Shown piece by piece: positions 1 to 64,000 of a DNA stretch of 64,000 bases. The stretch lies in assembly GCF_003171515.1 (NCBI RefSeq), contig NC_089397.1, positions 558,001 to 622,000 of the forward strand. Reading direction: 5' to 3'. The number at the start of each line of letters is the position of its first letter. The stretch's first letter is position 1. Source of the DNA: Pyrenophora tritici-repentis (taxonomy: Eukaryota; Ascomycota; Dothideomycetes; Pleosporales; Pleosporaceae). The notes beneath the pieces were generated by a model that saw nothing but the letters and a program-made list of their open reading frames with translations, searched no databases and was not told the DNA's origin. Position numbers and translations under genes: made by a program.

Positions 1-359
1 CCGAGAGAGTGTTTAGGCGGGTGGTGAGTGCTTGCGTGGTGGAAGGAATTGGCGCCATCTTGGCTCGGGATTGCGGAGAGGGTTGGTAAATGTATGCGAC
101 TACCCTATGACGGAGATGCTACGGTGGGCCGTTTTGGCGGGGGTGAAAGAGCGCAACATGGCTGAAAAGCCACCTGTAGCGTGCCTTCCGCAAGAATCTC
201 GAGCACGGACATAACTATCGCGAGCGTGGGATTGCGAAGACCGACAACGACCACTGCTGTACCTTTGTGAAGCATCTACGGGTATGTTAATGCGCTTTAC
301 TGGAATTGCGCATTGCTAATGAAGCGATTGCAGGCTCTCCATCTACACCCGCCGCCACG
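1..359. other. Left-edge region upstream of the mL53 gene
   Basis: I see no supported gene here. The last 50-100 bp are presumably the promoter and 5' leader of the mL53 gene. An in-frame ATG-containing stretch from 306 precedes the chosen start, but the family N-terminus MITRF begins at 360. Confidence 0.4.
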
Positions 360-788
360 ATGATCACCAGATTTCTCACCGACGTTCGCGTAACCTTCAA
401 TCCCTTCTCCCCACGCTCAAAGCCCGCACGCCTCTTTCTCTCCCTGATACCTCCGAATGCGCGCGCAGATGGCATGAAGATCGAGTCCAATATGTTGCCG
501 CGGACGAGCAAAGAGCCTGCAAGTCTTGGTGTCAAGTTCAGTACGTACCTGTGATTCGATTCCGAAAGGCACATAGCACGTAGATGGGCATCAAGATCGA
601 TAGCCCGATGCGATATCTACCATACACCACTTCAAGTCTACATGGCTATACAAGCACTAACAAGCCTTACAGAAGACGGCAAAGAGATGAACCTAGATCT
701 AAGCACTATGCGCATAACACAGGTCGTCGAGGAAGTAGATAGGCATTCGCGCTCGTTGGCGCGGAAGGAGGAGCTGACAGGCAACTAA
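360..788 (+). CDS. MRPL44: Mitochondrial large ribosomal subunit protein mL53 (yeast Mrpl44 family)
   Basis: Two exons, 360..540 and 673..788, give 98 aa with closed phase. The 132-nt intron has a GTACGT donor and a TTACAG acceptor. The product is a small mitoribosomal large-subunit protein. The start MITRFLTDVRVTFNPF, the central ARLFLSLIPPNAR and the C-terminal VVEEVDRHSRSLARKEEL are characteristic of the Mrpl44/mL53 family, and the length matches the yeast protein. ATG 360 is chosen because family members begin at MITR; an upstream in-frame ATG (306) would add 18 unlike residues. The gene is convergent with the pyrophosphatase gene, with 290 bp between the stop codons. Family identity is from recall of the yeast sequence. 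Confidence 0.88.
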
Positions 789-1078
789 ACATACAAAAAG
801 AATACCCTTGGTACATACACTCGGTTTCACGTCATCATTGGCGTCACAGTAGCATTCGAGTCTAAAGCGGAGATGACGATTTGTTATTCTCCACATGAGT
901 TTATGTACCGTCAATGGTCGGCATTAATCATGTACACTCCTTTACTATTTGTCGTCTGCCCTCTTGTTCTCCGCCCCAAAATTTATCCAGGGTGAGCCTC
1001 CAATTGGGTATTCATGCAGTATGGATGCATTGCTGCTTTATAACCTCCTGCTGTGATGACGATGGGCTTCCGCTAGAA

Positions 1079-2125
1079 CTAGTTGGACGGAGCACCGGAG
1101 ATGTAGAACCACTTGTCGATGCTGGGGTCAATGGGGGCGGGTGACTTGTTCTCGCCCTGGGGAACGTTGACTGAGCTAGCGTCGACACGGTCGGTGGAGT
1201 GCGATACGGTGGTGTTGGTGCTGTGATTTTGTTAGTTACCATCTTAAGCCAGCAGTATAATAGGAACATACAGGCTGATCTCGTCCTTGGGGGTCTTGCC
1301 GGTGACAAGCTTCTCCCACGCCTCAGCGCACTCACGGACAATGTCCATGGCGTACTTCTTGTTCTTGCACTCGCCGGAGAAGGCAAACTGGTTCTCGGGC
1401 TTTCCGTCTGGGATCTTGTAGATACGGAACCACTCGTTTGTGGCGCGGAGAAGACCAGGGAGGTGGCGCTCAACGTCCTCGACGTCGTTGAGCTTGGGGG
1501 CCAACGGGTCGTTCACGTTGATAACCATGATCTTCCAGTCGGTCTCACCCTCATCAAGCAGAGCCATGACACCGAGCACCTTGACCTGGATAACCTCACC
1601 AGGCTTGGCGACGAGCTCACCGATTTCGCACACGTCCAATGGGTCGTTGTCGCCCTTGGCCTTGGTCTCCTGGTGGACGACATTGGGGTCCTCCCATGTC
1701 TGCACAGCATTAGTATGTGTCTCTCCGATATCTGGCTCTCGTCATCGTACCTGAGGGAAGGCACCGTAATTCCAGAGGTAGCCCTTGTGGGGGAAGCAGT
1801 TGCGGACGAAGCGGAGCTTACCCTTCTTCGTGTCCTGCTTGATGGGGTTGAGCTGCTCCTCCTTGGAGATCTGTCCTAACAGTCAGCCCAGATCTGGCGG
1901 TGTAATATTCAGGACTGGTCGAGACGCAGTCAATTGAGGGGTACACACCTCCATCTTCGCATTGGTCCAGCGGGGCACCTCAACCACCATGTTGAGGACC
2001 GTCTGCTGCTCGTTGGCGTAGAGCGGGATGTCGTGCCATGGCGAGACGAGCTGGCCGTCCTTTTCAATGTAGACGCGGTGCTCGAGCGTGTTGGCCGCGC
2101 CAACCTTGCGTGTGGTGTAAGACAT
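1079..2125 (-). CDS. IPP1: Inorganic pyrophosphatase (cytosolic type)
   Basis: Four exons on the minus strand, 2125..1949, 1870..1751, 1699..1272 and 1220..1079, give 288 aa, the usual fungal length. The enzyme hydrolyses pyrophosphate to two phosphates and pulls biosynthetic reactions forward. The family signature DNDPLDV, carrying metal-binding aspartates, lies in exon 3. Flanking conserved blocks are [16 protein letters not shown] in exon 1, NYGAFPQTWEDP across the exon 2/3 junction, and DKWFYISGA at the C-terminus. All introns are GT-AG and about 50-80 nt. The start MSYTTRKVG matches cytosolic fungal enzymes. The frame stays open upstream to an ATG at 2410 and would add 95 arginine-rich residues; this is treated as a separate finding. 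Confidence 0.93.
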
Positions 2126-2437
2126 TCTGTTTGACCCTTTGGTATTGGTGCTAACAGATGCTGTTGAAGAAGTTGTGGATTCTAGATGACCTGCGAGCAA
2201 CCGAGCCCTGGAACGGATTTTGTCGTTGAGGGGTCTAGTGGGGCTCGCAGGTCGGGAGCTCTGTTGGGATGGCGCCACCGTGACAAACGTCACCGCCGAC
2301 TGTCTGCATGAGACAGCCGTCGGAAGGTGAGGGAATCTCGGAAAGGCAGCTAGTCGCTGGGCAGAACAAATCCGCAATAGCGAGCCACGAGCGGGCAGCA
2401 ATGAGACCATTTATCCAGTCAGCTACTAGGAGAAAGC
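2126..2437. promoter_or_regulatory. Intergenic region between pyrophosphatase and tRNA-like gene
   Basis: This is the presumed pyrophosphatase promoter and leader. On the minus strand, 2126-2410 is open in the pyrophosphatase frame and encodes a basic leader-like peptide. No other element is evident. Confidence 0.4.
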
Positions 2438-2521
2438 GGGGGGATGGCGCAGTGGTAGTGCGCCTGGTTGCTTCTGCTAGCTTGCTCGCAGAGGTTGAAG
2501 GTTCGAATCCTTCTCCCCTCA
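2438..2521 (+). tRNA. tRNA-like gene, anticodon not assignable
   Basis: A 7-bp acceptor stem forms between GGGGGGA (2438-2444) and TCCCCTC (2514-2520), with one G-U pair. The D arm GCGC-AGTGGTAGT-GCGC and the T arm GAAGG-TTCGAAT-CCTTC are canonical, and A and B box sequences are present. The middle part (2462-2498) does not fold into a 5-bp stem with a 7-nt loop and U33; a CTTCTGC/GCAGAGG hairpin with a 10-nt loop forms instead. No run of four or more T follows until about 2588. It may be an atypical or intron-containing tRNA or a tRNA pseudogene. The isotype cannot be given. Confidence 0.55.
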
Positions 2522-3275
2522 CCGCTATAATAATTCTATTATTCTAGCTTTACCAAAAAACATCGAACGGCTCCTTTCGAAACCTGGAAAGTTTTTCACC
2601 AATACCCCGCACGCTTAACGCTAGCCGCCGCCGTACAACCGAGCCACAAAGTACCGCCGAGACGAAAATATGCCGCAACTGCCGCTATATACAACAAACG
2701 TTCAAGGTCCCATGACTTTTTCCCCTACGAGGTTTTTTTTCAGTCTTAGGAGCACGGGGTTATTATAGCAAAGGGATTGGTCACAAAGGTGGAGATAAAC
2801 GGGTGTCTATTACAAGGTCTCTCTCTCTTTCCTGTATAGAAGCAAAAAACCCAAACCCCCATAGTCAAACTCGACCAAAGAAACGAAATCCTACGGGTAT
2901 AGAGGGAAAAAACTAGTCAAACGGCCCTAGGCCACCGTCCTACATAGTCTCTGACTGAAAAAGGACGTTAATGGATACTACTACTACTACTACTAGGAGA
3001 AAGCATAGCCGACTATCCACCCCGTACCGAGGATAAGACATCAGACGAAACTGCGGAGCCCGGACGCCGGCTCCCAGAGCTCCATACTTTTGCGCACGGA
3101 TACCGGGGCGGCTAACGCTACATCTCATGACACTTGGAACTACATGTCGTCCAAAACATATGTAGCCTGTATCGTAGAAAGCTATTTGCTTATCATTTCA
3201 ATGAAATCGCCGTTTTCAGAGAGTGTGTATGAACGTCAACTCTAAACCAACGTGTGTCGGCTAGTTATCTCAACT
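2522..3275. other. Intergenic region with short TAC repeat
   Basis: No gene is supported. It contains a short (TAC)n microsatellite at about 2976-2996. The remainder is unremarkable, with several A- and T-runs. Confidence 0.4.
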
Positions 3276-5266
3276 TCAATATAACTTGTTCGGCCTCCAA
3301 AATCCAGGAGCAACCACGTCATTTTCTGGCCGCGGGTCAGAGGGGTGTCCTCTCCCAATAGGAGCGGGAAACTCTTCTTCGCCATCAAGAATCTCAGGAC
3401 CTTCTTCCAACTCATATGATATTGGTTCTTCAAACAACCCTTCCCAGTCGTCTTCATTATGTCTTCCCTGGTTGTTATCCGAATAGCCAAGTTGGATGGC
3501 GTACGAATTATGATACATGTCTTCGTCCATGTACAAATGTGGACGGTGTTGTCGATACTGCGCTTGTTACTCGTAGATGCTAGGACCAGTAAAGTTTGGT
3601 AGCGTCGGTTCCTGATACGGCGGATCTGCGAAACGCACGGTATGGACGCGTCGATTTGGGACGTGTGAGTCTCTCATATCCTGTCTTCTGGCTGAGTGGC
3701 GCGAGTGCGATTGCTTTATCTGCTCAGTGTGTCGTCTGTGCAGTGTGGCAGCCTGCCGTCGCCCATGGAATATCTTGTCGCATTGCTGCAGCACCCTTTC
3801 CAAATCCGACGAAGTCTGCAACTCACCATCATCATTCTCATAATCACTGGGGCCATGGTTTTGGTTGTCTGTAGGCAGATGCTCGTCGGCGTTTGCGGTC
3901 ACCTCTTGTCGCGCATTTCTGGGGCTTTTTCCTGGGCGAGCCGGGCGGACGTCCACGCTCGCATGTGGCATCGACGGTGGCATCGACGATGGCGAGCAGG
4001 CTATGTCAGAGCTTTCAAATCTTGCAGACCGGTCAACGAGGTTCAGCCGCCGTGGAGAAGAGCTGTGTTGAGGATATGAATGCGACCTTGAAGTTCTATT
4101 ATGCGACGAAACCAACGAGGATACTCGAAATCGGCCAGCGGCGTGGTCTTTACTCTCCATCCTTGCAGTAGGAGGAGCTGGTCGTTTGAACTGGTCTTTT
4201 TCTGCACTCTTCATGGGCCTGTACCTTCTCTGGAGCTCTGAATCGCGCTGGCCATGAAAAGTATCAGCTTCAACTGGAAGGCGAGCTGGCGTGGTACTCG
4301 GCACATGGTTGGAGTCAGACCACGAGACATAGCTTGTACTACCATGGCGAGGTCCTCTGCTCCCAAAGCCCAGGTAAGATCCCTTGTTGGTCAGCTCAAC
4401 AGTAGGTATGGTTGTGTTAATCACCGAATGTTGGTTGCGGGTACGCCGCTTGTCATTGAATACAGCTGCATGCACAGGCCGTGTATTTCCATCCCTTCCG
4501 GTCAGTTCTGGACGTATTGAGTTGAAGAACGCAGATATTTCCTCTTCCTTTGTCTGCGCATGGTCTTTCTTGCGCTTCTTCTTAGCGACCCCCGGCCTGT
4601 GGTTGGCCTCCGATTGTACCTTTTCTTGCTGTAAAAACTTCATCTCGGAAAAGACTAAATCAGGCACTGCAGCTTTGTCAGTGTGGAACGAATCAAACAC
4701 TCCGAGTGTCCTCGTCACTCTATGGCACACCCCATCAAGGCAAGGGTGGGCTACTAACGGCCCCGACCTTTCACAGCCGTCGATGTCCGGCCCTTGTTGA
4801 ACAGACCCAACTCCCGCGGCTTCAACTACGCCAATCGTCAGTACCGTTACCCGGATATCCTGGGGATACTGCATAGGCACCATACGGTCAGCCGATCCCC
4901 GGAAAAGTTGTTAGCCTGGAAGTTCTGCACCATGCCCGGAAGGGCTTTGCTCTTCTTGCGCCTCGTCTTCTTTGACTTGCCCTTCTGCAATGGAGGGGCA
5001 TGGGCACCTGGCTCATAGTGTTCTGGACGCGTCTTTCGGCGAGGTTTTCGTGCATATCGACTGTCAGTGGAACAGTTGCTGAGTGTGGCGTGCAGTGCTT
5101 CGTTCGTACCACCATCACTATCCACCTGCTGAGGACAAGGAGAAGGAGGGTGAGGATCGATGAGGGAGCTATCCGATCTGCTCCGTTTTCGCGAAACTTT
5201 ACGTTTGGAAGACCCGGGTGGCGCATCCGGCTGCACTGTCTCGTCCAGCCATTTCTGTATATCCAT
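3276..5266 (-). CDS. Uncharacterised basic, low-complexity protein; frame interrupted by TAA near the C-terminus
   Basis: I do not recognise a domain. The best model starts at MDIQKWLDETVQP (ATG 5266) and runs 5266..4870, then a 44-nt intron (GTATCC donor, CTGAC branch, GTAG acceptor), then 4825..3567. That is 551 aa to a TAA at 3569..3567. The product is rich in Ser, Arg, Lys and His, with a lysine/arginine cluster (RRKTRPEH, KKTRRKKSK) suggesting a disordered nuclear protein. In the same frame beyond the TAA, a further 96 codons (3566..3276) encode an acidic segment ending PGFWRPNKLY, which looks like a real protein C-terminus. An alternative 81-nt GT-AG intron (GTGCGT donor to GCGCAG acceptor) would remove the stop in frame. 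Otherwise the gene is truncated. The intron position is a guess; an upstream ATG at 5413 is also in frame. Confidence 0.6.
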
Positions 5267-6921
5267 GCTCACCAGATTGATATACCGATCGCAAAAGGCC
5301 GGTGGTAGCAGTAGTACAGCATGGTGTAGTGTGGGGCGGTTGCGATTGTTGACAGCGAGGTGGAAGGAGGTGACAGCGACGTCGATTGTGCCTACCTCAG
5401 CAAAGGCGACCAACTGCCACGACTACAGTGCTGGAGCAGGCACGATGAGCTGACAGCTTTGGCTTTCCTTCCCTCGACCGTCGACCTCGGTCATGATTGG
5501 TTGATCTAGTTCTTGCTCAAATTACGGCTCAAACGACACTATAGGTAGTGCTGCGGTGGAATTGGGAATATCTCTAGGGTATCATGGTCCATCGTTTATT
5601 CATCACCTCGAGACATATCTGGTTGTACAATGCAGACTGCGACAGCACTCGGTAGGGATCCAGCTGTCACATGCTCTCCATTGTAGCCACGACATAAAGT
5701 CAATGATGGTTGGAAACGAAACCCAGGTTTCTGACCATCAACCCGTCTTCTTTCTGCATAGTTCAGTCTGATAGCCGTCGCTGTCTGGTAGGACATGGCT
5801 TGCTGTCAGAGCGCACGAGCCAGGTTGGGAGGCAGAGGGCGTGGTGATTTAGGCCCGATCTCCACAGCATCTGACTAGCAATGGCGACTTGATAAGCTTC
5901 TTTGGACCACCCTCTTCTGTCCAATGCCTGCCGGGCGTTGCATATTCTCACAACAGCGCGATGCCGTTGCTGTACAGCTACGGGGGAAGATCGCTGCTCC
6001 CTCGAGCACGCAACCAGTCCCTTGTGCAGGCCCTTCATGCACTGTTTGATGCTGGCCCAATCATTTGGTCGCGCACACGCCGGCACTCTAAAGTAGAGGG
6101 CAGCATCGAGGCCTCTATGGCACCTATCAGAAAAGTACCAGAAAAATTCTATTTCTCAGTCTCGTCCTCTGCCATGCCATTGGGTCTTGGACCAGCTCAG
6201 GCTAACGTAGCCTGCATATACCCAGCATGAACAGACAGACACGGGACAGACTAAGCACAGCCTGCTGGCGACATGTGTGGCAGAAGCAACATGTGCCCAA
6301 CCTCACCGTCAGGTGCGGCCATGGATACTGCGCATCTGTATGGGCGAGCTGCGAGGAGCCAGTTCCGTCCACCCTGCTGCAGGCCGGCTGCGAACTGCGA
6401 TACACACCCACGCACATTGCAGCTAGCCATCCAGCCATCCAGCCAGGCTGCCGTCCATCCACGTCGCGCCCTATAAACCGGGCCCCTATGCTATCCCGTC
6501 CGTGCGCCAACCTTGGTCTTTGGATACAGTTAGCGCTCTTTCACCTGATGGAGGGGTACTCATATCGTCGCCTGCCCCGCCAACCTAGCTGCTTCACTAT
6601 CTCTGCTCCTCGACCTGTGCCCATCACATTGCGACCAGCACCTGCAGCCGACTTTCTCCCTCTTCTAACTCTTCAGAGCATTCGCTTGCCCCATCGATAC
6701 CCATCCAGCCTGGTGCTACAAGACTAAATGTTCGTTCCGTCACGTTGCTACATATTGCCTGCACGGGAAGCCGCGATGGATTCCTCGCCTTCCTGAAGTT
6801 TTCCTTCGTCCTCAACTCCTGTCATTACCTGTCTTGAGCCTCTTTGTATCGCGCGTATTGTTTCGAGTTGCGAGAGCTAGTATTGAGACCGTTCAGTGTT
6901 CGACCCAGACATCAATCCAGC
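5267..6921. other. Gene-free interval upstream of the RRM gene
   Basis: Several short open frames (for example minus 5763-6086 and plus 5889-6230) have no recognisable similarity, no plausible splice continuation, and overlap one another. The right end is probably the promoter and leader of the glycine-rich RNA-binding protein gene. No repeat or RNA gene was seen. Confidence 0.4.
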
Positions 6922-7695
6922 ATGTCTAAGCTCTTCATTGGGTAAGTGCGCCATTTACCTCACTACGAACCCCGCTGACGCTCAACAGAGGCCTTGCGTG
7001 GCATACCGACGACCAAGCTCTCCGTCAAAAGTTCGAGGAGTTCGGTCAAGTCGAAGAAGCTGTGAGTGATTGATTAACAAGCGGCTTTTGTCGCATGCCA
7101 TTGAGACGTGCTCACATTGCGACAGGTCGTAGTCAAGGACCGTGATACTGGCCGTAGCCGAGGCTTTGGCTTCGTTCGCTATGCGCAAGACACCGAGGCC
7201 GATGCTGCTATGCAAGCCATGAACAACGAGGAGTGGGTTCTTCGTCGACGTTGACGGCCCAGACCAAGTTGCTGATTTTTACAGGTTCGACGGACGTAGG
7301 ATTCGTGTCGACAAGGCCTCCGACCGTGCTGGCGGCGGCGCTCCCCGTGGTGGCGGCTATGGAGGCGGCGGTGGTGGATACCGTGGAGGCTACGGAGGAC
7401 AGCAAGGAGGTAAGTCACTTCAATCACGTATTCCTGCATCTTTTCTGACAAGTTTCTCAGGTGGCTATGGCGGCGGCGGTGGCCGTGGTAAGCATCCTTT
7501 GCCCATTACAATTTCAGTGAAGATCTAACTGTGTAAGAAGGATACGGTGGCGGTCAATGGGGTCCATCCCAGGGCGGCGGCGGTGGCGGCGGCGGATACC
7601 AATCTCGCGGCGGCTACGGCGGCGGCCAAGGTGGTGGACAGGGCGGCTACGGTGGCGGTCAAGAAGGTGGTCAGGGTGGTGGCCAGCAGTGGTAA
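6922..7695 (+). CDS. Glycine-rich RNA-binding protein with one RRM
   Basis: Six exons, 6922..6941, 6989..7061, 7126..7232, 7285..7409, 7461..7487 and 7541..7695, give 168 aa with closed phase. Residues 1-80 form one RRM: RNP2 is KLFIGGLAW and RNP1 is RGFGFVRY. The rest is a GGY/GGQ-rich low-complexity tail ending GGQQW. Such proteins bind single-stranded RNA and can act as RNA chaperones in stress and cold responses; the Gly tail favours condensate formation. The exact substrate is unknown. The first exon is only 20 nt. The last acceptor is a tandem AAGAAG, so forms differing by one Glu are possible. The intron-dense structure and long 3' region suggest post-transcriptional control. Confidence 0.9.
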
Positions 7696-8680
7696 ACACG
7701 CTGACGAACCCTCGTCCACCGGTCTTGTGCGATTAGTATGACGGGAAGGGGCGAATCTGCTAGCTGAGGGCAAGATGACCCCAGAGATGGCCCTGGTCCT
7801 ACAAGAGGATCATCTGGACGCTAGCCGACACTGCTCCTCCTCAACCGGGCATTGTCCTTCTCACGGACGTCTCATATCATGGTTATTAATGGCAGTAAGG
7901 GTGGTTGGTACTGAGAGATGAGATACCCATTGAATCAGGAGGTGCTGCTACTCTGTACTTGTCGTGCGAAAAATGTCGATTCCTTTACACACGTTCACTG
8001 GAGTCTCTCTGTAGTTCTGGTGGCTAGCAATATCAAAAAGCTGTGATCTTCAAGGTCTGAACAAGAGAGTGAAGACATGTATCCTACCAATACCACCATC
8101 CAATGTCATAACAATATCTAGAATCGACGGACTGACCCCAAGTCAACGTTTGGATGCGGCTCTGCCCTCTTCAATGGTGCATCCAAAGTGCGAGTAAAGT
8201 TTGAACGACACCATCCTCGGTGGCCACGCAAATTCCTGGGCACTTTGGAGAGAAGCCGTCCATTACTCAACCTTGATGCACTGCAATGCACCCTGAGCAC
8301 ATAAGAAAAATGCGGCAAGCAGTCCGACACAGCACATTGTGACGTTTGCTGCATGTTGCATACGTAGCCGCCGACAGTTCCTAATAAGCTGCAGCGCCAG
8401 TGCACGGTACAAAGGCAAGTTTCTGCAAGTGATTGCTAGGCTACGGGTAATCATGCGCACTCCAGACTATAGCTTGTCTACATCTGCACTACAACTGTAT
8501 GCTTTTTGCTGCTGCCTGGCAGTGATCATCGCGTAAGGCGACCGGTCAGCATGCCTGAACAACTACAGGACACGCTGGCTGTCGCCTCCGCCTCACTGCT
8601 GCTTTTTCGCAATTGCAATTCCAACAAGGCGCATCCCTCTTCCCTGCCCTACTTTGTAGCGGGCCGAAATCAAGCACATC
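7696..8680. other. 3' region of RRM gene and upstream region of the peptidase gene
   Basis: No supported gene. The left part is likely the long 3' UTR of the RRM gene. ORFs in 8118-8680 lack recognisable features. Confidence 0.4.
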
Positions 8681-11082
8681 ATGAAGAATTGGAACGGGCT
8701 GGACAATGCAGCAGCGCCGGTCAAGCATCCGAGGCCCAAGGTTTGGTGGCGTGCACTCTCTGCGACTTTCGTCACACTTGTTTGCTTTGCAGCAGTGGAT
8801 GCAATATTTCCTGCATTGAAGAGCTGGAAGATCCCCTTGGTTCCGTGGATAGAACTTGCTTCGCATCATGCTGCTTTTGAGTGGAATGAGGTATGTTTAG
8901 ACATTGTTCCTTGAGTGTCGCACAGCGCACGTGTTTTCGGACCCACCATGCGTCTTATCTTACCACATCGAATCACATGGCTGTTCCGAGTTGCACGGCA
9001 GGTGGTTACTTTCATTGCTTGATATTCTTTGTTGTACAAACGCTGTGTGCGTCCTTTATGGAGAAAACGATCGTAACTGGTGGGCTGAACTTACATGCGG
9101 CTACCCAGCACTGCAACGACATGGCCGCTTTGTCAACCTGCGCGGCCCACAACCCCAGTTTTAGTCATCAAAGAGCATATTGAGACCATCTCAATCCGCA
9201 GCACTAGCCATTTGGAAAAGAAAACTGATCAAGCCCCCAGATAACGGCGACTGAGCACTTGGCGTTCCACAAGTGCTTTGATGGCTTTGAATGTGCGAAA
9301 TTGAGTTTACCGCTGGATTACTTCAACGACAGCTATCCCGGCCATACCGTTAGTATTGCCATCACAAAGCTACCGGCTGTAGTTCTTGTGGATGATCCAC
9401 GATATGGCGGGCCCATTTTGCTGAATCCTGGTGGACCAGGAGGCGCTGGCGCAGCGTTTGCACTTACGACGGCAGAATCGGTGCAGGCCATTGTAGATCA
9501 TGGCCTTCAGCCTGAACACGCGCCTGCCGATGCAAGATACTTTGACATAATCGGTTTTGACCCTCGAGGCATCGGTTGGACCGAACCTGCTGCCCGGTGC
9601 ATGCCCGATCAGCCCTCGGCATGGTCGTGGAATCTACGGGAAACAAACGAAGGTCTTATAGGAAGCTCAGATGCAGCTCTTGGTAGACTGTGGTCTATGA
9701 CCCATGCGTTTGGAGCATCTTGCAAACTGGCTGAAGAAGACCAGAATGGCCCGGATATCAAGCAGTACATGTCGACAGCGTCTGTTGCCAGAGACATGCT
9801 GGAGATTACCGAAAGACATGCTGAGTACGTTGCAAAAGAGCTAGCTCGCAAGACTGGTAATCGACGTGATACCAAATACGTTCCAGGAAAAAGCAAGCTT
9901 CAATACTGGGGATACTCGTACGGTACTTACCTTGGCTCAACTTTTGCCTCCATGTTCCCCGAGCGTGTCGGGCGCGTCATTCTCGACGGAGTTGTCAGTA
10001 CATACGACTATGAGAACTCTCTCGGAAACGGGAGTCTCACAGACACTGAAAAGGCCATGAAATCCTTCTATACCTTCTGTTACCACGCAGGACCTGACAA
10101 GTGTCCCTTGGCAACCGCAAACTCCAGCGTTGCAGACATAGAACAGCGTTCTCAGAAAATCATCGATTCCCTATACCACGACCCTCTCGCCATCATATCT
10201 CCACAAGGCCCCGACTTCCTCACATGGTCTGACCTCAAAATTCTCATGTTTACGTCCGTCTACCAACCCCGTCTCTTCTTCCCAGCACTCGCCTCCCTAC
10301 TCTCAGCCATCGAAGCCGGAGGCGGCCCCGTCATCGACCAATTAGCAGACGCCTACCACTACACGCACGTCTACTCATGCTCCGCCAACGACTCCTCATC
10401 CCTCGACATCCTAGACACCGTCGTGCCCCTAACGGCCGTCCTCTGCGGTGACGGCATCGACCGAACCGACATGACCAAAGCCGAATTTATCGAGTATTGG
10501 AAAGACATAAACACCCTGTCCTCCACCGGCGGCTCCTTCTGGTCCATGTTAGCGATGCGCTGCGCAGCCTGGAAAATCCACGCAAAATACACGTTTGAAG
10601 GCCCTGTTGGAGGGGAAACTTCACACCCCATTCTTTTCATCAGTAACACTGCTGATCCGGTTACACCCTTGCGTAGCGGCCGCTTAATGCACAGCTTGTA
10701 TCCCGGCAGCAGTCTTTTGGTAAGCGACCATGCGGGTCACTGCTCCATTTCCTCGCCTGATCCTTGTCTGTTTTCGCATGTGAGGAGGTACTTTCAATCT
10801 GGCGTGTTGCCGCGAGATGGGACGGTTTGTGTGCCGCCGGCTAGTCCTTATTCGCTCAATTCGACGGATCCGAAGTCGCCGTTTTATGATCCGGAGCTTG
10901 GGAGTGGGAATGTTAAGACGCTTGGAGACAAGGATTTGGGGCGTGAGGAGCGGCGTCTGCTAAGTGACGCGGGGTTGAGGTTGCAGAGGGATGTTGTGAG
11001 GAGTGGAGCGTTTGGGTTGAATGTGCCGGATGGTGAGAAGGGGAGGGTTGTAACGAATTTGGCAGTGGATCTTCATTGGTAG
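8681..11082 (+). CDS. Membrane-anchored S33 peptidase / TAP-like alpha/beta hydrolase
   Basis: Two exons, 8681..8890 and 9241..11082, give 683 aa. The 350-nt intron has a GTATGT donor, an ACTGATC branch-like site and a CCCCAG acceptor. Residues about 20-45 (WWRALSATFVTLVCFAAVDAIF) form one membrane segment, so the protein is probably a type II anchor with a secreted or luminal catalytic domain. The fold is alpha/beta hydrolase: oxyanion-region NPGGPGGAG, nucleophile elbow GYSYG (about residue 295), acid Asp in TADPVTP (about 540) and His in HAGHC (about 567). The C-terminal block is TAP-like. Relatives (Streptomyces tripeptidyl aminopeptidase, fungal prolyl-type aminopeptidases) remove N-terminal peptides. 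The substrate is unknown. The intron is long for this genome, but the join WNE/ITATEHLAFHKC reads as one conserved segment. Confidence 0.88.
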
Positions 11083-11448
11083 AGTGCTGTATTTTGGAGG
11101 GAGAGGATAATGAGCTGTATGTATGACTGTGAGAATAGTTTTGCAAGTACACTCACGTAGATAAACCACTGGATACATTGCTTCAACTTCTTTCGCTTCG
11201 CTTCTCTCGAAACGACAAATATATCACTTCATCACATTATCACAAACATGACAGATTTAGACACGCTAATACCAGCAGATCAAGGGAATTCCATGGAGAC
11301 ACAATCCAGATGACTAACAAAAGTATGCATTGCAAGATCTTATCAAACACGTATGCAGGGACGCTACCTGGCGTCTGATCATTAGAACAAACATGCCACC
11401 TCGCTAACAACGCTCAAAAGAAACATATCCAAATGTCCATCTCACCCA
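11083..11448. other. Convergent intergenic region
   Basis: This is the 3' flank between the peptidase gene (+) and the small unknown gene (-). No gene seen. Confidence 0.4.
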
Positions 11449-11997
11449 TCAAAACCGGCTCCCCATGCCCCCAAAAAACTTCTTCAACGCAACCCCGTGC
11501 TCCTCCTCCCCCCTAACACTCCTCTTGACCTTATTCCCCAAAATCTCAATCTGCCTCTCATACTCCCACTCGGGCGTCTCGGCGCCCCTCATCCCAATAA
11601 ACCTCGCAAACATCCTCATCTTTACCTTCAACCTCTCCAAATCATCGAGCTTACAATCTTCAGCCAGATTCTCACCCTTTTCCAAAAAAGGTTGCTGCCA
11701 GTTCATCGTGGCCGGGTACTGGTATGTGAGGGCTGAGATGTGCGATTGTGAGTAGTAGGCTGCTAGGGCGTCTAGTTGGGGTTCTGTGAGTAGGAAGAGG
11801 GAGAGCATGTTGCGTGGGTAGTCCGGGGCGGGAAGACCGGTTTCTACATGTACTATGGGTGCGATTGTTAGGCGCATTTGGGAGATTTTTTGGGCCAGGG
11901 CGGGGTTGCGGGTGGAGAGGGACATTTTGCGTGGGATTGGTGGGAGCCGGTTTGCTTTGTTGATGCCGTTTTGAGTGCTCATGCGGTGGGTAGGCAT
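11449..11997 (-). CDS. Uncharacterised protein of about 182 aa
   Basis: A single-exon frame from ATG 11997 (MPTHRMSTQNG) to a stop at 11449. I recognise no domain. The protein is compact and mixed in composition, with central LTIAPIVHVETGLPAPDYPRN and LFLLTEPQLDALAAYYSQ segments that look like ordered structure. The tail is basic, with VALKKFFGGMGSRF. It has no membrane segment or signal peptide. The frame is open further upstream to 12234, but that part contains a poly-Arg stretch encoded by a (TTC)n microsatellite at about 12058-12074 and reads like leader sequence. An alternative start is Met 11982. Coding character is supported by length and natural composition only. Confidence 0.7.
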   Translation of the reverse strand: MPTHRMSTQNGINKANRLPPIPRKMSLSTRNPALAQKISQMRLTIAPIVHVETGLPAPDYPRNMLSLFLLTEPQLDALAAYYSQSHISALTYQYPATMNWQQPFLEKGENLAEDCKLDDLERLKVKMRMFARFIGMRGAETPEWEYERQIEILGNKVKRSVRGEEEHGVALKKFFGGMGSRF

Positions 11998-12671
11998 GGA
12001 GTCTTGTTTGTGGAGGACTGGTTGACTTGCTTCCTTCTCTGCCCGGTTTGGTAAGGTTCTTCTTCTTCTTCTTCGAAATTTTGCAGAATGGACAGAGGTA
12101 AAAAGTTTGTGCTGCAGAAAAAATGGATTGCGTTGCGGGTTGTTTGCAAAGGGGATAAGTAGCCAGGACTGTGCAGCAAAGCGGGCAGGGTTGGGGGTCG
12201 GCTGGCAGTATATAAAGAGGTCACAAACGCACAAAGGGTGTGTCAGAAGATAATGGGCATTGTTGGAGATTTGTTCTTTGTTACGACATTGCGACGCCTA
12301 AGACATGGTGTTCTGGCTCCAAGGCTCTTCTTGTGAAGTGTAGAATCTTTGCCTTGCTTCTGTCACTTGTCCATTGTATTCGATTGAAGAACGAGAGATT
12401 GCCGCTACACAGTGTTTGGGCATTTCACTGTGGAGGTGATCTTCGGAGAAGGCGGGGACTGATCGTCCTTGTTCGAGATGTGGTGGCTTGTTCGCTGACA
12501 TACTGATGCGCTGGCGGATCTTTCAGAATCAGAATGCGGCTGCGCATATCGTTTCAGATGCGATCAACAAATCTGGTAGAATCTTGCTGGCCGAAACGGT
12601 CTCTTGCCTTGTCTGTAGAGGTGAAATTTTGGTCTTGGTGAGGCATCTGTAGTCGTGTAGTAGACAATGTC
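11998..12671. other. Intergenic region with short TTC microsatellite
   Basis: Upstream region of the 182-aa gene and 3' flank of the cysteine synthase gene. It contains a short (TTC)n run at about 12058-12074. Nothing else is supported. Confidence 0.4.
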
Positions 12672-14213
12672 TCAAGCGTCGAGAATGGCTTGAAGAGACA
12701 CGTCGCTGTCGACGCCACCGATGGGCTCTGTATTCTTCCAGAACTTGCTCAGATGTCGCGCACCGCTTTGAAAATGTCAGCTTAGCCTCTAAATAACCAG
12801 GCGCTGTCTTACCTGTCGCAAAGAATCGTGACAATGCGATGGCCAGGTCCCAACGACTTTGCAAGCTTCGTGGCAGCGACGCCTTCCACGAGTCAGCTTG
12901 GTCTTTTGCTAAACACTTTAAAACTTACAATTCACAGCACTAGAACTTCCAACGAAGATGCCGTCGTGCTCGACTAACCAACGAGCCATAGATATCGCTT
13001 GATCGTCAGTGACTCTGATTGCATCATCAATCAGCTCTCGACCGACGTCGAAGTTGTGCGTCACCCTGTTAATGCCGATACCTTCAACAATCGTATCAAC
13101 TTGATGTCTCCGCCGTGTTCCTTCTCGTTCTTTGGGGTCGAACATGACACCGTACTTGACCCTGTTGAATAGGCCGCTACCTGGCGGGTCTGCAAGAACG
13201 ACCTTGATATCAGGTAGCTTTGACTTAAGAAACAAGGCGACACCAGAGATAGTACCTCCAGTACCAGCCCCACTAACGAATGCATCCACACGATGTCCGG
13301 TTTGTTCGTAGATTTCTGGTCCGGTGCCTGTGAAGTGCGCGCGCCAGTTCGCTTCTGTCTCGAATTGATCGGCAAATAGTCCTCGTCCTGGTTTCTCCGA
13401 ACTAGCAGTATGTTCTTCCGCCCGTGATCGTGCAAGATTGACGAATTGCTTTTGGTCTACGATGGGTGCTGGCCGTACTCTTTCTACTTCAGCACCGAGC
13501 TTCAAGAGGAGATCGGACTTTTCGATTGCCATGTCGTTTGGCATACAACTGTCGCTTGTCAATCGGGATGCCCTAACATCATGTGGACAACTCACATGTG
13601 CGCTTTGTAACCTCGTGCTCTGCATATCGCAGCTAGTGAGATACCAGTGCTTCCTACCGTACCTTCGTAGATAGTGTCGCCAGAATGTGGGATGAGAAGC
13701 CCCTTTTCTTCTGCCTGTTACTGTGAGTACTTGGTCCAAAATGCAGCATCTTTTGTAGTGTCTGATCCTTACCATTTCGATGATGCTCAAAGCAACTCGG
13801 TCTTTTGGACTATTACCCGCTCCGTTCAGAAACTAATCGTTCGCATCAGCAAAATAACCATGAAATTGGCCCATGGTCACTACCTCAGCTTTTGCGAATA
13901 TCTCACATCCCGTGTACTCTGAAAGTGACTTTATCTTGATGAGCGGAGTGTCGCCTATGCATCCTTCAATGCCTTGTTTGACATTTCCTGTGCTTTCTCC
14001 CAAAGAGCTCTCAAGCTGAGATATTTTCTTTTTTAGAGTATCCAAATCAGTAATATTTGCAAGACTCGACACTAATTTTCTGCGTTCCTCAAGAGATAAT
14101 TTCGAGCCCGCATCTTGATTCTCTAATTTCGCAAAATTTTTGTTGTATGTAGTTGTCAAGGCGATGCCTAGTAGAAAAGCGCCTATAATATAATATCTCG
14201 TGTTATCGAACAT
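12672..14213 (-). CDS. MCY1: PLP-dependent cysteine synthase-like enzyme, membrane-anchored (Mcy1-like)
   Basis: Six exons, 14213..13884, 13832..13773, 13714..13596, 13548..12929, 12882..12813 and 12765..12672, give 430 aa with every phase closing. The fold is the cysteine synthase / cystathionine beta-synthase family. The PLP lysine is probably K120 in GNSPKDR. The phosphate-binding loop is GAGTGGTISG, and GSSSA precedes the C-terminal ILCDSGARHLSKFW. The N-terminus MFDNTRYYIIGAFLLGIALTTT is a single hydrophobic segment, as in yeast Mcy1 (YGR012W) of the mitochondrial outer membrane; the location is inferred from that. A coiled-coil-like stretch (residues about 40-75) links anchor and enzyme. 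The residue before PKDR differs from the usual NP[ST]SSK/SVKDR pattern. The gene is divergent from the methyltransferase gene over 182 bp. Confidence 0.88.
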
Positions 14214-14395
14214 TTTTAGGAGGCAGAAGTCTGAAATTATGCAGGTCGTAAGTAATGGTCGGGAAAGTGGAGATTTGACGATGTCCACCTCGCCTTGGCG
14301 GAAGTGTCCCGCAAAGCTCACCACGTGCGTTCGCGCAAGTCTACCAAAGTTCCCTCATTATCGCGAAGCTTTCACGACGCTCACCATTGGCGTCA
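14214..14395. promoter_or_regulatory. Short divergent promoter region
   Basis: 182 bp separate the start codons of the cysteine synthase-like gene (-) and the methyltransferase gene (+). Both transcripts must initiate in or overlap this interval. No specific motif can be assigned. Confidence 0.5.
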
Positions 14396-15983
14396 ATGGA
14401 CTCGCCTCTCGTCGCGCAGCTTTTCCGCCAGCTGTTCTCGCACCGAGCATCGCAATGTCTTGCCCGCGGAGGTCGTCCAACTCTCGCAGCTGCCCGCATA
14501 CCACACCACCAAAGGAGAGGGAAGGCCACACGATTGGGGGAGGGGGAGACGAAGCGTGAGAGCAGATGGACTCCAAGAAAGCATGCATTTCCGCAAGAGA
14601 GGACCGAGGAGTTTGAGAGATATCCAATGGTTACGGCGGACATGCTGCGGAGTAGAAGAGAACGCCCGCGGAGAGTCAAGATGCTGTTGCGAGATTTCAT
14701 AGATGGTGGGACGACCCTCTGATCTGAACGGACTGCGCTAATATATCAGCAGATAGTCTATATAATCCAAACTATGGCTACTTCGCCAAGCAAGTAGTCA
14801 TCTTCTCACCGGGCGACCCATTCGAGTTCAACGCCATGAGCTCAGAGCATGAGTTCTTCCAGCAATTACGGCACCGCTACACAGCCTTCGAAGACGAACT
14901 CGACTACCAAGAACCAAATGACTTACGCCAGCTCTGGCATACTCCGACCGAACTCTTCTCGCCCTACTATGGTGAAGCCATCGCGCGGTACCTCGTCGAA
15001 GACTATAAGTACAACTTCTACCCATATCACGATTTGAATATATACGAAATGGGCGCGGGTAACGGAACCATGATGTTGAACATTTTGGACTTCATACGAG
15101 ATGTACATCCAGAAGTGTACGAGCGGACAAAGTTCAAGATTATCGAAATCTCCAGTCAGTTGGCCGACCTCCAACAAAAAGGTCTGGGCCACTCCGCATA
15201 CGCACGAGGTCACTCGGACAAAGTAGAGATTGTGAATCGCAGCATCTTCGACTGGAATGTCTACGTCTCTTCGCCTTGCTACTTCCTCGCGCTCGAAGTC
15301 TTCGACAACTTCGCTCATGATGCACTAAAGTACGACTTTGAAACCGGCATGCCATACCAATCCCAAGTCGTCATCGACCCCCGTGGCGAACTCTTCGAAC
15401 ACTATTCACGCAACATTGATCCTCTTGCGGCCAAGTTCCTCAAGCGCAGACACGCTGCGTGTACGGCATACCCGCATCCGCTACAAGGCTCGCGAGTAAT
15501 GCAGAACTTGCGGAGTTTGGTACCGTTTCGCTCGAACTTGAGTACGCCAGAGTACATACCGACAAAGCTCATGCAGTTCTTCTATACGATGTACGAGAAG
15601 TTCCCAAACCACAAGTTGGTCAGCAGTGACTTTCACAAACTGGCTGATTCGGTCGAGGGTATCAATGCGCCCGTGGTGCAGACGAGGTACAAGAGGCAGA
15701 TGATTCCTGTCTCCACCCCTCTTGTAAGTTTTGATGTCGTAGCTGAATGATAGCAATCACTGACACAATTCAGGTCCACCAAGGTTACTTCGATATCCTC
15801 TTCCCCACTGACTTTGAAGTCATGGAACCCATGTATACCGCCATAACGGGACGCTTCGCCCGCACATATCTTCACGAAGACTTCATGGCCGGTCGAGCAG
15901 ACATTGCAGAAACGACTACAAAGAACGGAGACAACCCGCTTCTGAGCTGGTACAAGAACGCAAGCGTCATGATCACCGTGTAG
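14396..15983 (+). CDS. NDUFAF7/MidA-like SAM-dependent methyltransferase (DUF185)
   Basis: Three exons, 14396..14705, 14753..15723 and 15774..15983, give 496 aa. The first about 70 residues are Arg/Ser/Gln-rich with few acidic residues, consistent with a mitochondrial presequence. The DUF185 start follows (LLRDFIDDSLYNPNYGYF), then the SAM-binding loop YEMGAGNGT near residue 203 and FKIIEISSQL, typical of a class I Rossmann methyltransferase. Human NDUFAF7, a relative, dimethylates an arginine of complex I subunit NDUFS2; whether this protein does the same is inference. This branch lacks some canonical MidA spacing and may be a fungal paralogue. The exon 2 acceptor is a tandem CAGCAG; use of the second gives the conserved FIDDSLYNP. 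Confidence 0.85.
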
Positions 15984-16054
15984 TAACACATACGTAGAGC
16001 TTCACCGGGCAAGGGAAGCATGTAGGAATACAAGTAGCAGCATATAATTCGCAG

Positions 16055-17125
16055 CTACTCGGGCTCTTGACCCTTCCACCTCTCCCTCACAGCGCTAACA
16101 TCCATCTCGCACACTTGAGCATGTTTCAGCACCGCATGCGCCTTCTTAACAACCGGCGCATCAATCATCTTGCCATCCAATGTCCACGCCCCCCTCCCCG
16201 CCTGACTAGCCTTTTCATCCGCAATCACCACCCTCGCCGCCCACTCAAGTTCCTTCTCCCCAGGACTAAACGCCTTATGACACACAGCAACCTGACTCGG
16301 ATGTATACACTGCTTCCCATTAAACCCCAGACCCTTCCCATTCAGACACTCCTCCTCTAGCGTCTTCAGTCCCTCGTCCCCCTTATAACTCGTGCAGACC
16401 AAATCAATCGTCGACGGCAACTCTGCCGCCCGCGCCGCCGTCGCAATCGCACTCCTCGCGTATAGAAACTCCATCAACGAAGGCGTACGCGTCAGACTCA
16501 TATCCTTTGCAAAGTCCTCGGCTGCGAACACTAGGCCTGACAGGTACGGCGACGCAGCGCATATGGAGCTGAGATTCTGAATCGCCTTTGCGCTTTCTAT
16601 CAGCGCTATTATACGCACTGGCTCCCTTTGTCCCTGTTTCTGCCCTGAAGTGTTACTTGGATGTCGCTCCGGACTCAGATGCCGTATCACGTCCGTTACA
16701 AAGTGCAGGTCCGCAGCGCTCTCGCATTTAGGCAGCATGATGGCGTCGAGATATTTGCCCTTGAGCACTTCCGTCAAGTCGTCTAGAGCGAGACCAGTGT
16801 CGACGCTGTTTATGCGTACGCACATTTCTTTTATGCCAGAGGGACGTTGGGTGGAAAGGATGGAGCGCAGATTTGAGCGCGCGGTGGCTTTCATGTGGGG
16901 GGCGACGCTGTCTTCGAGGTCGTACGTTACGTTGTCGGCATGCATGGCGAAGGACTTTTCCAGCATCTTTTTCGAAGAAGATGGCACTGTGGACGCATGT
17001 TAGTTGTTGCTGTACTTGAGACATTGGCTTGCTGCGCTACGGACTTGGGATGGGAGGAGAGGAGGAGAAGGGAGTGTCAATTCCATACCATACATGCACG
17101 CCCTACGAATAATCGGTGCAGCCAT
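16055..17125 (-). CDS. Citrate lyase beta subunit-like protein (CLYBL/HpcH-HpaI aldolase family)
   Basis: Two exons, 17125..17089 and 16986..16055, give 322 aa. The splice joins ACMY to [12 protein letters not shown], the normal family start (RRALLYVPGSSEKML-type). The family TIM-barrel has Mg-binding acids in ALIESAKAI and AAEDFAKD and the conserved YDLEDSV and [11 protein letters not shown]. Human CLYBL is a mitochondrial citramalyl-CoA lyase / malyl-CoA-type enzyme; the fungal substrate is not defined by the sequence. The N-terminal [12 protein letters not shown] could be a short targeting segment. The gene is head-to-head with TVP23 over 269 bp. Confidence 0.87.
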
Positions 17126-17394
17126 GATGTCTACAGCTACTTCAACCCTCAATCGCAAAACCACTAAAAACAATTGAAGGATACAAACTCTCAATCGCGA
17201 TATACACACACCTCGGCGAAAGCCAACTATGACGTGCGGGGAAAACGCGGGCTCGCATGCGACAAGCTCCACCAAACGCCGATCGCCGACGCGTCTTCCG
17301 GGTCCCTGAGAAATGTAGCCACGTGAAGCTCACCCAAGCTCACATCCTGTCCCATTGCAACACAACAACCCTCCAACACAATCGCAAAAACGCA
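17126..17394. promoter_or_regulatory. Divergent promoter region, CLYBL-like / TVP23
   Basis: A 269-bp interval between two opposed start codons. It must contain both core promoters. No recognisable operator is assigned. Confidence 0.45.
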
Positions 17395-18184
17395 ATGGAG
17401 CCCGCACAAACCGCTCCGACAGCGCCGGCACCTGGCTCGCTGAGCTGGCGTCTAAGCAGCCATCCTATTACACTTCTTACGTTTCTCTTTTTCCGCATCT
17501 GTATGTGCTATCTAGCATCTCCAGCACCTGCACCTGCACCCCAATTCCCTATCCACATACACTCCCCCAACTACCAAGCCACAACTAACACCCCCCTCCC
17601 AGCATCCCTAATAGTCTACCTCCTCGGCCTACGTCTCCTAACGTCAAACTTCGTCCTAATCTTCATCATCACCATCCTGCTGCTAGCCATGGACTTCTAC
17701 TACCTCAAGAACATTGCTGGCCGGCGGCTGGTGGGCCTGCGGTGGTGGAACGAAGTCGACGTCAACACGGGTGACGGACGGTGGGTGTTTGAGAGTCTAG
17801 ACCCGGAGACGGGCAGGCAGATTAATGCGACGGATAAGCGGTTTTTTTGGCTGGCGTTGTATGCGCAACCTGTGCTGTGGGTTGTGTTGGCGGTTGTGGC
17901 GTTGATTAGTTTGGAGTTTATTTGGTTGACGCTTGTTGGTATGTATGGATTCTTTGGGGTGGGAATGTAGGGATGGGGATGTTGGGATAAGAGAGAGTCA
18001 TGTGGAGAGACTAACAGTTTTGACAGTCATCGCGCTCGTCCTTACGATTACGAATACGCTCGCCTTCTCGAGATGCGACAAGTTTAGCCAGGCCACGGGC
18101 TTTGCTTCAAATGCCATGTATGGCTCTGGTCTCGCGAGTAGTCTGGCTAGTAACATGCTGTCGGGCATCTTCAACAGACGATGA
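17395..18184 (+). CDS. TVP23: Golgi membrane protein Tvp23
   Basis: Three exons, 17395..17500, 17603..17938 and 18027..18184, give 199 aa. Tvp23 is a conserved late-Golgi vesicle membrane protein linked to retrograde traffic. The characteristic core is [13 protein letters not shown]...[47 protein letters not shown], the EVD..TGDG.WVFES loop, and C-terminal paired hydrophobic segments, giving four membrane segments in total. Removing intron 1 (GTATGT to CTCCCAG) is needed to obtain the conserved FRISSLIVYL. Without it, a Pro/Ala-rich insert with no family match appears. The C-terminus ends with the soluble MLSGIFNRR. Confidence 0.92.
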
Positions 18185-18384
18185 TACACAACCAATGGCT
18201 CATGGCATTCTGGGTTTTACAAATGCCGCGGGAAGCGAGGAGAAGCAGAGCTGTATGACTAGTTGCAGCAGAATACAGGATTGTTTCATGTGGAGTCTAT
18301 CGGAGTATTTATTATACCCTGTACCGATCATCTATTGACACTACGCATAATATGTCTACATTGCATTGCAGGACGCTATTTTTT

Positions 18385-19970
18385 TTAATAGCCCCTCTTT
18401 CGATTCACTTCGTTGATCAAATCGCCCCCACTCCTGTCTCTCTTGATGTTCTCGATCAGCACTTGGAATGCTCGATCAGCATAGACGTCTGTTGATCCAC
18501 TACAATGTGGCGTGATGAGCACGTTTGGTGCTTCCCACAGTGGATCGTCTTTTGGCAACGGCTCCGGGTCCGTGACATCGAGCGCTGCACCACTAATTTG
18601 CTTCTGCTCCAAAGCAGTGATGAGGGCCTTTTGGTCAATGATCTGACCACGCGCAATATTGGCAACATAAGTACCCCTGGGGTTCGACTTGTGCAAGAGC
18701 TCAAACTCCTCAGTAGACAGGAGATGTGTCGTTGTTTTACTGCAAACCACATGTTAGCCATGTGCTCAAAGCGGGTATCAAACCTTTGACCGAAACCAAT
18801 CAACCACTTACGTCAAAGGTACAGCGACAACAAGTAAATCAATTTCCTGTTTCAAAAACTCGTGCATGGCTGCTTTATCGGTTCCACTGTACCATGCACT
18901 GGGGATGCTACCATCAGGGTCTCCAGTACCAGGCACAATGTAGCCCACATCGCGCTTGGATTCGGGGGTTTTGCGGGGCGATGCAGTGTACGCTATCACG
19001 TCCATGGCCATCGCTTTTGCTACGCGAGCGACTGCATGCGTGAGTTAGCTTAGAACTACTGTCTCATGAGAGGGGAAGCGCGTGTGCAGTAGGAATAGAA
19101 CGAGATGGTCATGACTCAGTCAGCACGATAGCTTGACCGGAAGTCGGATGGAAAAGAAAAAAACCAACAAGACTATGCGTGTGACATGTTGGAGACGGCT
19201 CCGCATCCGCTAACAAGTTCGCGTCGCCGGGTCTAGAGGAAGTGATCAACATACCTTGCCGTCCAATACTTCCGTACCCCAAAATCCCGACCTTTTTCCC
19301 GACTCGATCGCTAACGTTCGAGCCGTCTGCCTGATCCCAGACCTTCTTTTTCTGGTTATCGTATAGCTTCGTGTAGCTGTGACTATGGACCAAATCCATC
19401 ATGATGACCCACTCTGCGATCTGGGGGCCGTGGACACCGTTTGCCGAACATAATGGAATCTCCGAGTCAGTGTAGATGGGATGATTGCTAACATGGTTGG
19501 TGCCTGCAGAATAGAATTGGATGAGTTTGGTGTGTGGGATAGACATTGGTGAAGAAGGAAGCCAAAAGAGTGTTGCCATGTAGTTTGCGCGTCGAAGGAC
19601 ATCTAGTTGTAGGGTTAGTTTCCAATGTCGTACACGGAGAACATAGAAAACATGTCAACGTAACAAGCCTTGTTGTATGCACTGATCGGTGACACGAATG
19701 CAGCCCCGTTGCGCCAAACGTGGTACGAAAACAACTACAACCATTGCGCGGACATGGTCACTTACCGTCAGGAACAACAAGTGACTCTGCATTTCCATTG
19801 CTATACTTGGAATGATAGTACTTTACTTCCACATCGTCGAAAGCCTCTTTCAAGGCTTTGATGCCTCTTGCTGCCCGCTCTTCAGGCCATGGTAGCGTGC
19901 ACAATACGAGTTCCTTCTCTTTTGGCGTGCCTCGGGACGGAAGTTCTGGTCCGCCACCCATTGCGACCAT
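18385..19970 (-). CDS. D-isomer-specific 2-hydroxyacid dehydrogenase
   Basis: Four exons, 19970..19766, 19602..19255, 19031..18812 and 18739..18385, give 375 aa with closed phases. The family oxidises D-2-hydroxyacids or reduces 2-oxoacids with NAD(P). The Rossmann motif GILGYGSIGRQVARVAKA is formed across the exon 2/3 junction. The catalytic Arg lies in NIARGQIID, the Glu region in DVTDPEPLP and the His in ITPHCSGST. The N-terminal catalytic subdomain is degenerate, so the substrate (glyoxylate, hydroxypyruvate or other) cannot be called. The 223-nt intron 2 is unusually long here. The gene lies tail-to-tail with TVP23, 200 bp apart. Confidence 0.88.
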
Positions 19971-22900
19971 TCTCGCGATGTAGCGTTGTGAGGTGGGGTT
20001 GATTGATCGCTGACTGGTGCAGAGAACAGGTTACGTAGTAGTTGAGGCTTGGAAGAAATGGCTACGCGTGATGGTGGAAGCGGGGATCTTGTCGCGGAGA
20101 AGTCCGCGTTGTTTGGTTACGATAACGTTGGTGGGGTAGAACAATTGATACGCGTACATAGTGGGTGGTCTTTCCTATTCTATACGTAATGACGTTGCGA
20201 AACATTCGGCCGATCACGCAATGCGAGGCTTGACTTTACAAACATTTTCGAGTCAGTGATCGTCCACGAACTTCATCATGGACGTTTGGAGAAACGACGA
20301 ACAAGACATAGGAGTGCTCGCAGACGTTCGCGCGATGTCATAGCCAAATCTTGAATTGCTCTACTGTATTAGGGTGGTGGTAGTGCGTAGACGCTAGGTA
20401 CAACTCTGGGGAGGACCTCAGTACCAAAGGCAATGCTATGACTAAGGAATGAATTGATCGAAAACTTGGAAATGGCATAATGTGGACATTCGGGATCCCA
20501 TCACTTCCTACCACGCACAACCCAAGACCCCAAGGATAGAGCTTGAAGCTGACGCATGGGACAATGCTGGTGTGCAGGAAGTCACACGTCTGACTACTTC
20601 ACGCTACTTACATCAGATAAAGAGGCTATATTGCATGTAGTGAAGTATAGCATAGGCGGAAAGCAGATGGGTGCGTGGTAACCCATTCAGCCGACAATAC
20701 CCCACATTCTGATTACAGATCTCGGCTGATTTATGCGTAAGAACAATATACCTGGTGTGGAAGGGTATCGTGCACGAGAACGAACTAGGTGTCACAGATA
20801 CACCACATGGATCTGAAACAGAAGTAGAGTGCCACGCAATCTAGCTGAACCTGTCAGCATGCAAGAAGCTTGGGAAGAATTTAGCAAGCAAGCAGAGGGT
20901 TTGGAGAGATATCTGGTCAGAGTGCAACAGCTGATGCTAGTGCTAGCAATAATGCGGGCAATTGAGCGCCCACACGTCAATGCCGAAGTTTCACGATACG
21001 AGGTCGAAACCTCTGACGCAGCCTCCTGATAAGACGCACATATGTAGTGCATTTATCGCTTAGAAAGTCTGCCCGACCGTCGACGAATGCCCTACACAAC
21101 TTGGTGATAACGGCAAAAACTGAAAGCTAATAACAACTCCCGTCGCATAAGGGGGATCCTTTGACAGGACCAAGGAGTTTCGGATTGACCGTGCCGCACC
21201 AGTGCACGTGAACACGACACGGTCCGTCAATACCGCTGTAAGGCCCCAACAGCCATCCCCACCTTCTCTCTTCCACCCTCCGCCGTTGACAAAGTAAGCA
21301 GTAAGCCTTGTGGAAGGCGGATGCTGATTTCGCTTGCAACCAAATTCCCCCATTTCGCATCCTCACCCGGCCTCTTCATCTCGGTTGCCTTTGAAACATA
21401 CAGAGCCGAGCCGGCGAAGGATTTGCCCTTAGCGTGCTCAGACTACTTTGAGCACCCTTGCCCACCTGCACTGAGGCCGTCATTTTATAGCCTAGATGCC
21501 CGTTCCTGCAGCTCGTGCCGAGCACGCGTTCATGCCTGCACCCAACGAGCGCATCATTCTGCCCTTTTGAGGCAGGGAGACGGTGATGTGGCCCCGCACA
21601 TGGGAAGGGGATACTTCTCAATTCATGGGAATGCTCCGTCCTCTCAAGGCAGTCGCGTGTCTTCCCGTCGAACGCTGTTCTGGAAGACCAGGGCCGTCTT
21701 GTTGGAGACGGTAGCTAAGTAAGTGCCTCGGAAAATGTATCGCGCAGATCCCCAACTTCCCATGCGGCGTGAAATGTGCCTTGATTTTGGCAGCTGCAGA
21801 TACTTCCGCGGCCTCTGGAGTCTCGAGGCCTGGCTGTGCCCGGGACTGCTGCGCATAAATGGGTCTTGGGCGCCTGCTCCTGCTGGGCGACAGGTACGGA
21901 GCTCGACGGAGGGCAGCGCAATGCAGAGGAACCACAAATCCCACCGGATGAGGGCACAAGGACCCAACGGCGCGGAGCATCACGGAGAACCAGTACGGCT
22001 CTATGCTGATTCGTCCAATGGCAATAAATGTCAGTGGTCCGGATGCGTCACGGAGTACTACCGAAACTTTGTCAGCACCGCAGTGTCGCTGACAGGGCAC
22101 CCAAGGACAGGGAAAGAAGATCAGTGCTTCTCTTGCCATGGGTTTTCTGGGCCCTTTTTTCTCTTGTCTCGGCGACATCTTGCGCATGCTGTCCTTTCTG
22201 TACAAAGATCGACATCTAGAACGCCACACTTTCATCCGTATTGCCGGAATGTTCTGGGGTACCACCCGTTGATCAGCGTCAACAAAAACGACTTTGAGCG
22301 TCACATGGTTCTTAGGGAAGGGGACCCGTGCAAGTAAGAGGACATAGAAGGACCTGTTATTACACTTGTCAAGTCTATTGAAGTGTATATTTGCTCTACT
22401 TATATGTCAAGTTTGATCGCTGAACTAAGATTAGATCTGCAGGGCTACTCCCATATGCAGACACTGATCGAAGATGGGACTCGGGATGACGCGCTGGTAT
22501 ACACTCATCGCTCGTTTGAGACATAGGAAATATCGTCCCGGTGCAGGGGTCCGCGCCGGGTACATAACGGTAGTTTGAAAGTGCCCGCCTAACTTACGGT
22601 ATATGCCCGCGAAAAAAGCAAAGCAGAAAGATAAGAAAGTGGACCAAGGAACTTTTAGAGCCCCCAAGTCGGAAGACTGACGCCGTCTATAAGGATCGGA
22701 GGGTCGTCATCTTACTAGATCGTGATGCCCACCGACATCTCGTGATGATGAGCGAGTAGAGTGAGACCAAGACCTTGGCTATCACGTACACGCCGCGCGT
22801 GTCCATGTGCGCTAAAATGCAGGAAGAAGAGTCTTTTGGAACTTTCAAAACACCGAGGGAGGAATGCAGAGGACAAAGAATACCGATGGAGAATCATCGC

Positions 22901-23233
22901 CGACAGGGAATGTCATAGTCTTCTCAAAGGGGCTGTTGACTTCCGCGTAGTCGTTTGGCGAGTAAGTCGTGAGCTTGCGGCATCTAACCGTGTACAGCCA
23001 CAGCTGACTATGCGGAGCCCGTCGTCGCGGGTAGCCGTAAGCGTGGACACGGGTAGCATCGCTAGTGTCAATACTGTGATCGACAGGCTTACGGATATAT
23101 AGTGGTCCGCGTGTGGTGTATGTAATAACTCGCGGCTGAATGCGCCGGTCGAGCCATGTCTTTGACAAGGGCCATGGGTTTGACACTCAAGTTTGAAACG
23201 TTATTGGGAAAAAGAAGAACACTTTTGTTGGAT
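19971..23233. other. Gene-poor interval
   Basis: About 3.3 kb without a supportable gene. The left end is the likely promoter of the dehydrogenase gene. Overlapping open frames at 21618-22337 on both strands lack family motifs and splice logic. No TIR, LTR or RNA gene was noticed. Confidence 0.4.
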
Positions 23234-24955
23234 TCATTCTCTGATCTTATTGTCGAGATCTGAGGGAGGGTGTAATCCCAAACCGCCCCTAGCCATTGAA
23301 CTTCTGGGATCCCATTCTATGTGTTGTGCCCGGGATTGTGGCCGTGGAGTCGAGAAGCTTTGAGCGGGACTCCTGTATTCGCGCTGTATCTCTTTGTTGA
23401 AATGGTCAGGAGTATCTGATCGGGGGTTCTCGATAGCGTAACTCGCCAATCCAGGAGTGAAGTATGCGGCCGGGGGTGATTTTTGGTCAAAGTTCTTGAG
23501 TTCGAATTGGCGTAGCACGTCGTCGGTGGGCTTCTTGGCGTCCAAGGATACAAACTCGCGATTTTTGCTGAACTTGCTTCTGATGAGGTCCCGCCATCCT
23601 GAAATCATGCTCCACCGGCCGAGTAAGAAGAACACCTGGATTCCAGCAAAGGAAAGCATTATCAGGACTGCAGTGACTGTGGATTGGTTGACAGTGAAGG
23701 CCTGGCCGACCTCAAAACATGGGGACGGGTCCTCGGAATTTTGCATCAAGCACAAAATAAACGGGTAGAGTTCCTGGACATTGGAGGTGGCATGTGTAGT
23801 GACGTTGTTGAGCCAGACGAAAACCACGGAGAAGAAGATGACATCCACTAGAATGAAGACCACAATCATGATACCGCGCCATTGGAGATAGAGGACTTTG
23901 CGGACACGTCGGTAGACGACTCGTGCGGAACGCTTGCGCAAGCTCGTCGTGTAGGATGGAAGACCGGCGCTGCTCTGGGTTTCGGTTACGTCGTCACTGA
24001 ACATGTTCTGAAGATAGACCTTGATACAATAAACGAAGCTGCAAAAATATGTTAGTAGTGTGGCATGGGCTGTATATGAGCGAACTTACGTTGCTATCTG
24101 GATGACCGTAGCACCGCCAGCTATAGCCAGTAGTGGTCCCCAAAAGTCTTTCATCGAGTGCTCAGCGTTCACATGGCAGACGTCGCCAAACCTGAAAGAG
24201 ACTCCAGTGATGGTGATGGTGAGAGTGAAGAAGGTGGCTGCGGTCGACCAACCCAGGCCTTGCGCCCAGTAAAAGAACTTCTTTCCTGGCGTGACGTCCC
24301 AGCAAATTTGAAGATGCATAGAGAGGGCGCGGATAAAGATCCAAACAGCTATTGACATACCGCCAGAGAGAATGAAAGCGCCTGAGAAGGCGCATGTCAA
24401 ACTCGAATACATGTCGTTGGGGGTAATCTTGTCATAGCACTGCTCCGGTTGGGCGCCAAAGGGTATCACAAAGCCAAGCTAGACATGTTAGCATATAGTA
24501 GTCCCAGTGATTGGCAGCAGACTTACAGCCATGAAGATTGCGGCAATAATCAGACAGTAGCTGAGATAGTGTCGGCGAGTCTTCTCTGCCGGTAAGACCG
24601 CATATGTGACCAACATGAAGACCAATAATATAAGACCGACAACGTTGAGGACTTCGGCGGTGCGATACGCTGTGTTGAAACCTGGATTCATCAGCAAGGT
24701 TGGTAACGGTATCCAGTCAACAAGCGCTCACTCGCTGGGTATAGGAAATCTGTCATCGGACATGGTAAACAGCATACGAGGCCAGTGGTTCCGACAGGCG
24801 CACAGAACCTTCCTTCGACGACTGCTTCGTTAGCGATTGTGTTAAGATATGGAATCGATGTACTTACAACCGCCATATCCAAACTGCGCCGCATCGAAGA
24901 AGGGAGGAGGACAGCGCCCTCGGAGGGCCGCTATTGATGTGGTGTTGTCGACCAT
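23234..24955 (-). CDS. Seven-helix receptor-like membrane protein
   Basis: Five exons, 24955..24868, 24821..24732, 24681..24527, 24478..24090 and 24038..23234, give 508 aa with closed phases. A short N-terminal extracellular-like region has paired cysteines (GRCPPP..., then RFCAPVGTTGLVCCLPCP). Seven hydrophobic segments follow, ending with VTAVLIMLSFAGIQVFFLLGR, and then a hydrophilic tail of about 150 residues. The layout is that of a G-protein-coupled receptor. The CCLPCP motif and the Cys-rich start recall fungal Frizzled/secretin-like receptors, but this is from memory and uncertain. The long cytoplasmic tail is Ser/Pro/Arg-rich. The ligand is unknown. Intron 1 has a tandem AAG-CAG acceptor. 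Confidence 0.82.
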
Positions 24956-27900
24956 GTTGCAAGCCTTATGCTCTTTACGAAGATTCCAACCAGAGTGTAT
25001 TGACCATGTGTATCATACAAGTCTGACCAGCAGTCTTACTTGGGCGCAAGGTGCGAGGTCAGATGCTTATAGAGGATGGGTAGTGCACCCGGTGAGAGAG
25101 TTGTCCGCGCGTGAGCCAAGTAAATGAGGTATGCGTGCTATAGGGCGTGATCTTGTTATGCAATGCCGGGCAGGTGAAACCGGTTACTGTGATGGTAGTG
25201 CTTGACAGAAAGTCCGCACGTCAAGAAAACGAAACAATAAAATGTGGAGTGGTGATGTTCCCGTTAGTCTAAACACGGCACGTCTAAAGAGCGGATTAAG
25301 GTTTATGGTCGGATATACAGGCACTGGAGGCCAAAGCGAGTGAAAGACAAACGACGGGACGTTTTGGTAGAAGTAGAAAAATGCCGGTGCGGCATGAGGG
25401 AGGCTGCTCGATGCAGGACGAAGCCCTTGTCATGACCATGGCTCCTGGTTGGGCCGCCTGAGTGTAAGTAAGTACTAAAGTTCAAGTGGAGGCGGCGATC
25501 CTGAGAAAGGGAACAGACCACATGCCCCTGCTGGCTCAATTGGCCCTAGCTTAGCGTGGCCTGACCCCGGAAGGCCTCCAAAGTAGCCAAGACCACCAGT
25601 GACCAGGCATGCGAAGACGACCAGGATGCGCCGTCGGGTCCAGGCACAGCACTCGTATGCGGCTGGGTACTGGCTCTATGGAGCCGAAGGCACCACCTTC
25701 AGCTTGAACCTCTTTTCCCACTCGTGCATCGTGATTCGACCAAATCCAAAAGGGCATCCCACCCCGAAGCGCGCGACCACTGCCGAGACAGCCTCCACGG
25801 GCGTCTACAGTGACTGAGCGCGATGCGGCGTGGTTTTCCACCACCAGCAAGAGGCCAGAAGGCCTCACACCTTTCCAACACGCAATCTCGTGTGGGCTCT
25901 GATGGAGGCCCCAATCCCGCCGTCTCCAACGTCTCACGATGGCAGAGACTCACTAGACCGTCTGATTGGATTGACCCTGCAGCCACCATGCATATGCAAT
26001 AGTGCTGCTTGATCGAACGTCGCCTGGCAGGACCACATGTGCCAGTCAGCCTCTGTACGACTACTGTCGCGTGTGTGTACGTCGTGTGAACTCCTTTGCG
26101 ACGGTAAGCCCTTAGCAACGTCGGAGGATAACCGTTGAGATAGTCTTCGTGGAGTGGAGTGGGTTGCTATCAGTGGATGGGGGTTTTTCGTCCCCATCTC
26201 TAGCCGGCATGGCTCATCCCCAATACCGGCAAGCCCGACTATTGCTGGATCCACAAAGGCATCATGGAAGGCGATTGTGTATCCGAATCCGATGTGGGAC
26301 CTGGTTCACTTCAGCTGGCCTCGCAGCTCACCGCGTGGGCCCACGGACCTTAGCTCTAGTTAGAAACGTCAGCAGCTCTCAGGTATGTCGTTCAAATAAG
26401 TAAGACCAAGATGCCCCGGCCTGCCAGAGTCATTACACGTCTTAGTAAAAAAGCCTGTCAGGCACCGTTGATGGGGGGCGACCCGTCCCTGGAACATCCG
26501 AAGTTTCGAGCCCCCTTTTGCCGCTTTGGCGCCACCATGTGGAGAAACCCAACAAACGCGTGCCGACGCGTAGAAGTTTCTGCTGAGTTTAGTTTGGTAA
26601 TATGTTTGTCGTGACCGGAGCACCGCGACTGCTGCGCCGCAAAGTCGTGTGTGCGGCAAAATTCACGTCTCGAGTCAATGCGAGGCTTGGTGGTGCCCAT
26701 GCCCCACCATCTCTCTGACCAACACAAACAACAATCTTCCGTCTCAAACATGGGCATCATGTCGCTGAGACGCTTGGGACCTATCACTATCTTGTCGTTC
26801 GCGACTCCAAACACCTGGGCTATTCGACTTTGCATGCGAACATGCGCTACGCATCAGACGCCGTCTCGGTCCTCTGCCGTAGGGCGGAAAAGTGCATTAG
26901 TCCGGCCCCGTGCCTGCAGGCCGGAGAACCCATACCCTTAGCATGTCATCACTCTCAACTAAACCTCCCGGGAATCCCAAAATACGCAAATACATGATTG
27001 GCGGATAAGTAACCAGAATCTTACTTCCGGCTCACGGTGACCCAAGGTTTGACATAGAGTCATACCGCAAGGACGTCTTGAAGCTCTCACATGTCTGAAT
27101 GCTGGTAGCACACATGTGGGGCGATTGACGATTGGCTAGTTGTTCGGAATATGCTGGATATGTTTTCGCTTTCTGTCACTCAACGTGCCGCTAAGAGATA
27201 TATTTTCACTTCGTCAAACCCTATATTCCGCACCAACTGAGCACTAAGCCTTGCACGAATGACCGCTTCGTGTCATATGCGATCAGTCTGACTAAATCTG
27301 ACTACAGACGTCGGCGCCTGCCACTTTCTACCGGCTCACGTGTCAGCCAACTTAAGACCGTTTACCGGGCTCTCCGCATCGGGTACTACGTGACCGGCAG
27401 CTTGCGCATCCAACGGCTCTGCAGATTCGCCAACTTCACGTCACCAGTACTTCATGAGTGTAAAATTTGACAATCAAGATACTCAAGACCCGAGTACATC
27501 GCAATGATGCACGTGTAACTTGGACCCTTCCTTCCGATCTACCAACCGCCGATATACGAATCGCGACTGCGAAGTGCGACATCGTCAGACTATCAGGAAC
27601 ATCCAGGAGCCATCTGAGCATTTCGGTCCGAGTGCGATCTCTTCCGCATCTCCCGAGGTCGCTTTAGGTACCACATATCGCCGATATTATAGTGGAATAC
27701 CACAGGGTACCACCTGGATCATATATGACAGTCCACCGTGGATTATCACCCGTCGCGTGACCAGACGCCCGTCCCTACGCTTCGACGTCGACAAGCCTGT
27801 CTCTCCGACAATTTCTGCGTCCTCCGCATCACAATATTCAGACTACGCGTCGTTTATACCTCGGACTCGTGCCGGAATAGACCCAGTGATGGTCGTCCAC

Positions 27901-29655
27901 ATTCCGTACACGTGGACGTCATGGGCATCCGACACGAAGCACTGATCACAGTATTGCATTTATCCTTTTCAGCTGCACCCTCCTATTTTGAGATCTGCTA
28001 ATGTCGAAAGACCACCAATACATATAAACTAGAACCTATCCGTATAAGGGTCCTGTGGGGGTCCCTGTACGTACAGTATGTTGGGGCTCATTTACCCACG
28101 TGCGCGTGACTCATCTCAAAGATACGATCAGCATGCCGTCTTAGACGCCACACGTCGACGCGGTTTACGAATGAGCCAATGCTTGTCGCTATGCGCATAT
28201 ACTACATTCACATATGTCGGTTAGAATACGATGATAGCCAAGATGGCCAAAAAGAGAAAAAGGCGTAATTCAACGAAATGTCCGCTTTGTTCCAGCTGAG
28301 TCCACACAATGGTTTTGTATTCCCTACAACGCGGCCCGCACTGAAGCATGAATTTGGCAAGCGATACTTCCACAATGGATTTGGACTCGCCAACGACCGG
28401 GGGTCAAAGTCCGAACAGGATAGTGCGTGGAACTCCGAGCCGCCTTGTCATCGCTTGCGTTTGTACATCCGTCATTCCGCACAACGTCTTCTCCACACCA
28501 TCCACACCAATACAGAGCTGCAAATTTTAGATATGAGCCCGCAGCCCGCGTTAACAGCATAATATGAGGCTGCGATGGCTGTGTGAAATGCAGGTACCCC
28601 CGCATTGCCCAGGACCGGGTAATTGGGTCGACACGTGAACGGTACCTTCACCGGAATATATACCTCTCTAGAGACATAACAATACAAAAGTTTGGGGTTC
28701 ATCTTCAGCCACCGTGCCACCGCGGGCTGGCCCCCAACGTCCCGCAAAAGCACTCATTAGCAGTACGTACCAGACCCCGACAACCGCATCCTTTCCCTCG
28801 GGAGTGCGCTCTTCCTTACGTAGAGATTCATGCGTGCATGCCTTATTTTGCTTATCAATACACTGGCGGCACGCGATGGCTTACTGGATACTTTATACGA
28901 ATATGTAGCATGGACAGGCTCAGTGTGTTTGCTCGGTCCGAGGAAGAAAAAAAGACGTAATAGTCTCGTTTCGTCAGTGTGCGAAAAAGCAAAGCCATTA
29001 TGGAGACGTTTAGTTCCAATCTAGGAAGCCTAGTCACATGATTGAGCCCCAATTTACTTTACGTACAGCGAGTGTATCGTCTTCCGCGTCTCCCCTGCAT
29101 TATACATGATGTGGGTCCATATCTCTGTGGGACGGCTGCTGACAGATCCCAACGTACTATCATAGAGTTGACCTTTCGTGAGTGAATGCCCAAGCCTCGT
29201 AAGCGCGAGCAATACATTTGGAAGAGGGCGACGAGAAGAGTGTAGTCGTGCTGAAGCAGTTGCTCGGAGAAGGATACAAGCTATCCACATCAAGTGTACC
29301 GAAACATATGCTGGTGGGGTAAAAATGCATTTTCTTCAAACTACGTCAAGTCATTACTAGGGAAAGAGAAGAAGAGAAGAAGAGAAGAATAAGTCGTCAA
29401 TAGCAAAGGCCTCCAAAACACCATCAATCACTCTGATCATTCCAACAATTTCTTTCTCTCCTCAAACCAATTTTGTGAAAAGAATTCCCTCTTTACCAAT
29501 CCACTTGTAATGAAACCCTTGACCCCCACATACTTCCTCCATGCAAACATCCCCTCATCAAACCTTGCAGCCTAAGCAAGGTCCAATACCCATACGAAAT
29601 TCTCCGCTAGAGATGTAACAGCCGCACTACTCGCATACGAAACAGGTGCTTCATC
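24956..29655. other. Large gene-poor interval
   Basis: About 4.7 kb with only short overlapping open frames on both strands, none with recognisable motifs. It has a (GAAGA)n tract at about 29361-29390 and a perfect 12-bp palindrome CTGTACGTACAG at 28065-28076. No transposon ends were identified. Confidence 0.4.
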
Positions 29656-31413
29656 TTACTCAGAGTAGCCCTCAAACGCTGGCACCACGTCGTCGCCCAT
29701 GGGCGGATAGTACTGCTCAGCAGAGTTCGCACCACCAGGCGCAGAAGAATAGTAAGCATCCTCAGACTGATCCTCCTGTGCCATCAAGCCCATGGGATCC
29801 AAGCTACCATCAGCGCCCAGAAGAGCCATCAACTCCCCATTACTCAAGTGCGCAGCATTATCCAAGCTAGAAGCACCAAAGTTGACGTTTGTACCCTGGC
29901 GTTTCCTTTCTTCATGACGCATGGTGCGGACGGGAACGGGATAAAAGGCTTCGCGCTTATAGAATTCAGCATGTGTGGGGCTGGATAGGGAGACGTCGGT
30001 GGAGCGTTTGGTGAGACCACCGACGATATCGAGATTGAGATTACCGAGTAGGAGACTAATAGCTGCGTTGAGGAGCGAGATCACGACACTGAGCTGTGCT
30101 GGGGAAATCGTGCTGGTTACATTGCTTGGGACGAGGTTTGCGGCGGGGGCAGGGAGCGCGTTGGTTACGGTGCCGACGACGGTCGATGGGTTGACGGGTA
30201 GATTGCCAGCTAAGCTGACACCTCCAGCTGCACCAGTTACCGTGTTGGCGATTGACGCAGGGTCGAGAGAGGTGGGTAGGCTGCCGGTGACGGAGATGCC
30301 TCCCGGTACCACGTTGTTCACAAGAGGCACTCCAGCAGCGACGGATCCAGCACCTCCGGTGGCTGTGTTGAGGACAGAGTTTGGATTAACAGGTAGACTG
30401 CCGACGCCTGGAAGGCTTCCAGTTTTTCCAGATACAGCACCGGTAGCCGTGCTGACAACTGAACCGGGGTTAACAGGCAAACTCCCAACAACTGGAAGAC
30501 TCCCTGTGCTACCAGTCGCAGCACCAGTGATAGACTGAACAAGTGGTGGGACAGCCTTGGGGGCACTAACAACGCTCCCTAAGCCAGAGAGCTGACGACG
30601 TCGCAGTGCTCTACTGGCGATGCTTCCACCAGTCAGACCACCGACAACAAGAAGACCACCCGTGGCACCTCCAACTGTACCAGTGACAGCACCAACAGGT
30701 AACCCACCAGCGGTATTGGTTACAGTGCCAACCGCGCCAGTTGCAGCATCAAGTGGAACTGCCTTGGTTACGCTATCAGCCGGAGTGCTGTTCAGGATAG
30801 CCAGGGCCTGCTTGACAAGCGCAACAATAAGTGTATTGACATCCAGTATACCAGTCGGGAGACCAGTCGGTAGACCCGTACCAACAGCTTCCGTGCTCCT
30901 CTTCTTCATCTCCAATGATTCACTCGAGTACGGACCAAACACATCCCGAACAGTCGACGGCGGAAGAAGATTCTGAATGATATCCAACAGCGGCTGCACA
31001 ACTGCAAGGAAGGTCTTCACACTAACATCCGGCGTAGTTGGGAAGGGATACACCGAAGAAGGCATAAAAATGGGGTCCAGAGGCGTCGTCATACCAGGAT
31101 CAGAGATGACGGTCGCAGTGGCCTCCGGTGCGGAATCTGTAGTCGTGAAGCCATAGAAGTCGACGCTACTGGAAGAAGTGGATGTGGGCACGGGCGACGC
31201 GGTGAAGTAATCGTAGGTGATGGATGGATCACTGTAGTTGTAGATGGGTGTTTCTTCTGGGACAACAGCGGAAGTGGATACCGGTACAGCGTCAGATGTA
31301 GCATTGAGCAGTTCGAAGGGCGGGATCATCTGAGGGTAGGCTAGTGCCAGGGGCAAAGAAGAGAGGAGGAGGAGCCTTGCGGCTGCGGCGGGGATGTTGG
31401 GGGAGCGAGACAT
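29656..31413 (-). CDS. Secreted low-complexity protein with Kex2-type sites
   Basis: Single exon, 585 aa. The N-terminus has a signal peptide (hydrophobic LLLLSSLPLALA, cleavage near residue 25). The body is Thr/Ser/Gly/Val-rich with imperfect repeats of about 30 residues, with GSLPV(V/G)GSLPVNP as core (about residues 300-415), and scattered N-glycosylation sequons. Dibasic sites are KKR (170-172), RRR (271-273), KR (469-470), KR (486-487) and RKR (503-505). The segment between the last two starts with Glu-Ala, as in Kex2/Ste13-processed precursors. The acidic C-terminus ends EGYSE, with no GPI signal. A cell-wall or secreted role is likely; the precise function is unknown. It could be a Kex2-processed peptide precursor. 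Confidence 0.8.
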   Translation of the reverse strand: MSRSPNIPAAAARLLLLSSLPLALAYPQMIPPFELLNATSDAVPVSTSAVVPEETPIYNYSDPSITYDYFTASPVPTSTSSSSVDFYGFTTTDSAPEATATVISDPGMTTPLDPIFMPSSVYPFPTTPDVSVKTFLAVVQPLLDIIQNLLPPSTVRDVFGPYSSESLEMKKRSTEAVGTGLPTGLPTGILDVNTLIVALVKQALAILNSTPADSVTKAVPLDAATGAVGTVTNTAGGLPVGAVTGTVGGATGGLLVVGGLTGGSIASRALRRRQLSGLGSVVSAPKAVPPLVQSITGAATGSTGSLPVVGSLPVNPGSVVSTATGAVSGKTGSLPGVGSLPVNPNSVLNTATGGAGSVAAGVPLVNNVVPGGISVTGSLPTSLDPASIANTVTGAAGGVSLAGNLPVNPSTVVGTVTNALPAPAANLVPSNVTSTISPAQLSVVISLLNAAISLLLGNLNLDIVGGLTKRSTDVSLSSPTHAEFYKREAFYPVPVRTMRHEERKRQGTNVNFGASSLDNAAHLSNGELMALLGADGSLDPMGLMAQEDQSEDAYYSSAPGGANSAEQYYPPMGDDVVPAFEGYSE

Positions 31414-32208
31414 GACTGTTGCTTACGCTTGGTTGAAGAAAGCGGAGTGTGGTGTTGGTTGGGAGAACAGGGGTTGTCGAGACATGCCATCTCTCATATG
31501 GTGCTCGAGGAGAGGCACATTCCTAGGCATCTTCCCCCGCTCGCGTTGGATATGTACATTCCACGAAAACACCACCTAGCTTGGCACGTCAACATCGCGG
31601 CCCACGAGGGTGGTATGGGTAAGGGGAAAGAAGCAAGGAGGAGGGGGTTTGGTATTCATTTCTTTGCTCTTGGAATCGCGGGACTTGTACCCGGGGATCT
31701 TTTACTCTAGTGTTCGTATGAGCCACAATGTGCTCACTGTCTCCTGTTTGATGGTTCAACGAGACTCAACCTCCAAGTCCTCATAAAGCCCACCCAGAAA
31801 TCTTCCCGATTACGCAGTACGTCTATCAAACCAAAGCATTGTCCAAGTGTTCTGTCATAGCCGTGTGTTAGCGTGAACGGTTGGGGCGGGAAAAAGGGAA
31901 AGGGAAGCACATACCAACTGCGAGGATCGTAATGTGACGGAATTGTGGGTAGTCTTTTTTGTCCCAAAAAAAGCAAGCATGTCCCGTGGGAAAGACGCTG
32001 AATGTGGGTGTGATACCCAAAGGACACCAAAGGAAACAAGCCAAGACACATATTTCTTCCAACGTCGTTTGAACCGAGTCAAGGAAAGTGGCAGGTGTCA
32101 CATCACCAGACCGCAAGAAAGACAGGCGGGCTACGACAGGAAATCGAAACAAGAAACCAAGCATTCGGGTCTACAACAGCTAACAGGCCAAGTTGATGTT
32201 TTGACAGA
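31414..32208. other. Intergenic region
   Basis: Promoter region of the secreted-protein gene and 3' flank of CDC26. Open frames at 31734-32164 (-) and 31934-32497 (+) overlap each other and lack motifs. Confidence 0.4.
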
Positions 32209-32391
32209 TCAACCCATGATACGGTCTTTCTTGGACTTTTGCTTGGCCTTTGCTTCGTTGGCGGATTGGGCGTTTCGTTGTTCATTCTCGAGTTTCTGCT
32301 GGGCCTCTTGGACTTTGCGCTTGCGGTCTTGTTCCCATTGCTCGATGTCGGTTTGCGTGAGGGTGATGGTTGTTGGGGCGCGTCGGAGCAT
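32209..32391 (-). CDS. CDC26: Anaphase-promoting complex subunit Cdc26 (Apc12/Hcn1)
   Basis: A 60-aa single-exon gene beginning MLRRAPTTITLTQTDIEQWE. It matches the invariant N-terminal MLRR(K/N/A)PT of Cdc26, which inserts its acetylated Met into the TPR superhelix of Apc6/Cdc16 and stabilises it. A charged helical middle (RKRKVQEAQQKLENEQ) and the end KDRIMG resemble the DRIG segment of human Cdc26 and the RIGI end of S. pombe Hcn1. The length fits fungal members. A further short 3' exon cannot be excluded. Genes this small are easily missed in annotation. Confidence 0.82.
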   Translation of the reverse strand: MLRRAPTTITLTQTDIEQWEQDRKRKVQEAQQKLENEQRNAQSANEAKAKQKSKKDRIMG

Positions 32392-32874
32392 TGTGGTGGT
32401 GGGGTTGGGGGGTTGTGGATATAGTTGTTTGAGTGGGTGGGAGGTTTATGATAAACGCTTTGTCACGGAGGGTTTGATCCGAGGGGTCTGTTTGTGATGA
32501 TCACTTAGAACCCGGATAAGTAATCGAGTAGTCGTCTGCAGTGTCGTAGTTTCGCAAGCGGCTTTTAAAAGGTTTGTTGTTATTCGGTCGATGACCCAAT
32601 TTGTTCTTTTACAACAAGCCACGTGTCAATCATGAGATGAGGTCGTTGATAGTGAAAGCGCAACGTTGATGCCCGAGAGTCTGTGAGACGAAGAGGGCGG
32701 AGCACGTGGTGCGGGAGGCGGCTCGTGGTGCATGATCCCTGCACATTGCCAAGACGTTGCGATCTCGAAAGTTTGGAGTGGTAGTGACGGCACCGAACAT
32801 GTCCATCCATTGCGCCATGGCACAACGACAGATGTGCCCTTCAATGGGCGCACTGCGGCGTATATTAGCAGCAG
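32392..32874. promoter_or_regulatory. Divergent intergenic region
   Basis: Lies between the start of CDC26 (-) and the start of the mitochondrial-like gene (+). It probably holds both promoters. No motif assigned. Confidence 0.35.
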
Positions 32875-33909
32875 ATGCATCGGCTGTATCAAATTGCTCG
32901 ACAAGGGGCCTCCACAGCTCTGCGAAGAGGCTTGAGGAGCAGCCCAGCAACACACCACCGGCCGCCCGTACGCCCTCCAGATTGGCAGTGGACTCCAAGT
33001 CCAATCGCTGACATGAACGTAGCCGTCCCAGTAACCCGAAAGACTCGTTCTGCTACCGCTCTGAGGCAAATCACCAACCTCCAGAACCGCAAAGCCATAC
33101 CCGGCGCAGGCGCCCTCGCACGAGGCTCCTTCCCCAGCGGCCAAATGGCACGTCGAACCTCCCCGTCCGTCGAGCCTGGTTTTATACCAGACGGCGAAGG
33201 TGCCCCGCAGAACGCTCAGTCTGGCGCCGCCAACACCCCCCGCTTCGCACGAAATCCCGCTGGCCCAAGAATCACCCGTGTCTCTGTCCCGCCCCCGCCC
33301 CAAGGGCAAATGGTACGCGCCCCTGCTGCCCTCCGTATCGGAAACGCTGCTCGGGGACCCATGGTGCGAGGCCCAAACCTACGCGGTAGAGATGCCAGCA
33401 AGCCAGGCGGGCCCGGTGGAAAACGAAAGGCCGGTGGAGCGGGCAACAACCGCGGCGAAGGCGGCCCCAAGAGGCGTGAGAGGACCTCTGGCGGCGACAG
33501 CAGCATAGGTACCACAATCGCCGAAACCGATCTCGGCACCACCATCTCAGACAAGATGTCACAGCAGCTTCTGCGTCTACAGCGCAAGGAATGGGACCGC
33601 GTGCCGTATGAGCCCAAGTACGCCAAGGACAGCTTTGCGGCGAACGAGCTGATACATGCTGGGAGGGAGCTGTTCAAGGGCGAGGTTCCACCGATAAAGA
33701 TCTGGGGCCCGTTGGAGAAGCAGATTGGTGTTGTGGGTATGTTTGGGGCCGAGGCGCATTTGAAGGTGAGGAGGGTGACTGAGGATCATTGGCGGTGGGG
33801 ACACACGGGTGACGGTCCGACACCTGAGCAGGAGGTTCCTGAGGCGATCAAGGCGAAGTGGGAGTGGAAGAAGGAGAAGGTCGCTTCGCCGCGGGTAAAG
33901 GCAGCATGA
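32875..33909 (+). CDS. Uncharacterised protein, predicted mitochondrial
   Basis: Single-exon frame of 344 aa from ATG 32875. The N-terminus MHRLYQIARQGASTALRRGL is Arg-rich without acids, typical of a mitochondrial presequence. Residues about 80-215 are Pro/Gly/Arg-rich and probably disordered. The C-terminal about 120 residues (RKEWDRVPYEPKYAKDSFAANELIHAGRE onwards, ending in a basic tail) look folded and conserved. I cannot name the family; a mitoribosomal or assembly role is only a guess. Met 33013 is an alternative start that would drop the presequence. Confidence 0.75.
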   Translation: MHRLYQIARQGASTALRRGLRSSPATHHRPPVRPPDWQWTPSPIADMNVAVPVTRKTRSATALRQITNLQNRKAIPGAGALARGSFPSGQMARRTSPSVEPGFIPDGEGAPQNAQSGAANTPRFARNPAGPRITRVSVPPPPQGQMVRAPAALRIGNAARGPMVRGPNLRGRDASKPGGPGGKRKAGGAGNNRGEGGPKRRERTSGGDSSIGTTIAETDLGTTISDKMSQQLLRLQRKEWDRVPYEPKYAKDSFAANELIHAGRELFKGEVPPIKIWGPLEKQIGVVGMFGAEAHLKVRRVTEDHWRWGHTGDGPTPEQEVPEAIKAKWEWKKEKVASPRVKAA

Positions 33910-34098
33910 ATATGTATATGACGCTTGTACAATCATAGACGCGACGACAATGTACACTATGGCGCGGTGTTGTGTTCTATTGTTTCTATGTCGTGAATCT
34001 CATACACATGTCTATGTTAGTCGAGCATGACCGCCGAAGATGTCATCTCAGCGGCTCTTTCCAACAATAAGCTCAATCGGCTCACGAGCTGTATAGTC

Positions 34099-35633
34099 CT
34101 ACTTCGATGCCCAGGCAACCTTGTACTTGAATTGCGTCGGGAAGCTCTTATCCGTGATGAGCAGTTCCTCACCTTCCTCGACCAGGTCAACCATCTTCTT
34201 CTCCAGATTAGGACGTGTTTGCTCCTCAAGGCCTGCAAGTTGCATGTAAAGCGACTTCTCTCCTGTACGGATTGAAGGTTTCTTGAGTTGACTATACAAA
34301 GTTAGCAATTATCTCGGTAAATGAACACATGAACGTACGCCTCTGGCCTCTCCGCAAGCCCATCGATAAACTCCTGCAACGTGATACCAGGGAGAACCTG
34401 AAGGGGTCTTGCGATATTGCCCTCACCGCAGACAGGACAGTCGTCTTTTTTCTGGTGCTCAAAAGTGTACGTGTATACAGAGTCGTCACCAGTGTACATC
34501 ATGTAGTTGTCCATGCCAGGGTATCCCAAGAAAGGATTGCTGTTGGTGGCGATCTTGAAGGCCTCGTTACAGCAACTCGCTGCTACAATGGCGTTTGTGC
34601 TTGCAATTGCTGGGATGATGTTTTTGACAACACCTTGGGTCATAATGTAAGTGACGCCTTCGATGTTGAATTCCTTTGCGCGAGCGGATGCTTTGTTGAA
34701 CAGCCATGTGATGTGCTCTGGGTCGTCGGTATCGAGAGTGATGTCTTTGCGCTCCTCTTCCCATGCAATGATGTGTGCCCATTCGATGCAGTGTTGTGGC
34801 TGCCGGGGAATTGTGGCGAGGGTGCAAAGGGGTACCGCGGCACGGGGAGCGTGCATGTCCAGCTGGCACTCGATGCACGATGTCATGGTAGGGAAGATGA
34901 CACGTGCCTGGCCTTTAAAGCCCTCGGTTCCACCATCAATTAGCGGCTTCATGGAGTCGGGGTTGTTTTCATCCACCATGCCCACAAGCGTCGCATTGAT
35001 CCATCGGCGTGCCTCGATGCTGTCCAGACCACATACTATGAGGCCGAATTGCATGTAGTAGCTCTCATCTTTGTCCTGAATCTTGCCGCAGTAAGGAGTA
35101 ATCTTGACGTCCTTGACACGCTTCTCTACAAAAGCAGCAGCAGTTTCAGCTTTGTACTTTCCCACATCTGAGGCACGAAAGAGGAATTGTCGGTTGAGGT
35201 TGCTGACATCGATTGTATCCATGTCGATGACGTGGATGTCCTTGAAACCTGAAAGGGCGAGGTTCTTGAGAATCTCGCATCCTAATCCACCAGCACCGCT
35301 GACTAACGTCAGTACAGAGACCGGATGGGTAAAGTTCAGGTATATTGCGATGGCAAACTCACATGACACTACGTGTTGTTAGCTTCAGATTCTTGCGTCT
35401 TGGATGATTGTATCCTTACAGAACTTTAAGGTTACTCAAGTATTCGATCGCCTGCTCACCAACCATAAAGCTATCTTCATCCGTAAAAGGCCCCTTGCGG
35501 GTGAGTATGTTGTCTAGGTACTTCCTGGGGCATCTTAGTCAAGAGCTCGGAATAGATTCGAGACGCCAGCTTACCATCGTGCCCGCGGGCTGGCTGTAGA
35601 AGCAGCGCTCATGTTGTCCACGCTGACAGCCAT
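34099..35633 (-). CDS. UBA3: NEDD8-activating enzyme E1 catalytic subunit Uba3
   Basis: Five exons, 35633..35575, 35524..35420, 35368..35363 (6 nt), 35298..34339 and 34291..34099, give 440 aa. Uba3 with Ula1/APP-BP1 adenylates NEDD8/Rub1 and passes it as a thioester to Ubc12 for cullin neddylation. It has the ATP-binding loop LVIGAGGLGCE, VIDMDTIDVSNLNRQFLFR, the catalytic Cys in VPLCTLATIPR, a zinc-site CPVCGEGN and a C-terminal ubiquitin-like domain (exons 4-5). The 6-nt exon supplies the codons for V-I of the loop; skipping it would give KVLGAGG. Exon 4 uses an acceptor four bases after a competing TAG. The gene is head-to-head with TEL2 over 234 bp. Confidence 0.92.
35363..35368 (-). other. 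UBA3: 6-nt microexon of UBA3
   Basis: The sequence TGTCAT lies between CACGTAG (acceptor, preceded by a GCTAAC branch site) and GTGAGT (donor). Including it joins CT-TGTCAT-C to give Leu-Val-Ile before GAGGLGCE. Confidence 0.75.
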
Positions 35634-35867
35634 CTTGTAGAAATACGATGAAGATGAAAGTGGAGACAGTCAAGTGTAGCAAAGCGGTAGTCACAGGCAT
35701 CAGAGTGTAGGTGATTCGCCAAGACGCTAGCATGCGGGTCTGCGGGCGCATCCATCGCTGCCGATCGGAAAGGCTGCACTTTGTTAAGGTGGGCAGCGTG
35801 ATTTACATTTTGCATCATCTGATGAATCAATGCAGAATTCTGCAATTTCTATAGTTTGTTAGGCAAA
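35634..35867. promoter_or_regulatory. Divergent promoter, UBA3 / TEL2
   Basis: A 234-bp interval between two opposed start codons. Both promoters must lie here. No specific element assigned. Confidence 0.45.
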
Positions 35868-38864
35868 ATGACTGACTTTTTAACGGCGGTGTCTACCAAA
35901 AAGATCAAAGACGACCCACCTCTGATTCGCGAAGTCACGAGCCTGAGCAAACACGAAGATGCAGCCACTATCGCGTCGCCAAAAGAAGCTTTGGATGCAC
36001 TCAAGAACCGGCCCAGTCGAGAAACTTTCGGCAACGTCTTGAAGTACCTGAGTTCAGATGGTTTCAGTCTCCTACTTCCGGAGCCACTCAACGCAAGCAT
36101 CGCGCATCAACTCGTCAACGATACCGTACCAAATTATTGGAGAGTTGTAAAGACATCAGCCGACGCAAAGAAATTAGGGAAGATTCTCCGCAATCCGACA
36201 GGTCTTGGCCATCTGGTTACGCGACTACGTTCGCTTATCACGGACAGCCGCCAGAAGAAAGCACCCGGTGAAGCGCGCAATACATCCGAGCATATCTCAG
36301 ATACGCTTGATGTTTTGGACTTAGTGTTGAGAGGCGATGAAACAACGCATCTTATACTGAAAGATGTTCTGACGTTTGCCAAGAACCCGATACAACAAAA
36401 GCTTATTTGGAGAGAGTATCTCGCGCAAGCTGTATCAGGACGTCTTCTTTCTACCGCAGCTGAGGCCGAAGATGTACTGAAGAAAGGTGAAGGGAATTCT
36501 AGTTACAATAGCTGGATCGCGGCAGGCAATGAGTATGCAGCTTGGCTAGGACGCAACATTGCCAATCTGATCGAACGTGGCGATCTAACCGAGGAGTGTG
36601 GTGCTGCGGTTGTAGAATTATGCTCGAAGGCACTGAGCTTAGGTTATACCGGTATGTCAACGCTCGAAATATCTCGTCAAATGCTAAGTAGACAGATCGA
36701 ATTGTTAGTTCGCTTCTTACAACGTTAATTGATAATGGCCGTGTCGAGCATCTCACAACCCTTATATCTCAACTGAAGACGTTCGAGCAGCGGAAATACA
36801 TGAACTCGTTCGTTGCATTTATTGCCAAGAAATACTTCGCCACGGAAATTGTGAGCAAGGAGGACGCGTCCATTCCACCTTCCAAGACTGTATCTGCTGC
36901 TGCTGCCCTGATTCACACTCTCACCAAGGACAACGATGTCTTGAGAGAGCATCTGGTCTCGTCGCTTACGCGGTCAACAATTCCTGCGCTTGACGATGCA
37001 CTATCGGCTCGGAGAAGCATTGTCGCTGCTTTGACTAAAGACGAAGGTAAGCGTGGACGAGCCTTTGTTAGATGTCATTGACTGAAATATTGCAGAAAAG
37101 TTGCACACACTTCTAGAGGGCATAATAAAGCTGTTCGGTGACTCTGTATACGTCAGGCATACACCAGTCATACAACAAGAAGGTATGAGAACACTCAACC
37201 CGTAACGATCATGAGACTAAACCACTCCAGCGCTTGCTCAAACTTTAGCCCTATGCAGCGGCTATGTCCAGCGCTCGCAACCCATGTTTCTTAAAATGAT
37301 GGCAAAGTCAAGCTATCACGTCAACGGCATGTCAAATCGCATCGGTGCACCATCTACGCGAGCTCGCTTCTTGGGTATCGCTGTTGGTATTGCCATCTCC
37401 AAGATGGTTGACAGCCCAGATCTACAACTAAAGTTTGAGCTGGAAGGTGCCGAAGATGAAGAAGCGAAATGGTATCAACGCCTCACTGAAGTCGACGACA
37501 AGATTGGAATTGTCGCAGATCTCAAGAGTCCAGAAGACAGTATAGTTACTGTGAAAAAGGCCCCGCCAAAGTCTAAACTAGCCCCCAAGCCTTCAAAGGC
37601 TCCGGGTATCACTGAAATACAAGGCCCGCGGGTCATTGAGGTCCTGTCGGATTCCGAGGACGACGATGCAGACTTGGTCATGTACGACAAGCCAGACTCT
37701 GATCCAGAAGACGACACCGATGATCCGACAGCCATCAACCGCAACAAGCCCACTGCACCCGTGTACATACGAGATCTCATAGCAGGTCTACGCGATCAAG
37801 AAGATTACGACAGACACGAGCTAGCTCTAGCCACTGCCGCGTCACTGATTCGGCGCAAAGCAAACTTTGGCACTGAAGTCACCGACCACCTCGAAGAGCT
37901 AGCTACAATACTTACAGGTTTGCAAGACAACTCCGAACTAGAAAGCTTCTCGCAGCAAAGACAGCAATCTCTAATTGCCGTTCTACTCGCGAAACCAGCG
38001 CAAATGGCGCAATGGTTCGCACGATCCTTCTTCTCCGGCGACTATAGCCTCCAACAACGCATAGCCATGCTCACAACCCTCGGTCTGGGAGCACGCGAGC
38101 TAGCCGGCATGAAAGACTCCTCTACCGACAACCTGATACCCGCAAAGCCCGATTTCCCCAGCAAACAACTGCCCCCACACCTTCACAAGATCTATGCCGA
38201 AAACACCAGCGGGCCCTCCGTCGCTAAGATCTCTAGCACCATGGCGCGCGAGATGCTTTCGCCCATTGCATCCCAGGCAGCCGACCAGCTCACCGGGCCC
38301 AATATACTGAAAGTACGGACTTTTAGCTCGCGCATGGAGGTCGAGAAGAAGAGACACAAACCCATACCGAATGCGCTCGCGCAGATTGTAGCTGATAACT
38401 TCTTCTTCCCACTCACCGGGCGCTGGTGGCTGCAAGTGCGTGCGAATAGCGACTCGATATACTCGTCTACGCACCTCCTTCCGCCGTTCTTGCAAACATT
38501 GTCTATCCTGCTCAACGCGTCGGGGCCCAATACACTCGCTCTGCCACAGATGACGCGCGAGTACTGGGATCTCTTACTCTCGGTGCGTGGTCTTGCGAGC
38601 AAGGATAAGAACGTGCTCAATGCGGTACTGTTTGGTTTTCTGATGTTGTTGGAGACGAACGAGAATAAGGAGCGGGTGGCTACGGAGCAGGGCAAGGAGC
38701 TTTTGGAGACGCAGGCGTGGGTGAAGATGGTATTTGATGGGTTAGGTGCTGGGAGTGAGGAGGATGAGCGGGTGAGGGTGCTTGCGGCGGGTGTGGTGGT
38801 AAGGTGTCAAGAGGTGATTGAGAAGTATCAGCGGAGGATGGCAGGCGTGTTGATGGACTATTAG
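35868..38864 (+). CDS. TEL2: Telomere length regulation protein Tel2 (TTT complex)
   Basis: Four exons, 35868..36651, 36696..37046, 37096..37182 and 37231..38864, give 951 aa with closed phases. Tel2 with Tti1/Tti2 is an Hsp90-linked chaperone for PIK-related kinases (TOR, ATM/Tel1, ATR/Mec1). The protein is alpha-solenoid throughout. The conserved Tel2 domain starts at about residue 560 with PVYIRDLIAGLRDQEDYDRHELALATAASLIRRK. Before it lies an acidic Ser/Asp linker (EVLSDSEDDDADLVMYDKPDSDPEDD), the region where casein kinase 2 phosphorylation recruits R2TP in relatives. The 44-nt intron 1 is among the shortest here. Confidence 0.88.
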
Positions 38865-41800
38865 TCAGCTGGTACTTTGCTAGCATGTTAGATATGGGCA
38901 GATTGTAATGATAGTCAAGGATGCGATGATATGCTTGTGAATGCTCAGCAGTAGTGTCGTTCGTATTTTTCGTGTTGAACAGTGCGTTGAAGCTGGTGAA
39001 AATTTGGTTGCGAGGTCTCTGGCAGCGCGCAAGATCTTCAGGAAGGCGCTCGACCATGCACCGTTCTCGTTGCAAGCAAGCCCTAAGGTGCAACGATTGC
39101 GTCTCTTTGCAGTTCCCATAGTATCCGGAAACGAGAGAAGCCTGCTGGTGATAGAGTACCTACAGTCGCAGGACGCGGAAGGACCTCACGCAGTCGCGGT
39201 GCGTCGTAGCAGCGGAAAGAGCCCACACCCTCAGGCTATCACAGTCGCGGGACGCGCAAAGAGCTCGCAACTAGACACCAGCAACGCTACGCCGTGGCTG
39301 AGATACCCTCACAGGCATCGCCAGGACTCCTTCGCGCAACAGTACGTAACAGTACTACGCCATCAGCTCTATCCAAAGCCCGTCCCAGACACTGCCTTGC
39401 AGAATTTTCCGCAGCTCACTCAGCACTCCGCGATGCCCACTCGCCTCACCTTCTTCCTCAATCCACTGCCCAGGCAATGTAATCAATGAAAAAGCTATCA
39501 AAAGATAGACCAGCAAAAATTGCGCCGCCGAGATCCCCGAAGGAAGCTCGTACGAATCCAGTGCCGCGCTGTGCAAATGCAGACCAGACTCGAAGATCAG
39601 CCGAAACTTTGAGCTCGGTGATCGCAACAAGGTAAGTATAAAAAAAAGGAAGATAAGTAGGCAGAGGGAGCGGTGGTTTAAGTATGCCGTGGGAGGGGCG
39701 CTAGTGGGAGGGTCACGTGACTGCACTAGCACAGGTTGGGTGGCTGCCTACGGGTGATCTTCGGGTCCCGGGCGGGCAGTTGGCGGCGGCGGGGGATAGC
39801 GGGTGAGAGGGCTCGGTCCCGAAGGGCGCCTGCCAACCTGGTTCGAGATGACGAATTATGCACGAATTCCAGTACCACGGATTTCTGCTTTTTAGGCTGC
39901 AGAGCCGCGTACTTACCTCACATGTGGAGCCAACATTGGATGAACATATCCATGGATCACTCTGTGCCTACAATCAGAATCTTGCTGCACCGTCATCAAG
40001 GCAGCATAGCCCCATCGATGTCATTCAACGCGTTACCTAATACATTCACTTCATGCATGGAGCAATGAGCAGCACACGTCAAGGATATTTCGACATGGTT
40101 TGCGATACGTGCATCGGCATGATAACTCGGCATGAAGGGCTCATCATGACGGGTACCCTTGGTCTCACATTCAAACACCACAATTCTACAGCCTCGCTCT
40201 GAGAATCGTTGGATGTGCAATGTTCAATCTGCACAAGACTTGCCAAAGTGCTTAGGCCAGACACAGACATCGGAAAAGACGGGCCTTTCACTGTTCGAGC
40301 ATACTTGGATGGAAAGCAATTCAAGGATAATGCATGGCGTGCGTCGACGTTGGCTTTAAGCGTGGAAGCAACCGTTCATGTACTTTTCTGCTGACTGAAA
40401 ATGGTACAAGATATCTCTGAGAATGTCTGATAACTGCTGACATGCTCCGTTGATGATCACCAAATCAGTCCTCGCCATCAAACGAGCAAGAGCAATTTAG
40501 AGACTGCTCAAGATTGGATAGAGAAGTGTAACTGTGTCATGTCTTGGGACGAGCCGGGAGAGAAATGGTATCCTCGGCGCCTATTGGACCTTGAGGAGTT
40601 ACGCACCCTTTCCGATGATGAAGAATAGGCGAAAACACGCTTGATAGAGTCAGAAGAATGTTTTTTCTCCAAGTCGATGAATGGTCAAGGCTGTCTTTCA
40701 AGTCGGGCGTACATATCACAAGGCACGATTAAGAAACATGGGGGACCCGGATAGACACACGAAAGATCTCTATTTACACGAACTTTGGAAAAGAGTAGTA
40801 GCGGCATACTCCCAATTTCGCGCTTACCCTCTAGCGCTTTTCGCGGTTCTTCCCAAGGGTCTTTTACAGTCATCTTTTAGATTAGTTCAATGATACGTAA
40901 CTAGTGATCGGCTGCCCTTCCAAATACAGAGTCAACTTTTGAGACTTAGAACCCCCCCTCCCCCCTCCCCACCTCGAAACCCCGAAAAAAATCAAAAAAT
41001 CAGAGTCAAATAGAATTTGGCAAGCAGTGCATATGCGGAGAATCGAACAATTAAGCTATGGTTATATAGCAAAAGGCGACAAACAGTGTATATAGACAAG
41101 CAACCGTGAACAGCGCTAGCCCTAGACAGGCATCACGCCCTTATCAAAGGTGAGCTACAATTGCAGTAGTAAAGCAGGAGAGACCCTAAACTTTGGCACA
41201 TGACTACCGGAAAATTGCTGATACTGTCGGTAGTACAAATCCTATCGCCTCCAACACCGACAGTGACATCTTTGCCGAGAACGCGGAGATCTACTGTATG
41301 GCAGCTGCATATGGCGAACGCACGACTCGTCAGCTAGACACGTTTTGATCCGCTTCTTACTCAGGTACGAACGGAGGATTTCCTCTCTATCATTCTCTTC
41401 GACGATGATTAGATTAGACGAACGGTGGGAAGGATGCAAATATCGCAAGTCATGCGGCGCGGTTCCTTTATAGAGATAGAGGAAGTATAGCGATGAGTAC
41501 CAGTTTGGGCGCATTGTCATTACAAAGATAAACAGTACCGGTATAGACGAGTGGGGCCAGCGCTATATAAGGCCTGTATAGGCTCGGGAGGTAATCCGTT
41601 TACCGTAGGTTAAGTGGCACGGAGTTCGTGTTAGAGTTTGTATGAGGGATGCTGAGATGGTGCGGCTTGCACTTCTGTGAATTATTTTTTCAGGCTTCGT
41701 GTGATAGATTTCAAAGTAGAATATTTGAGGAATGCAAACTATAGTCGTAGACACCTCTCTAATCGCTGACAATTTGACCTAGGTCAAGCCCGTCCGTCCA

Positions 41801-41978
41801 TGAACGTTCCTTCCAACACCCCACTTTACCCCACCATCCCACCCCTTCCCTTCCCTCCCGCTCCTTTCCCTCTTCCCCGTTCCCATCTCTATCCCCATAT
41901 GCCTCGTTCCCTTTCTCAAATTATGCGCGCCTACAAATATATTTATCCTCAGGAATGTTTTATCGATTACCTAATACA
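38865..41978. other. Gene-poor interval upstream of the split tRNA
   Basis: About 3.1 kb. A minus frame at 39355-39732 encodes hydrophobic segments but has no ATG. Frames at 38941-39489 (+) and 41242-41520 (-) show no family motif. A C-rich/A-rich patch lies at about 40950-40995, and a C/T-rich stretch at about 41800-41890 precedes the tRNA. Confidence 0.4.
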
Positions 41979-42124
41979 GGGCGCTTGGGTACGTTTCCTC
42001 CTTCCCTCTCACCCTGCAACAACCATTCTAATAACCATCACAGTCTAGGGGTATGATTTTCGCTTCGCATAAACAAATGTGCGTAACTTGTGAAAGGTCG
42101 TGGGTTCAATTCCCACAGCGTCCA
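41979..42124 (+). tRNA. Split tRNA-Ala(CGC)-like gene with two intervening sequences
   Basis: Acceptor strand GGGCGCT (41979-41985) pairs with AGCGTCC (42117-42123), all 7 bp, with G3-U70, the alanine identity pair, and discriminator A (42124). The anticodon stem TTCGC/GTGAA, T arm GTGGG-TTCAATT-CCCAC and B box GGTTCAATTCC are canonical. The anticodon loop reads TT-CGC-A, then a 19-nt intron (about 42070-42088) containing GTGCG, which can pair with the anticodon as in normal tRNA introns. A second insert (41989-42043) splits the D stem/A box. Deleting it restores TGGTCTAGGGG, a good A box. T-runs at about 42130-42147 can serve as a Pol III terminator. The D arm resembles fungal tRNA-Pro. It may be functional or a disrupted copy. 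Confidence 0.72.
41989..42043 (+). other. 55-bp spliceosomal-intron-like insert inside the tRNA D arm
   Basis: Begins GTACGT, contains CTAATAAC 16-23 nt before the end, and ends CATCACAG. This is the same donor/branch/acceptor grammar as the protein-gene introns of this window (compare mL53 and SNU114 GTACGT donors). Removal is exact with respect to tRNA structure. Confidence 0.65.
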
Positions 42125-42817
42125 CAGTATATTTTTGCTGTTTTTTGCTCTATGCGTGATGGTCGTGGGTAGAGGGAGAAAGAGATCCACGTGGCCGTTA
42201 GACGTCTCGGGGTAAGCCTTTTTTTGTAGTGTAGTTGGTTGGACGATCGTCCCGAATTAGGAGGCTAACTGCGTGCTTACTTGCTGCTTTCGCTCGGGTT
42301 TTGTCCGAAATTGGCTGACCTGTTTGTGGGGTCAGATGTGAAAGCGATGCATGCAGGATGAATCAATAAACTGTTTTCTCGGGCCTGGGGCAGAAATCGT
42401 CGCAAGACAAAGTTTCTATTCCTGAACCAACCGTCTATCTGACCGGGCAGATCGATAAAAATGGCAAGTTACATTCGTATTGAATCACAGACAGTTCAAG
42501 CATCTTAAATCTAAAAGGGACAGTGAAATGAGCATAATACATAAATTGAGTATTCTTGCTATCTAACTCCCGCCTTATGAAGATGTGTATATATGTACAA
42601 AAAGCGAACCAAGGGTATAAAAAAAGGGTCAAAGCAAAAGTCGTGTCTAAAAAAGGTTGTTTGCGCCGCGACCGTCCGCCCCCCTCAAGTCCCAAAACTG
42701 AAACGAAACATCATCCAACACGAGTTCGCCAACCAGGAAGAACTCCGGCATCACCCCTGTTCATAGCCTTCGTATTATCCAGGTCCAGCGTTCGAGAACG
42801 CGTTTGGCTATTTTTGC
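42125..42817. other. Intergenic region between split tRNA and GH16 gene
   Basis: Contains the T-runs following the tRNA and the 3' flank of the glucanase gene. No gene supported. Confidence 0.4.
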
Positions 42818-44417
42818 TCAGAGCTTTGCGTTGTGGCGAGTGATCTTTTGCCTGTGCTCTCTGAAGAAGCGGGCCATGCGCACGTTCCTGGGGACAGGCG
42901 CTGGTGTCGGTGTAGCTCCGGTACCTGCACTAGCGGTGACGGTAGCAGTGACGGTTCGGTACACGGTACGAACAGGCTCGGCAGGGTTGGCAGGAGGGTC
43001 TTCGCCAACAGGAGTAGGTGCTGGTGATGGCTGCTCGCCGGGTTGGGCAATGTTCTGAACTGGGCTAGCTGAAGGTGTAGCACTGATGGGGGTTTCAACG
43101 GGAGGAGAATTGCCCTGTGGGGATGAGACGGCGGCTGTGGTCGTTGGGGAGGGTGCGTCGGGTAGGTTTGCACCGTTACCACTACCGCCGTTGTGTGGAG
43201 GCCATTCGAAACCCACCATGCGGCCTACGGCTGGCTTCTTTGGAGGTCCAGCTGGAAAGGGTTTCTCGACATGGTCGGTGGGAACTGGTACAGAGGGGAT
43301 TCCCGGCTTGGTTGAAGTGATGAGCGAAGTAGGTACTTCGGGATAACCGGTTGGGACAGGTACACCAGGAATAGCACTGCTCTTTCCAGGCACTGCTGGG
43401 GCGTTGGGGGAGGATGCTGATCCATTGTCCTGGTAAACTTTCAAGGCGTTAACCGTCCAGTAGGCCTCTGCAAAAGCCTCGGGGTTCTTCTGGACCCATT
43501 CCTCACATGTTGGTGCCTTTTGGCCGCAGGTGCCGTTATTCCAAACGCTTTTTTCGCCCGCCCATTGTCCGCAGAATGTGGTGTCGAATACAATTTGCTG
43601 CTGCTTGAACATGCTCTTGATATCGCAGCCGCCCTGAAACTTCGCAGCTGGCTTTCCCCAACCGCTGGGGTCCGGGCTCTTACCAAGAACGTCCTTCGGG
43701 ATCGCGTTGCGAGGAAAGAAGTACATGCTAATAGCCTTGTCGGTCCATTGAGTTGCGAATACACCGCCGCCAGCCGCGTTCAAGCCAGCACCATAACTCT
43801 GAGTCGATGGGTGCTTGATGGAGCATCCAGCATTCTTGGACTGGTCTTCGGCACCGACATCGCAGTTCTTTGTAGTGATCGAACCAGAAAACAGAGAAGT
43901 GTCTGGACCGATTTTGCAGCCCGGTCCGGTGTGGAGGGTCATTCCGTTGTTTGTCTGCTCATTGACTCCTTCGATAATGTCGATTTCGCCCATCTTAGGC
44001 CAGTTAGGACCGACTGTCCAGAATCTGTGCATACGTCAGCGATGTCGGTTACGACGATCTGAACATTACTCACGCTGGCCATGTGCCGCACCCAAAAGGC
44101 ATGTGGGCAACATCGATGACAATCAGACCACTATCATATCTTTTTTTGCTCTCCATACGGATACTCGGTCGTCCGTTAGGAGTCTGGTTTGTATGGTCCA
44201 CGCCCCAAGAAACTGCTTTTGTAGACGAAGAATTGATGAGGTTCGTCTGCTTGGCTGTAGCTTGGTCGACATACTTGACAAAGCCACTTGTAGGGTCGGG
44301 TCCAGTGAAGAAGTTGAAACCGCCGTAAAAGTCGGTCATGTAATCATCCTGCAAAACATAGCCAGCTATGGTCAATTGAAAAAAGGCCGCGGCCGAAGTG
44401 ACTGTAGAGAAACGCAT
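42818..44417 (-). CDS. Glycoside hydrolase family 16 endo-beta-1,3(4)-glucanase-like secreted protein
   Basis: Two exons, 44417..44074 and 44024..42818, give 516 aa. The signal peptide is MRFSTVTSAAAFFQLTIAG. The GH16 domain spans about residues 20-320: DFYGGFNFFTGPDPTSGFVKYVD, then catalytic GEIDIIEGVN (ExDxxE nucleophile and acid/base) near residues 125-135, then GCDIKSMFKQQQIVFDTTFCGQWAG. It is closest in feel to the fungal mixed-linkage/laminarin endoglucanase clade involved in cell-wall remodelling or glucan breakdown. The last about 200 residues form a Pro/Thr/Ser-rich linker (EKPFPAGPPKKP, TVYRTVTATVTASAG) ending in a basic tail without an obvious GPI signal. ATG 44417 is chosen because the upstream frame lacks another ATG. 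Confidence 0.88.
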
Positions 44418-45367
44418 CTTCAAGACGCTGTATGGAAAAAGGGCAAGGAGTGACTGCGTACTAGCCGCGAGAAAGAAAGGGATAGAAGAAGTGAAAGGAA
44501 GGTAGTACGAGGCTGTAATGAACCGAGGTGCTGTACTACTTGGTCGCGATGGGGCGGCCTAGATATATACGAACCCAAAGGCAGCATGGCTCCGTGTATA
44601 GTAGCCGACGATTCGCTCTCACGGATCTGTACATCTCCCGCCAGACACATCGGCTTTGTTTCAACGTGAGGCGAATTGTGGAGGAGCCGGGTTACGTCCC
44701 GGATCGTAATATTCAGGAAACGCACAGGAGCCAGTAAGGCCCTGACAATGGATAAACGGTAGCGCTCTGCAAGGCTGCCTGTATGTTTAACCAAACGCGC
44801 CATGTTTCATAAGAAATGGGACGGATAGGCAAACGGGCGATGGCGCTTGAAACAGGCACAGAGCCGCCGCTATGGGTCTGCAGCGCAGACGCTCATATCG
44901 TCGTGATGCTGAGGCAGCATTTGGGGGATAACCAACTGTGAGTGGCTGCTGTCAAGTCGAAACGCACAGTGATAGAGGATAAGATGGGGGGCGAGCGCTG
45001 CTGGCAGTTGCCCTATGCACGACGTCGGTGTTAGCGCTTCCGAAGTGATGGCGTGTCTTAGGGCCAAGGCCGAAACTTATGCCTTCAGCCAATGAATGCA
45101 TAGCGAGGTTTGACATATGTGAGCCTCTTAGAGCCAAGTGTATACCTTTCTCTACTTTGCTGTATATCTTTGTATAATGCCATGATTATGGTCCCATGCA
45201 TTTCTCTAGTCTGCTGTATATTAGTGTATGCTATGATGGTAGTTGTATATCTCTAGCAAAATGCTCCGGTTCTCACGTTTGTGCATGAATACATAGGTTT
45301 GCCGCTACGATGTTTTGGACAATGTTGATTCATTCCAGCATTACGGTTCATCGCAAAGACCTTGTAT
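44418..45367. other. Intergenic region, GH16 promoter and ERG10 3' flank
   Basis: About 950 bp without supported genes. Short related sentences (tttctctactttgctgtatat / tttctctagtctgctgtatat at about 45151 and 45202) suggest a small local duplication. Confidence 0.4.
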
Positions 45368-46772
<1,405 letters not shown>

Positions 46773-47086
46773 GGTGGGTATCTCTGTAGTGGGACAAGCG
46801 GATTGAAAGGCAAGGGAATAAAACACAGTTTTGTAGTTCAAGGAGAGAAGAACGGGCAAAAGATGCACGTTTTCTTCCTTTGGGAAAGTTGCCAGCCCTT
46901 GAGGATCGGCACGTCCCTGCAGCACGCTAAGCCGGATTGAATGGTGGGTGCTGCCTTCACCGCCTACGGTACGCTAGGCCGCAATCCAATCCGCGGAGCC
47001 AACCTTTTCGCCGCGCTTTGAACTTTTGCGATAGCTGCAAGCTCGACGCGCATCACCGCCGAAAACAACCCACCATAACCGCCACC
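46773..47086. promoter_or_regulatory. Divergent promoter, ERG10 / SNU114
   Basis: A 314-bp shared upstream region between two essential-gene homologues. The SNU114 start is in a good context (GCCACCATGG). No sterol-response motif is confidently seen. Confidence 0.45.
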
Positions 47087-50000
47087 ATGGACGACCTCTA
47101 CGACGAGTACGTATGCGCTTTCACTTTTGAAATATTACGCGACTGACTTTTGACAGGTTTGGTAACTTCATTGGCGAAGCAGAGTCGGATGAAGATGTCC
47201 AGAGTACCGGCGAGGCAGCCGACGCCTATGTCCTCGACGATGAGGAAGAGGCCGAGGCCGAGGCCAACGACCAGCAGCTTATGGAGGTAGATGAAGGGCC
47301 GTCGAATGCTGTAGTCCTTCATGAGGACAAGCAATACTACCCCTCCGCATCTGACGTATACGGTCATGATGTCGAGGTGCTGGTACAAGAGGAAGATATG
47401 CAATCGCTGGCGCAGCCCATTATTGCACCAGTAGTCCAGAGGAAGTTCACAATCCAGGAGACAGATCTGCCGCCCGTACACCACTCGAGGGAGCTTCTGA
47501 CCGATCTCATGAATTTTCCCGACCAGATACGGAACATTGCCATTGCTGGACATTTGCATCATGGAAAAACGGCATTCATGGACATGCTGGTCTTGGAGAC
47601 GCACGATATCCAGGATCGTCTGGATTACAAGAAGGGGAAGAAGCGGGAGGAACAGCTGCGCTACACAGACGTACACGTGCTCGAACGCGAACGAGGCCTT
47701 TCCATCAAGGCTGCCCCGATGAGCTTGGTGCTCCAGAACACGAAGCTAAAGTCGCATCTTTTCAATATCCTCGACACACCCGGACATGTGAACTTCGCGG
47801 ATGAAGTAGCGGCATCGTTGCGCTTGGTAGACGGAGTAGTACTCGTTGTGGACGTGGTCGAGGGCGTACAGGTCAACACAGAGCAGATTATCAAGCATGC
47901 GGTGCTGGAAGATCTTCCCATCACACTCGTAGTGAACAAGATGGACCGCTTGATTCTGGAGCTAAAGCTACCACCCAGCGACGCATACTTCAAGATCAAG
48001 CACGTAATCGAGGAGGTCAACACTGTCATCGAGAACACTATTCCAGGCCGCGGCGAGAGCAGACGAGTAAGCCCTGAAAAAGGCAACGTCGCATTCGCCT
48101 GCTCCAGCATGCGATGGTGTTTTACGATCCAGTCATTCGCTAAGATGTACTCCGATTTCTATCCCGGTCCCTCGAAGCTTCCAGGATTCGGTGTTCCGAT
48201 GAAGGGCTTGGATATCGAGAAATTCGCTATGCGACTCTGGGGTGACATTTTCTACAACCCAGGAAGCCGGAAGTTCAGTCGCAAGCGTCAGGAGGAAGGC
48301 TCACAACGATCTTTTGTACACTGGATTTTGGAGCCCGTCTACAAGATCTACTCGCATACTCTCAGTCAGAGTCCAGATGAGCTCAAGGACACGCTCGAGG
48401 CTTTGGGCATACGACTGAAGCCTTCTGAATACAAGACTGACGCAAAGGAGCTAATGCGTCTAGTATGCCAACAGTATTTTGGACCCTCCCTAGGATTCGT
48501 AGACATGATCACACAGCATATTCCATCACCAGAAGAGGGTGCGAAACGACTGCTGGAAAGACACTACACTGGACCTTTGGATACAAAGACCGCAGAGGCG
48601 ATGCAGAAGTGCGATCAGAACGGACCATTGGTTGTGCATGTAACGAAGCTCTTCAACGCAACAGACGCAAAGTCCTTTACTGCCCTAGGCCGAGTACTGA
48701 GTGGTACAGCGACTTCGCCCCAATCGGTGCGTGTACTAGGAGAAGGCTATACGATTGAGGATGAGGAAGACATGGTTATTGCGACTGTAACGGATACATG
48801 GATAGCCCAGTCGAGATATAACATTCCCGTTAGCGGTGTTCCGGCAGGTAACTGGGTGCTCCTAGGCGGCGTCGATAACTCGATAGTCAAGACGGCGACA
48901 ATTGTAGCTACCAAGCTCCCAGAAGACGAAGATGCCTACATATTCCGACCCATCCGACACTTTTTCGAATCCGTCTTCAAAGTCGCGGTCGAGCCAATTA
49001 ATCCCTCCGAACTACCCAAAATGCTTGACGGTCTTCGCAAGATCAACAAGTCATACCCGCTCATCACAACTAAAGTGGAGGAGTCAGGAGAGCACGTTGT
49101 TCTTGGTACTGGAGAGCTGTACATGGACTGCGTTCTGCATGACCTCCGACGGTTATACGCAGACATGGAGATCAAGGTTTCAGACCCGGTCACCCGGTTC
49201 TGCGAGACTGTCGTTGAGATGTCTGCCATCAAGTGCTATGCTCTTACGCCTAACAAGAAGAACAAGATCACCATGATTGCGGAGCCGCTAGATCCTGGAA
49301 TTGCAGAAGATATCGAGGCTGGCAAGGTGAACATCAAAGACCCTGTGCGTGTAGTGGCCAAGTTCTTCGAAGAGAACTACGGATATGATATGCTCGCATC
49401 GCGCAACATCTGGGCATTTGGACCGGACGATATGGGCCCGAATATCCTACAAAACGACACACTTCCTGCGGAAGTTGATGGCAAGACCCTCAGAACGGTG
49501 CGAGATACGCTTCGACAGGGTTTCAGCTGGGCTACTCGAGAGGGTCCGCTTTGCGAAGAGCCCATTCGCAACACCAAGTTCCGTATCACAGATGTCGAAC
49601 TGGCATCAGAAGCAATCTTCCGCGGAGGTGGTCAGATTATCCCCACGAGTCGTCGAGCCTGCTATTCAAGTTTCTTGATGGCGAGTCCTAGGCTGATGGA
49701 GCCGGTATACTCTTGCAGTATGGTCGGTCCTTCGGACACCAAGAGTAGTCTATACACTGTGCTTGCACGAAGGAGAGGTCATGTTCTGCAAGACGGTCCC
49801 ATCGCAGGCACACCACTTTACAATGTGCGTGGTCTTATTCCGGTCATTGATTCCTTCGGTTTCGAGACCGATCTTAGGGTACGTATAACCCCCACTTCTA
49901 GTCGCTACATGAAGCAGAAGCTAACTTTTCGCAGATTCATACACAAGGCCAAGTCTCCCTCTCCCTCGTCTTTGATCGTTGGTCCATCGTCCCCGGCGAC

Positions 50001-50180
50001 CCTCTCGATAAAGAGGTGACAACCCGACCGCTCGAACCCGCAACCGCACAACAGTTGGCACGCGACTTTGTCCTCAAGACTCGCAGGAGGAAGGGTCTCG
50101 CGGAGGATGTTACCATCAGCAAGTTCCTAGAACCTGAGCTGTTCCGTAGTTTAAAGGAAAGTGGGGTGTTGGATGGTTAG
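47087..50180 (+). CDS. SNU114: U5 snRNP GTPase Snu114 (EFTUD2 homologue)
   Basis: Three exons, 47087..47106 (20 nt), 47157..49878 and 49935..50180, give 995 aa. Snu114 is an EF-2-like GTPase of the U5 snRNP that regulates Brr2 and Prp8 during spliceosome activation and disassembly. The start MDDLYDEFGNFIGE is family-typical, followed by an acidic N-terminal extension. G1 is GHLHHGKT (residues 138-145), G3 DTPGH (213-217) and G4 NKMD (267-270). EF-2-like domains II-V follow, ending with DLRIHTQGQVSLSLVF and IVPGDPLDKEV. The final exon is required to complete domain V. Confidence 0.95.
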
Positions 50181-51672
50181 AAGCGGAAGCCTGTATGATA
50201 TAACTGCATTGGAGTAAAGGGCGTTTTTCCACGCAGATTGCGTGCTTGATCTCAAAAGCATATGGGAGATGTTGCATGAACGTACGCTTGCTGGAAGCGA
50301 GAAGAATGAAATATGCACTGCGCATACTATGATATGGCAGCTTCATCATGACCCGCTCCGATTTCTCTTTTCGATTACTTGAGTGTCGGAACCCTCCGTC
50401 GTCTTGGATCCGTCCTAGCGCCCAGCAAGTGCTTGGCACGCATATATAAGCCCTCCTTTTGCGCAGTTTCTTTCCTTACAGTTCTATCAACTACCTTTCC
50501 AAACCTAGTATACCAAAACACATATTCCCAGACATTATGTCTGGCGCATTGAGATTTAAAATTCTCGGAAAACAAGCCCATGTCTTCCTAAGCCGTCTTA
50601 CTGGTGTTTATAAAAAAATACGAATAAATTCGGTTATATGTCTTCATCGCTTTCCTAAACCTCCAAGAAAATTATTCTTGGGGTTTTTCTGCTCTACAAA
50701 AGATCATTCTTTGTATTTCTAAAAGTTGGACCAAAAAGTTCCGGATGTTGACTACCGTGTGCTGAGGAGTCATTGTACTAAAAATAATTTCGACGAGATG
50801 ATGTTGTGGTTCTCCTGTCTTGAGGTGATATGAAAATTTGGATGCAGGCTACACATATGCTGAGGGTTATTCTGTGGTTTTCAACACATCTTTGCTCTTC
50901 TTAAAATGAAGGGCGAAGATGTTATGTCCTGAGACGGCTGCGCCTTTCTACACCTAGCACCCGGTCAAGTTGCAAACCGACACATGTACCGGGGTCTGTG
51001 TTTATAAACTACTGGATTCTACTCTTACTTCTCTTCTTTATCTCTCTATTCTAAAAAAAAAACTTGGAAATCTAAACACACCAACGTAAAAGAAGCATGA
51101 CTGTCTCGCTTTCGGTTTCCAAAAACACTTAAATACACTCAACATGTTCCCGCGTTCCTCGGGCTGTTCTACAAATAAGATAATCCCTTGCCATGCTTGC
51201 GCAACTCGGGCTGTGGATATAAATTACTATCCCTTTCTCCCTTCTTCTTCCTCTTTACCTTGTATTTCTTGATCTCGGAGACGGAAAATTCAAAATAGAA
51301 GACATGCCAGAGCATGTGTGTCCAGCTCTCAACGTCTTAAAAACAGTTACGTCAAATGCATGTTTTTGCTGTCGCTGCTTTCCTAAAAATTCGTGACAAT
51401 TTCGACCCATGTGCTGCTGGGTGTACAGCGGGGAGTATAAAAATCGCGCCTCTTCCTGTTTCTCTTCTTTCTTACTCTTTTACTTTTGAAAATTACTGGG
51501 GTGCCTAAAAGACGGGGTGTTAGCAACTCATGTTGTGGGCTTCTCTGATTTTAAAAGATGCACAAAAGACGTACATGTTTCCGCCTCTGTAGGGTGTTTA
51601 AAAGTCAACGCACTCTGTGTTATGTTTCTAAGAGTTTAGTAGCATACAAAATTCACTGTTCTTACTCTTTCT

Positions 51673-51760
51673 CTTCTTCTTCTTCTTCTTCTTCTTCTTC
51701 TTCTTCTTCTTCTTCTTCTTCTTCTTCTTCTTCTTCTTCTTCTTCTTCTTCTTCTTCTTC
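51673..51760. repeat. (CTT)n microsatellite
   Basis: About 29 uninterrupted CTT units (88 bp). On the plus strand it encodes poly-Ser only in a spurious frame. Confidence 0.95.
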
Positions 51761-53901
51761 TATCTTTCTTCCTACTGTCTAAGTACCTAAAATAATTACC
51801 TATAATTCGCAACTATGTTGGCGGATCTCGGCACTTTAAGATCAAAATTAGAAAGACTGATGTTCATGTCTCTCTTTCACGGTGCTTACAAACAAATCCA
51901 CGAAAAAACTAATGTCTCTAGAAACTTGAAAGCTTATTTAACGTACCTGTTCCCTCTTTTTCCTCTTCTCTATTTTTTTTCTAATCATACGAGTACCTAA
52001 ATCATTCTAAAATGGCCCTGCAAGTTTCGCATGGTCGCTTTCTCGGCGCCTAAAACTACAAGTCAAAAGTTGAATGTTTCCGCCTCTGTGGCACTACTTG
52101 AAATCTACACTTCTGCCATACATGACTCTGCCTCTGTGGCAGTTCTTAAAACCTAGCTATATGCGGAAATGCTTCTGTCTCTGTGGTTTCGCCCAAAATA
52201 TACGAATCCATGAATCATGTTTCTGGAAAATCAGCGGCTCACATAAACTACTCGTTTCTATCTTCTCTTCCCTCGTTTTCGATTTACCTAGAAATCTTTT
52301 AAAACTGTGACGCGAATGACATTATGCTGTCGCTCTGTCTGCACCGAAAGTGTTGCCTACCTTAGTAATGTTCTCGCCTTTGTGGGTTGTTCAAAAAGAT
52401 CGGCTCTACAGAGACATGTTTCTGGAAAATCGGTGGCATATGTAAACTTACCTGTTTCTGCCTCTTTCTCGCATTCTATCTTTCTTCCCACAAAATCTGA
52501 GTATCTAAAACAGCTATGAAAAATCCCTCTTCCTAGCTACGTTTCGGCCTGTCGGCACCCAAAGACTTGCACGTCACCTACATGTTTTCCTCTCTGTGGC
52601 CTTGCTGGAAATGCGTACAGACAAGGTATATGTTTCTGGGGCCTCGGAGGTCTATATTAACTCTTCTTTTCTTACCTATCTTCTATCTTCCTTCTCTACC
52701 TTTTTGTATACCTGAAATTAAAAAAAGGGATACATCTGGCGAATGGGGTTTCCTCTTTTCCAGATTGAAAGATTTCATATTACCGGACTTGTTTCTGCCT
52801 TTCTCTCTGAGCTTGAAGTGCGCCGCCTCACGTAGTATGTCTCTGGAAACCATGTGGTTCCTATTCCAAAATTCTCCGATACGACTATCGTATGCTTACA
52901 CCTAAGATTAAAAAGTCTCTTATTCCAGAGCATGTCTTTTCTCCTCCCTGTACCTAAAATATTTCGTTCATCTGGTCATGTTTCCACCCTCTACCTGGCT
53001 TCTAGCCATCAATTACTTCAGAGCTGAGCTTAGAACTAAAATTGATAAGCGTTACTACCTATTATGTCTTCTTTTCCCTGGCATCAAAAAAGATCTTCTT
53101 ACTGATAATGTTCCTGCCTTTTTGTCTCTTACTTAAAATGCATGGAATACAACAAATGTTTCTGAAAAACTACCAGTATGTCAGATTACTCTGCCTTGTT
53201 TCCAGGCCTTCTAACTACCTTCCGGCTCAACTTAAAAATCAAAGTACAAACATGTTTTCTATGTCTTCTCTCCCTTTGAAAACAAAAGAACGGAGAGTGA
53301 GCGGTTTATTTGTTTTTAATTCCTTTTACGCACTTTGCAAATTCCGAGCTGGACCAAATATGTGTCCTAGGCGTTTCCTCTCACTCTTACTATATTTAAA
53401 CTAGCCTCAAGGCTGTATATAAACTCTGTTCTACCCTCTTCTGTTTCCCTTCTCACCTTCTTTATTCTTTCCTGAATTGACATCCTGTGTGTCGAAAAGG
53501 TCATTGGTCGTAAGAATGTCTGGGTGTGTTGACTGTTGAGAACACGTACGGAGTGTACCATGCCGGCTGGTTTCTAGGTGTCTGAAAATGTGTGCTGAAG
53601 AACGAAGATGCTGTCTGAACTTGCGTCTTGTTGGTGGTACAAACTCTACGATGTTCCGCCTTTACTTCTACGTCTTCTCTTCCAAGTATCGGAATCCTAT
53701 GCGACTAAAATTCTCCACCATGTAGATTATGGCTTTCCAGCTTTGCGGACAACAATCACTAGGGAAAGTCGTATGTCTGTTTGTGTCTGGGAGTCTTAAA
53801 ACAGCAGGGTTTTCAAGGAATGATCTCTGCCTCTTTCTCTTCTAACCGCGTATAAAACCCAAGGCTTTCTCCTTCTCCTTTCTTTGTCCATACCGAAATC
53901 T

Positions 53902-53909
53902 TATGTATC
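53902..53909. repeat. Left target-site duplication of hAT element
   Basis: TATGTATC immediately before the element. An exact copy follows its right end at 57236-57243. Confidence 0.85.
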
Positions 53910-56900
53910 CAAGGTTGTCAGTAATCAATATCTCATCAATATTGTTGTTTGATTTGTTTGATTCGGAGCCAACCAACTAACCAACAGTTAGCCACTGTAT
54001 TTCTGTCAATCAATCAACCAATCTTGAGAACAAAATGTTGATAGGATTGGTGTTGTTTGATAGTAAGCGAGGGAGGGGGATACCTAGGTGAGGCCTCTGG
54101 GATAGCTGCTCAACGACGAATTCTTAGTGTTGGATCTTGCTTACTAAGCCTACTCGCGTGTAAGTTATATGACCTAGGTTCCATCCCATCTCTCACTCAC
54201 TCCAGGCTAGTACGTACGAGGCTTAGCGCCCACAACGCTAGCTGGCAGAGACATAGATCTCAATTCCTGTAGCACAATACACAACACGATTCACACATGT
54301 TCTATTCCTAGTGCTACTGACATCAGGCTTATAACATTTAACAACACCTTACTTTCTCGCGGCTCCGGCTTACTTTTAGCCTTATCCATGCCCTCTATAC
54401 CAGCAAAACGCAAGCCCGAGGCTGCCGAAGAAGCTGATACTCCCTTCAAGCGAGCACAACGTACGCGCAAACCTACGCTCAAAGCGCTGTTGGGTGACGG
54501 CAGCCAGCCAACCCAGCCGATAGAGCTGCCAGAAAGTACGCCGGATCCGCCTACAGAGCCGCCTACACAAGTTATCGAGCCGCCCACACGGGCTATTGAA
54601 CCGCCATGTAAGCCTGTACAACAACCCGAGGAGCGCCCTCGGCGGGCATCACCACTGCCTATTTTGGCTGCCTCACAAGCCTCTCGGCTCACTGATGAGC
54701 CAGCCTGGGAGTCGCAGTTAATGTTTGATAAGCCAGAGGACTCTATTGTACAGCCTTTAGCTTTCTCTAGCGCTGCCACTGAGGCTTCGGTGGAGGAGGA
54801 TAGCGCTGTGAGCGTCGATTTTCGCGACTTTGAGGGCGTCGATTGGTCGCGATTAAAGGGGTTTGTCGCGCCGCTGAGCACTCCACGAGGCAAGGCAAGC
54901 TGGATTTTTCAACACGGCTGGCGTGTCTGGAAGGAGGGTACTCACCACCCAGATGAGTTGTACTTTGTGTGCAAGTACTGTCATATTCATAAGCTACCTA
55001 ATGGTGTACACCGAGTAACGAAGTCAACCACTGCCGCCAACGGGCACCTCCAGCTTGATAAACCTGGTCATCGGCTCAGCAAAGATGGTCCAATCCTAAG
55101 CAAACCTCTCCGCAAACATGGACAACAATCACTTCGTCAGGCAGCTCTAAGCGGTGTCAAATTTAGTCTAGAGGCGTACAAGACTATAGGAAACTTCGAC
55201 GTACAAGAATTTCGGCAGGCAGCTGCGCTCTGGCTGGTCGACAACAACAGACCACTCCGCGAGTTTGAGACGCCGGCTTTTCGCAAGATGATCAGGCTTG
55301 CTAATCCTGAGGCAGAGGCGGCGTTATGGAGGTCTCATAACAGCGTGTCAGCGTTCGTGATGAGGTTGTACAGTTGGCTACGGCCTCAGGTGGTGCGCGC
55401 GTTGGCTGAAGCCGAGAGCAAGGTACATATAAGCTTCGATGGGTGGACGACAAAAGGCGGCAAACGTGGCTTCTTTTCTGTAGTTGCTCACTACGCCAAC
55501 AGTAAGGGCGCGATAGTTGACCTACCCATCGCGCTGCCGCAGCTGGTGGGTGCCCACACTGGTGAGGCGATAGCTGACGCTGTAACCAAAATCCTGCAAT
55601 CCTTCAGCATTAATCGCAGCAAACTCGGCTACTTTGTGCTCGATAACGCTTACAATAACGACACCGCTGTTAACAAACTCGCCGCGATGTACCACTTTTC
55701 TGCCTCCGATCGCCGCCTCCGCTGCGCTTGCCACATACTTAACCTTGTTGGCCAAACGATTATGTTCGGGAGGGATGCTGACGCGTATAACAACGCCCTG
55801 GAGAACACAAAGATGGAGGATTTTTACATGAAGGAGTGGCGGAAAGAAGGACCGCTTGGCGTGTATCTTGATATTATCAACTACATCAACACGCCGAAGC
55901 AGTGGAGTATTTTTGAAGATTGCCAACGCGAGGCAGTTAACAGCATGCCCACAGGCGCCAGCGGCGGCACTCGCGAGCCAATTAAGCCGTGTGTTACACG
56001 TTGGAACAGCTATTACGACTGCTTTAAGCGCGGAGTTCAGCTCCAACAAGCTATCAACGCATACGCCACGTACCACATTCGCGAGACTGAACAGGCTGAC
56101 GAACAGGCAGCTATTAGAGGAAACAAGCTGCCTGATGTGCCGCGGTGGATGAGGTCAGACGGCCTTACGGCGGCTGACTGGGCGGTGATTACTGAGTACA
56201 TGGCGATACTGCAGCCGCTCAAGTTTGCTACAGATCGCCTCCAAGGCCGCGGCAAGTGTGGCCGTTTTGGCGCACTCTACGAGGTCATCCCAGTATTTGA
56301 GAGTGTGATAACTGAGCTGGATGCACGCCTTCGGCCATACGAATCGGTCAACCACGAGCCATCTGAGGCGCCCGAAGATCACATCCCGATCAACCTGCGA
56401 GCCGCGAGGCGAAAAGCGAGCAATTACTTTACTAAGATCCTCCAAAGTCCCATTTACTACGCAGCTACGGCACTACATCCACGATATAAAACATACTCTA
56501 AGCGCTTCTGGCGCGACAAACCTACACAATTGAGCACCGCGCACGCGAAGTTTCTGCGGGTTTGGGCTGCCTACAAGCCTGCCGCTGCTGCCACAACACC
56601 AACCCCTGCGCCAAAACCTACCATGAGCAGCTTTGACGACGCTATCGACGCTATACTAGATGAGGACGGCGAGCATACATTGGAGGTGGAGGATGAGTAC
56701 GATAGCTGGTTAAAAGAGCCTATGTGGACGTCTGATCAACACAAGGAGGGTCCAACAGCTGTACAGTACTGGTTATCGTTGAAGCCGAAGTATCCACATC
56801 TTTCACGATTGGCGATCGACGTGTTGACTATACCCACCTCCAGCTCTGATTGTGAGCGCGTTTTTGCGGGAACTGGCGATATAATTGAGCCACAAAGGCG

Positions 56901-57235
56901 GAAAATTGGCGCGCAGTTACTGGCTGCTTTGGTGTGCTTGCAACGGTGGACTCGTGCAGGTTTTACAACACCAAGCACGACAACAGCAGCAAAGCATACT
57001 GATGAGGAGCTCACGGAAGAGTTTGCGATAGGAACGTGGGAAGAGCCGCCTGCAGAATTGTCATAGAAACGTCCCTTCAGAACCTTAAGTCTATCAATAT
57101 TCAATCAATCAACCAACCAAAAATTGGCTCTTCAGTCTCATCAACTCAAACAAACAAACTGTAGCCCTAAGAAATGAGCCAGTCAATCAACATCTACGCC
57201 TCAAATGTTGGTTGTTTTGTTTGTTGACTTCTCTG
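53910..57235 (+). mobile_element. hAT-superfamily DNA transposon, apparently complete
   Basis: A 3326-bp element bounded by an exact 8-bp target duplication (TATGTATC), the hAT size. The left end starts CAAGGTTGTCAGTAATC; the reverse complement of the right end starts CAGAGAAGTCAACAAAC, an imperfect terminal inverted repeat (10 of 17 matching). Subterminal regions are full of short CAATCAATCAACCAA / TTGTTTGTTTGATT words in both orientations, as expected for transposase binding sites. It carries one intact transposase gene. The undamaged ORF and perfect duplication indicate recent insertion with no RIP-type decay. Confidence 0.85.
54388..57066 (+). CDS. hAT transposase
   Basis: Single-exon 892-aa ORF. 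Residues 1-150 are Pro/Ala-rich and low complexity, with KRAQRTRKP possibly nuclear targeting. A BED-like zinc-finger region follows (WKEGTHHPDELYFVCKYCHIHKLPNG..., then a spaced His in LDKPGH). The RNase-H-like core shows HISFDGWT (Asp about 351) and YFVLDNAYNND (Asp about 417). CHILNLVGQ and RRLRCACH precede the helical insertion. The C-terminal hAT dimerisation block is YWLSLKPKYPHLSRLAIDVLTIPTSSSDCERVFA. It is similar in layout to fungal Restless/Tol-type transposases. Start ATG 54388 is the first in frame. No frameshift or stop. Confidence 0.93.
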   Translation: MPSIPAKRKPEAAEEADTPFKRAQRTRKPTLKALLGDGSQPTQPIELPESTPDPPTEPPTQVIEPPTRAIEPPCKPVQQPEERPRRASPLPILAASQASRLTDEPAWESQLMFDKPEDSIVQPLAFSSAATEASVEEDSAVSVDFRDFEGVDWSRLKGFVAPLSTPRGKASWIFQHGWRVWKEGTHHPDELYFVCKYCHIHKLPNGVHRVTKSTTAANGHLQLDKPGHRLSKDGPILSKPLRKHGQQSLRQAALSGVKFSLEAYKTIGNFDVQEFRQAAALWLVDNNRPLREFETPAFRKMIRLANPEAEAALWRSHNSVSAFVMRLYSWLRPQVVRALAEAESKVHISFDGWTTKGGKRGFFSVVAHYANSKGAIVDLPIALPQLVGAHTGEAIADAVTKILQSFSINRSKLGYFVLDNAYNNDTAVNKLAAMYHFSASDRRLRCACHILNLVGQTIMFGRDADAYNNALENTKMEDFYMKEWRKEGPLGVYLDIINYINTPKQWSIFEDCQREAVNSMPTGASGGTREPIKPCVTRWNSYYDCFKRGVQLQQAINAYATYHIRETEQADEQAAIRGNKLPDVPRWMRSDGLTAADWAVITEYMAILQPLKFATDRLQGRGKCGRFGALYEVIPVFESVITELDARLRPYESVNHEPSEAPEDHIPINLRAARRKASNYFTKILQSPIYYAATALHPRYKTYSKRFWRDKPTQLSTAHAKFLRVWAAYKPAAAATTPTPAPKPTMSSFDDAIDAILDEDGEHTLEVEDEYDSWLKEPMWTSDQHKEGPTAVQYWLSLKPKYPHLSRLAIDVLTIPTSSSDCERVFAGTGDIIEPQRRKIGAQLLAALVCLQRWTRAGFTTPSTTTAAKHTDEELTEEFAIGTWEEPPAELS

Positions 57236-57243
57236 TATGTATC
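57236..57243. repeat. Right target-site duplication of hAT element
   Basis: TATGTATC, identical to 53902-53909. Confidence 0.85.
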
Positions 57244-57412
57244 CAAAATATACGCCACCTACTTGTAATGTCTTTCAGCTCCGGGGATAAAAATTTGCGA
57301 ACGGAAGGGGCATGTCCGTTTTTTCTTTTCGGGCTTACGAAATCTACTAAATAAAATTAATCCTTCCTCCCGCAAATGTTCTCTTGCTGCACAATACCTT
57401 TATGGGTGTTTC

Positions 57413-57491
57413 TCGAAATACCTTGAGCCACCTGGATCTGGTTGGCTTGGTGGCCAAGAACATCAACTCCTATAGTAATTTGTTAGTAAAT
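57413..57491 (+). repeat. Left terminal inverted repeat
   Basis: Starts TCGAAATACCTTGAGCC and ends TTTGTTAGTAAAT. Pairs with 60709-60787 with about four mismatches over 79 bp. Confidence 0.92.
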
Positions 57492-57607
57492 CGATGCAGC
57501 CACGCTTTCTAACACCCACAACGTATTTGAAGTTCATTGTTTGCTGCGATCGCCTCTACTGACTCGCGTTTTTGGTGTTGCAATTTTCTCGAGCCCATCT
57601 CATCGCG

Positions 57608-58582
57608 ATGCCAGGCACCGGCCACCGCTTGCAGCCCGCTGTTCTCCAGGCTATCCTCGACCGAATTGCTGCCTGCGAAAGTGATCGAGCCATCTCTAGA
57701 GCTACAGGTGCGAGCCGTAACACAGTAGCAAAGCTGAGGTTGAGCTTAGAGTTTTGGGGCGTGCCTTATCCGCCGCGCTGCGTTCGACTTGGGCGGCCAT
57801 CTATACTCCGGCAAGCTCAGCGCGAAGGCCTTCAGGCATACCTCAATGGCTCACCGGGCGCATACATGGATGAGATGAGGGACTTCTTGTACGACGAGTA
57901 CGACGTTAGGATAAGCCTTGCGAGCGTTTACCGAGAGCTAGAGAAGATGAGATGGTCTCGCAAGCTTGCAACAAAGCGGGCAAAGGAGCAGAGTGAGCCA
58001 CTCCGCCGCCTCTATCTTGCCAGGATGGCGCAACACTATAAGGCGGAGCAGATCGTTGCGTTGGACGAGAGCGCCTGCAATGAGCGTACGGGCGACCGCA
58101 AGTATGGCTGGTCTCCAATCGGGGAGCCGGTGGAGCTATCACACAGCTTCAGGCGATCAGAACGGTGGTCGCTGCTGCCAGCCATGACGATAGATGGCTA
58201 CATAAGCTATAAGATCTTTCAAGGCGCGATTACATCTGAGATCCTAGAAGACTTCTTAGAGTTTCAAGTGCTGCCGTTCTGCAATCCTCACCCAGGGCCA
58301 GCCTCAGTAATCGTGCTTGATAACGCCTCCATCCATCGATCAGAGCGTGTACGGGTGCTTTGCCAAAGTGCTGGAGTACTCCTTGAGTATCTGCCGCCAT
58401 ACTCACCAGATTTCAACCCCATCGAGAAGAGCTTTAAGCAGCTCAAGGGGTGGATGAAAAGGAATTCAGCGCAAGCGGAGAACTTCATTGACTTTGGGGT
58501 CTTTCTTGAGTATGCAGCGCAGCTGGTGTGCTGTAATATTAACTGCAGAAGCTGGTTCCATAGGTGTGGCTATCCCTATTAA
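57608..58582 (+). CDS. Tc1/mariner (IS630-type) DDE transposase
   Basis: 324 aa from ATG 57608. The N-terminal helix-turn-helix is LDRIAACESDRAISRATGASRNTVAKLR, recognising the TIRs, followed by a second linker/HTH region (GRPSILRQAQREGLQAYL). The catalytic triad is: first Asp in VALDESACNE, second Asp in VIVLDNASIHR, and Glu in PPYSPDFNPIEKSFKQLK, with exactly 34 residues between the last two (DD34E). The length is normal for Tc1 transposases. It lacks frameshifts and internal stops. The frame is open a further 12 codons upstream but without an ATG. Confidence 0.92.
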   Translation: MPGTGHRLQPAVLQAILDRIAACESDRAISRATGASRNTVAKLRLSLEFWGVPYPPRCVRLGRPSILRQAQREGLQAYLNGSPGAYMDEMRDFLYDEYDVRISLASVYRELEKMRWSRKLATKRAKEQSEPLRRLYLARMAQHYKAEQIVALDESACNERTGDRKYGWSPIGEPVELSHSFRRSERWSLLPAMTIDGYISYKIFQGAITSEILEDFLEFQVLPFCNPHPGPASVIVLDNASIHRSERVRVLCQSAGVLLEYLPPYSPDFNPIEKSFKQLKGWMKRNSAQAENFIDFGVFLEYAAQLVCCNINCRSWFHRCGYPY

Positions 58583-58912
58583 TTGTGCTTTTAAATGGAT
58601 GCCACAGTACGTTTCTATAGGTAGATGATACCATACAAATGCGAACGATTACACCTTAATGCGCAACCCACAAAAGCGATTTAATAATTCTAAAAAAATA
58701 AGAGCTATTTCTATACATATAGAACTATCTTAGGAAGTTAACCTGTTATAATCGCATAACGTTGTAGTGTTGTACATAGGGCTATCCAAATAGACTATTG
58801 TTGCAGCGCATTTGAAACGCCTGAAAAACCTCAACACTAACTTATAGCGGGCACGGGCCGCTGTCACCAAAAACGCTCAGGCCACTAAGCTTCAAGCATT
58901 CTCGCCATCATC
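58583..58912. other. Non-coding spacer between the two convergent transposon genes
   Basis: 330 bp, AT-rich, holding both 3' ends. No ORF. Confidence 0.5.
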
Positions 58913-60586
58913 CTACACAACACTGCTAGACGGTTCAACCACCAATTTCTTGCGCGCAATCTCTTCTCTTTTCTTACAACGTTCGACTCGTCTCCAGTTA
59001 CGATCTGTGAGACCCTGGTACCCAGCTTGCCATTCTTTTGCAGTGTTTTGTAGCGTGAAAAACCAGCCAGGAGGCTGCTTGAAATGCTGCGTCCACAACT
59101 TCAAGATATCACCAGATGGCTGCATCAAGAGGTTGATATCCATAGCTCCGTCAATAACAAGAGTCTTATAAAGCTCGTTAATGTCCTCTCCAACTGTAGG
59201 AAATTTTAACTTAAGGTAGTTAAAGAAATTACTAGTATGCTCGTTAATCTCCTGCTCATGATCATATCGGATAGGCGCCCACTGAGATGCACTAGATACC
59301 TCAGCTCTTGTTATCGTTGGTGCAGCTGCCTGCAAGTTAGACTCCTGTTGAGGTTGCCTGTTCATCCGCTCAAGCTGTCCAACGATGAGCAGTTTTGTTA
59401 AGCTTTTGATATCATCGTCGCCATCTCCAGCCGCCCGCAACTTGCGCGTTTTCTCATGCACCCGCAGGTCCTTTGCTCTCAAAATTGCAAGCCGTACATC
59501 ATCAGATGGCTCATCGTACGTTGCCCTTCTCGCTGTAATTGCTCTTGCCCACATGGAGATAATGTTGCCGTTGACAAAGAGGTGATCTTCGAAGCGCGCT
59601 GGCTGCCTCGCTGTTGGCGCCATCCAGCAGCAATAAGGATAGTTCTCGCAATGGGTATCTGTACAGCGCCATCTATCCCGGATAGCAATAGCATGCCCGC
59701 TACCTGCTTGTTCAGCTGCTATTACACCAGCAAGCCCCTCCTCTTGAATCACCGTTGCGGTGCGTCGACGAGGACCGTCGACAACCGTTGGCAACGGCTG
59801 CTGCTCCCCTGGAATTTCAGCCAAGATGAGCTCGAAATCGACGTTTACTGGCTCGCTGACATAGTTATCAACCTCTACAACAAGGCGCTGAAAGCTATTC
59901 CACGTTGCATCAACACCTCGCCGCAATCGCTTTATCGCGCGCTCGCGTTTGGCCTGCTTAGCTGGGTAAACAACAGTGCAAACAGATGAGATCTTCGCTC
60001 TTTTTGGCCGTAATTCTGCAACAACGTCATCTACCCACTGCCATAGGTCGTCGAAATGCAGCGAGTACAGCCGTACGCCGTGCTCGCTATCGGCAGCTTC
60101 AGGAATAAAGTGTTTCTCCATATCACCACCAAGGCAAGCCCTCCACCTAACGCGCAGTACAGGATTAACCTCATCCTCTAGCGCTTGCGATGAGCGAGGC
60201 AGCCATGGAGTGCCTTCTTGACGTCGGTACGCTGGCTCTCCCTCATCCTCAACACTACCGGCAGCGCCCTTAGCAGCGATCTCATCCTCATCCTCAGGCA
60301 GCGGATCGCCATCTCCATCCTCGAAAGTATCCTCATCCTCGCCAACGATATCTTCAGCTTGCGCGGAGGCAGCTGTTTGGGTGGCTTGCAGCTCAGGCTC
60401 GGACAACGGGCTTTGACGGCGCGGCGGGGCAGTCGCTGGAGGCGACGGCAGCGCCTCACGGCGGACACGTTTAGGCGTTAAATGGGTAGGATTTTGTCTA
60501 GTTGCTGGCGCTCTACGCTTCTGGGAGGACGGGTTAACGCCTTGATCGAATGGCTGCTTCGGCTTACGCTGGCGCTTGGGCGGCAT
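58913..60586 (-). CDS. Transposon-borne accessory protein of unknown function
   Basis: 557 aa from MPPKRQRKPKQPFDQG (ATG 60586). The first about 150 residues are basic then strongly acidic and low complexity (EDIVGEDEDTFEDGDGDPLPEDEDE), like a nuclear protein with a disordered head. The middle has DDLWQWVDDVVAELRP and a compact Cys/His cluster RWRCTDTHCENYPYCCWM that could bind zinc. The C-terminal part (GWFFTLQNTAKEWQAGYQGLTDRNWRRVERCKKREE) is helical and basic. I recall similar Cys-cluster proteins as repeated fungal 'hypothetical proteins', but cannot name a family. It lies inside the TIRs and is convergent to the transposase, so it is element-encoded rather than host. A DNA-binding, regulatory or targeting helper role is possible. 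Confidence 0.78.
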   Translation of the reverse strand: MPPKRQRKPKQPFDQGVNPSSQKRRAPATRQNPTHLTPKRVRREALPSPPATAPPRRQSPLSEPELQATQTAASAQAEDIVGEDEDTFEDGDGDPLPEDEDEIAAKGAAGSVEDEGEPAYRRQEGTPWLPRSSQALEDEVNPVLRVRWRACLGGDMEKHFIPEAADSEHGVRLYSLHFDDLWQWVDDVVAELRPKRAKISSVCTVVYPAKQAKRERAIKRLRRGVDATWNSFQRLVVEVDNYVSEPVNVDFELILAEIPGEQQPLPTVVDGPRRRTATVIQEEGLAGVIAAEQAGSGHAIAIRDRWRCTDTHCENYPYCCWMAPTARQPARFEDHLFVNGNIISMWARAITARRATYDEPSDDVRLAILRAKDLRVHEKTRKLRAAGDGDDDIKSLTKLLIVGQLERMNRQPQQESNLQAAAPTITRAEVSSASQWAPIRYDHEQEINEHTSNFFNYLKLKFPTVGEDINELYKTLVIDGAMDINLLMQPSGDILKLWTQHFKQPPGWFFTLQNTAKEWQAGYQGLTDRNWRRVERCKKREEIARKKLVVEPSSSVV

Positions 60587-60708
60587 CCCAACAGCAGCTA
60601 GATTGAGCTCGCAACAAGCTCCACACAAACAAAACGCTATACACGAACGATTTAGAGTACAGGACTAGCTTCATGGGCTTCTGGAGGTGGGAAACGGCTG
60701 CTGCATTA

Positions 60709-60787
60709 ATTTACTAACAAATTACTATGGGAGTTGATGTTCTTGGGCACCAAGCTAACCAGATCCAGGCGGCTCAAGGTATTTCGA
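60709..60787 (-). repeat. Right terminal inverted repeat
   Basis: Reverse complement matches 57413-57491 over 79 bp with about four mismatches. Confidence 0.92.
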
Positions 60788-60796
60788 AAACCACAA

Positions 60797-63700
60797 TACT
60801 ATTCTACTCTTTCCTTCTATTTCTTTCATTTTTTTCCTAGTATTTCCAAATATTTACGACCGCAACTAAATATCTGCTAAGCCTTAAGTAGCCAAAGGAC
60901 TTTCGAGATAACCGAATGTCTGCACTTTTCTAAGAGGCCTATAATTAACGCTTCGTGTCGGATCGTGAGTATCGGTAGAGACGTCGGCTGCTTGACACTT
61001 CGGCCCGACTTCGGCCCACCTTGCGCAGAGCTGAGGTGTACCTTCGTAGCAGCTATGTTCGTAGACAATCAATACCAATACCAGTCACCAGAAGAACCTC
61101 GTTGTTGTTATTCACCCGTACGATCGTACAAGGCCTACCAACACTTCGGATATATGCTTTCCGTCTTTTCTGCCGTTGAATACTAAATCTGTAACATTTA
61201 TTCTCTACTTTCGGTTCTTCTGTCTCTTCCACTATGAGAAAGACTTACAGCCTTTGAAATCTCTAAATAGGGATAGAAACTCGACACACCTTTGTATAAC
61301 GCTACGTATTAAAAAAGGCTACAAAAAGTCCCGATGTTCTTCCCTTGCTGGGAGTCCACGAAAAGACGATACTTCTAGATCATGCTCTCTGCTTCTTCTT
61401 CATCTCTCTACAGAAAAGCTTGACGGGAGTAGTATATAAACTCTACTATCTTAAACTTTCCTTTCCTTCTAGTCCCTTGTATCGAAACTTCCCAAGTCAA
61501 AAGTTTGACCAAGACTACGCTATATATGCCGACTTTCTAAGAGTTAAAAAAATCATATCAGACTTCCCTTGTTCTTCTCTGTTTTAAACTTCATTGTACA
61601 AAGCGTATGCTTCTCGCTGTGTCAGTGCTGGTGCTTAATCTAGAAAATTTTAAAATTCAAAGCTTTTCTGTCGATGCTGAACTCCCGAAATTTGAAACAA
61701 AAGTAGCCGCAACAACAACATGGAATGGCCGTTCCCAGACTTCTCCCACTATCTTTTTGACCTAAATATACCGGAAAAAGAGTACATGATTCTATTCATC
61801 TGTACAAATGCAATAGAAAAGGCTTTCATGTGTAGACGTCCACTGGTATCAGCTTATTTGGTGATAGGCAGTACCTTGAGACGTGGATACCAAGCCTACA
61901 ATCACCTATCCTGCTACTATAATACAAAGATCGAAAACATTGCCTTCGCAAAATTCAAAGGTACAGGAGCTTATGCCAATGTCTTGTGCTCCAACCGTTT
62001 ACTCAAACATCGAAAACGCTCTCCTTTTCGCAAGAAACAAGCTAAAATTTGATATGCTACCGTCATTAAATCAGAAGCCATAGTGACTGTAGACGAAAAT
62101 CTTCGCGCCTCCACCAAGAATTAAGCAGGAACAGGGTTGGTTTTTGCAGTTTCCCGTTCTTTAGGTAGAGAGTGTAGGGTAAAGTGGGCAGAACAGGTTT
62201 ATATAGAAACCAGTGACCAGCACTTCGTATAATTATTGAAAATTGTGTTTTCTTTGGTAAAGGAATAAGGGAAGCAATAACTAGGTACCATCTGCGTCTC
62301 CTAGATATGTTGTCGGCCCGTAATAATTTTGGAAAGAGCCGGATCCATGACCTCCTCTATCTGCCGGTTTTAGTAATAACAGAATTTCAGTCAGTGCTGT
62401 AAGGCAAGGGGGGTTGCGGTGGAAGAAGTTCTCCGTACTAGGTATATATTCCCACTTTTCACAAACATCAGAAGCAGGAAAAGGAAATTTTGATTAGAAG
62501 GGGAACATCCATATTTGATTTAAGAAGTCCAGCCTCCTCCAAACATCCATAATGTCCTTCATGTATTTCAAGTAAGGACATAAAATAAGGTCCCTGAGAA
62601 CAGTAGTTTTTGTTAGCATCTGCACCTACTTAGGAGTAGCGCGTTTTATCACTGATTATGTAACAAGAGGATATATATTCGCTCTCTACGATAGACTCTA
62701 TCAATCAACCAACTTCTTCCACATTTCTCTTCACCCACTTGTTTACAGTTTTGATAGCAGGGTGGAACTTCCAGTAAAAAGAGAAGGCGGGAAGAGTATT
62801 TACAGCAAGTTAATTTTCAGGTAGTATACCGGATATCTACTCCAACCACCCTAAGACATCCTAACTGCATTCGCGAGTTTTAAGCAACAGCACATCCTGG
62901 ATGCACTATACTGGTAGATTAAGCAGTAAGGTAGGGTTTCGGGCATATAGAAGAGTGAGAAAGGAGGGAAGTATTTTGGGTCCTACAGACGAAAGATGAT
63001 TTAGGGACTTAACAGTCTTAACGGCAATCTCGAGCGCCCTCGACATACAGCCAGGGCAAGTTTTCTTTTTAGAACTGACAACACCACATCCCACTTTATC
63101 CACTTTGCTTAAGTTTTAGCAAGTAAAAGGAAGCTTTGCTCAGGAAGAAAGAAGGGGGAGAAAAACTGAACAGCGATGGCATTCCATATTTCCTCTAGCC
63201 AGTTCACTGATCTCGCCATCGCCCTCACTTTTGTTTAGACATATCATGTCTTCTCGCTATAATCCGTGAGCGATACCTCGGCCACACATCATCCATAATA
63301 CCTAGAGTTTCGGTTATTTTGAGGAAAGATAGGAACATTTTTCACAAGCGCAGCCCATGCATAAGTCTTCGGGGCGCAGTTCTGCTGCACATGTAACATA
63401 CCGTGCATGATTTTTCACTCGAATGCCAACCGCAAACTTTTAGCACCAGTAGTTTTCAGAAAGAGAAAAGGCAGACACACCATGTAAATTTCTCAGAGGC
63501 AACCCATGTATTGAGCCTTGATGTTATTTTTGTAAAATGAGTTTTAGAAGAGGGGGGTAAAAGCACAGTCTGTAGACAGGCGCGGAAGATCTTACATGTT
63601 TTGTTTCTCAGGCCGAGCGTCCGGCGGCATGATCGCAATCGAGTCTCATTTTAGACTTTCCAGCGTCCGTAGTGCCAGCCATCGGAATTTCGAATAAAGG

Positions 63701-64000
63701 GATGATAGCGAGATGAGAAAGAAGTCTTCACCCATCCAGACTACGTGGCAAAGTTTTAAGAAGGCAGGAGGCAACACGAGGACGGCTACAGAGATTTTAG
63801 AAAAAGAGAAGACAGGAACATACGGGTTAGTCTTTCCGAGCTTTCGCAAAAAGCAGAAAATAAGCTCCCAGAAATACTTTTTTGATAAACATAAGTTTTT
63901 GGGTGGGTTGGTAATAGGAAAAGAAGAAGAAGGCAGATGGTGGCATTTATATGTGTGCTCCGGTGGAAAGGCACTACAATAATTTGGGAAGAGCAGAAGA
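60797..64000. other. AT-rich host-gene-free right flank
   Basis: Resembles the block left of the transposons in base composition and in short words such as ttcttctctgttttaaac and agtatataaactctac. Frames of up to 110 codons (for example 61720-62052 and 63713-63982) show no motif and no splice logic. Probably decayed repeat DNA. No tRNA or transposon end was noticed. Confidence 0.5.

Follow-up and report, generated by a model that had tools for sequence, protein, structure and literature searches.

Putative spliceosomal introns in at least 19 nuclear tRNA genes of Pyrenophora tritici-repentis, including a tRNA-Ala(CGC) gene with a split A box

Canonical introns of fungal tRNA genes lie between positions 37 and 38, and they are removed by the Sen endonuclease and the Trl1 ligase. 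Spliceosomal introns are found in the U6 snRNA genes of some yeasts, which are transcribed by RNA polymerase III (Pol III). An engineered yeast pre-tRNA containing a pre-mRNA intron was reportedly spliced by the spliceosome, in work by Koehrer, Vogel and Domdey in EMBO J in 1990. Natural spliceosomal introns in tRNA genes were not reported in the open-licence literature that we searched, partly among the top-ranked matches only. According to the accessible parts of two papers (PMC4090602, PMC3978253), introns in the D, anticodon and T arms, with several in one tRNA, occur in Cyanidioschyzon merolae, nucleomorphs and Crenarchaeota, where they have a bulge-helix-bulge structure or a mechanism that is unknown. 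The string 'spliceosom' is absent from the accessible part of the first of these, a review of tRNA introns (PMC4090602), and the word tRNA is absent from the accessible main text of two papers on intron gain (PMC4457414, PMC9860276).

Here we describe a gene in a 64,000-nt stretch of P. tritici-repentis DNA (the window, meaning the whole stretch that was analysed). It is very probably a working tRNA-Ala(CGC) gene with two kinds of intron, one of at least 19 split tRNA genes, whose Pol III pre-tRNA would be processed first by the spliceosome and afterwards by the tRNA endonuclease. The gene has a 19-nt intron at 37/38, as canonical fungal genes do; the intron in its D arm, however, lies elsewhere, is longer and carries spliceosomal signals. 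Like the yeast U6 genes, it is a small RNA gene of Pol III type whose sequence is broken by a GT-AG intron that has a branch site. Unlike them, the genes concerned here are tRNA genes, belong to many isoacceptors and are split at several positions, and one of them has two spliceosomal-type introns plus a 37/38 intron. The 1990 yeast construct also placed an mRNA intron within a tRNA body, but the present genes are natural and are known from DNA. The positions of the introns, and the occurrence of several in one tRNA, resemble what the accessible parts of the two papers describe for C. merolae, nucleomorphs and Crenarchaeota (PMC4090602, PMC3978253), but no bulge-helix-bulge helix was found here beyond chance. 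Near-identical copies differ in the presence of the intron, as after recent gain, which recalls the introner-like elements and fungal intron gain treated in the accessible parts of two other papers (PMC4457414, PMC9860276); unlike introner-like elements, the introns lie in tRNA genes and, except for one weakly similar pair (Leu-UAA and Arg-CCG), are not copies of one another.

The window gene occupies 41979-42124 on the plus strand. Exon 1 (41979-41988, GGGCGCTTGG) supplies positions 1-10, that is, the acceptor strand, U8, G9 and G10. A 55-nt insert follows between positions 10 and 11 (41989-42043, GTACGT...CTAATAACCATCACAG), with the 5' splice site GTACGT, a CTAAT branch-point-like motif at 42028-42032, whose A is 12 nt from the intron end, and the 3' splice site CAG. 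Read directly from the window, the sequence 3' of the insert opens TCTAGGGG. Exon 2 (42044-42069) holds positions 11-37, with the D arm, the 5' strand of the anticodon stem and the anticodon CGC; TCTAGGGGTATGATTTTCGCTTCGCA is the sequence between the two inserts. The 19-nt intron, which sits at 37/38 as the D-arm intron does not, covers 42070-42088 (equivalent cut, 42071-42089). Exon 3 (42089-42124) provides positions 38-73, with the 3' strand of the anticodon stem, the T arm, the acceptor strand and A73 (42124), and the gene terminates in AGCGTCCA. The B box GGTTCAATTCC (42103-42113; C8:600103 in the B-box search) is uninterrupted in the DNA. A Pol III terminator-like T5 run at 42132-42136 is followed by a T6 run, and a TATA-like element, found in the upstream-element scan, lies on the same strand at 41938-41944, 41 nt 5' of the tRNA start. 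A terminator-like run and a B box, as expected of a functional tRNA-Ala gene, are thus present, and an uninterrupted A box is not. The 3' splice site and the start of exon 2 together form a near A box, CAGTCTAGGGG (42041-42051, two mismatches to TGGTCTAGGGG), which may have a functional role. Directly 5' of exon 1, CCTAATACAG (41970-41979) ends on tRNA base 1 and looks like a second branch site with a 3' splice site.

The unspliced locus gave no tRNA with ARAGORN and none with Rfam at the gathering threshold. When 41989-42043 was deleted, ARAGORN reported a tRNA-Ala(CGC) with a 19-nt anticodon-loop intron, and the cloverleaf, G3-U70, the Ala anticodon and A73 were all present. TGTGCG in the 19-nt intron is complementary to the anticodon region. 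These results bear out the original prediction, which had claimed that the gene folds as tRNA-Ala(CGC) only without these 55 nt, that its anticodon-loop intron is complementary to the anticodon and that its A box is split in the DNA; the split falls between positions 10 and 11.

To the base, the position of the cut cannot be set by ARAGORN or the fold alone, because 55 of 3006 deletions (40-70 nt) led to a tRNA-Ala(CGC) call; all of these began at +7 to +18 relative to the 5' end of the tRNA. We assigned the GT-AG cut because of the splice consensus and a paralogue on the minus strand at C9:518181, the sole other Ala-CGC gene found in the 40.9-Mb, 41-contig genome. The paralogue is split at the same site by a 56-nt insert (GTGAGT...CTAACAGAAATTCAG, with CTAAC and CAG) and also carries a 19-nt 37/38 intron. 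With the 37/38 intron set aside, the exons of the pair are identical, and the insert cores resemble each other no more than chance predicts (z 0.5). The exons and splice signals have therefore been retained, and the rest has drifted. The CTAAT..ACAG look-alike upstream of the window gene is not present at the paralogue. As an alternative fold that uses the insert, ARAGORN (introns up to 150 nt) offered only a poor tRNA-His(atg) on the unspliced paralogue, and this candidate was rejected; because of the same call, the deletion test on the paralogue (1642 of 3037 deletions called) was uninformative. An intact tRNA-Ala(CGC) gene was not found in the genome searches. A pattern of the Ala anticodon and T arm, built from general tRNA features, matched just the two Ala-AGC genes.

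Genome-wide, we identified 20 spliceosomal-type introns, distributed over 19 nuclear tRNA genes that serve ten amino acids. The genes occupy 18 places on nine contigs (C1, C2, C3, C4, C6, C7, C8, C9 and C10), and the introns lie in the D, anticodon or T arm. The 19 genes are a minimum and not a census, and stand beside 25 intact nuclear tRNA genes, with further intact ones uncounted; the Rfam tRNA scan of the genome scored 63 of 1172 candidates. Hits on the mitochondrial-looking contig C41, which is at least 180 kb long, retroelement and SINE-like copies, and B-box matches without a visible tRNA nearby (L072-L074, L076, L083, L084) were left out of the gene count. One search started from seeds free of splice signals (a 13-mer from the Pro/Ala D arm, and B boxes followed by T runs), and the surroundings of the matches were then read. 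Such seeds led to Pro-CGG (intron in the D loop, 20|21), Pro-UGG (one intron at 34|35 in the anticodon, another at 54|55 in the T loop, and a third of the 37/38 kind), Gln-CUG (11|12), Glu-CUC (8|9), Glu-UUC (13|14), Leu-CAA (15|16), and Lys-CUU, Leu-UAA and Arg-CCG, with one T-stem intron each. A second search required CTAAY ahead of a T arm, and eight of the 20 introns were recognised in this way: those of three Tyr-GUA genes (after position 20), of two Ser-AGA genes, Ser-GCU and Ser-UGA (13|14 in each), and of one Asp-GUC gene (30|31), whose B box was already in the B-box listing.

After intron removal, ARAGORN reported a tRNA in all 11 genes tested, both Ala genes included; the remaining eight genes (Tyr, Ser and Asp) gave a tRNA call after removal in the blind candidate-intron test described below. 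The Gln gene was called Lys-CTT and the Pro-UGG gene Pro-GGG. As we read these calls, the anticodons are displaced by the 37/38 intron, and both names were assigned by eye. Two loci stand apart. L075 (C3:2073381) is tRNA-like; its acceptor stem is plausible, its middle part is long and unexplained, and no CTAAY intron was seen by eye. L089 (C1:8051431, minus strand) holds Ser-GCU and Ser-AGA in tandem, both split at 13|14 and without a T4 run between them, which suggests a dicistronic pre-tRNA with two spliceosomal-type introns.

All 20 introns are 51-63 nt long. They begin with GT in every case and with GTRNG[TAC] in 19, the exception being Asp with GTTCGT. CTAAY occurs in all of them, its A lying 10-17 nt before the intron end; the 3' end is AG throughout, as YAG in 19 and AAG in one. 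The introns have, in other words, the 5' splice site, branch-site motif and 3' splice site of U2-type introns and the length of the host's predicted mRNA introns. For comparison, 24 mRNA-like introns were predicted from reading frames in the window and the other loci; their median length is 53.5 nt and their make-up is the same, within a set predicted from DNA alone and chosen by splice motifs and a 45-89 nt range. The mRNA-like intron grammar noted in the original prediction holds to the extent that these 24 predicted introns, whose motifs and length range were part of their selection, allow.

In a blind test, 670 GT..CTAAY..AG candidates were taken from both strands of about 344 kb, in which overlapping loci were entered more than once, and 54 removals gave a tRNA call spanning the junction. 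All 54 calls fell at the split genes described here, some of them as shifted cuts or with wrong anticodons. The test missed Lys-CUU and Pro-UGG, probably owing to length and to two introns. For eight introns (Glu-CUC, Gln-CUG, Lys-CUU, both Ser-AGA, Ser-GCU, Ser-UGA and the T loop of Pro-UGG), excision restored exactly a junction found in an intact related gene; two of these comparisons cross isoacceptors, with Ser-UGA set against Ser-AGA and Pro-UGG against Pro-CGG, which is itself split elsewhere. Around the eight junctions, identity extends 9-22 nt in the 5' direction and 19-86 nt in the 3' direction. Each cut is one of 1-4 equivalent positions, and GT-AG was among them every time. In the same comparison, the introns of Pro-CGG, Asp and Glu-UUC had no intact gene with an identical junction. 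The three Tyr genes have identical exons and unrelated intron cores (z -1.0 to 1.0, three pairs). Among all 190 pairs of the 20 tRNA-gene introns, one exceeded z 4, so that the set does not behave like introner-like elements. This pair comprises the T-stem introns of Leu-UAA (L062, C6:2126300) and Arg-CCG (L065, C9:865150), which are 70% identical (core z 4.1) and are perhaps a copied intron or the product of gene conversion.

Spliceosomal introns normally belong to Pol II transcripts, and each tRNA might lie within a longer, capped Pol II RNA whose intron ends happen to fall inside the tRNA. The CTAAT..ACAG string that ends at the first base of the window gene would suit this explanation. Against it stands the common layout of the split genes: in 18 of 19, a T5-T8 run begins 3-15 nt past the acceptor strand, and 16 of 19 have a TATA no more than 75 nt upstream, as do 17 of 25 intact genes. 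The one gene without the terminator run is the Ser-GCU that comes first in the tandem with split Ser-AGA. ATCAA occurs within 75 nt upstream of 13 of the 19 split and 20 of the 25 intact genes. Where both elements occur, TATA and ATCAA are 26-31 nt apart in 11/11 split genes and 26-28 nt apart in 12/12 intact genes. Their distance to the tRNA varies, unlike their mutual spacing (mostly 28 nt; 23 of 44 genes), and the two may together mark a Pol III promoter upstream of the gene, including the start site. In the window gene, TATA is present and ATCAA is not.

The absence of TTTT from all 20 tRNA-gene introns also speaks against Pol II transcripts; TTTT is present in 8 of the 24 predicted mRNA introns (Fisher p 0.005), and in 5 of the 17 that are up to 65 nt long. 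It fits Pol III only weakly, because a dinucleotide shuffle of the 20 introns gave the same absence with P 0.105 and because four of the 19 gene bodies contain TTTT outside the spliceosomal-type introns. Overall, we consider Pol II transcription very unlikely. With Pol III, an interrupted A box may be tolerated because upstream elements would set the choice of start site. Where the intron lies in the T stem, its 3' splice site (CAG or TAG) and the GTTCGA that follows recreate GGTTCGA, a B box, in the DNA, possibly as an effect of ascertainment, since the search used intact B boxes.

The isoacceptors for which no intact copy was found bear on a second alternative, that the genes are disrupted tRNA pseudogenes which were broken by short insertions and make no tRNA. 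An 18-nt tRNA-Tyr exon probe, blind to genes that are split within it or very divergent, matched three genes, every one of them split, at 0 mismatches and nothing at 1-2. At 3 mismatches it had 15 hits (18 in total) versus 25 for a reversed control pattern, and no tRNA was seen by eye around the seven of the 15 that were read. A 16-nt Leu-UAA probe, with the same blind spots, had one exact match, which is split in the T stem; it had nine hits at 2 mismatches, 10 in total versus 16 in the control, so there was no excess. Both of the Ala-CGC genes found are split. tRNA-Tyr(GUA) decodes both Tyr codons. Because all three Tyr genes and the sole Leu-UAA gene found are split, removal of the introns is probably essential. 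The cell would probably depend on this splicing for Tyr, Ala-CGC and Leu-UAA.

Two points favour pseudogenes: split Lys, Gln, Glu, Asp, Ser-AGA and Ser-GCU genes have intact sisters, and the accessible part of a review supposes that insertions in the D or T arm of single eukaryotic tRNA copies are pseudogenes (PMC4090602). They are outweighed by the split state of every Tyr, Ala-CGC and Leu-UAA gene found, by the Ala pair (outside the 37/38 intron) and the Tyr trio, whose exons are identical while their introns have diverged except at the splice signals, and by the terminators and upstream elements retained in most split genes. Moreover, insertions would not be expected all to have the form GT..CTAAY..AG and a length of 51-63 nt. 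Of the marks of a tRNA pseudogene, decayed exons and a lost terminator were not found, and redundancy applies to some isoacceptors. The original prediction had kept a pseudogene as one option for the window gene; the searches turned up no normal Ala(CGC) gene, an unrelated intron interrupts the same position in the one other copy found, and we regard this option as highly improbable.

We give a similarly slight chance to non-canonical introns cut by the tRNA splicing endonuclease, the other option kept in the original prediction, for which the D-arm, anticodon and T-arm introns and multi-intron tRNAs of C. merolae, nucleomorphs and Crenarchaeota set a precedent in the accessible parts of the sources (PMC4090602, PMC3978253). 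In a simplified test for a bulge-helix-bulge, a 4-bp central helix beside both cuts was seen at 3 of 20 introns (Ala-CGC copy 2, Leu-UAA and Arg-CCG; the window gene was negative), against a mean of 1.8 (range 0-6) with shuffled pairing. What is conserved is the set of spliceosomal signals, and the endonuclease has no need of these. An assembly or sequencing artefact, which the use of one assembly might suggest, has a minute probability, since precise and differing inserts occur at 18 places on nine contigs and an artefact would not be expected to bring splice signals.

A spliceosomal-type intron in a working tRNA gene, as originally proposed, is therefore the reading that the DNA supports, with 19 split genes that include all Tyr genes found. 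We propose that the window gene would be transcribed by Pol III via the upstream TATA-type element and the B box. The 55-nt D-stem intron would be taken out of the uncapped pre-tRNA by the major spliceosome, as its GTACGT, CTAAT branch site and CAG suggest. The 19-nt intron, to judge from its position and its pairing with the anticodon, would be left to the tRNA endonuclease and ligase that normally act on such introns. The spliceosomal step would probably precede the endonuclease step, since the endonuclease reads an L-shaped fold that, like the D arm, exists only once the D-stem intron is gone. More broadly, this is likely to be a lineage in which part of the essential tRNA supply has come to depend on the spliceosome, including all cytosolic Tyr, Ala-CGC and Leu-UAA tRNA (Tyr and Ala also on the endonuclease), in which many of the split genes have an A or B box that is interrupted in the DNA and spliceosomal introns of Pol III genes were gained recently, as near-identical copies that differ in intron presence indicate.

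If this is true, tRNA supply and codon decoding would rest on pre-mRNA splicing, probably entirely so for the Tyr codons. The spliceosome would have to handle Pol III transcripts that are short, uncapped and tightly folded, and the polymerase would have to initiate despite an interrupted internal promoter. Intact and split copies with identical junctions would offer a natural experiment on how a non-coding gene gains an intron. Standard tRNA annotation tools can miss such genes, as with the window gene, or misname them, as with the C9 copy.

Several other features of the window and the genome were observed. A dispersed tRNA-like repeat lies at 2438-2523 of the window; ARAGORN called it Arg(tct), and 19 nuclear hits share its Rfam score of 46.1 bits. 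The accessible part of an earlier paper describes a P. tritici-repentis SINE with tRNA-Ser(GCT) in 25 copies (PMC3538342). GGTTCGATTCCCAACA is a B-box look-alike that recurs genome-wide about 5500 bases apart, for example at C10:2352101, 2357601 and 2363101, resembling retroelement ends, as at repeats ending CCAACA. Matches to U6 above the Rfam cut-off lie at C2:1204189, C10:3490170 and C2:1204566, one of them just 66 nt long. A Tel2-type protein had a top match at 93% and its best named match in Pyrenophora seminiperda (89%). The gene for the U5 snRNP GTPase Snu114/EFTUD2 lies at 47281-50019 of the window, and its product shares 92% identity with a protein of Alternaria alternata; its location about 5 kb from the split tRNA gene is presumably due to chance.
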